Part shown: positions 1 to 32,334 of the stretch, one piece after another | Layout: the number at the start of each line of letters is the position of its first letter | Position numbering within the stretch: position 1 is the first letter of the stretch | IMG/VR virus record: IMGVR_UViG_3300007229_000042 | Coordinates: 1-32,334 of that record | Origin: a virus | DNA length: 32,334 nt | Strand: one strand, 5' to 3' | Made by a program: the position numbers and the translations under genes | The notes under the pieces: generated by a model | Seen by the model: the letters and a program-made list of their open reading frames with translations, nothing else | Told to the model about the DNA's origin: nothing | The model's database searches: none

Positions 1-884
1 CGAACCGCTTCTTCTACGCTCATGATTTCGCCTTGTGCGATTTGGCTTTGTGCGCTCGCCGTAGCTGACTTCGTTGCCGCTGCAATCTGCTCTGCCCGTA
101 CTGTTTTGTAGCCCTCGTACTTTGCGTTAGTCTCAGCGATTACTCTCTGCACGCCCGCTGCGTCCAGGTGAGGGTAGAGAGCCTTCACATTGGCAGGGGT
201 TACGAAGTTATTAACCTTTGTTTCGTCTTTACTATTTACGACGGATGTAGCATCTGCCGATGCTTGCTGGTATTCCGCAGCCTGTAGGCTTGAGACGGTA
301 GCATTCGCCTGTTGCGTCCAAGGTGCAAGTAAATCCTGCGCACCTTCTGACACCGTGGTCTGCCAAGCCTGTATGTCAGCGGGAGATGCTCCCGCCAATT
401 TCCAGTTGTCGAACTTCGGCTGCATACGCTGGTTTACTATTTCTTGGGCTTTAGTGCGCCCAAACTGTTGTACGAGAGGTAGAGCCGCTTCCGGTAATAC
501 ATCACCCGCTAGTTCCTTCACGGCAGAAAGAGCACCCTCTTCACCACCCGAGATGTAGGCGTTGCCGTAGACGCCGGCTAACTGGCCCGCGATCTTAATA
601 TTGTTTTGTAGCGCCGCTTGCTTGCGAGCCGTAGCCGCCGCAGAAAGCTGTTGCTGTCTACGAGCTACGTTTTTTTCCATAAGGTCACGGGACGGAAGTG
701 CGTTCTTTAGAAAGTTACTGTTGCCGCCAAGGTTTTGGGAGAAGGTCGCCCGCTCATCGACGCTGGCATCCGGGTTGCTCTTTATAAAGTCAGCATAAAG
801 CGCAGCGTTTTCCGCACGCCGAGATTTAAACTCATCGTTGCTTTGCTTTACGCCCGCATCAAACGCTCCGAAATTAAAAACCAT
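1..884 (-). CDS. Probable internal virion protein, 5' part only (runs off the left edge)
   Basis: Reading the minus strand from the ATG at 884-882 gives an uninterrupted frame of 294 codons to the window edge with no stop, so only the N-terminal part is seen. It starts MVFNFGAFDAGVKQ and is rich in Ala, Gln and Asn, with long helical stretches and no signal peptide or membrane segment. An AGGGA ribosome-binding site lies about 9 nt upstream, and the preceding gene stops 12 nt before the start. It is the last structural gene visible in a podovirus-like late operon, after the tail genes, where large internal (ejection) proteins usually lie. No catalytic domain, such as a transglycosylase, is visible in this part. 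The open frame and start are clear; the function is an inference from position and composition. Confidence 0.8.
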   Translation of the reverse strand, partial: MVFNFGAFDAGVKQSNDEFKSRRAENAALYADFIKSNPDASVDERATFSQNLGGNSNFLKNALPSRDLMEKNVARRQQQLSAAATARKQAALQNNIKIAGQLAGVYGNAYISGGEEGALSAVKELAGDVLPEAALPLVQQFGRTKAQEIVNQRMQPKFDNWKLAGASPADIQAWQTTVSEGAQDLLAPWTQQANATVSSLQAAEYQQASADATSVVNSKDETKVNNFVTPANVKALYPHLDAAGVQRVIAETNAKYEGYKTVRAEQIAAATKSATASAQSQIAQGEIMSVEEAV

Positions 885-896
885 ATTACGAAGTCC

Positions 897-2072
897 CTAC
901 AAATAATTCATCTTGAAGTCGTTGTACCACTTCCCGGCTGATGATGCGTTGCTACTTGCCAGCGCATTAGCGTTAGTGGCAGCATTTGAAAGCGCTGAAA
1001 ATGCGTTGGAGTTGTCGATGGAGTTCTGACCCTGTGCCGCATATGTGTACGGCGCCGTAGCAAGTTGCTGTACTTGCCCAATGTAGCTGTTGGCAAGTTT
1101 GTTTTCAGCCCCAACAGTAGAAAGACCGTTTAGATAATCCGAAATCGCGGTGTTATTCCGCATACCCTGCTCCGCCTTCAACTCATCAATAGCCATGCCA
1201 CGTTGAGCGTTAATGTTTTGCGCATAGCCCGAGCCGTAAGTGCCAGCATTCAAGGTGTTGGTCAGCCCTTGGGTAGCGTACTGCATAGTATCCGACACAA
1301 GGTTACGTTGCATGTTACGCTCTGCATTGGTCATGTTTTGCTGGTTAGACGCAGCAGTCTGCAATCCTGAGATGTACTGCTGTGCGTCGCCGATAGCAGC
1401 TAACATATCCTCATTGGCCCGCTGAGACGCCATGTCTGTGAACTGACGTTCCATTTGAACACGCAGTGTAGAGTTTTCCATTCCCTCAGGAATGCGAGCA
1501 TTAACGCGGGAGTATTGCTCATCCATAGCGCGAGCTGTGTTTGACTGCCGCATCCTCATGAACTTCTGCGTCAGCCCGTCTTGCATCCTTGCGAAGTCCA
1601 AAGTTTGCGGCGCTGAGTTCATGCCTATGGCGTCACGCCCGTAAACTGTATCTTCTGCGCCGCCGAGCCTTTGATCTGCGTACTCTCTAAAAGCGCCCTC
1701 GTAGCCCTTGAGACGCATCTCATCTATTTCAGTCATGTCTTCGACTGTAGCGACGTTAGCCGCTTCTTCAGCAGACCTTTGATCTGCAAAGTATTCCTTG
1801 AATGTATCAACTTTATCGGGAGTTACTTGCCCGAAAGAGCCGTATTCATCCAATAACCTACGAAGGTTACTTTCAAGCTGGGTGCCGCCCTCTGCATAGA
1901 GAGCTGCGATCTCATTATTCCTGTCAATCTCAGCCGCAGTTAATTCTGCGCTCGCGTCACTGGCGGCAGATGCAGCGTTATTGGACTGCACCGCCCCTCG
2001 GATTTTGAGAATGCCCTCTATAGCATCAAGAGGGTTATCAGTAATTGCGTCAATTATTGATGAAAAGCTCAT
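897..2072 (-). CDS. Putative internal virion protein, Gln/Asn/Ala-rich
   Basis: This 391-residue protein is predicted to be mostly helical. The N-terminal 80 residues are Ala/Ser/Asp-rich. The middle is Met/Gln/Arg-rich (for example RMRQSNTARAMDEQYSRV) and the C-terminal 120 residues are Asn/Ala/Ser-rich. No transmembrane or enzymatic motif was seen. Small helical Gln/Ala-rich proteins in the distal part of podovirus late operons are commonly inner core or ejection proteins that leave the capsid with the DNA. Assignment to that group is by composition and position only. It lies 10 nt downstream of the 766-residue LysM protein and 12 nt upstream of the truncated gene at the left edge, so the three are probably co-translated. 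Confidence 0.75.
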   Translation of the reverse strand: MSFSSIIDAITDNPLDAIEGILKIRGAVQSNNAASAASDASAELTAAEIDRNNEIAALYAEGGTQLESNLRRLLDEYGSFGQVTPDKVDTFKEYFADQRSAEEAANVATVEDMTEIDEMRLKGYEGAFREYADQRLGGAEDTVYGRDAIGMNSAPQTLDFARMQDGLTQKFMRMRQSNTARAMDEQYSRVNARIPEGMENSTLRVQMERQFTDMASQRANEDMLAAIGDAQQYISGLQTAASNQQNMTNAERNMQRNLVSDTMQYATQGLTNTLNAGTYGSGYAQNINAQRGMAIDELKAEQGMRNNTAISDYLNGLSTVGAENKLANSYIGQVQQLATAPYTYAAQGQNSIDNSNAFSALSNAATNANALASSNASSAGKWYNDFKMNYL

Positions 2073-2082
2073 AGCGGCTTCC

Positions 2083-4383
2083 TTATATTAAGCTACCAAA
2101 ACCACCACGACGCTGCTTGCGATATGTTCCGATCCCGCCCTGGGCGTTGATCGGAACATTGACGTACCGGATTTCTCCGGTGTCGCGGTCCTTGACGGCC
2201 CTGCGTTGATAGACCCCATCTTGAGACATGGTTGAGATTGTGTTGCCAAAATATGTCGGGTTCATTGCAAACCCAAAAGCGTTTTGGAATGCAAGCGGAT
2301 CGTAGTTGCTGTTATTATATTGCTGCATTGCGGTGTTGATCGCAGCAATTATCTCCTCACGGGACATGCCCGAAGTATCGTTAGTAGACGCGCCCGTAAG
2401 CTGTGCCAACTGAGAACGAAGGTTTGCAATCTCTTGCTCCAGTGATGAGATTTGACCATCTTGGTTTGTATCTACAAAGGCCGTGTCATTGGATGCCCCA
2501 CCAGTGCTTGCATCTGTACCAGTACCAGTGCCAGTGCCAGTGCCAGTGCCAGTGCCCTCGTAGTCGATATTGACGCCTGCTGTGCCAATAACTGCGCCGC
2601 CAGCAAGAACATATGTTACGCCGTTGTAGGTGTACTCGCCTTCATAGAGGGTGCCATCCGCGTTGTAGATCAAGCCATCAGAGCCCGTGTAAGGCGTAGT
2701 GGTGGTTTCATCTACATCAGTCTCATCAGTGCCGCCCGTAATTACTTCGGTGACGACCTCGGCTTCTTCATTAGTTACAGTACCGTCGCCATCGCCCGAC
2801 CCAGTACCAGTACCAGTACCAGTATTAGTGCCAGTACCAGTACCAGTATTTGTACCAGTATTTGTACCAGTATTCGTTCCTGTACCAGTGTTGGTGCCAG
2901 TACCCGTTCCTGTACCAGTGTTGGTGCCAGTACCCGTCTCTGTGCCAGTACCCGTCTCTGTGCCAGTGCCCGTACCGCCAACTTCTTGAGACATTACCGC
3001 CTCTTCGTCTGCATTTTTAGCGGCAGTGTAATCTGAGCCGTTGCTAAAAGTTTGGCCCTTATAGTAATAAGTTCCATCACGGTATCCGTTAAGCGGCACA
3101 CCGTTCTGAAAGTATACGCCATCGTCGTAACCGCTAAAGTTTTCCTCGCCAGTCAAACTCAAGCTAAGAGAATTTGTATCAGCAGCAAGGTTTCCAGTAT
3201 CCGCTTCCGCAGCGTCGTTGAAGTTGTTGCCCGAGTTCGTGGTTGTATAGTCTATGTTTTGGGTTAGATCGGACTGATCGTACTCACCCGCTCCTAGAAT
3301 AGCATCCGGCCTTAAAAACACACTGTCTGTGTTAGTGTTTTGCAGTTGGCTCAAACCTTCATATACGCCTACATAGTCATTTTCAAAATTTTCCTCGGCA
3401 ATACTATCGAGACCGTTTAAGTCATTGTCTATATAGTTGTATCCAGTAGAAGCTGGTACATTTACGGGACCAACCTCTATACCGCTATTTGAAACAATAG
3501 GATTAGCAGAAGAGTTTACTATCGCAGCTTCTACGAAGCTATTGCCTTCAACGCCGCCAGTATTGTCATCAGCCTGAGCTGCCGCTACATAATTGTTGCC
3601 AGAGCTCGTAGTGCTGTAATCTACAGCAGAGGTTGCGCCAGCAGCGCCGGCCCCACCCGTGTAGTATTCGTTTACTGCCGCTGCTACGTCTTGGCTTCCG
3701 AAACCTGATGTAGAGCCAGGAGCCGCTATAGCATCTAGCCCGCTTTGGTCAGCCTCGCCCGCCGCTTGCAACTTGGCGAAGTAATCGTCTACGCTGCCTG
3801 CGTTGGAATTGGACGCAACTGGAGTAGAGCCTACACCGCCAGCGTATGTGCTCGCGCCTTGTGCAGTATTGCTAAGGTTGAGGGTCGCGCCAGCCGCAAT
3901 TTTGTTTGCGTCCGTAATATTGTTCTGCTCCATAATGGATTGAACGGATGTGTTATTGGCTTCCGCAATCTCTGAAAGAGTTTGGCCAGCCTCGACTGTA
4001 ACGCTGTCGCTCGGCGTGGACTTAGAACCCCCGCCCTTACCGCCGCCGCTGTCGCTTTGCCCTGGTCCGAAGTCATCTACTGCCATGCTGGAGTTATTAG
4101 AGCTGCTATTGTTGCTAGAGCTGCTATTGTTGCTAGAGCTGCTATTGTTGCTAGAGCTGCTATTGTTGTTGTCGTCGTCGCGCCGCGCGGCGACAGCCGA
4201 CATAGTGTCGAGCTTTGGATTAGCAGGGTCGCTGTAATCATTCTGAAAGACAGTTGCCGCTGGAGCTGGAGACGGCCCATCGTCATTTCCGCCGCCACCA
4301 CCGCCGCCACCACCACCGCCACCGCCGTAGAGAATTTGAGGTTTAATTTTGCTCAAGCCGATCAGTTGTGCGAAAGTGTTCAT
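2083..4383 (-). CDS. Large low-complexity virion protein with a LysM domain
   Basis: The 766-residue product is modular. Residues 20-32 are thirteen consecutive glycines. Residues 75-99 are Ser/Asn repeats (SSSSNN units). Residues about 127-170 form a LysM peptidoglycan-binding domain ([15 protein letters not shown]...IAAGATLNL). Residues about 469-528 and 610-623 are Gly-Thr repeats. The C-terminus has a short coiled coil ([19 protein letters not shown]) and ends GGFGSLI. LysM modules bind N-acetylglucosamine polymers, so the protein may contact the wall during DNA entry; this is inference. The start overlaps the stop of the acyltransferase-like gene by 4 nt (ATGA), which suggests translational coupling. 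No hydrolase motif was recognised. It could be an internal virion protein or a fibrous tail component. Confidence 0.8.
2515..2554. repeat. Second Gly-Thr hexanucleotide tract
   Basis: About six copies of a GGNACT-type hexamer on the minus strand encode alternating Gly and Thr at residues about 610-623 of the LysM protein. It is the same unit as the longer tract at 2803-2975. Confidence 0.8.
2803..2975. repeat. Degenerate hexanucleotide tract encoding Gly-Thr repeats
   Basis: Minus-strand GGTACT/GGNACN hexamers, interrupted by AAT (Asn) and GAG (Glu) variants, encode about 60 residues of (Gly-Thr) with Asn-Thr or Glu-Thr interruptions. Nearly identical neighbouring units suggest recent expansion by slippage or unequal recombination. 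Confidence 0.85.
4099..4170. repeat. Four tandem 18-bp units encoding Ser/Asn linkers
   Basis: The unit agagctgctattgttgct occurs four times head to tail. The first three copies are identical and the fourth differs by one base (4099-4116, 4117-4134, 4135-4152, 4153-4170). On the minus strand each unit encodes SSSSNN-type linker residues of the LysM protein. Confidence 0.9.
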
Positions 4384-4790
4384 GTGTTCAGACCCTTATT
4401 TGGATACCACCCTCGGCGGCTACCGTTTCCTCTCATTGCGTAGACTGTCTCGAACTCTGGATATGTCTCGTAAAAGAACTTTCTTATGTCCTTTGAAACA
4501 GCCAAAACGTCGTCTTTTCCACCGCGAGCAATCATGTCGATCACCCATAATTGATCGCCGCTTTCGCGGCTGAAGGCTTCGTCTCCCCACCAATCCATCG
4601 ACTTAGCTTCGTCTTCTGTGAGGAAGCAGTAGGTCAACATTGCGTAGGGCTCGCCAGTCTCCCTGTAGTAAACGCGAAGTTTCCCGTTTTCATCCGCAGG
4701 GACGAGACGCCAGCCGATTACCTCTGATCGGTAATCTTTGTAGGTCTCATCCGTTGTCCAGATCGAAAGGGCATCGCGAAACTGAGACAT
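4380..4790 (-). CDS. HlyC-like (toxin-activating) lysine acyltransferase family protein
   Basis: The 136-residue product resembles the HlyC/RTX toxin lysine acyltransferase family, which transfers fatty acyl groups from acyl-ACP to lysines of a partner protein. The family signature appears as [16 protein letters not shown], then [15 protein letters not shown], then [11 protein letters not shown], in the same order as HlyC (YPVAYCSW, SGDRKWFIDWIAPFG, MRKKFPDE, recalled from memory). Asp85 in LWVID matches the essential Asp of HlyC. The residue six positions after Trp11, where HlyC has its essential His23, is Tyr17 here. The protein is shorter than HlyC (170 aa). It overlaps the LysM protein gene by 4 nt and follows two genes sharing a GRNGD domain, so these neighbours are candidate substrates (inference). 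No RTX toxin is visible. Family membership is fairly secure; activity is not. Confidence 0.72.
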
Positions 4791-4792
4791 GG

Positions 4793-5041
4793 CTAGTAGC
4801 CTAATTTCTTCTTCATTACCTCATCGACGTTGTAAAACTCGAGCATACCCGTTTTTGGATTGAACGAGCCAGCACCACCGATGTCTTGTAGCAACTTCAT
4901 CGTGAATGGAGATGCGTGAACCATCATTGTATCGCCGTTGCGACCTTCTTCCGCGAGCTTGTCGCCGATGAGAGCTGCCTCTTTTCGGGCTTTTATGGAT
5001 TTACCTGTGTTGGGCCCGAAGACCTCTGCTGAAAACGCCAT
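4793..5041 (-). CDS. Small protein consisting of a GRNGD...IGGAG domain
   Basis: The 82-residue product is built around the block GRNGDTMMVHASP...LLQDIGGAGSFNPKTGMLEF. The same block, with the same spacing, forms the N-terminus of the next gene upstream (5102-6667), so the two are paralogous in this domain. I chose the ATG at 5041 rather than a TTG fifteen bases upstream because GGAAGGA lies about 6 nt before this ATG. The function is unknown. It lies two bases upstream of the acyltransferase-like gene and is probably co-expressed with it. I recall similar blocks in other phage proteins of unknown role but could not verify this. Confidence 0.75.
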   Translation of the reverse strand: MAFSAEVFGPNTGKSIKARKEAALIGDKLAEEGRNGDTMMVHASPFTMKLLQDIGGAGSFNPKTGMLEFYNVDEVMKKKLGY

Positions 5042-5101
5042 GAAACTTCCTTCCAAGTTCTTGTTTGTAGCATAAAGCGATACCGCACTAGCGGTCGTCC
5101 C

Positions 5102-6667
5102 TTACGCCACTTGGTCCCTAATGCTTTGACTGATTTGCTCAGTAACCCCGTCAATGGAGTATGCCGTTGTGACTTCCTGACCGTCCCGAGTGCGTCGTTG
5201 AATTTCTCTGTCCAGTGATGCCAGTGATGCCATTGCAGAATTATGCTGCGGGCTACCCTGCTCATAATCTTGAAGCTCAATCATGAGCCGACTTCTCTCT
5301 ATTTGTAGGCCAGGAGTTTGGTAGCCCTTGTATCTTTGATACGAAGCGACACGGCCCATGTAACCAGCGTCAATGGTAGTGTCATTCTCTACGCGAGCAT
5401 ACTCGAGCATTGCGCCCACGTCGTTCATCGCGTTCGTGTAACCGTCTTTATTTGCGTCGTAGGTAGCTTCAACAAGACCAGTTTGTTGGTCGCCGGCTAC
5501 TAAGGCGACCTTATTATCCGCTGTCGTGAACATTGATACGTTGCCCTGCAACTTATCCATGATGTCCCTTGGCAGTTGTGATATTAACTGCTCAATCATA
5601 TTTGAACCTTGCTCAGTCATCGCGTAGGCTCGAGAGTTTTCTGCTGAAGTCGTAATGTGAAATGGCTTTTCATTACCATTGTACGTTCCAACCTTCTGGC
5701 CCGTGCCATCAGTGTAGTCGTATTCAATCAAGCTGGAACCGTTTAGCCTCGAACTAAAATTGCTAACAGTGCTGTAGCCAAAATCTCCAGATAGCTCAGT
5801 AGCTTCAGACGCCGTGGTGTCAGTTGTATCAGTGGCGTCAGTGTCAACCTCGGCAACGGTAGAAGTGGAGGTGGAACTGCTTTTGCGATTATCGTCATCG
5901 TTGTCAGTTGGATGAGTATAGACGCTTCTAGTAGTAGAAGATGAGCTTCCACCACTGTCGTTGTTAAAACCGTCCGTCACAGAGTTATATACGTTGCCAA
6001 TGATCTTCGACGTTATAAAAGCCGCTGGGTTAGTCACCATACCAATTACATTCAGTGCCGTAGAGAAAACATTCTCATGGTTTCCATTGACGGGCTGATT
6101 GTCGTCGTTGACCAACTGACCGTTGACATATTGCTTGCCATCATTGGGCGTCGATAAGTTAGCCGCATCCTGCCAAGACGTGTTATTGTTAATACGTTGG
6201 CCACTGGAATTTACGAGAACACCATTCTCGTAAACCATCCCGTCCCCAGGTGTTAGTAGGTTGGCAAATGTTTGGCGGATAGTGTTAGAACCGCTGTCAT
6301 TGTTGCTGGAATTGCTCGAGCTGTTGTTGCTGCTCGAGCTATTATTGCTACTGGAAGTAGACGTATAGGTCTTCGTACTAGAGTTGTACTTTTGACCCTT
6401 TTCAGCATCTCGTTGCTTTGCAAGGTCATTGACCTCTTTAGTCCACTCTCCATCACTCTCCTTGAGCGCAGCATTGATCTTGTCCTGAGTGGTGTTGAAC
6501 TCCTTCAAGCCCGTTTGAGGATTGACGGTGCCTGCACCGCCAATCCTTTCAAGGTACTCAACCTCTTCCGGCATAACGTGTATTAGCTGACTATCGCCGT
6601 TCCTGCCCATTTCGGACATATACTTGGCGATAGCTTTCATCTGCTGTGGGCTTAGGTCTTGTGACAT
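5102..6667 (-). CDS. Structural-type protein with N-terminal GRNGD domain and Ser/Asn/Thr linkers
   Basis: The 521-residue product starts with a GRNGD...IGGAGTVNPQTGLKEF block (residues about 21-57) shared with the small gene downstream. Residues about 95-130 form a Ser/Asn linker. Two imperfect copies of a motif follow (ANLLTPGDGMVYENGVLVN and ANLSTPNDGKQYVNGQLVN, about residues 136-195). After a short hydrophobic stretch (FSTALNVIGMVTNPAAFITS) there is an Asp/Thr/Ser-rich linker and a more ordered C-terminal 200 residues with helical Gln/Arg-rich segments. It lies 14 nt downstream of the tail fibre gene. It is probably a virion protein, perhaps an internal or fibre-associated one. No enzyme motif was recognised. 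Confidence 0.75.
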   Translation of the reverse strand: MSQDLSPQQMKAIAKYMSEMGRNGDSQLIHVMPEEVEYLERIGGAGTVNPQTGLKEFNTTQDKINAALKESDGEWTKEVNDLAKQRDAEKGQKYNSSTKTYTSTSSSNNSSSSNNSSSNSSNNDSGSNTIRQTFANLLTPGDGMVYENGVLVNSSGQRINNNTSWQDAANLSTPNDGKQYVNGQLVNDDNQPVNGNHENVFSTALNVIGMVTNPAAFITSKIIGNVYNSVTDGFNNDSGGSSSSTTRSVYTHPTDNDDDNRKSSSTSTSTVAEVDTDATDTTDTTASEATELSGDFGYSTVSNFSSRLNGSSLIEYDYTDGTGQKVGTYNGNEKPFHITTSAENSRAYAMTEQGSNMIEQLISQLPRDIMDKLQGNVSMFTTADNKVALVAGDQQTGLVEATYDANKDGYTNAMNDVGAMLEYARVENDTTIDAGYMGRVASYQRYKGYQTPGLQIERSRLMIELQDYEQGSPQHNSAMASLASLDREIQRRTRDGQEVTTAYSIDGVTEQISQSIRDQVA

Positions 6668-6681
6668 TAGGTGCCCCTATC

Positions 6682-8250
6682 TTAGACGTTGGTGATAACC
6701 GCCGCGAGCGTTACCTCTACATCTGTGAGGGAGCTTGCGGATGTAACTTCGAAAGCCACCTCGCGGGAGGTAGTTGTTGCGTCGATAGCAATGGATGCAG
6801 AGAGGTTCTGCTCAGTAAGAGCCGAGCTGACTGGAATAACGTCACCAGCATTGATGCCGTTAATCTTCATCTGAATGTTCGCAGTGCCCGAAGTGCACTT
6901 AGCCGCGATAGCGTCAATCCTTACGTTCTGCTTAAACGCGCGCGTGATAGTGTAGGCGCCGTTACCGATAGAGCCCGTTTGCTTGAAGAAGAATGAACGA
7001 GTTGCGAAGGTGTCAGGTAACTGCGCGATTGGAAGCCGCCCGGTGCTATCGAGACCCGCTACGCCGTCGGCTGCTCCGATGTAAGTTTTTGGAACTACAG
7101 CAGTAAAGTCTACGTTAGCAAACTCGAGACCACCGCCCGTAGAGTTAATACGCAAAAACTGGAGGGCGTTCGTGGTTCCAAACGCGGGGATGCCTGTGTC
7201 AGGGGAAGTAAGGAGCCAACCCGTACCATTGTAGAATTTGAGAACATTGGGAGACGAAGCGGTATCTACCCAGAAGTCTCCTGCGTTTGCCGTCGTAGGC
7301 TCAGAAGCCGAAACGTAGACGCGGCCCCGGTTGGCGAGAAGTTCAGTTACACCTTCAACCTTAGCGCGTGGAATTTCAGCATCCTGTACGGCCATCTTTT
7401 GATAAGGAATAAGACCATCTGAGTTGGTGAACTTATCCTCCGTCATCAAACCAGATACCCGAACCTGAGAAGTGTCTTCGACAATGATGAATGTCACAAG
7501 ATCATTCTCGACCAAAGCACTCGTAAACGTGATCGTCGAGTTGGCGGGCTGTTGAGTGTAATCGTTTGTACCGCCGGAGCGCTGCAATACACCGTTGCGG
7601 TAAACCAAAACTTTTTGGTCTTCATTGTGAACGAACGGGAACACCGCCTGAGATTGCCCTGCGGCTACGTCCTGTCTAGTGAACCCACTGTCGTTGGCAC
7701 TTTGGACCTTGTATATTGTAACCAGATCATCGCCTTCAGTAGCATCGTTCAACGTCACAGTATTCGAAGTCGGATCGCTGGTGTAGTCTGCTGCCGCAAG
7801 CAACGCGCCGTTAAGATATACTACGATAGCGTCTGACGCCTCGTGTATGAAGTTAAAGGTCACTGCACCCGCTGAATAGGCAACGTCGCCGTTTTCATCA
7901 GCAGCACCGATAACTACATCTTGGCGGGCAGAGAACAGTGGGGCGCCGATTGTACCCACGTCGCTACCAGCCGCGCCTCGGATTTCAGCTACCGTCGCGA
8001 GAGATTTCCAGCCCTGCTCGGCTTCAGTGTACTCACCTACGCGGTACTGCAAGCCTTGAATTGGGTCGTTGCGCAATTCAACTGGAGCTTGGAGGACACC
8101 TTCGTTGTCGAATAGCTTACGCATCAACTCCGCGAGTGTACTGTCGCCCAACTCAGAAGAGTTAAGGTAACGAACAATGTTCTCGATGTCTGCGCCGATG
8201 TTGCCGCTGGACGTGTGGTTGCCGGGATATAGAACCTTTAGACGGGCCAT
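6682..8250 (-). CDS. Tail fibre protein with virion-anchor N-terminus and two beta modules
   Basis: The 522-residue protein starts with an anchor-like region (residues about 15-60) sharing the pattern YL...E.G..TLA.LM.KLFD with the short fibre at 18544-19098. Residues about 130-182 and 202-257 are two copies of a beta-sandwich module common in phage fibres (F.F.H....VVYLNGALL...DYT....TVTL....GDDLVTI). Residues about 313-340 resemble the tail-fibre phrase seen as GDFWVDTASSPNVLKFYNGTGW. The C-terminal 100 residues are beta-rich and probably carry the receptor-binding tip. It starts 1 nt after the nozzle gene stops. The fibre role is well supported by these modules; the receptor is unknown. 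Confidence 0.82.
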   Translation of the reverse strand: MARLKVLYPGNHTSSGNIGADIENIVRYLNSSELGDSTLAELMRKLFDNEGVLQAPVELRNDPIQGLQYRVGEYTEAEQGWKSLATVAEIRGAAGSDVGTIGAPLFSARQDVVIGAADENGDVAYSAGAVTFNFIHEASDAIVVYLNGALLAAADYTSDPTSNTVTLNDATEGDDLVTIYKVQSANDSGFTRQDVAAGQSQAVFPFVHNEDQKVLVYRNGVLQRSGGTNDYTQQPANSTITFTSALVENDLVTFIIVEDTSQVRVSGLMTEDKFTNSDGLIPYQKMAVQDAEIPRAKVEGVTELLANRGRVYVSASEPTTANAGDFWVDTASSPNVLKFYNGTGWLLTSPDTGIPAFGTTNALQFLRINSTGGGLEFANVDFTAVVPKTYIGAADGVAGLDSTGRLPIAQLPDTFATRSFFFKQTGSIGNGAYTITRAFKQNVRIDAIAAKCTSGTANIQMKINGINAGDVIPVSSALTEQNLSASIAIDATTTSREVAFEVTSASSLTDVEVTLAAVITNV

Positions 8251-8251
8251 T

Positions 8252-9772
8252 TTAGCGCTCCTTGTGCATTAGAAAAGCGAACGAGATGATAGTGACTTCG
8301 CTATCTACATCTTGTTCTTCTGTTCGGAAGCGAAGACGAACGCCACGAAACAGGTGATTGAATGGAAATGTGAAGTCGGATTTCAAAGGGGCATCGCCCC
8401 AATGGGGATCACCCGGCAGGCGATCCAAGTTTACTTCGATTGAACCCATAGGACGGTCATCTTCGTCAACTGCGTCGATGAAAAAACGTCCTTTACCCGT
8501 GGCTTGTAAAACTAGAGTGTGCGTCCTCTTTGTTCCGATAAAGTCACCAAGCCAAAGAACGGGGGTCTCCGCAACCATAGGTGATCGTCTGAGATCGGCG
8601 ATGCCGGTTTCTTGTTGAAAGGCCCGTTCAGTAGCTTCGTAAACGCCATCGGCAGTGCCGAACATCAAGCGACCGCCCAGGAACGTGCCGCAGCGCGGCA
8701 AGAGAGTGTCACCAAGCTGGAAGTTACGCAACTCGTAGCCCGCTCGGAAGTTCATAGACAGACGAACAGTTTGAGTGCCGCCAGGTCTGGGGAAGAATAT
8801 GTGGTAGACCAATGCGTCTGGGTCGTAGACCGCTGAGATCATACGAGGGTCGGGAGTGCTCTTGACCAACTCCTGATACAGCGTTTCGACCTCATCGGAC
8901 AAAGACGCTTCAGCGATTGTAATACCGTTTTGTTCAGAGCGCATAATCGAGTGGATGCCGCGTCGGGAACAAAACAAAAGGTCTGAGCCTGCGTTGACGA
9001 CTGTGTTGTGCCCGATGCAGCCGATGCGTAAGTTCGCCCTGCTATCTAGCTGCCACTGCTCGAAGTCGGGGTCGATGACGTAAACAAGCGTTTGGTCTTT
9101 GGTGAAAACCGCTAGACGGTTGGCCTCAAAAGTACCAAGGCCCGTGATCTCATCGGCAGTACCAATCAGGTTGGAAATGTCGATAAAGCTGGCGCGAGTG
9201 ACTTCCTCGGTAGGAGCTTCTTCGTTTAAGAAAATATCCGGGTTATCTACGCGAGAAAACTCAATGGTCGTAGGCCGATCCTTAAAGCCAGCAACAGCTA
9301 GACGCCTCTGGATAGGGACGCCAAAGGAAGGCTTGATGGAGGCCGTAGACGTAGAGAACTCAAAGCCGTCGTAGCGGTACATCCTAGTGTCGTCTGAGAA
9401 AATGTGCACCTTGCCTTTGAAGTTCGTCATTGTGACGATTGCGTCCTTGGGGAAAGCCCCGTCTACTCGGTGTCCTCTATCTGAGGCAAGGTGCGTCTCC
9501 GCTGCATCTTCTTCCGCAAAGACAACGCCTTCACGGTTATAGAAACGCAACGCTTTCACAGGGAAGCGGTTGGAGCCACTGTGTAAGAAAAATTTAGGAT
9601 CGCGAATAAGCTGGCCACGATAGTCAACGTAACAGTTGTCTAGGAGCCAGAAGTTCTGCTCCTTCTGACGCTCCATCGCCGTGATGTCACGCGAACGGTC
9701 AATGCCACGAAACCCGTAATAGGTCGTGGCCTGACTGTTTATCGCAATGGGAGCATACGTTAATCGTGCCAT
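8252..9772 (-). CDS. Tail nozzle / packaged-DNA stabilisation protein (P22 gp10- or T7 gp12-like)
   Basis: The 506-residue protein reads as a repeated beta-rich fold. Typical phrases are VTMTNFKGKVHIFSDDTRMYRYDG, GLGTFEANRLAVFTKDQTLVYVID and NAGSDLLFCSRRGIHSI. These resemble the beta-propeller proteins that close the portal channel in short-tailed phages. The length is close to P22 gp10 (472 aa) and well below T7 gp12 (about 790 aa). It overlaps the preceding adaptor-like gene by 1 nt and precedes the tail fibre gene. Adaptor, nozzle, fibre is a common podovirus order. The fold assignment rests on recalled family features and position; the tail role is probable. Confidence 0.72.
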   Translation of the reverse strand: MARLTYAPIAINSQATTYYGFRGIDRSRDITAMERQKEQNFWLLDNCYVDYRGQLIRDPKFFLHSGSNRFPVKALRFYNREGVVFAEEDAAETHLASDRGHRVDGAFPKDAIVTMTNFKGKVHIFSDDTRMYRYDGFEFSTSTASIKPSFGVPIQRRLAVAGFKDRPTTIEFSRVDNPDIFLNEEAPTEEVTRASFIDISNLIGTADEITGLGTFEANRLAVFTKDQTLVYVIDPDFEQWQLDSRANLRIGCIGHNTVVNAGSDLLFCSRRGIHSIMRSEQNGITIAEASLSDEVETLYQELVKSTPDPRMISAVYDPDALVYHIFFPRPGGTQTVRLSMNFRAGYELRNFQLGDTLLPRCGTFLGGRLMFGTADGVYEATERAFQQETGIADLRRSPMVAETPVLWLGDFIGTKRTHTLVLQATGKGRFFIDAVDEDDRPMGSIEVNLDRLPGDPHWGDAPLKSDFTFPFNHLFRGVRLRFRTEEQDVDSEVTIISFAFLMHKER

Positions 9773-10203
9773 CAGATGTACCTTGGGTTGCTTCCGCCAT
9801 CCATGACCTTAGCGAAGTAACGCTTATTGCCATCTAGCCTTGTGAGCAGGATGTCAGTCATCGTGGCCTGATACATCTGCAAGAACATGATGGCCTTCTC
9901 TGACCCCTGCTGAATAAGGTAATGAGACGTAAGGCCGTCAATCATAATCATATCAGGGATCGCACGAAACTCTGTTGGATCATTGTAGTAATCAATGTCT
10001 ACTTTTCCATCGTGATAAGGGTGCTTACGCACGTCCTCAACCACACGGTTAGCAAGCTCTATCATCATCATCATAACCTCCCCATCCACACGGGAAGGAG
10101 AGAAGTTACCTGCGCGAACAAGAGCCGAGCGCACTAAGTCTTCAAGCGGGCTGAATTTCTCTCGGCCCGCCGCAAAAGGTTTTTGTACGCTCTTCTCAGC
10201 CAT
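9772..10203 (-). CDS. Putative head-to-tail adaptor protein
   Basis: The 143-residue product is mainly helical (for example EDLVRSALVRAGNF and VMMMMIELANRVVEDV) with an aromatic beta segment in the middle (KVDIDYYNDPTEFRAIPDMI). Adaptor proteins such as P22 gp4 and T7 gp11, which bind under the portal and seat the nozzle, have similar size and helical content and the same position just before the nozzle gene. It overlaps both neighbours by one base (TAATG and TGATG arrangements), which suggests stoichiometric expression. The assignment rests mainly on size and position. Confidence 0.6.
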   Translation of the reverse strand: MAEKSVQKPFAAGREKFSPLEDLVRSALVRAGNFSPSRVDGEVMMMMIELANRVVEDVRKHPYHDGKVDIDYYNDPTEFRAIPDMIMIDGLTSHYLIQQGSEKAIMFLQMYQATMTDILLTRLDGNKRYFAKVMDGGSNPRYI

Positions 10204-10562
10204 TATTCGTCCTCACAACAAATGACACGGCCCGACCAAATGTGGTGGTGCAGCTTCGCAAGGTCCGATACTTCACGCGGCACACGCCAGTGAACGTAGG
10301 AACGCTCCGCATCCCAGCGACCAGAGACACGGACATTATCTGTAATCCGCAAATCAAACGCTCCATTCTCAGGCTCGGCGGAAACATAGTAAACAAACTG
10401 TGACTTGTTATCGTTTTTAGGAGCCTTTTTCTGACGAGCCGTCTTAGATGGAGAAGGTTCTTTTGGAGCCTCTTCCTGTTCAAATGCTTCGTTTACATCT
10501 GGCGTAGATGGGTCGTCGGCCTGATAGTGGCCGGTTGCTGTGCGTGCGCGTTTGCGTGCCAT
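10203..10562 (-). CDS. Hypothetical protein with basic, disordered N-terminus
   Basis: The 119-residue product has a disordered Lys/Arg/Glu/Pro-rich N-terminal half (residues 1-50) and a compact C-terminal half with beta-type segments (FVYYVSAEPENGAFDLRITDNVRV, then SYVHWRVPREV). AGGAG lies about 7 nt before the ATG. It is the first gene after the terminator that follows the capsid gene and is coupled to the adaptor-like gene by a 1-nt overlap. It may be a head completion or head decoration protein, but no family was recognised. Confidence 0.7.
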   Translation of the reverse strand: MARKRARTATGHYQADDPSTPDVNEAFEQEEAPKEPSPSKTARQKKAPKNDNKSQFVYYVSAEPENGAFDLRITDNVRVSGRWDAERSYVHWRVPREVSDLAKLHHHIWSGRVICCEDE

Positions 10563-10623
10563 TGAAGTCTCCTAAGTGGTTCTCACTATTTATGGGCGCA
10601 AAGAGCTCTACTGTCGTCCCACA

Positions 10624-10651
10624 TAAAAAAGGGGCCACCGAAGCAGCCCCT
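10624..10651 (-). terminator. Rho-independent terminator after the major capsid gene
   Basis: On the minus strand AGGGGC pairs with GCCCCT through a stem closed by a cTTCGg tetraloop (plus coordinates 10630-10651) and is followed by a run of six T (10630-10625). It lies 24 nt past the capsid gene stop and would cap the abundant capsid transcript, leaving the tail genes to read-through. Confidence 0.85.
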
Positions 10652-10674
10652 CCTAAAACCTTGTGGATTATCGC

Positions 10675-11844
10675 TTAGGCAGCGACATCGTTCCAGTTTT
10701 TGATGTAGGCGTGTGTTTTGTCCTGCAACATTTCCAAACCACATTCGGTCAGGAACTCGTGCTTGACTGCATCCTCATCAGGAGACTGACGATCACGCAG
10801 TAGGGACGTATCGCGACCATCGAGGTAACGGTACTTGAGGTACGGGAAGTCGATGATGATCGCCGCATTCTCCATGCCCGGAACCTGACGGAACTGAGGA
10901 TGCAAGTGCACCATCAAGTCACCCGCGAAGGTGTTGTAAGAAGTAAGGTTTACGCCGTAAGCCCCTTCTACAACTTGTGGAGCCCAACGGTCTTTGCCGA
11001 ACTTCTGCAAGTGACCAGCAACTTTAGCGCCACAGAACATGATTTTCTGCTTGGAGCCGAATGCAAAGATGTCTTCAATCAGTGCACGGTCAAACTGATC
11101 CTCTGTCATAACGCCAGAAGCAGTAGAACGATCCAGCACGTTAGAGATCGAGTTCGTCAAGCCGCCTGTGAAGCGACGTGGCTGTGCCGAAGTGCCGTTG
11201 CTCTCATGCTTTTTACCAAAGAACATAGCACGTTCAATGTCTTGCATGTGGAGCTTGAGCGCCTTAGTGGCCATCTCGTCTTCTTTGTCGCCAGTGCGCA
11301 AGTTCGTAGCACGCAAAGTTTCTGTCACCTTAAAGGCAGTACGGAAAATTTGTGTGTAGTTCGTTGCTACTGTCGCATCGAAGCTGACGCCAGTTGGGCT
11401 TGATGCCCCTTCTTCAAAGGCCGAACCTGAGATGAAGAGAGCAGCGCCGTCTGCGATTGTGTGGCTTGTGCCACCAATGTTACGCTCAACAGTCAAGCCA
11501 GTGGACGTACTGTCAGCAGTAACTCGCATTACTTCGCCAGTCGCAGAGTTCACCAGGATAGTACCGGCAACCGCAAACAGGTTGTCGTTACCAGCGTCCG
11601 TAGTGATGGTGGTCGTAGAAGCCGAAGCCACTGCACCGTCTACGGTCAACTTCCGCTCGGGAAGTTCATCGCGGAAGTTTTTATACTCTGGATCATCAGT
11701 TGCTTCCGAGGAAGTCATTGATAACAATGCATTCAGCGGAGCATTGCCATTTGGCTCCAAGAGCGTAAAAAGCTCGCGATAATTCTTGGGGCGGAAGTCT
11801 ACGTCGAACGTACCTGTGCCCCGCAAGCCTTGAATACCAGCCAT
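10675..11844 (-). CDS. Major capsid protein (HK97-like fold, DUF5309/SU10 type)
   Basis: The 389-residue product forms the capsid shell. Residues about 64-155 look like an inserted beta domain (VASASTTTITTDAG...GTILVNSATGEVMRVT...LTVERNIGGTSHTIADGAALFISGSAFEEG), as found in the DUF5309/SU10-type major head proteins. After it come IFRTAFKVTETLRATN and a helical segment with KALKLHMQDIERAMFFGKK, the long spine-helix region of these proteins. AAAGGA lies 8 nt before the start. The gene follows the scaffold gene and is flanked by hairpins on both sides. No N-terminal protease or delta domain was seen. The capsid role is strongly supported by context; the subfamily is less certain. Confidence 0.85.
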   Translation of the reverse strand: MAGIQGLRGTGTFDVDFRPKNYRELFTLLEPNGNAPLNALLSMTSSEATDDPEYKNFRDELPERKLTVDGAVASASTTTITTDAGNDNLFAVAGTILVNSATGEVMRVTADSTSTGLTVERNIGGTSHTIADGAALFISGSAFEEGASSPTGVSFDATVATNYTQIFRTAFKVTETLRATNLRTGDKEDEMATKALKLHMQDIERAMFFGKKHESNGTSAQPRRFTGGLTNSISNVLDRSTASGVMTEDQFDRALIEDIFAFGSKQKIMFCGAKVAGHLQKFGKDRWAPQVVEGAYGVNLTSYNTFAGDLMVHLHPQFRQVPGMENAAIIIDFPYLKYRYLDGRDTSLLRDRQSPDEDAVKHEFLTECGLEMLQDKTHAYIKNWNDVAA

Positions 11845-12021
11845 GGGTATATCCTTTCAGCTATAGTTTCATTTGCGAGGGCCATCAGATTTCGGCTCGG
11901 ATTGTCACGCAGCCGTATCCTTAGTCCCATGTTTTACCCGGTGTTAGAGGGCCGTAGCGCTCACCGCGTAAACCAAATATGCACGAGGGGCGCTGAGTGG
12001 TCGTCCCTCGTGCAGTTTTTT
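11845..12021. other. Leader region between scaffold and capsid genes
   Basis: These 177 bases have no convincing gene. They hold a strong hairpin (11981-12013), an AAAGGA ribosome-binding site for the capsid gene, and the phrase AAACTATAG about 20 nt before the capsid start, which vaguely resembles the end of a T7-type promoter. No second copy of that phrase was found in front of other late genes, so no promoter is called. Confidence 0.5.
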
Positions 12022-12023
12022 TT
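11981..12023 (+). terminator. Terminator-like hairpin with T-run on the plus strand
   Basis: GCACGAGGGGCG (11981-11992) pairs with CGTCCCTCGTGC (12002-12013) across a 9-nt loop, with one G-T pair, and is followed on the plus strand by eight T (12016-12023). Its polarity would stop antisense transcription. On the minus strand the same hairpin lies between scaffold and capsid genes but lacks a clear U-run. Confidence 0.6.
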
Positions 12024-13017
12024 ATCGAACGCCCGCTATGTTCTTGGACAAAGCCTGCGCACCCAAGCGAGATAAGGTCTCATCGCCACCTCGAGCACCC
12101 AGAGAAGAAGTCGGCCCGCCCGACTGGTTCTTGAGAAAGGCTTCTCGGCGAGAGGCCATATCCTGCAATCGAGTAAACTCTGGAGTGTTACGTTCGTTCT
12201 TGAAGTCGTTGATGACTTTTGACGCGAGAGAGGCATCAGCAAAGTCTTCGATGGTATAGCCGCGTTCGCCGGCATAGCTCATGAAGTTCTTGCCCTCCTC
12301 ATCGGGAAGGCCAGCCTGTTGCTGTGCTCGGTCAAGGTTGTTTGCAATCGTTTGCTTGATAGCAGTATTGCGATCAACCTGTGCGCCTTGGGCTGCGTTC
12401 ATGCCCTGCTGCGCGCCTTGCTGGCTCCGCTGTAGGATTTGGTTCATTGCGCCCATTTGCTGTTGGAGCTGTTGCTCCATGCGCTGAATGCGGTCCATGC
12501 CCTCACGATACCCAGGGGGTAACGAAATCGCGTTGTCGTCTTCGTACTTCGCAAACTCGTTCTCGATATTCGGCTGCATAGCAGTAGGGCTAGGCTGCTG
12601 AGGTTGCGCCACGCCTTTTTGCGCTGGGCGGTTCTGGCCAAGCTGTGCGTTCTTCGTAAACGCTTGCAACGACGCATTCATCAAGCTGGCAATCTGCTCC
12701 GGGCTCGCGCCAGATGTTTCCATCAGTTTTTCGGCGATGCTGCTGATAGGCTTCATCTGAGCATTTCGGTAGTTCAAGTCTTTGTACCGAGAGAACGTAG
12801 ATGAAATTTGTTCTGGCGTTAATGCACGCTCTTCATCACCCATCTTAACTTTGTAAACAAGCGGGTCTTGCTGTACGCGGTCGCCCTCCGTTTTAGGGGA
12901 ACCCTTTTGCTCTGCGGCTTCCTGTACTGTGGTGGGAGCCTCGGCGGGTGCTGCTGGGGCTTGAGGCGCTGGGGCACCAAGTTGCTTTGCAGCCATGCGT
13001 TGCAGTTGATCGTCCAT
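12022..13017 (-). CDS. Capsid scaffolding protein
   Basis: The 331-residue product is acidic to neutral and dominated by Gln, Ala and Pro. A Pro/Ala-rich N-terminus (residues 14-30) is followed by a helical region and a long Gln/Met-rich probable coiled coil (EGMDRIQRMEQQLQQQMGAM...LQRSQQGAQQG, about residues 170-210). The C-terminus is basic and helical, ending SKNIAGVR, as expected for the capsid-binding end of a scaffold. I chose the ATG at 13017 because AAGGAG lies 6-7 nt upstream and the previous gene stops two bases before it. It lies directly before the capsid gene. The scaffold role is inferred from composition and position; no protease domain was seen. Confidence 0.8.
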   Translation of the reverse strand: MDDQLQRMAAKQLGAPAPQAPAAPAEAPTTVQEAAEQKGSPKTEGDRVQQDPLVYKVKMGDEERALTPEQISSTFSRYKDLNYRNAQMKPISSIAEKLMETSGASPEQIASLMNASLQAFTKNAQLGQNRPAQKGVAQPQQPSPTAMQPNIENEFAKYEDDNAISLPPGYREGMDRIQRMEQQLQQQMGAMNQILQRSQQGAQQGMNAAQGAQVDRNTAIKQTIANNLDRAQQQAGLPDEEGKNFMSYAGERGYTIEDFADASLASKVINDFKNERNTPEFTRLQDMASRREAFLKNQSGGPTSSLGARGGDETLSRLGAQALSKNIAGVR

Positions 13018-13018
13018 G

Positions 13019-13294
13019 TTATTCTCCTTCTGTCCGGCCTTGGCGGGACGGTGCTTCTTCAAATGAAAGCTCACCCTCTAGTTTAAGGATGAGCCGAGAG
13101 GGTAAGTTGAGCATTTGCTCCGCCGCCCATATTGCGCCCCGATTGAAGTCCATCTCTTGCTGAGACATCTCCTTAGAGCGAGCCATCGACAAAGCTAACT
13201 GAAGGACTTCCTCCTTCATAACTTCGTTAAGCGTAGACCAACCGCTACTTTCGCTTAGAGCGATTAGGGTTTTAATCTGATTTTTGAGTGTCAT
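13019..13294 (-). CDS. Small hypothetical protein upstream of scaffold
   Basis: The 91-residue product is helical and starts MTLKNQIKTLIALSESSGW, then has a Met/Glu/Gln-rich helix and a charged C-terminal tail. It resembles the small uncharacterised proteins often found beside phage head genes. Its last codons contain the ribosome-binding site of the scaffold gene, so the two are translationally linked. No clear ribosome-binding site precedes its own start. Confidence 0.65.
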   Translation of the reverse strand: MTLKNQIKTLIALSESSGWSTLNEVMKEEVLQLALSMARSKEMSQQEMDFNRGAIWAAEQMLNLPSRLILKLEGELSFEEAPSRQGRTEGE

Positions 13295-13307
13295 GGTGAG
13301 GGGTGTT

Positions 13308-13379
13308 CTACTTTCTGAGGATTGGCTTTCCCGCCATTACTGTCGAGCAGCCTTTCTTTTTCAATGTAGCCTTAGCCAT
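13308..13379 (-). CDS. Possible 23-residue basic peptide
   Basis: Between two small head-region genes the minus strand encodes MAKATLKKKGCSTVMAGKP and four more residues to a TAG. A purine-rich AAGGGAAAG precedes the ATG by about 5 nt. It is very basic and fills an otherwise empty gap of 115 bases. The ribosome-binding site and fit between neighbours are the only support, so it may be chance. Confidence 0.4.
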   Translation of the reverse strand: MAKATLKKKGCSTVMAGKPILRK

Positions 13380-13409
13380 TACTTCTTTCCCTTCGCGGTT
13401 GTTGCTGCA

Positions 13410-13682
13410 TTACCACTTCACCCTATCTGCCCAATAAGCCGCGCTCATCTTGCCCTTCTTGATGTTCGCCTCGTGGCGAGCCTTGAAGGAAGCACGACGC
13501 TTCTTCTGTGCTTCAGACGATGGAGATTTACCCGCGCCCTTCACACCCTGCTGGCCAAAGCGAATGATCTTCTCTTTGCCGCCCTCACAGGCTTTCACCA
13601 TGTGAGACTTCTTGGGGTGTGACGGAGTACGCCGTGGCTTATTGCACGGCATATCCTTTTTGGAGGCGGGCTTCTTAGCCAA
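13410..13682 (-). CDS. Small, highly basic conserved-type phage protein
   Basis: The 90-residue product is rich in Lys and Arg and contains PRRTPSHPKKSHMVKACEGG, KIIRFGQQGVKGAGK and a C-terminus KGKMSAAYWADRVKW. I recall very similar small proteins in many marine phage genomes, without an established function (unverified). The charge suggests DNA or RNA contact, perhaps in the head. It would start with TTG at 13682, with AGAGG about 9 nt upstream, overlapping the previous gene by 8 nt. The ATG at 13652 (MPCNKPRRT) is a plausible alternative, but AAGGA lies too close to it. Confidence 0.75.
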   Translation of the reverse strand: MAKKPASKKDMPCNKPRRTPSHPKKSHMVKACEGGKEKIIRFGQQGVKGAGKSPSSEAQKKRRASFKARHEANIKKGKMSAAYWADRVKW

Positions 13683-13899
13683 TGCCGTTCGCCTCTTTAA
13701 TGCGAGCGACGATACTGGATGAATGTTCGCGAGTGATAACGAAACCCATGTTTTCGTTGAGCGCTACCTTGGTGCCAATTTCATGGTGCATACCATTCTC
13801 GTCTGGAGTATCCAACGGTTGCGACATCGTGAACATTACACGGGAAGCATCAAAGAAATGATCGCTCCCATGTTCGTCAGTGTAAGGAATGAACTTCAT
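13675..13899 (-). CDS. Small hypothetical protein
   Basis: The 74-residue product starts MKFIPYTDEHGSDHFFD and has a beta-rich middle (KVALNENMGFVITREHSS) and a helical C-terminus. GGAG lies about 11 nt before the ATG, inside the end of the preceding gene. It overlaps the following basic-protein gene by 8 nt. No family was recognised. Confidence 0.65.
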   Translation of the reverse strand: MKFIPYTDEHGSDHFFDASRVMFTMSQPLDTPDENGMHHEIGTKVALNENMGFVITREHSSSIVARIKEANGIG

Positions 13900-13907
13900 C
13901 GTTATTT

Positions 13908-14195
13908 TTACTCCGTTGTTGAATTTAATTCGGCAGCATCAACAGCAGCCTGTTCCGTCGGGGATAACGTCATAGGGGGAAGATCGGACAGATCGTCAGA
14001 AACGGGGTCTGGAATGGTGGATGGGTAATCGCGTAATGATTGACGATATGTCACCCAATCGGCCCTCTCCGATGCAAGCGCAGAAAAAGACGCAGCGCTT
14101 TCAACCATGCGCAACATTTCGATGTCGCTGCGGGACAACTTATCATCGCGCGCAATCCGAATGCTCTCCATTAAAACTTCTCGATTGACTGCCAT
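13908..14195 (-). CDS. Putative tail fibre assembly chaperone
   Basis: The 95-residue protein carries ADWVTYRQSLRDYPSTIPDP in its middle. W..YRQ.LRD is the hallmark of the phage tail assembly chaperone family (PF16778-like), whose members usually lie directly after a tail fibre or adhesin gene and help fold or trimerise it. Here it overlaps the stop of the glycine-rich adhesin gene by one base (TAATG), with GGGGAC upstream. I chose this ATG at 14195 over one 60 bases upstream because of that coupling. The C-terminal SPTEQAAVDAAELNSTTE is probably flexible. Confidence 0.7.
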   Translation of the reverse strand: MAVNREVLMESIRIARDDKLSRSDIEMLRMVESAASFSALASERADWVTYRQSLRDYPSTIPDPVSDDLSDLPPMTLSPTEQAAVDAAELNSTTE

Positions 14196-16321
14196 TATAC
14201 TGTCCCCGCTACTTTCATATCTGGGCGCTCTGATGCGTAATTGTATGGGAAGCAACGCTGTGTGCCATCAACGCCGCGCCCCCAGATAATGCGAACGCCG
14301 CCCGGTGCGCCGTGACCGCCGCCCCAGCTCGTGCCAGAGCCGCCGCCGCCGCCGCCGTGAACGCCGCCCGGAGTGCTTCGCTGGCCTGTGAACTCGCCTT
14401 GTGTGTTGCCTTGGTTGTTTTCGCCGTAGCTTCCACGCGAACCGCCTGAACCGCCACCGCCACCACCACGGTAGCTGGATGACCCCTCAGGAAAAGAAGT
14501 CCAAGAGCTCTTGTCGCCTCCGTGTCCAGAGCCGGCTTGAGTGGATGTAGATGGCGATCCGGTTGTTTGGCTGCCGGAATACCCCTGACCGTCTAGCCCA
14601 ACGCCGCCACCGGCGCTTGAGCCGTAAGTGGATGAGTGATACCATCCGCCGCCGCCGCCGCCCCACTGACCGTTTTGTGAATTGTAAGCGCTGCCGCTGG
14701 CTCCGCGATAACCGCCAGCACCACCGCCAGAATATCCGCCAGTGTACTGACCTGTGCCACCACCGAAAAAGTGGCCCTCAATCGTACTGCCATAGTTAGA
14801 GTTTACACCCCAACCCCCACCATCTTGGCTGGAGTTTGCGTTGTAACGAGGTGTCCAGTCTGTAATACCAGAAATAGTAGCGCCGCCAGTGTAAGACGTG
14901 CTCTGGCCATTAGGGTTGCTATTCGTGTGGCCGTGCCAGCCACCGCCTTGCCCGTAAAGCAAGCAGTCGCCAGTTGTAACATCACGGACCCATGATGGCC
15001 CTCCGCCATATTGACCGTTGTTAGGTTCACTGTAGCGACCCAATCCGACACAGATGTTGAACTCCTGACCGGGGGTCACATCGACGCCATTGAGCCATGC
15101 GAGGCCGCCACCGCCACCACCATCAGCCGACCAATTATACTGACCTGAACCGCCGGCGCCAACAGCAACCATAGAAATCGAAGTAACGCCGTTCGGGACA
15201 ACCCAGCGGAATTGGGCATAAGCGTGGTTAACTCCACTCGACCACATCTGGGTCGAACTACTAGTAAAGCCCATTATTCCGTTCTTAGTGTAAGCGTTCG
15301 AAATGTCGCCGTAAACTGAACTATTGATATATGAGTTCATGTTGTTTCTGAACATACAACCATATCCGTCATTTAATAAATATGGAGATGTATCCTGCCT
15401 ATTGGTTGTGTAACGACGTAGTGCCCCCGTTGATTTCTTGGGATTGCATTGAGCTTCACTGGTAGCGACCGTGGTATAATTGGTACTGCCGGTTAAGTTC
15501 ACGCTTGCATTAGCAGGCCCTAAATAGCGAGCGCCGTATGCGTCTCCATACGCAACGCTTCCTGTAAAGGTCTGAGAGACGACCCCGTATTCGCCCAGGT
15601 CAACATTGACTGTAAGGCTATGGGTCGTTGCTGCCGCCGTGATGTCGCCTATACTCGCGATGTAAACGCGGCCAGTGTCGCTTTCGATGATCGGGGTCAC
15701 GCCAGCGGCGAAGCCGCTTACGTTAGAAAGGGTATATGTAGCCCCTGAGTAAGTAGTCGTTGGCCCCGCAAAAAGAGTAAACTCTTCAGCCGTATTTCGG
15801 ATAAACCGAGAGGGAAAGGCATTTGGCGACTGATCCCAAACTGGAGTAGTTCCAGCAGGCAGAACCTTTAAGACGTAGGTGATTTCGACCTGTTCCGCAT
15901 CAGTCCCTCTCGGGTAGTTCGCTTTAATCTTAAACGTATTAGTGCCCACAGCAGAAGGAGTTCCGTAGAACCGAGCTTCGCCCGTGTCCGTATCGGTACT
16001 GTCCACGTTAGTTGTCCAACTGACACCCGCAGGGAGAGCAGTGTCGCCATTCGTGAACTCATAGGTGAAAGAGCCAGTCTCAGTTTCGAACGCATTGTCA
16101 AAGTAGATGTACTGGTCCTTGGTCGGGATCGAGGTGCCAGCATCAAGCACGACCGTTACGGTATCACCGCTCGATACGAAGCCGCCGTGGTTCGCGTTTG
16201 AGCGATCCGGGTGGCCCCTGATGATCTTAACAAGGTCGCCAGCAGAACTGGTGGCCCCAGAGCCACCACCGAAGGTGTACTCTGAGCCGCTGATTTTCTT
16301 TGGTCTACGGATGCGTGCCAT
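14195..16321 (-). CDS. Glycine-rich receptor-binding adhesin
   Basis: The 708-residue product starts with a basic tail (MARIRRPKKISG). It is followed by two Ig-like beta domains (about residues 60-150 and 155-255; the first ends FYGTPSAVGTNTFKIKA, a putative-Ig He_PIG-type phrase). Residues about 375-690 are glycine-rich with runs of up to six Gly separated by aromatic and polar residues (GGGGGGLAWLNG, GGGTGQYTGGYSGGGAGG). The C-terminus has APGGVRIIWG and RCFPYN. Similar glycine-rich domains in T4-type adhesins fold as packed polyglycine helices with variable loops for receptor binding. The chaperone-like gene follows immediately. This is the most likely host-recognition protein. Confidence 0.8.
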   Translation of the reverse strand: MARIRRPKKISGSEYTFGGGSGATSSAGDLVKIIRGHPDRSNANHGGFVSSGDTVTVVLDAGTSIPTKDQYIYFDNAFETETGSFTYEFTNGDTALPAGVSWTTNVDSTDTDTGEARFYGTPSAVGTNTFKIKANYPRGTDAEQVEITYVLKVLPAGTTPVWDQSPNAFPSRFIRNTAEEFTLFAGPTTTYSGATYTLSNVSGFAAGVTPIIESDTGRVYIASIGDITAAATTHSLTVNVDLGEYGVVSQTFTGSVAYGDAYGARYLGPANASVNLTGSTNYTTVATSEAQCNPKKSTGALRRYTTNRQDTSPYLLNDGYGCMFRNNMNSYINSSVYGDISNAYTKNGIMGFTSSSTQMWSSGVNHAYAQFRWVVPNGVTSISMVAVGAGGSGQYNWSADGGGGGGLAWLNGVDVTPGQEFNICVGLGRYSEPNNGQYGGGPSWVRDVTTGDCLLYGQGGGWHGHTNSNPNGQSTSYTGGATISGITDWTPRYNANSSQDGGGWGVNSNYGSTIEGHFFGGGTGQYTGGYSGGGAGGYRGASGSAYNSQNGQWGGGGGGWYHSSTYGSSAGGGVGLDGQGYSGSQTTGSPSTSTQAGSGHGGDKSSWTSFPEGSSSYRGGGGGGSGGSRGSYGENNQGNTQGEFTGQRSTPGGVHGGGGGGSGTSWGGGHGAPGGVRIIWGRGVDGTQRCFPYNYASERPDMKVAGTV

Positions 16322-16327
16322 GTGTGC

Positions 16328-18166
16328 TTATTCCTCGATACCGTGAACTCGGACTACGATTTGGTCCTCGCTCGTTGTTACGATGACCTGCTCACCTTCG
16401 GAGGCCATAATCGCTGTGCGCTCAAGAATTTCGCCCCCAGAGATTTCAGCAACCTCGTACTTGTCTACGAGAGGAAGTGCGTAGAAGCGCTTCTCACGCA
16501 TGAAGGCGTTACCGTCGAAGGTCAGGTCATACCGGCGATCTGCATCGCCGTTGTCGGCGTTGTAGATATTGACCGTTGAGAGCGCTGTCTGTGTATCGTG
16601 TGGCGCAACTGTGTCCTCGTTCACGATGGAAATCGCATAGCCCATGTTGGTGTGGTTCGGGCAATAGAAGTACAGCGTGTCAGGCGCAGAGGCAGGAACC
16701 GTCCATTCAATGATGCGAGCTTGGCCATCGTATGTGGCGTGGTCGCTTACCCAGGTGGCATTCGTCGCAGTCGTAACCGCGAACGGTGCCGTAGCTGTAG
16801 GGTCGCCCATCATGAAGGTCATGCCTGTAGAGTAAGGCGTACCGTTTGAGTGCGGCCCACCAGATACTTCAGAGAGCTGAAGCGGGTGGCTGTTGTTAGT
16901 AGTGGCAAGCTGATGAAGGCGGTATGTGCGACCGCGAACAAATGTGAGCTCGGTCACGTTTGTTGTAAGGTCGTCGTTCACAAACTTGTTCTGACCGTCG
17001 ATGCTCGCAACTGCGATGCCGACTGGTTGCGCGGCGTAGCTCTTTGAGGTGCCCCAAGTCAGCCCGAGGTCTGAAGTGTTGTATTTTTCCCCACCTGAGA
17101 CAACGATCACGAAGTTCGAACCCTCTGCTCGGATGTCCACAACGTCGTCGTAAGTCACACCAGTTGGGAAATCGAAGACGCTGTAGCCAGTAACAGGGAA
17201 TGGAGCCGCAGCAGTGTAATCTGTGTAGGCTACTTTGTTTCCGCTATAGGCAATGTATAGCTTGCCTTCGTTCGCAGTGGAGCCCTCGATTGCAGCAGCT
17301 CCGATCATGTAACCAGAGATGCCAGTGGGAGGAGACATCGTGTTCGACTGGAACTCAGCCTGCGTTTGCGGCGTGTCATCGTTGGAGATGTAGTTGAAGC
17401 CCGTCGTCGTGCCGATAATGAAACGCTCTTCTGCGGTCTTGACGCCAGCAATCTTGCTGATCGCGCCCAAGCCCCATGTGAAGGCCGAGCCGTAGGTGGC
17501 TGCTGTAGAGCGGTAGTCTGCAATAGAGTTTACAACAGAACCCGCACCGCCTGGAACACCTTGAACATAAGAGAGCGCAAACGCGCCTTCTTGGTTCGTC
17601 GCCCAAAGGATGTTGTCCGTTGCAGTCTGGCCGTAGGTAGTAGCCGCTGTAGTGGCGGCTCCGCCAGAGAAGTAGTTGTCAAATGTATATACGCCGCCGT
17701 CAGGAGCGGAGCGAACGTAGAGCTCACCACCATTATAAAACGGGAGAGGGTTGCCAACTGCCGATGGGTCACTAACCAAGAAGAAGTTGCCGTCAGCATT
17801 CGCTGTTTGCAAGGTTTCAATCTTTTTAGAGGCGATTGGGTTCGAAGCAGTGTTAGCAGCCGGCGGATCAACAGGAGTGGTCTTGAGCGCAGTCATCATC
17901 TTGGATGTGCTTTTGCCGATCAAGTCCAGTGTGTTGTCGGTATCAGCGTCAACCCATGCCTTGTTATAGTTCAGAGGGGAGAGGTAATCCTCAAAGTCCC
18001 GCGTCTGATATTCTTTGTCCGAAACGTACACGTTTACAGTCGCGGCGTTGGTGCCGTTATTCAGTACGTTCAAGTTAAATGTCGAAGTTCGAGCGGCTGG
18101 GACTGTATAAACAACCTCAGTATCACGCGCGTTTACGACCTTTTTTCCTAATAATCCGTTTGCCAT
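16328..18166 (-). CDS. Virion structural protein with a cupredoxin-like domain
   Basis: The 612-residue protein is beta-rich throughout. Residues about 405-517 look like a cupredoxin domain: TFVRGRTYRLHQL, then His427 in NSHPLQL, then WTVPASAPDTLYFYCPNH with Cys502, His505 and Met508. The His...Cys-x2-His-x2-Met set matches type 1 copper ligands. The N-terminal 60 residues are a beta domain, and residues about 115-380 read as beta-propeller-like repeats (GNFFLVSD, ILWATNQEGAF, RFIIGTTTGFNYISND). I recall similar YC.NH..MG phrases in structural proteins of marine cyanophages (unverified). GAGGAC precedes the start. It lies in the adhesin block. Copper binding is inferred; it could be a degenerate fold used only for structure. 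Confidence 0.75.
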   Translation of the reverse strand: MANGLLGKKVVNARDTEVVYTVPAARTSTFNLNVLNNGTNAATVNVYVSDKEYQTRDFEDYLSPLNYNKAWVDADTDNTLDLIGKSTSKMMTALKTTPVDPPAANTASNPIASKKIETLQTANADGNFFLVSDPSAVGNPLPFYNGGELYVRSAPDGGVYTFDNYFSGGAATTAATTYGQTATDNILWATNQEGAFALSYVQGVPGGAGSVVNSIADYRSTAATYGSAFTWGLGAISKIAGVKTAEERFIIGTTTGFNYISNDDTPQTQAEFQSNTMSPPTGISGYMIGAAAIEGSTANEGKLYIAYSGNKVAYTDYTAAAPFPVTGYSVFDFPTGVTYDDVVDIRAEGSNFVIVVSGGEKYNTSDLGLTWGTSKSYAAQPVGIAVASIDGQNKFVNDDLTTNVTELTFVRGRTYRLHQLATTNNSHPLQLSEVSGGPHSNGTPYSTGMTFMMGDPTATAPFAVTTATNATWVSDHATYDGQARIIEWTVPASAPDTLYFYCPNHTNMGYAISIVNEDTVAPHDTQTALSTVNIYNADNGDADRRYDLTFDGNAFMREKRFYALPLVDKYEVAEISGGEILERTAIMASEGEQVIVTTSEDQIVVRVHGIEE

Positions 18167-18175
18167 GTTGTCCTC

Positions 18176-18544
18176 TTAACTTTGCGACAGGAAGAAGACC
18201 TTGGACGGAGACATCTGGTAGGCATTAAGCGCCGACTGGATGCTTGTCTGAAGGCCGTTGAGAGCGTTTTGCTCAGTTACAGACGCGGCTTGTACAGCCG
18301 AGACCTGAGTTGCACCCTCCTGCGTAACTTCCGCAGTTCTATTGGCGCTCTCTGCCTGGATGGCAGAAATTTGTGCAGTACCTTCAGCGGATACAGCCGA
18401 CAGATTGGCGTTCCCGTTGAAGATTTCTATCATTCTCGTGAGGTACACGAGATCAGCGTTGGGTGTCGCAGCGTCTAGGTTCTGGAGCCGGGTAGATAGC
18501 TCGTTGGCTAAGGACTGCTGGTCACTTACTGAAACATTTGGCAT
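18176..18544 (-). CDS. Short Ala/Gln-rich repeat protein of the fibre block
   Basis: The 122-residue product contains two imperfect 22-residue repeats beginning EGTAQISAIQAES and EGATQVSAVQAAS (about residues 54-90), suggesting a helical or triple-stranded stalk. It begins MPNVSVSDQQSLANELSTRL and ends YQMSPSKVFFLSQS. It overlaps the short fibre gene upstream by one base (TAATG) and precedes the cupredoxin-domain gene by 10 nt. It is probably a minor fibre or whisker subunit, by context. Confidence 0.6.
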   Translation of the reverse strand: MPNVSVSDQQSLANELSTRLQNLDAATPNADLVYLTRMIEIFNGNANLSAVSAEGTAQISAIQAESANRTAEVTQEGATQVSAVQAASVTEQNALNGLQTSIQSALNAYQMSPSKVFFLSQS

Positions 18545-19098
18545 TAGAGGCTACTCCCGTTGAATAGTTCGCCATGGATTTGCGCGATGAGGATGCCCTG
18601 CGCAATCGTGGTTGGTGTCGTCTGGAACGCTTGGTTCGCGTAAGTCTGGGCGTTGTCGCGAGCAATCTGCGCTGCCGCAAGAGCGGCTTGAGCCGCGTCA
18701 CGAGCACCTTCCGCATCAACCTCAGATGCAGCAGCCGCAGTCGCGGATGCTTCTGCGTCAGAACGCTTTGCCTCCATGTCGGCGAGAGCAGTGGCCTTGA
18801 ATGACGCTAGGTCAACGAAAAGATCAGTGAAGGAAGCAATCTCTTGGTACTCGGCGTCGGTGCCAATGCGCAGCTCAAGAGTTTGAGTTGCGGCAACTTC
18901 GCCCGCTGCTGGAGTGTTTACATAGCGAAACTCGAACGTGTCGATGTCACCAGTGGCCTCATCGAACAACTTGCCCATGAGTTGAGCAAGCGTAAGGTTG
19001 CCCATCTCCGCATCTTCAAGATAGGTATCAAGAAGATGTAGCCCCGTGTTGGCGGAGCGGAAGTTTAACTGCTCTGAAGGGACGCGGGTGCGTGCCAT
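18544..19098 (-). CDS. Short tail fibre protein with shared anchor domain
   Basis: The 184-residue product has an N-terminal region (residues about 18-60) matching that of the 522-residue tail fibre at 6682-8250 without gaps over the pattern YL...E.G..TLA.LM.KLFD. The rest (residues about 95-165) is Ala/Asp/Gln-rich probable coiled coil (ADMEAKRSDAEASATAAAAS, then ARDAAQAALAAAQIARDNAQ), followed by a C-terminal TPTTIAQGILIAQIHGELFNG. A likely reading is an anchor plus a helical stalk that ends early and is extended by the next genes. It follows the coiled-coil gene by 3 nt. Confidence 0.75.
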   Translation of the reverse strand: MARTRVPSEQLNFRSANTGLHLLDTYLEDAEMGNLTLAQLMGKLFDEATGDIDTFEFRYVNTPAAGEVAATQTLELRIGTDAEYQEIASFTDLFVDLASFKATALADMEAKRSDAEASATAAAASEVDAEGARDAAQAALAAAQIARDNAQTYANQAFQTTPTTIAQGILIAQIHGELFNGSSL

Positions 19099-19101
19099 CG
19101 G

Positions 19102-19356
19102 TTACTCCTCGTTTGCCAGTTGACGTAGCTTCGCAACCCGAGATGAGGACATCTGAAGAAGCTCCTCTACGTCATTAACGCGGGCGGTAAGCTGGCCAAC
19201 ATCGCCTTGAGAACCTTCGCGTATGCCCAACAATGCACTGCGGATCGCTGTCATGTCGTCCCGAATTGGTTTTAATTCTTCATTGATGCGAGCGTTGACG
19301 TATTCGCGGATCACGCTGTCAACTTGTGATGCCCATACTCGGCTGTTCGCGTTCAT
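19102..19356 (-). CDS. Small coiled-coil protein after portal
   Basis: The 84-residue product is almost entirely helical, with VRVWASQVDSVIREYV-type heptads in the first half and VGQLTARVNDVEELLQM in the second, separated by a short Gly/Ser/Asp break (about residues 46-52). Its start overlaps the portal stop by 4 nt (ATGA). It could be a small fibre, tail needle or core component. No family was recognised. Confidence 0.65.
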   Translation of the reverse strand: MNANSRVWASQVDSVIREYVNARINEELKPIRDDMTAIRSALLGIREGSQGDVGQLTARVNDVEELLQMSSSRVAKLRQLANEE

Positions 19357-21266
19357 CGCTTGTCTCCTATCGGAACGAGGTTGCCCTTCTGGACCTCTCT
19401 CTCAATTTGCTGTTGGGGCTGTACGGATGCGCCGCGAGCTTTCTCCATCAGCATCATCTGTTGAGAAGGCGTCGGACCTTCGGCCTGTTGCTCCTTGCCG
19501 ATCTTAAACTGGTCAAGGTCGCTAACACCCATGGAACGAATGGCCTCTTCAACGATCTTGCCCGAGTTGTATTCCATCGCCATGCCAGTTTCGTTAAGTG
19601 TTTTCAGCATGTTGATCCATGTCTCGGCATTGCGAGTGGGCTCAAGGGGCAGGGTTCCGTCTACGACAAGGTAGTCAATGTCGCCCTGGATTTCAGATAT
19701 GTTGAAGTCGAGATAGCCGTCCTCAACCATCGAAGCGACAGCAGATGCGCTATCACTGTCACTGATACGGATAGAACCTTCCTTCGAGAAGAAGTCTTGG
19801 ATGTTCGATGTCATCATCCGAACCATCGGGCGAACCGATGTGGCACTGATAATGCGGGAAAGAACGCCGAGACGTTGAGAACCAAGCTGTGTCAATCGCT
19901 GGATTTCCGTAGCAGTACGAACACCGCCCTCGGCAGTAGGCATACCCTGCTGGGCGTCGGAAGCAGCACTAAGCCTTTGCTTTAATTCGGACATGGCGCC
20001 GATGTCGTTCCAGTGGCCCCTGGTCACATCAGGTACGTTGGCTATGAATACGCCCTTGCCAGGTTCAACTCCAGGCATCGTTCGAACAATGCCGTGAGGG
20101 TTGCGGTCAATAAGATCATTGATCGCGATCTGGGTAGGATCAGCAAAGATCAAGTTGGTAAGGCTCGCTTGAACATTGTCGATGCGAGAGCGCAATAGCC
20201 ATGTAGAAATATCGTGCAGCGGGAGTAGCAAGTCGTAGAGAGACTGGCCGTAGGTCTTGTGAGCGTCGTGGTAGAGGCCGCCGATCACCGTAGGGAACTG
20301 TCGCCCGTAGGGATTGAGCTGCGCCCGGATAACTACGCCTTCGTCAAGAATGGTTACGACCATGTAAAGGTGATCGAGCTGCGGTAGGTTTACCTCGTAG
20401 CCGGCCAAACGTATCCAGCACTCGTCTACGATGCGGCTGTCACCCAGCGTGAAGAACGAGCCGCCATTCTCGCGGCGGTTCCTCTCGGCAGGGTCAATGC
20501 TTAGTCCTCTTCCGGCCTCGGCGTGCCAGCGGTGTCCGTCCCAGCCACCAGCCGGAGGTGTGAGCCGGTTGCGGAGGGCTGGGTACTTGGCGAGCTTGGG
20601 GTATAAGCCTGTCTGGAGGAGAGCGTCATAAGATGAGAAATCAGAGAAGATGATGTACTGCATCCGCTCCCAATCTCCCCACTGGACGCGGGGGTCGTGG
20701 AATACGCGGCGCGGGTCGAAGTTGGTGATTTCGTTTGATCGGGTGTTTGCGTTCCATGTGACTTTGGTGGGCGCATACCCGTATCGGATACAGTCCAAAA
20801 GATGTTGGGCAATTCGGGCCTCCCCTGCCGTCCGGCGCATTTGCTGGTGGAGAAGGCGCTCAATGATCGCGGAAGACTTCCGAGACTTTCGGTTGAGACC
20901 TTCAAGTTGGAACATAGGATTGCGGCCCGTAAGAGCAGCCATCAAATATGTAAGAACAGTGTCGGCGATGGCGCGAGTATCCGCGATGACCGCCTTCTCC
21001 TTGAAAGATGTAGCGTCCGGGCGAACATAAACGTCGTGGGCGCGGTCGGCCTGCTTCCAATGGTCGTAGCGTCGAGAGATGCGGTCGTAAGACATCTGCA
21101 TCGCAGACTTGACGTATTGGACAAGACGCTGCTCCTGCTCATCCGATAGGAGACTTGCAATGTCTTCGTAGCTCGTTAGAGCGTCAGCGTGCTCCGAAAG
21201 ATCAACGACAATGCCGTCGTTCAATGGAGTGAACTCTGCGCGATAATTTGTAAAGTTAGAGGCCAT
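19353..21266 (-). CDS. Portal protein
   Basis: The 637-residue product would form the dodecameric DNA channel at one capsid vertex. The N-terminal region is helical and basic (RISRRYDHWKQADRAHDVYV), followed by FKEKAVIADTRAIADTVLTYLMAALTG. The middle is beta-rich around RVFHDPRVQWGDW. A stem/crown-type segment carries ATEIQRLTQLGSQRLGVLSRII (about residues 460-480), typical of podovirus portals. The C-terminal 60 residues are Gln/Glu/Met-rich. It follows the large terminase by 38 nt, the usual order. The size is nearer to P22 gp1 (725 aa) than to siphovirus portals. No strong ribosome-binding site was seen before the ATG. Confidence 0.85.
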   Translation of the reverse strand: MASNFTNYRAEFTPLNDGIVVDLSEHADALTSYEDIASLLSDEQEQRLVQYVKSAMQMSYDRISRRYDHWKQADRAHDVYVRPDATSFKEKAVIADTRAIADTVLTYLMAALTGRNPMFQLEGLNRKSRKSSAIIERLLHQQMRRTAGEARIAQHLLDCIRYGYAPTKVTWNANTRSNEITNFDPRRVFHDPRVQWGDWERMQYIIFSDFSSYDALLQTGLYPKLAKYPALRNRLTPPAGGWDGHRWHAEAGRGLSIDPAERNRRENGGSFFTLGDSRIVDECWIRLAGYEVNLPQLDHLYMVVTILDEGVVIRAQLNPYGRQFPTVIGGLYHDAHKTYGQSLYDLLLPLHDISTWLLRSRIDNVQASLTNLIFADPTQIAINDLIDRNPHGIVRTMPGVEPGKGVFIANVPDVTRGHWNDIGAMSELKQRLSAASDAQQGMPTAEGGVRTATEIQRLTQLGSQRLGVLSRIISATSVRPMVRMMTSNIQDFFSKEGSIRISDSDSASAVASMVEDGYLDFNISEIQGDIDYLVVDGTLPLEPTRNAETWINMLKTLNETGMAMEYNSGKIVEEAIRSMGVSDLDQFKIGKEQQAEGPTPSQQMMLMEKARGASVQPQQQIEREVQKGNLVPIGDKR

Positions 21267-21304
21267 GTTTTCTACTTACTCTTATCTATTGAGGCCCGTC
21301 GTCC

Positions 21305-22954
21305 TCACTCCCCCCAACCGCGCCACTGCGAGCCGGAAACATTCAAGTCCGACTTTGCGATAAACAAAGATGACTTGTCGTCCGTGCTGAACGGAGGAGG
21401 GACGTAATACGAACCCGTTGTGGGAGTGCGGGCCAGTACGTCGAGACCCATGGATAAGGCGTCCACCATGTCGTCGTGCTTGCCGGAGGGGAAAGTCTGG
21501 CACTCATCCATAAAAGGGTCGAGCCATGGAGCAACCTCGGGCAAGAATACGCGGCCACCCTCGATGAGAGGCAGCACAGCGTTGAGACGGGACACCTTGT
21601 CAGAAGCAACCCGGTAAGGAATGACAGAGACGCCACTCTCACGCTTGAGCTCTTGGATCAGAGATTGCCCAGAGGCCTTGTCCTCGACGTAGATGCCGCG
21701 AAGACCCCGACCGCGCCACTCATTGTTAAGCACAATCATCCGACGCTTGAGGTCAGGGAACTCAAAGCGGTCGCGGATGGCATCTACGAGGTAAATGTCG
21801 CCGTTGCTGTCGAGGCCCATGACCATCATTACGCTGTAGTCGCTGTTCTGCTTGGCCTTGAACGCCGTGTCGGCGGCAATGATGAGGGATGTGAACCGCT
21901 CAGGCTTCATATCGGGCGGATAAGTTCGCCACCAGTTAGACTTAATTAAGTTTCCGCCCTGGATGAAAGGCGATTGCTGGTAAAGACTGGCAAACTCGCG
22001 AGGGTTAAGGCGTTCGCGGCGCTCTAACTCCTCAAGGGGGAAACGCTCGGGCCAAAGGGCCGTGCGCTCCGTCTTGTAAATGAAACGCTTGCGCTTGGTT
22101 ATCTTGGACGCCTCGTTCGGTGGGAGGTAGTCAGGGTGATCCGCAGCCAAATAAGAGCGTGAAATCGGCTCTCCGCGCTTCTCAGATACAGCAGGGAAGT
22201 TGATGTGTATCCAGCGACCTTCCTTCCAATCCTCCGTCTCCATAAGACGGCCCGCAGGGTCGTCGGGATGCCAGCGCGTTAGGATTACGATTTGGGCCGG
22301 CGGTACGTTGTCGATGTCGGGTTGAAGGCGGGTGGATAGAGCGGAGACGTAGTAGTTCCAAATCTTGTTGCGCTGGGTTGCGCTCTCAGCTTCCTCGCGT
22401 GACTTGAGGGGATCGTCAAGGAGTAGGAGATTGGCGGCGCGGCCCGAAGTCGTACCACCTACGCCGATGAAGTAGGCAGCGCCCGATGCTGTGGTGCGCC
22501 ACTGGTCTACGGCGCGGCTGTCCTGGCTCATCTCAAAGTCAGGGAAGACCTGCTTGGTGATCGGCTCGTTGGCAAGGTCTCTGACTTGGCGCCCGAAGTC
22601 GGTGGCGAGCTGGGAGTTGTAGGATGTGGACATGATATAGCGCGAGGGCTTCTTCGCCATGAAGTAGGCGGGGAATATGACAGAGCCGTAAGTGGACTTG
22701 CCGTGGCGAGGCGGCATCGTGATGAGAATGTTTCGGACAGGAATTTCCTTCTTGCCCTCACACTCAGATGGAGTGAGGCCGAAGTGGGACGTGAGCGTGT
22801 TCTTCTCCAGCCTGTCGAGCGCGTCGATCATCTTGAGGTGAAAGTCGGGGAGCTCCCAGGTGGGGAAGGCAGCTTTGACAAAGCCGAGGAAGCTATCCTC
22901 TGCGGCCTTTAGCTTTAGGAGATGGCGGGCAGCTTTCTGGGGCGTGAGCGTCAT
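21305..22954 (-). CDS. terL: Terminase large subunit
   Basis: The 549-residue ATP-dependent packaging motor and nuclease has Walker A PPRHGKST (residues 81-88), Walker B LLLLDDP (176-182) and a coupling segment LTRWHPDD (225-232). The RNase H-like nuclease carries acidic residues at Asp362 (AADTAF), Glu424/Asp425 (VEDKASG) and Asp494/Asp495 (KHDDMVDAL). All expected catalytic residues are present. The start overlaps the small subunit stop (ATGA), with GAGGAGG just upstream. The ATPase and nuclease assignment is secure; the packaging mode (headful or cohesive ends) cannot be told from the sequence alone. Confidence 0.95.
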   Translation of the reverse strand: MTLTPQKAARHLLKLKAAEDSFLGFVKAAFPTWELPDFHLKMIDALDRLEKNTLTSHFGLTPSECEGKKEIPVRNILITMPPRHGKSTYGSVIFPAYFMAKKPSRYIMSTSYNSQLATDFGRQVRDLANEPITKQVFPDFEMSQDSRAVDQWRTTASGAAYFIGVGGTTSGRAANLLLLDDPLKSREEAESATQRNKIWNYYVSALSTRLQPDIDNVPPAQIVILTRWHPDDPAGRLMETEDWKEGRWIHINFPAVSEKRGEPISRSYLAADHPDYLPPNEASKITKRKRFIYKTERTALWPERFPLEELERRERLNPREFASLYQQSPFIQGGNLIKSNWWRTYPPDMKPERFTSLIIAADTAFKAKQNSDYSVMMVMGLDSNGDIYLVDAIRDRFEFPDLKRRMIVLNNEWRGRGLRGIYVEDKASGQSLIQELKRESGVSVIPYRVASDKVSRLNAVLPLIEGGRVFLPEVAPWLDPFMDECQTFPSGKHDDMVDALSMGLDVLARTPTTGSYYVPPPFSTDDKSSLFIAKSDLNVSGSQWRGWGE

Positions 22955-23304
22955 TGATCCTCCTCCTCTGTAGCTTCACCTTCGATGATGTCGCCCATTG
23001 TGGAAGCGATAGCCTCTAGCTGGGCGCGGGATAGCTTCTCTGGTGCGTCGGAAATGGTGTGTTCGTGCTGGGTGAAAGATGCTGTGAGGTCAGGCATTAC
23101 CTTATTCAGCATTGTGGAGAAGACACGGGCCTGTGTGGGCGACCATTGCTTGCGGCCCATGACTACTGAGTGGGCTTCGTCTACCTGATCGTCAACATGC
23201 TCGAATAAACGGCGGCGAAGCTGCGAAACCTGTAGGGGCGTGAGCTTGGATGCCTCTGGGTTTTGCTGCCATTTAGGGTTTTTGCGCTTTCTTGGCGTGC
23301 TCAT
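22951..23304 (-). CDS. terS: Probable terminase small subunit
   Basis: The 117-residue product has a basic N-terminus (STPRKRKNPKWQQNP), a helical middle (QVSQLRRRLFEHVDDQVDEA) and a C-terminal helix ending in acidic residues (GEATEEEDQ). Small subunits bind the packaging site and hand DNA to the large subunit. Position immediately before terL, with a 4-nt overlap, is the main support. I chose the ATG at 23304, with AGGA about 9 nt upstream, rather than a TTG 24 bases before it. It is the first gene of the minus-strand late operon. Confidence 0.75.
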   Translation of the reverse strand: MSTPRKRKNPKWQQNPEASKLTPLQVSQLRRRLFEHVDDQVDEAHSVVMGRKQWSPTQARVFSTMLNKVMPDLTASFTQHEHTISDAPEKLSRAQLEAIASTMGDIIEGEATEEEDQ

Positions 23305-23389
23305 TGATTTTGATCCTGACGTTTTCAAATTTGCTCAGATTTCTCGGGTGGCCCGAGATGGCGATTGGCGAAAATGCACTTCGCGGGTC

Positions 23390-23418
23390 GGGGGGTGGCC
23401 CCCCCTATCTCTCTTTTT
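23390..23418 (+). terminator. Possible plus-strand terminator (G6/C7 hairpin)
   Basis: Six G (23390-23395) and seven C (23399-23405) surround a short TGG loop and are followed by TATCTCTCTTTTT. Its polarity would stop transcripts entering from the terS antisense direction. The T-run is interrupted, so the call is weak. Confidence 0.4.
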
Positions 23419-23477
23419 GTCCCGTTTTCGTCACCGTTTCGCGCAATGTGTTGTTTTTTCGTAGATTTTTGTCCCGT
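23414..23477. repeat. Direct repeats TTTTTGTCCCGT
   Basis: Two exact 12-bp copies lie at 23414-23425 and 23466-23477, 52 bp start to start, and a degenerate copy (TTTTCGTCACCGT) lies at 23425-23437. They are likely protein-binding sites upstream of terS, for transcription control or packaging. Confidence 0.6.
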
Positions 23478-23729
23478 ATGAAGGGGCTGATTGGGTTCCC
23501 GTAGGCGCGTAGACGTTTCGGAAAGCCCTGATTTCGGCTCTGAAAATTGGGTTCGCTCGTGTCATGCCCTCACAATACGCGGGCGTGTCGCGTCGCGTCG
23601 TCCCGTGCGCCAGCGCAACAGAAGTAAACTTCTAGGATCAAGTTGGGGTGTCGGCATCGAGCTGACCATCCCCCGAATGTCTCGGAGGATGTGACCGTGC
23701 ATGACCTGCACACATGAAAGGACGACATC

Positions 23730-24131
23730 ATGACCAAATTTGACGCACACACATACGCATCTGGCCTCACCGTAGCAAACTTCATCGCCGCCATCGACGC
23801 AGGCGAGATCACGCAGACACAAGGCCTCGCCGTTTGCGAAGCAAAAACCTCACGCGCCAACATTCGCAAGGGAGCACTCGCACGATGGACACGCGTGGCC
23901 GAAGGCCTCAAGGCCAAGAGCATCGACAAAGATTACGCCTTCACAGGCAAGCGTGCAGACGAGCCGAAGGCCGACGCCAAGGCCGCAGTCAAGGCCGTCA
24001 AGGCGCACGTTGCCAAGCGCGAAGTCGTCTTGCCCGTCGAGCGCATGAACGCACTCGTGTCCAAGCGCATCATGTCCAAGGCCGAGCGTGCCGAGCTGTC
24101 CGACCTGATCGCAGCCTACGTCACACGCTAA
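23730..24131 (+). CDS. Hypothetical early protein, basic Ala/Lys-rich
   Basis: The 133-residue product has an ordered N-terminal half with helices (LTVANFIAAIDAGEITQTQGLAVCEAKTSRA) and a basic Ala/Lys-rich linker (ADAKAAVKAVKAHVAKREVV, about residues 82-100). It ends with a helical C-terminus (IMSKAERAELSDLIAAYVTR). AAAGGA lies about 8 nt before the ATG. It is the first gene of the plus strand and forms its own transcription unit, ended by a strong terminator 26 nt later. That layout and the basic linker suggest an abundant nucleic-acid-binding protein; this is inference. Confidence 0.8.
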   Translation: MTKFDAHTYASGLTVANFIAAIDAGEITQTQGLAVCEAKTSRANIRKGALARWTRVAEGLKAKSIDKDYAFTGKRADEPKADAKAAVKAVKAHVAKREVVLPVERMNALVSKRIMSKAERAELSDLIAAYVTR

Positions 24132-24156
24132 CGCACCCGAGAGCACACAACAGGAG

Positions 24157-24182
24157 CCGCCCCGATTGAGGGCGGTTTTTTT
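24157..24182 (+). terminator. Rho-independent terminator after the first plus gene
   Basis: CCGCCC (24157-24162) pairs with GGGCGG (24170-24175) across a 7-nt loop and is followed by seven T (24176-24182). It separates the first plus gene from the small-gene cluster. Confidence 0.9.
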
Positions 24183-24215
24183 GTGCGCTTTTGCACAGCA
24201 TGAGGAGGATAAACC

Positions 24216-24410
24216 ATGCAACCACGTCAAACACACGCAAACACAGCCCGCCACGACGATCCCTGCGATAGCTGGCAGGCGATAGGCACGTTCATCCGTG
24301 CAGAGGCCGAACGCCTCGAGGCCGTAGCCCAGCAGCGCGAGCAAGACCTGCGCGATTTCTGCGGCGACGACGACCAGTTCGTCATGACGTTCACACGCTT
24401 TGGAGGTTGA
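24216..24410 (+). CDS. Small hypothetical protein
   Basis: The 64-residue product is Asp/Glu/Gln-rich and helical (SWQAIGTFIRAEAERLEAVA). It has an unusually strong ribosome-binding site (GAGGAGGA about 8 nt upstream) just after the terminator. It ends a few bases before the membrane-protein gene, and its last codons carry that gene's GGAGGT ribosome-binding site. No family was recognised. Confidence 0.65.
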   Translation: MQPRQTHANTARHDDPCDSWQAIGTFIRAEAERLEAVAQQREQDLRDFCGDDDQFVMTFTRFGG

Positions 24411-24414
24411 GCAC

Positions 24415-24651
24415 ATGGCATACGCATCAATCCAATCACGTCGTCAACTCGAGCTTCGCGTCGAGATCACCCGCATCATCGCAACTACGTTGGCCGGCTG
24501 CTTCGCCGGCCTTCTCATCGCATGGCTTGGCATCAACTGGATCACAGGCTGCGGTGAAGTCACCCGTACCGTGGACGGCACATACCTCAAAGGCGAGTGC
24601 GTCCTCGTGCCGTGGGTCAACCCTGACCTCTACGACCACTACGTCGAATAA
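24415..24651 (+). CDS. Small membrane protein
   Basis: The 78-residue product has one clear membrane segment (TTLAGCFAGLLIAWLGINWI, about residues 24-45) after a basic N-terminus, then a C-terminal part with two Cys (TGCGE and KGECVLV) that may form a disulfide outside the cytoplasm. I chose the ATG at 24415, with GGAGGT 8 nt upstream. An upstream start fifteen bases earlier has no such site. It could be an early host-takeover or superinfection-exclusion protein. It is far from the endolysin, which argues against a holin role. Confidence 0.65.
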   Translation: MAYASIQSRRQLELRVEITRIIATTLAGCFAGLLIAWLGINWITGCGEVTRTVDGTYLKGECVLVPWVNPDLYDHYVE

Positions 24652-24679
24652 CCCAACCCAAACATAGGAGAACCTAACC

Positions 24680-24904
24680 ATGAAAAACTCAATCGAAGCA
24701 TACACACGCGTCATCGAAGCCCGAGCGAGCTTCTACATTCGCAAGGCCGGTGGCTCCACAGAAAACCACGAGCGCAACTACCCGGTCGCTATCGCGCTTT
24801 GCCGCGTCGTCGGCGACTTCACCGGCGAGGATCGCTGGGATGTCTACGACCGCCTAATGCACAAGATGAACGCAGCCGCAGTAGCACAGGAGGACGCAGC
24901 ATGA
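24680..24904 (+). CDS. Small hypothetical protein
   Basis: The 74-residue product starts MKNSIEAYTRVIEARASFYI and contains CRVVGDFTGEDRWDVYDRLM. AGGAG lies about 9 nt upstream. Its stop overlaps the start of the next gene (ATGA), so the two are translationally coupled. No family was recognised. Confidence 0.65.
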   Translation: MKNSIEAYTRVIEARASFYIRKAGGSTENHERNYPVAIALCRVVGDFTGEDRWDVYDRLMHKMNAAAVAQEDAA

Positions 24905-25077
24905 AGGTCACGGTCAAAGTGCGCCACGTCTACGGCAAGCCACTCATCTACCCGATCTGCGAGACTGCGCACCACTTTGCCGACATCGCGGGAACCAAAA
25001 CAATATCAACGCTCGTGCTCAAGACCATCGAACAGATGGGATTTGATGTGCGCTATGAAGCGGAGACCATCACATGA
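24901..25077 (+). CDS. Small hypothetical protein of a type common in marine phages
   Basis: The 58-residue product reads MKVTVKVRHVYGKPLIYPIC, then HHFADIAGTKTISTLVLKTI and GFDVRYEAE. I recall very similar short proteins (VRHVYG...IYP...A..FA...G.KT) in other marine phages, without known function (unverified). AGGAGG lies 7 nt before the ATG at 24901. Starts further upstream would overlap the previous gene by about 100 bases and lack a ribosome-binding site. It is coupled to the zinc-ribbon gene by a 4-nt overlap. Confidence 0.7.
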   Translation: MKVTVKVRHVYGKPLIYPICETAHHFADIAGTKTISTLVLKTIEQMGFDVRYEAETIT

Positions 25078-25289
25078 CAGATACATGCGACGATTGCGGT
25101 GACAGCACCGCATGGGGCAGCGGTAAATTCGTGAACCGCATACCCGCAACTAATGGTTGGCTATGCGCCGACTGTCAGGCAATCGAGTGCGACAACTGCG
25201 ATGCGCCCACGATTGAGTGGGATCACCCGCAGCACGACGACACGCAGATATGGTGCGTCGATTGCTTGGACAAACACAACCCAAAATAA
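25074..25289 (+). CDS. Small zinc-ribbon-like protein with four CxxC pairs
   Basis: The 71-residue product has four C-x2-C pairs (TCDDCG, LCADC, ECDNC and WCVDC), enough for two zinc sites, linked by short acidic segments. Such proteins usually bind nucleic acid or a host protein. The start overlaps the preceding stop by 4 nt (ATGA). It is the last gene before a strong terminator. The metal-binding reading is good; the role is unknown. Confidence 0.7.
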   Translation: MTDTCDDCGDSTAWGSGKFVNRIPATNGWLCADCQAIECDNCDAPTIEWDHPQHDDTQIWCVDCLDKHNPK

Positions 25290-25348
25290 AATCCTCCCGC
25301 GCCCCTGCGCGACAAAGACCAAAGGTCATTAGGATAAAAAGAGATTGA

Positions 25349-25377
25349 GGCCGTCGGTTAATTCCGGCGGTCTTTTT
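25349..25377 (+). terminator. Rho-independent terminator after the small-gene cluster
   Basis: GGCCGTCGG (25349-25357) pairs with CCGGCGGTC (25364-25372), with two G-T pairs and a TTAATT loop, and is followed by five T (25373-25377). It isolates the next promoter. Confidence 0.85.
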
Positions 25378-25397
25378 AGTGCTGTTCTGGCACAACC

Positions 25398-25426
25398 TTG
25401 ACACATCTTTCGTTGTGTCTTATACG
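25398..25426 (+). promoter_or_regulatory. Sigma70-like promoter with internal inverted repeat
   Basis: A perfect -35 box TTGACA (25398-25403) lies 17 bases before TATACG (25421-25426; 4 of 6 to TATAAT), about 25 nt upstream of the CobS-like start codon. GACACA (25400-25405) and TGTGTC (25414-25419) form an inverted repeat between the boxes, a likely repressor site. The position directly after a terminator supports a new transcript starting here. Confidence 0.65.
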
Positions 25427-25450
25427 CAACCTGACGATAGGAGTTATCAT

Positions 25451-27007
25451 ATGTCAGTTATCACAATTCAAAACATCATCGACAACAACTCAACCAAAGA
25501 CGCACAGCGCATCTTGCGCAAGGTCATCGAGGCGCAGTTGCGCAACTGTGACACCTCTGCCCTCGTAGAAGCTGCCCGCAACAGCGAGCTAATCAACGGC
25601 GGTGCACCCGGATCAAAGAAGATCGCGAGCGTTACGTTCAACCAAATCCTTGACCGCATGACGACCGATGCGCTGGTAATGTTTATCAACATGGAGGCCA
25701 CCAATTCGTGCTCTGGTTTGGAATTTACTCAGACCTGTTTCGAGGCAGCGGATGAATACGCAGACAACAAAGAGACGTGGCCCTATTTCAGACAATCCAG
25801 AGCACTCACTCAGACAGACCTAGACATCACACAGTATGTCAACGTCGATCCAGTAGCGGAGCCGACACCACCCGCATCGAGCCATGGCGTAGCGTTCAAC
25901 GACGACATGCTCAACATCGCCAATATGGCAATGGACAAGGCAACCTTTGGCAAGGTGACGAACATCGCCACGGTGCTCGAGGAGCTGGAGGAGCTGCGCA
26001 ATCGCCCAGCTACGACGGCAGTAGCACCGCAGCCAGTGCAAGCGAGCGGTGACATTCCAGACGGCAAGCCAGTGCGGATGAATGCGCAGGACGTGTTTAA
26101 CCTCAAGGACAAGCTGCTCGACTTCGAGATCACCGCATACGATTGGGATGGCATCAACCCGCTTGTGCCCAGCATCATGCAGTATTTCAAGTTCGACATA
26201 GATGCGCTGGCGGATTTGCTGTGGGCTCGTGAGAAGAACAAGAACGCATGGCTGGTTGGTCACACAGGTACAGGTAAATCTACTCTCGTAGAACAAGTAT
26301 GTGCCTACACCCGCACCATGTTCCAGCGCGTCAACTTCGACAGTGACATCACCCGTCTTGAGTTCGTGGGCAAGGTCGATGTGACGACGGACGACGATGG
26401 CAACCAAGTGACCACGTTTACGGATGGCATATTGCCCACTGCAATGCAGATGCCTTGCGTCCTGATGCTCGATGAAGCGGATGCGATCCGAGGCGACATT
26501 GCATATGTGTTGCAGCCCGTGCTCGAGGGCAAGTCTCTGCGTCTGCTCGAGGATGCAGGTCGTATGGTTCACCCGCACCCAGAGTTCACGATTGTAGCTA
26601 CGGCTAACACGGCAGGGTCAGGCGATACGACTGGTATGTATAGCGCTGCCGTCAAGATGCAGTCAGCAGCAGCAATGAACCGATACAACGTATTCATCAA
26701 CGTGGACTACATGGCGGTCGATGATGAAATGCAGGTCATCAAGTCGATGGTGCCCACGTTGAGCAAGACTATCGAGCAAAAGCTGGGGTCGTTCATCACC
26801 TACTACCGCAACGCGATCCGCATCGGTGAAGTGACCAAGCCCATATCACCACGAAACACCATCACGATTGCTCAGTATGCGAACGATTTCGAGGATCGTT
26901 TGGGCCATGCGGCTGCGTTCCAACGTGCACTCGAGCGCAACCTCTTCAACGCGATGGATGAAGGCGAACGTGCCATCGCAATCGGTATCGCAGACCGCAA
27001 CAGCTAA
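25451..27007 (+). CDS. cobS: CobS-like AAA+ ATPase
   Basis: The 518-residue product has a MoxR/CobS-type AAA+ core: Walker A GHTGTGKST (residues 270-278), Walker B VLMLDEAD (337-344) and sensor 1 FTIVATAN (Asn386). The stretch VEQVCAYTRTMFQRVNFDSD, then FTDGILPTAMQ and GSGDTTGMYSAA, follows bacterial CobS (EQVAARLN...VNLDSH, F.DGILPWALQ, GLGDTTGLY, recalled from memory). CobS drives magnesium or cobalt chelation with CobT and CobN, but no CobN is present. About 200 N-terminal residues precede the core, more than in cellular CobS. I chose the ATG at 25451, with AGGAG 7 nt upstream. It is followed 25 nt later by its VWA partner. A remodelling role with that partner is more likely than cobalamin synthesis. 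Confidence 0.85.
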   Translation: MSVITIQNIIDNNSTKDAQRILRKVIEAQLRNCDTSALVEAARNSELINGGAPGSKKIASVTFNQILDRMTTDALVMFINMEATNSCSGLEFTQTCFEAADEYADNKETWPYFRQSRALTQTDLDITQYVNVDPVAEPTPPASSHGVAFNDDMLNIANMAMDKATFGKVTNIATVLEELEELRNRPATTAVAPQPVQASGDIPDGKPVRMNAQDVFNLKDKLLDFEITAYDWDGINPLVPSIMQYFKFDIDALADLLWAREKNKNAWLVGHTGTGKSTLVEQVCAYTRTMFQRVNFDSDITRLEFVGKVDVTTDDDGNQVTTFTDGILPTAMQMPCVLMLDEADAIRGDIAYVLQPVLEGKSLRLLEDAGRMVHPHPEFTIVATANTAGSGDTTGMYSAAVKMQSAAAMNRYNVFINVDYMAVDDEMQVIKSMVPTLSKTIEQKLGSFITYYRNAIRIGEVTKPISPRNTITIAQYANDFEDRLGHAAAFQRALERNLFNAMDEGERAIAIGIADRNS

Positions 27008-27032
27008 TCAATCACATTCACAGGAGATACTT

Positions 27033-28901
27033 ATGTTTAAGAACAACAACCCACATGCTCTACAGAAAGAGCTCGACGGACTGAGCAAGGTCATGGGTCG
27101 TAGCGATGTGCGCACCACCTTCCAGGGCGACGGCGCTTACACCGACGGCAAGACCATCAACATCCCAGCGATGAAGCTGGACGCACAGCTAACCGACAAG
27201 GAGATGGAAGCCCTGCGGGGCTACCACATCCACGAGGTCGCCCACGTTACCGATACAGACAGCGATCTATGGCAGAGCAAGCGCACCACCAAGCGCAAGC
27301 GTCACACATGGAACGCCATGGAGGACGTTTTCATCGAGCGTAAGGCGCAGGGGAAATTCAGCGGCGCCCGTAAGAGCTTGCAGTCAACCGTCGATACAGT
27401 GCTCGAGCGTGAGAATGCAATCGACCGTGAGACAGTCGAGGCTGGCGGCGATCCATATGAGAACTGGCCCGATCAGATAGACTACGCTGCGTTGCAGTTA
27501 GCCCGTCAACGTATGGGCTACGACAGCCCAGCGCTCGACGAGTATGTGAACAACCTGCCCAAAGAGCTACGCAAGGAAGCCGAGAAGTTTGTGGACGCAG
27601 CCTTAGAAGCCGACAGCACAGAGGAGACGTTCAAGCTGGCCGGCAAGATTGCATCCCGCATGAAGAAGCTGGGTCAACAATTCAGCAACGACGATGACGA
27701 GCAGCAGCAGCAACAGCAACAGCAGAAAGCTCAATCTGGGGGCGATGAGGAAGGTCAGCAAGGCGACGATGGCAGTGGGTCAGGCGACGATGGCGACAAG
27801 GGCGATGGCAAGGGCTCAGGCAATGGGCCCAAGGGAGACGATGACAGCAAGCCCGCGACCAGCGGTGCTGACCGTATGGAAAGGGCTGGCGACGTAGCGT
27901 CTCAAATCGCAGGTGCCCACAAGTATGACGACAACAACCGCATGGAGCGCAGGACTGCGCTCACGTTCAAGAGCTACGAGGACTACTTCGAGTACCTCAG
28001 AATTGAGTGCGAGAAAAGCCCGCTGGTAGGCGACAAGGTTTTCAAAGCGTTTAGCTACTACGCATTCCCAGAACGCAGTAGAAAGTACGCAGACCTTCTC
28101 GAGCGTCTCGCCGAGGATACGACAGCGCGATCATCTGGGGCACGGCTTGCCCGCTTGTTGCTTGCCCGTGAGGAGAAGCGCATCATCGGTGGTCAGTTGG
28201 CTGGTCGTGTTGACAGGCGTAGGCTGGCGCAGTTGGTTGCCGGTCAACGCAATGTCTTCACCCACCAAGAGGCGATGCGTACCGACGACACCATCGTGAC
28301 GGTGGCCGTAGATGCAAGTGCATCCATGAGGCAGGGGCTTACCCGCAAGGCAACGGCGGCGCTTAACGAGTGCTTGGGTCGAGCGAATTGTACCTACGAG
28401 ATACTCACTTGGACAGGTTACAGCAACTCGCCGTATGATTTCACTTGGGGATGCAAGGGGCTACAGAAAGGCGAGGCGCCATTCAATACGAACGGATTGG
28501 TCGAGGTTAAGACAGCGGCCCAGCGCAGCGCAGACCCAAAGGTTCGCTGCAACATCGCCAACATGCTCAGTCAGCAGGGCGTTACGCCGACGTTGGCTTG
28601 CCTGACTGGCGTTGCCCATCGAGTTATAAATCATAGCGAAGCACGTCGCATTGTGCTGATGCTTACTGACGGATTGCCCAACGGTGGACGTGAGGAAATA
28701 GCAGAGGTCAAGGATACCGCCGGCAAAATGCGCGAGGCGGGCATCGAATTGATCGGCATCGGTATCGACTGTGATGAAACATACGTCAAGCGTATGTTCG
28801 GAGACAGCAACACCGTCATGTGCGATACGCACCAGCTTGCAACCACCATGTTCAAGCAGCTCGAGACCCTGTTGGTCGGACGTGCGCATGAAGCTGCCTA
28901 A
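27033..28901 (+). CDS. cobT: CobT-like VWA protein with HExxH metallopeptidase-like motif
   Basis: The 622-residue product has a C-terminal von Willebrand A domain with MIDAS DASAS (427-431) and MLTDGLPNG, as in CobT. An acidic low-complexity linker (about residues 220-280, with eight Gln in a row) separates it from an N-terminal region. There, HEVAH (67-71) and AMEDVFIE (Glu97/Asp98, Glu102) form an HExxH zinc-peptidase-like arrangement. The start at 27033 has AGGAGA 6 nt upstream. It is the second gene after the CobS-like ATPase and overlaps the following gene by 14 nt. MoxR/VWA pairs act as chaperone or protease-like machines. The zinc motif suggests a protease role (inference). No CobN subunit is visible. 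Confidence 0.82.
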   Translation: MFKNNNPHALQKELDGLSKVMGRSDVRTTFQGDGAYTDGKTINIPAMKLDAQLTDKEMEALRGYHIHEVAHVTDTDSDLWQSKRTTKRKRHTWNAMEDVFIERKAQGKFSGARKSLQSTVDTVLERENAIDRETVEAGGDPYENWPDQIDYAALQLARQRMGYDSPALDEYVNNLPKELRKEAEKFVDAALEADSTEETFKLAGKIASRMKKLGQQFSNDDDEQQQQQQQQKAQSGGDEEGQQGDDGSGSGDDGDKGDGKGSGNGPKGDDDSKPATSGADRMERAGDVASQIAGAHKYDDNNRMERRTALTFKSYEDYFEYLRIECEKSPLVGDKVFKAFSYYAFPERSRKYADLLERLAEDTTARSSGARLARLLLAREEKRIIGGQLAGRVDRRRLAQLVAGQRNVFTHQEAMRTDDTIVTVAVDASASMRQGLTRKATAALNECLGRANCTYEILTWTGYSNSPYDFTWGCKGLQKGEAPFNTNGLVEVKTAAQRSADPKVRCNIANMLSQQGVTPTLACLTGVAHRVINHSEARRIVLMLTDGLPNGGREEIAEVKDTAGKMREAGIELIGIGIDCDETYVKRMFGDSNTVMCDTHQLATTMFKQLETLLVGRAHEAA

Positions 28902-29094
28902 GTTCGACCCACACATGAAGCCCACAGTGCGACAGGATTGGGTGCGTCTGCATGAGTACAGACGCAGCCCGTTCTGGTGGTACGTCGGATGCGTCGTTCG
29001 CATAAAGCGCATCAAGCACAAGGACGTGGACAAGATCAAAGAAGTCTGCCGCGCCCTTGATGAACAGTTCCCACAACTAAGCGAAAGGAAGTGA
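28888..29094 (+). CDS. Small basic hypothetical protein
   Basis: The 68-residue product starts MKLPKFDPHMKPTVRQDW and contains SPFWWYVGCVVRIKRIKHKDVDKIKEV, a short hydrophobic patch followed by basic residues, too short for a standard membrane helix. The ATG at 28888 is in frame inside the end of the VWA gene, giving a 14-nt overlap. No clear ribosome-binding site was seen. It precedes the endolysin gene by 2 nt. No family was recognised. Confidence 0.55.
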   Translation: MKLPKFDPHMKPTVRQDWVRLHEYRRSPFWWYVGCVVRIKRIKHKDVDKIKEVCRALDEQFPQLSERK

Positions 29095-29096
29095 CG

Positions 29097-29483
29097 ATGG
29101 CAATCGGAGCAGCAGTCATATGCTTGGCACTCAACATATATTTTGAAGCAAGATCGGAGGAACCAATGGGGCAGTTGGCCGTAGCAGAGGTGACGCTTAA
29201 CCGCGTTACGAGCAGCCGTTACCCGGACACTGTGTGCGAGGTAGTTTGGCAGAGAAAGCAATTTTCGTGGACGCACGACGGAAAGAGCGACGTGCCCAAG
29301 GATGCAAGGGCTTGGGACATGGCGGTGAGAGCAGCGAAGCTGGCGATGAAACACAGAGACGTGGTGATCGTAGGCAATGAGGTCACACATTATCACGCCG
29401 ATTACGTCAAACCATATTGGACGACGGCATATGAGCGCGTCGCCAAGGTGGGCACACATATTTTTTATAAAGCGAAAGGATGA
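29097..29483 (+). CDS. Endolysin-type cell-wall hydrolase (SleB / Hydrolase_2 family)
   Basis: The 128-residue product is a single PF07486-type domain: CLALNIYFEARSEE (Glu17 is the likely catalytic acid), QLAVAEVTLNRV, YPDTVCEVVWQRKQFSW and THYHADYVKPYW, ending in VGTHIFY. These match the usual order of the SleB/CwlJ family, which cleaves peptidoglycan glycan strands. There is no signal peptide, so it should need a holin. None was recognised next to it. I chose the ATG at 29097, with AAGGA 7 nt upstream, over a GTG six bases earlier whose ribosome-binding site would be too close. It is most likely the phage lysin. Confidence 0.88.
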   Translation: MAIGAAVICLALNIYFEARSEEPMGQLAVAEVTLNRVTSSRYPDTVCEVVWQRKQFSWTHDGKSDVPKDARAWDMAVRAAKLAMKHRDVVIVGNEVTHYHADYVKPYWTTAYERVAKVGTHIFYKAKG

Positions 29484-29488
29484 GCGCG

Positions 29489-29665
29489 ATGGAAATCGAA
29501 ACAGGCAAAGAGATTAGGAAGTATTTGAAACGTGTGGCGACCAAGGTGGACAACATGCGGCTCGAGTTCAAAGCAACAGGACACCCGCGCAAGCACAGCA
29601 TGGATGAAATTTTATACCTGATCGAGAAGGTCGAGCAACTTACGAAGGGAGCGGCGAAGAGATGA
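29489..29665 (+). CDS. Small hypothetical helical protein
   Basis: The 58-residue product starts MEIETGKEIRKYLKRVATKV and ends LIEKVEQLTKGAAKR; it is basic and helical. I chose the ATG at 29489, with AAAGGA about 8 nt upstream. An ATG nine bases earlier overlaps the lysin stop but has the ribosome-binding site almost touching it. It is coupled to the winged-helix gene by an ATGA overlap. Confidence 0.6.
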   Translation: MEIETGKEIRKYLKRVATKVDNMRLEFKATGHPRKHSMDEILYLIEKVEQLTKGAAKR

Positions 29666-30045
29666 GAACAGAGGAGCAGTTGGGGCAAGAGATGCTTGCT
29701 TATGAAAGAAAGATGGCGAGGCTGGGCCGTAGGCCGGTGTTGCCCGTAGATGTGAGAGCACCCACCCGAGTTGAGCGCGGCGTACCTAGTGCCATAGAGG
29801 CGGCACAATCAATCAGGTCCACGAGATACAGTATGTTTCAGCAGATACTCGATGTGTTTGCAGACCTTGAAGCGTTGAACGCATCCCAAATTGCAGATCG
29901 CATGGGATGCAGCGCTCAAAAGCTCAACACCTATATACGACTGATGAACGAGCAAGACTACCTGCACAAGATCGAAACCCGAGGTGATCGCAAGATCGTC
30001 TACGCATACATAAAGACGGGGAAGGAGTTCAAAGGTGAGCAATGA
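29662..30045 (+). CDS. Winged-helix DNA-binding protein
   Basis: The 127-residue product has an N-terminal linker (about residues 1-50) and a winged helix-turn-helix: MFQQILDVFADLEALNASQIADRMGCSAQKLNTYI, followed by YLHKIETRGDRKIVYAYI as the wing. This resembles MarR/ArsR-size regulators. It sits after the lysin gene on the plus strand, so it may control late or lysis timing (inference). The start overlaps the upstream gene by 4 nt. It overlaps the next gene by 11 nt. Confidence 0.7.
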   Translation: MRTEEQLGQEMLAYERKMARLGRRPVLPVDVRAPTRVERGVPSAIEAAQSIRSTRYSMFQQILDVFADLEALNASQIADRMGCSAQKLNTYIRLMNEQDYLHKIETRGDRKIVYAYIKTGKEFKGEQ

Positions 30046-30232
30046 CTACGAGGATAGGTTCGCGAAAGCTCTGAAGGCATCCTATAGGATCGGTATAATT
30101 ACAAGCGCAGCAATTTATAAGGTGCCGCTTTGTGAATTTTACCCAGCGATAAGGGATCGTGCGGGGCGCGATGATGCGTTCGAAACTGTGGCGCAATTTG
30201 GTAGCGCTTCAACCAATAAACAACCTGTTTAA
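30035..30232 (+). CDS. Small hypothetical protein (GTG start)
   Basis: The 65-residue product reads MSNDYEDRFAKALKASYRIG, then IYKVPLCEFYPAIRDRAGRD. It starts at GTG 30035, with AAGGAG 7 nt upstream, and overlaps the winged-helix gene by 11 nt. It ends just before a hairpin. No family was recognised. Confidence 0.55.
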   Translation: MSNDYEDRFAKALKASYRIGIITSAAIYKVPLCEFYPAIRDRAGRDDAFETVAQFGSASTNKQPV

Positions 30233-30239
30233 AGTAACG

Positions 30240-30268
30240 CCCCGCCCACAATTTATACATGGGCGGGG
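30240..30268 (+). terminator. Hairpin without T-run
   Basis: CCCCGCCCA (30240-30248) pairs perfectly with TGGGCGGGG (30260-30268) across an 11-nt loop. It lies 8 nt past the previous stop. There is no T-run, so it may be a weak terminator or an RNA-processing structure. Confidence 0.55.
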
Positions 30269-30298
30269 GTTATGATGCAATAAATTCACGAGGAAAAT

Positions 30299-30571
30299 AT
30301 GGAAGAAGCAGAGATTAAATATCTGCGAAAGCGCCTCTACGTCACGGACAAAGCGCCCGGTATCACGATAGATAGCGAGGGCTATGTCCGTGTCGGACTT
30401 AGTTCCAACATGAGCGACAGCGACATGGTAATCCTGGCCCTGACCCTTGCATTGAAGAACAAGGATTGGAAGCAAGCGATGCTGGATCGCATGAAGGAAA
30501 AGATGGCCGGAGCTACGACGCCTACGTCGAGGATCGAGCGGGCGTTTGACCTGCTGAAACCACCCGTGTGA
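30299..30571 (+). CDS. Small hypothetical protein
   Basis: The 90-residue product starts MEEAEIKYLRKRLYVTDKAP and has a helical C-terminal half (ILALTLALKNKDWKQAMLDR, then MKEKMAGATT). GAGGA lies about 6 nt before the ATG. It is the last plus-strand gene. Its final 50 bases overlap the 3' end of the DUF1127 gene on the other strand. No family was recognised. Confidence 0.6.
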   Translation: MEEAEIKYLRKRLYVTDKAPGITIDSEGYVRVGLSSNMSDSDMVILALTLALKNKDWKQAMLDRMKEKMAGATTPTSRIERAFDLLKPPV

Positions 30572-30701
30572 TGTCGCCGCGTGTGATGCCGATGTCTCGT
30601 AGTTCACGGTCGGTCATGTGACGTAGATGGTCACGCGCAATCACCTGATTTGCATAGCTCTGCCGAGCTTCGATCATGTTGGTGAAAAGTTTTCTGAACA
30701 T
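30522..30701 (-). CDS. DUF1127 (YjiS-like) protein
   Basis: A 59-residue minus-strand frame runs from the ATG at 30701 to a TAG at 30522. It contains LRHMTDRELRDIGITRGDI, the DUF1127 signature (arginine-rich, small, common in alphaproteobacteria, where some members affect RNA turnover and phosphate or carbon metabolism). The N-terminus MFRKLFTNMIEARQSYA is helical and basic. It is too short for many gene callers. Its start lies one base from an 11-bp perfect palindrome. The last 50 nt overlap the convergent gene on the plus strand. The motif is strong; the role in the phage is unknown. Confidence 0.78.
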   Translation of the reverse strand: MFRKLFTNMIEARQSYANQVIARDHLRHMTDRELRDIGITRGDITRVVSAGQTPARSST

Positions 30702-30702
30702 A

Positions 30703-30736
30703 GTTATACCCCATTCGTTTCTGAGTGGGGTATAAC
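30703..30736. promoter_or_regulatory. Perfect 11-bp palindrome at the DUF1127 start
   Basis: GTTATACCCCA (30703-30713) and TGGGGTATAAC (30726-30736) are exact inverted copies around a 12-nt spacer. On the minus strand the second arm carries GGGG, the only candidate ribosome-binding site before the DUF1127 ATG, so the hairpin could hide it. TATAAC in both arms also resembles a -10 box in both directions. Confidence 0.65.
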
Positions 30737-30777
30737 TTGTAATTGAATGGATTAGGTTTGCTAAATCGGACTACCCG

Positions 30778-31362
30778 CTATGCTTGGTTAGGCCCACGCA
30801 TGAAGTCTTTTTCTGGATGCAATATGTAATATTCGCAGAACCACTTTGTATTTTCTTCTACACCCTGAGAGACAGACACGTTCCACAAGGCCGAGGACGA
30901 GACGCACTGGTCGAGATACTCTGCCACCGCAAGATGCTGGTTTGCCTGATCGCCTTCGCTTGTAATTCCAAGCGCTTCAAGAATGTCGATAGGGCCGAAC
31001 ATTGGAGTGTCTTCTGACACCGTAGACACAGCTTCCCATTTTGCGTCGTCACTAAGGTCTTCGAAAGGTGTGGGAGCTTCCACCTTAATCACCTCTTCAG
31101 TGACGTGTGTTGTCACCGTAGACGAAGACGAACCGTTCACGTCTTTCACGTCGATGATTATGTAAGGGGCGCTGTCGTTGTAGGTCTTGAAGTTTTTACG
31201 CGCAGAAATGTCTATACATTGACCGACACGCAAGTTGTAGGCCTTCGCAACCTTGGCGGGGATATATACGTCACCCAGATTTGTTACGCCGAACGCGGCC
31301 CCTGTCGCAATTACGTTAGTGATTACTGCTGCACCTTCAAAATAGATAGGTTGATTATCCAT
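30778..31362 (-). CDS. Regulator-like protein with a possible OB-fold N-terminus
   Basis: The 194-residue product starts MDNQPIYFEGAAVITNVIAT and contains FGVTNLGDVYIPAKVAKAYN, then LRVGQCIDISARKNF. This looks like a small beta barrel of the cold-shock/OB or AbrB type, in which basic residues contact nucleic acid. The rest includes an acidic linker (residues about 100-120) and a helical C-terminal region (MFGPIDILEALGIT). I chose the ATG at 31362, with AAGGA about 8 nt upstream, over one 87 bases earlier that lacks such a site. It lies between attP and DUF1127, the place of a lysogeny or host-interaction gene. The fold is a guess. Confidence 0.65.
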   Translation of the reverse strand: MDNQPIYFEGAAVITNVIATGAAFGVTNLGDVYIPAKVAKAYNLRVGQCIDISARKNFKTYNDSAPYIIIDVKDVNGSSSSTVTTHVTEEVIKVEAPTPFEDLSDDAKWEAVSTVSEDTPMFGPIDILEALGITSEGDQANQHLAVAEYLDQCVSSSALWNVSVSQGVEENTKWFCEYYILHPEKDFMRGPNQA

Positions 31363-31440
31363 AGTTGTATTCCTTGTGTGTGCCAGCCTACGCCTAATGG
31401 TTGGCAAGTTATGTCTAAGGGCAAGCGCCCGTTGAGAGAT

Positions 31441-31578
31441 GGAAGACAACTAAAGGAATACTAATCTGGCTTCTTGCACCCTTAGGAGGGGGCTGCTCTA
31501 TCCAGTTGAGCCACTGAGCCATTTGTTTATCGCGCTGTAGTAACAAGATAATTTATTAGTTGTGTTTAGTTGTCTTCC
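31441..31578. repeat. 14-bp inverted repeats flanking the tRNA-like core
   Basis: GGAAGACAACTAAA (31441-31454) and TTTAGTTGTCTTCC (31565-31578) are exact inverted copies. TTAGTTGT also occurs at 31556-31563. They are candidate integrase arm-type binding sites. A related sequence, TAGTTGTATTCC, occurs at 31362-31373. Confidence 0.75.
31479..31520 (-). other. tRNA-Arg(CCT)-like half-site (attP core)
   Basis: The minus strand reads GGCTCAG, TG, a D-arm GCTCAACTGGATAGAGC, A, then GCCCC-CTCCTAA-GGG, the 5' half of a tRNA with anticodon CCT up to the 3' anticodon stem. Continuation to GGGGC expected for a normal stem is lost (GGGTG). No T-arm or CCA end follows. This is the kind of partial tRNA left at an attachment site that recombines in the anticodon loop. 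It is not a functional tRNA here. Confidence 0.65.
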
Positions 31579-31590
31579 TTAGTTATGTAC

Positions 31591-31609
31591 CCGTCCCAGC
31601 CGAGGACGG
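31591..31609 (-). terminator. Weak hairpin after the integrase gene
   Basis: CCGTCC (31591-31596) pairs with GGACGG (31604-31609) across a 7-nt loop, 7 nt past the integrase stop. There is no U-run, so termination is uncertain. Confidence 0.35.
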
Positions 31610-31615
31610 ACAGCA

Positions 31616-32334
31616 TCAGGCCATCATCTGAATGGCTTTGAGATGGTCGTCGTATGTGGTGTTCATGTACCGCATCACCATCTTTAAATCGGTATGACCC
31701 AGAAGGTCAGCGATTACTTTTGCGGGTGCTCCGTTACGCGCGAGTGTTGTCGCAAACGTGTGGCGCAGCCCATACATACCCACGGTCATGCCAGGATATG
31801 CTTTGGCTCGAGCCGCCTTCCAATGAGAGGGCAGGTCGTAGCTGTTCTTTATCACCCGCCCATTGACCGTAAAAACATGGCCGATGGGAGGTGGCACTGA
31901 GTAAGGTATAGCTTCCTTTGCTTTCGGATGGAGAGGAATGACACGTTCTCTTACCTTGCCAGTCCTACCCTTTATTGAGCGAAGGATAACCTTGCTGTTG
32001 GCGTAGTCAACATCATCGTAGGTGAGATTGAGAGCTTCCACTGGACGACAACCAGTGTATCGAAGGAACGTCGCAATGCGATGAACATCGTTCTGAAGGT
32101 GAGAGAAGATCGTATCCATCTCTACGTCAGTCAAGGTTTCATGCTTAGGATTATCCTCTGGTGGCTTGTCCACCTTGATGTACTCACGTTCACCGCGTGC
32201 TGCTGCGAAGTTTAATATGGATTGTAGAGTGTTCAGCTCGCGACGTATCGTTGAGTTCGAGTTACCTTTCTGAAGGTGGTACTCCTCAATGTAATCGTCT
32301 ACGTCGCCTTCAGTTATGAACTTAACCTGCATTG
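31616..32334 (-). CDS. int: Tyrosine recombinase (integrase), N-terminus cut by the window edge
   Basis: At least 238 residues are visible. The core-binding SAM-like region (TIRRELNTLQSILNFAAARG) is followed by the catalytic domain: Arg96 (TGCRPVEA), Lys121 (SIKGRTGK), Arg190-His191 (GLRHTFATTLA), His213 (LLGHTDLKMVM) and Tyr222 (MRYMNTT). The first His of the usual HxxR box is Tyr187 (YGLR), a tolerated variant. An ATG lies at 32332, but SAM-like domains normally have more residues in front of this point, so the true start is probably outside the window. The stop at 31616 lies beside the probable attP. The enzyme should integrate and excise the phage at a tRNA-Arg gene (inference). Confidence 0.9.
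   Translation of the reverse strand, partial: MQVKFITEGDVDDYIEEYHLQKGNSNSTIRRELNTLQSILNFAAARGEREYIKVDKPPEDNPKHETLTDVEMDTIFSHLQNDVHRIATFLRYTGCRPVEALNLTYDDVDYANSKVILRSIKGRTGKVRERVIPLHPKAKEAIPYSVPPPIGHVFTVNGRVIKNSYDLPSHWKAARAKAYPGMTVGMYGLRHTFATTLARNGAPAKVIADLLGHTDLKMVMRYMNTTYDDHLKAIQMMA

Follow-up and report, generated by a model that had tools for sequence, protein, structure and literature searches.

What a phage does with a gene for a CobS-like ATPase set directly before one for a CobT-like protein is the question that this locus raises. In phages, cobS (and cobT) is commonly described as a vitamin B12 auxiliary metabolic gene, and cobalt chelation by CobS and CobT requires CobN as well. The window analysed here is the whole of IMG/VR record IMGVR_UViG_3300007229_000042, 32,334 nucleotides, a 32 kb fragment of a larger genome from a marine phage. 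An earlier note, made from the sequence alone, had placed a CobS/CobT-like pair at 25451–28901 and had read it as a machine put to some use other than chelation; both open reading frames were confirmed at that position. Our analysis leads us to consider it probable that the two proteins form a MoxR-VWA machine that uses ATP to remodel proteins and has a peptidase domain of the gluzincin type on its VWA subunit, and that they are no cobaltochelatase.

The closest known relative of the window is Roseobacter phage CRP-810, the genome of which is complete (57.7 kb). The capsid protein (73% identity), portal (71%) and terminase (TerL, 59%) are close enough to those of CRP-810 that, judged by these identities, the window is from a phage of the CRP-810 type. 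In CRP-810 the pair is annotated as cobS/cobT (gp06/gp07), with no CobN in the annotation, and a cobS/cobT pair has been reported in almost all phages of its family, in a paper that calls the function of cobS in phages uncertain (PMC11288001).

The first gene of the pair and its motifs are as follows.

25451..27007, + strand: CobS-clade (MoxR) AAA+ ATPase, 518 aa, from Pfam, PHROG, TIGRFAM and solved-structure matches
26258..26281, + strand: Walker A, GHTGTGKS (aa 270–277); G270, G273, G275 and K276 invariant in alignment A5
26471..26482, + strand: Walker B, DEAD (aa 341–344); D341, E342 and D344 invariant in alignment A5

The AAA domain of the ATPase spans approximately residues 235–510, and no Pfam match was found for the N-terminal ∼230 residues. 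The protein matches Pfam AAA_5 (1.4e-19), phrog_249 (1.2e-52) and the solved CobS structure 9ujv (E 4.7e-41). Against TIGR01650 (PD_CobS) it scores 158.7 bits (2e-46), which fails the equivalog cut-off of 558.6, and the ATPase is therefore CobS-like but no equivalog.

The second gene encodes the VWA subunit.

27033..28901, + strand: CobT-like protein, 622 aa, from Pfam matches and AlphaFold2 models
27231..27245, + strand: HEVAH (aa 67–71), with putative zinc ligands H67 and H71 and putative catalytic E68, from conservation
27312..27338, + strand: NAMEDVFIE (aa 94–102), candidate third metal ligand; E97 and D98 invariant
27696..27932, + strand: acidic low-complexity linker (aa 222–300), mostly predicted to be disordered
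28311..28325, + strand: MIDAS DASAS (aa 427–431) of the VWA domain; D427, S429 and S431, from conservation

This protein comprises an HExxH domain (approximately residues 1–217, here the N-domain), the acidic low-complexity linker, which has a pLDDT of 54 down to 36 across most of its length in the full-length AlphaFold2 model, and a VWA domain with a MIDAS. It matches Pfam CobT (2e-11) and CobT_C (7e-9), and the second motif has the spacing N94-x-x-E97-D98. HEVAH, the EDVFIE segment and DASAS had all been noticed earlier and were found at 67–71, within 94–102 and at 427–431, respectively. The features of MoxR-VWA membership are thus present in the pair: the AAA_5 and VWA/CobT_C matches, the Walker motifs and the MIDAS.

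Is the HExxH motif more than a chance string? Of 15 relatives, gathered through sequence similarity or their gene neighbourhood, all keep E97, E102 and the MIDAS, and 12 keep HExxH; hairong (SEIAK) and ANB28 (REVST) depart from it naturally, and in Atep the motif region is missing as annotated. The 15-member alignment was too divergent for a search of viral contigs, and scans with sub-alignments were made with peptides around HExxH; since such queries bias the recovered loci towards the motif, these loci were left out as evidence of conservation. Conservation was assessed instead from a scan anchored on CobS, the sampling of which is independent of HExxH. This sample held 80 loci, with a VWA partner in 70 and the N-domain covered in 65. 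H67, E68, H71 and E97 are all kept in 64 of these 65 full-length partners, the sole HExxH deviation being HEVAR (locus L135); locus L212, which the alignment scored as HEHE and which has an insertion inside the motif, was left out of the HExxH count. Taken singly, E68, E97 and D98 are each present in 65/65 partners and E102 in 63/65, and the MIDAS residues D427, S429 and S431 (DxSxS) in 70/70. E97 and D98 also belong to the invariant set of alignment A6. Because the HExxH, E97 and D98 columns are kept across highly diverged relatives, HEVAH is not a chance occurrence, and because E68 is never replaced in the CobS-anchored set, its conservation exceeds what a purely structural zinc site needs. 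The conservation check proposed earlier for His67, Glu68, His71, Glu102 and the MIDAS therefore came out as anticipated for the HExxH motif and the MIDAS; Glu102 is nearly invariant, but among the acidic residues it is E97 and D98 that show no replacement at all in the CobS-anchored sample. With the motif and its downstream acidic residues conserved, the proposal of a MoxR-VWA machine with a metallopeptidase-type head is supported. Many tailed viruses, haloarchaeal ones included, have the same N-domain in their VWA proteins.

Against the peptidase reading, the few viral copies that lack the motif (SEIAK, REVST and HEVAR) indicate that some versions work, or decay, lacking HExxH.

Chelatase CobT served as the control, in 299 Pseudomonadota genomes searched with Pfam CobT. 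The matches split clearly into a strong group (E 1e-42 to 1e-103) and a weak one. As HMM alignment lost the N-domain in 29 of the 35 strong-match chromosomal chelatase CobTs, the motif was read in these proteins directly by pattern: none of the 35 has HExxH at the corresponding position, and they mostly read RG-x-AD-S-x-AL-K-L-x-CHD where the phage form has HExxH. The window has RGYHIHEVAHVTDTD at this position of the N-domain and so is not of the chelatase type. In the second motif, where it could be read, chelatase CobT keeps E97 and E102 and has lost D98 along with HExxH. Among the weaker Pfam CobT matches, 4 of 11 have HExxH. The phage profile and the solved CobT can be aligned over their whole length (E 7.6e-67), which puts DSMALR of the latter at the position of HExxH; the N-domain of CobT (21vu_H) is in the same motif state as the 35 chelatase proteins. 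HExxH therefore characterizes the mobile-element family, and chelatase CobT is the variant that lacks it. The description of the motif as an addition in the phage was accordingly not borne out: with the motif general in mobile elements and absent from the chelatase, it was more probably lost in CobT than gained by the phage. In the literature searched, we found no mention of chelatase CobT having this same domain with its site lost.

The AlphaFold2 model of the N-domain (pLDDT 96, pTM 0.91), for which the input alignments A6 and A7 had been filtered for HExxH, places HExxH in a helix spanning residues 55–74 and ED, together with E102, in the next helix, 87–108. A Foldseek search of this model against the PDB gave nothing significant (E > 0.4). 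On realignment of the Foldseek candidates with VIA, the top seven were all zincins, with weak scores (Z 6.3 to 4.0): BepA (two entries), the Zn-dependent peptidase 3c37, abylysin, two structures of the M61/aminopeptidase type and ArdC. HExxH peptidases or their relatives made up 16 of the 50 VIA rows. The Z scores are under 8, and the result lies below the level that the tool calls safe. The model thus suggests a fold of the gluzincin type. The best solved-structure matches are M48/minigluzincin metallopeptidases (BepA, 3c37 and abylysin), which share the HExxH motif; the N-domain differs from them in its weak structural scores (Z 4.5–6.3), in having no sequence match to them and in a third ligand that is only a candidate. 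A Pfam search with the N-domain returned CobT only and no peptidase family. A match to AcrIIA26 (47 residues, E 4e-5) leaves out the HExxH region, and we treat it as fortuitous or ambiguous. PADLOC assigned the CobT-like proteins to no defence system and gave weak matches only for the ATPase.

By analogy with chelatase CobS/CobT and other MoxR-VWA systems, a ring of the CobS-like ATPase would dock the CobT-like subunit. The MIDAS of the VWA domain, to go by the family, may then grip an acidic residue or peptide of the target or of the ATPase itself, and ATP hydrolysis would swing the VWA domain over the flexible acidic linker, presenting or unfolding the target. Finally, the HExxH...ED site, the conservation of which is observed, would cut the target with the aid of one metal ion.

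What the target might be is best approached through the gene neighbourhood. Jumbo phages have a MoxR-vWA pair that bears a metallopeptidase domain at the N-terminus, and a role in virion assembly has been proposed for it (Iyer et al., 2021, PMC7824862), with the pair remodelling virion proteins and the metallopeptidase head trimming them during assembly or maturation. The position of the window pair, between the terminase and a SleB-like lysis gene with no adjoining replication genes, agrees with such a role, as does its position close to the terminase in close relatives of the window. Elsewhere, however, the pair lies mainly among replication and recombination genes. In the CobS-anchored loci the neighbouring ORFs include DNA polymerase III-type (18/84) and other polymerase (6) genes, with ligases and primases also nearby and structural genes few; cyanophage pairs are located among gp44/45/46/47 (clamp, clamp-loader and recombination genes); and ssb, bet or exonuclease genes accompany the versions on plasmids and islands. 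Sets of AAA, DUF3150 and VWA genes similar to the pair are found on plasmids and on a conjugative-type island, which also speaks against a virion target. Moreover, between the window and CRP-810 the pair (CobT 22% and CobS 40% identity) diverges far faster than the capsid, portal and TerL. In the tree, CRP-810 CobS clusters with CobS of a Cobavirinae phage, apart from that of the window, a grouping that suggests exchange of the pair between phage families. We therefore regard virion assembly as unlikely for the pair; its replication neighbours, fast divergence and cross-family grouping point indirectly to a role that is early or directed at the host, in preference to virion maturation. The pair is likely to be used in the early phase or during replication and to act on a protein of the host or one associated with replication, not on the virion, although we infer this with less confidence than the nature of the machine.

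The opposite view treats viral CobST as a chelatase that would use host CobN to insert cobalt and so raise the supply of cobalamin (PMC8651126). Besides this published proposal, the sequence relationship of both proteins to CobS and CobT favours it, as does the B12-dependent ribonucleotide reductase (RNR) that some Cobavirinae-type carriers encode. Scores for this RNR exceeded the cut-off in four Cobavirinae-type records only, however, and in neither CRP-810 nor ten contigs of 53–59 kb with related pairs. As the earlier note had claimed for CobN, none was found in the window, a 32 kb fragment; the search was also negative in 25 related records, the complete CRP-810 genome included. Turning to hosts, CobN was found in none of 60 Enterobacteriaceae genomes (some of them reduced) and in one of 61 Vibrionaceae genomes. 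Both families host such pairs, and the host of the window phage may itself have CobN. Hijacking of host CobN is thus no general explanation, and in Enterobacteriaceae and Vibrionaceae the use of host CobN by viral CobST cannot hold; it may hold in hosts that possess CobN. Viral CobT also keeps the HExxH motif that chelatase CobT has lost. We accordingly consider a part in cobalt chelation very unlikely for the window pair, and with HExxH conserved and CobN missing, the earlier suggestion of a different use is supported.

That the HExxH domain is a metal-binding structural or binding head of a machine that only remodels its target, as might be argued from chelatase CobT, in which the same domain serves without the motif, and from the viral copies that have lost it, is the least probable of these alternatives, since metal-only or structural roles leave the invariant catalytic Glu of the CobS-anchored set unexplained.

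Between the published views we side with the peptidase-type reading (PMC7824862), which on the conservation described above would extend to phages of the CRP-810 type, phage-plasmids and others. The jumbo-phage pair resembles that of the window, by description, in having a phage MoxR AAA+ gene adjoining one for a VWA protein with an N-terminal metallopeptidase domain; it differs in its jumbo-phage setting and proposed assembly role, the window pair being from a phage of the type of CRP-810, at 57.7 kb. The proteins cited for it (ASV44728/9) were sought in phage Bellamy, the record of which has other accessions. Cobaltochelatase CobS–CobT (PDB 9uka, 21vu and 21vt; TIGR01650, PF06213 and PF11775) has the same two-gene architecture, and its CobT is homologous end to end, from the N-domain through the linker to the VWA domain with its MIDAS; it is set apart by the absence of HExxH and D98 and by the need for CobN, and the window ATPase scores far under the CobS cut-off. 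The cyanophage 'peptidase' and cobS genes (T4-like GC 146 and GC 150), a combination of a type found in 463 phage records, likewise show HExxH, NxxED and MIDAS motifs with cobS nearby, but are very distant in sequence, with the VWA gene first and one to a few genes between the two. The 'porphyrin biosynthesis' pair of SSU5-type phage-plasmids again joins an HExxH-VWA protein to an AAA+ ATPase, in a host family without CobN; it differs in its order (CobT–CobS), in adjoining DNA polymerase III alpha and in the N-terminal C2H2-like motif of its ATPase.

A CobS match occurs in 509 phage records. In most phage pairs of this kind the peptidase-type site is intact, and some of the hosts lack a CobN with which the pair could act; the 'B12 gene' label that is common for hundreds of phages is probably mistaken. 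This bears on how at least 500 phage records are annotated, and the function of phage cobS/cobT becomes directly testable in laboratory phages.

The control also bears on ancestry. In a tree rooted on CbbQ, chelatase CobS groups with its close chromosomal relatives in a single clade, which is nested within the HExxH-partnered lineages with fork supports of 98/93 and 99/94. An AU test did not reject a single clade of all HExxH-partnered pairs (p 0.08), and for this reason descent of the chelatase from a peptidase machine is put forward here as suggestive. We hold it quite possible, if somewhat short of probable, that the B12 chelatase CobS–CobT descended from an AAA+/VWA metallopeptidase machine of mobile elements, CobT being an inactivated peptidase and the phage 'cobST' the active, older form rather than stolen B12 genes. 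If true, this would explain the origin of a B12 enzyme.

Two signals precede the pair.

25347..25374, + strand: terminator-like hairpin followed by a U-run, just 5′ of the pair (−19 kcal/mol, z −4.8 against shuffles)
25398..25426, + strand: promoter-like TTGACA-17-TATACG, from a motif scan

The earlier note had credited the pair with its own controlled promoter. A promoter-like site with a hairpin upstream is indeed present, but the pattern TTGACA-N15-19-TATA, the sole match to which in the window is at 25398–25424, has at least one match in 13% of shuffles, and the site at 25398 is absent from the output of a stricter consensus scan. Because the hairpin with its U-run and the promoter-like site precede the pair, a separate transcription unit is plausible. 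Between the promoter hexamers lies an inverted repeat, GACACA (25400–25405) and TGTGTC (25414–25419), which is operator-like.

The HExxH motif, the putative zinc-peptidase motif in the N-domain of the CobT-like protein, is absent from some chromosomal CobS/CobT-like pairs of Pseudomonadota (loci L205–L209 and L215), of which the CobS of L205–L208 groups with the chelatase CobS. In three viral copies (L014 3436–5514, L015 3679–5664 and L135) the motif is broken (SEIAK, REVST and HEVAR) and the MIDAS is intact; these copies may be natural inactive versions. A comparison of the N-domain profile A6 with PDB entry 9zq6_B (anti-CRISPR AcrIIA26) gave a short match at the NxxED region (47 residues, E = 4e-5), which is probably due to chance.

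In SSU5-like pairs and others that resemble them, the ATPases have an N-terminal C-x-x-C...H...H motif in common:

L012 6836–8035, ATPase with the motif
L015 5671–6855, ATPase with the motif
L014 5608–6855, ATPase with the motif
L004 9205–10440, ATPase with the motif

Pfam matches of these ATPases to ROS_MUCR or C2H2 were weak, and the motif could direct the machine to DNA.

Two unrelated proteins bear the name CobT and have been confused. The CRP-810 paper (PMC11288001) took the cobaltochelatase CobT (gp07, L002 3693–5645) for the lower-ligand-activating CobT, dimethylbenzimidazole phosphoribosyltransferase, and the annotation of Escherichia phage Cyrano (hit H7) contains the same mix-up.

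One neighbouring gene lies downstream of the pair in the window:

29091–29483, same strand as the pair, SleB-like endolysin gene

Elsewhere, AAA/VWA genes on plasmids and a conjugative-type island (L011, L013, L019, L174) are accompanied by a DUF3150 gene or recombination genes, and an SprT-like gene (L171 2582–3244) lies near the AAA/VWA pair of haloarchaeal virus HCTV-5.
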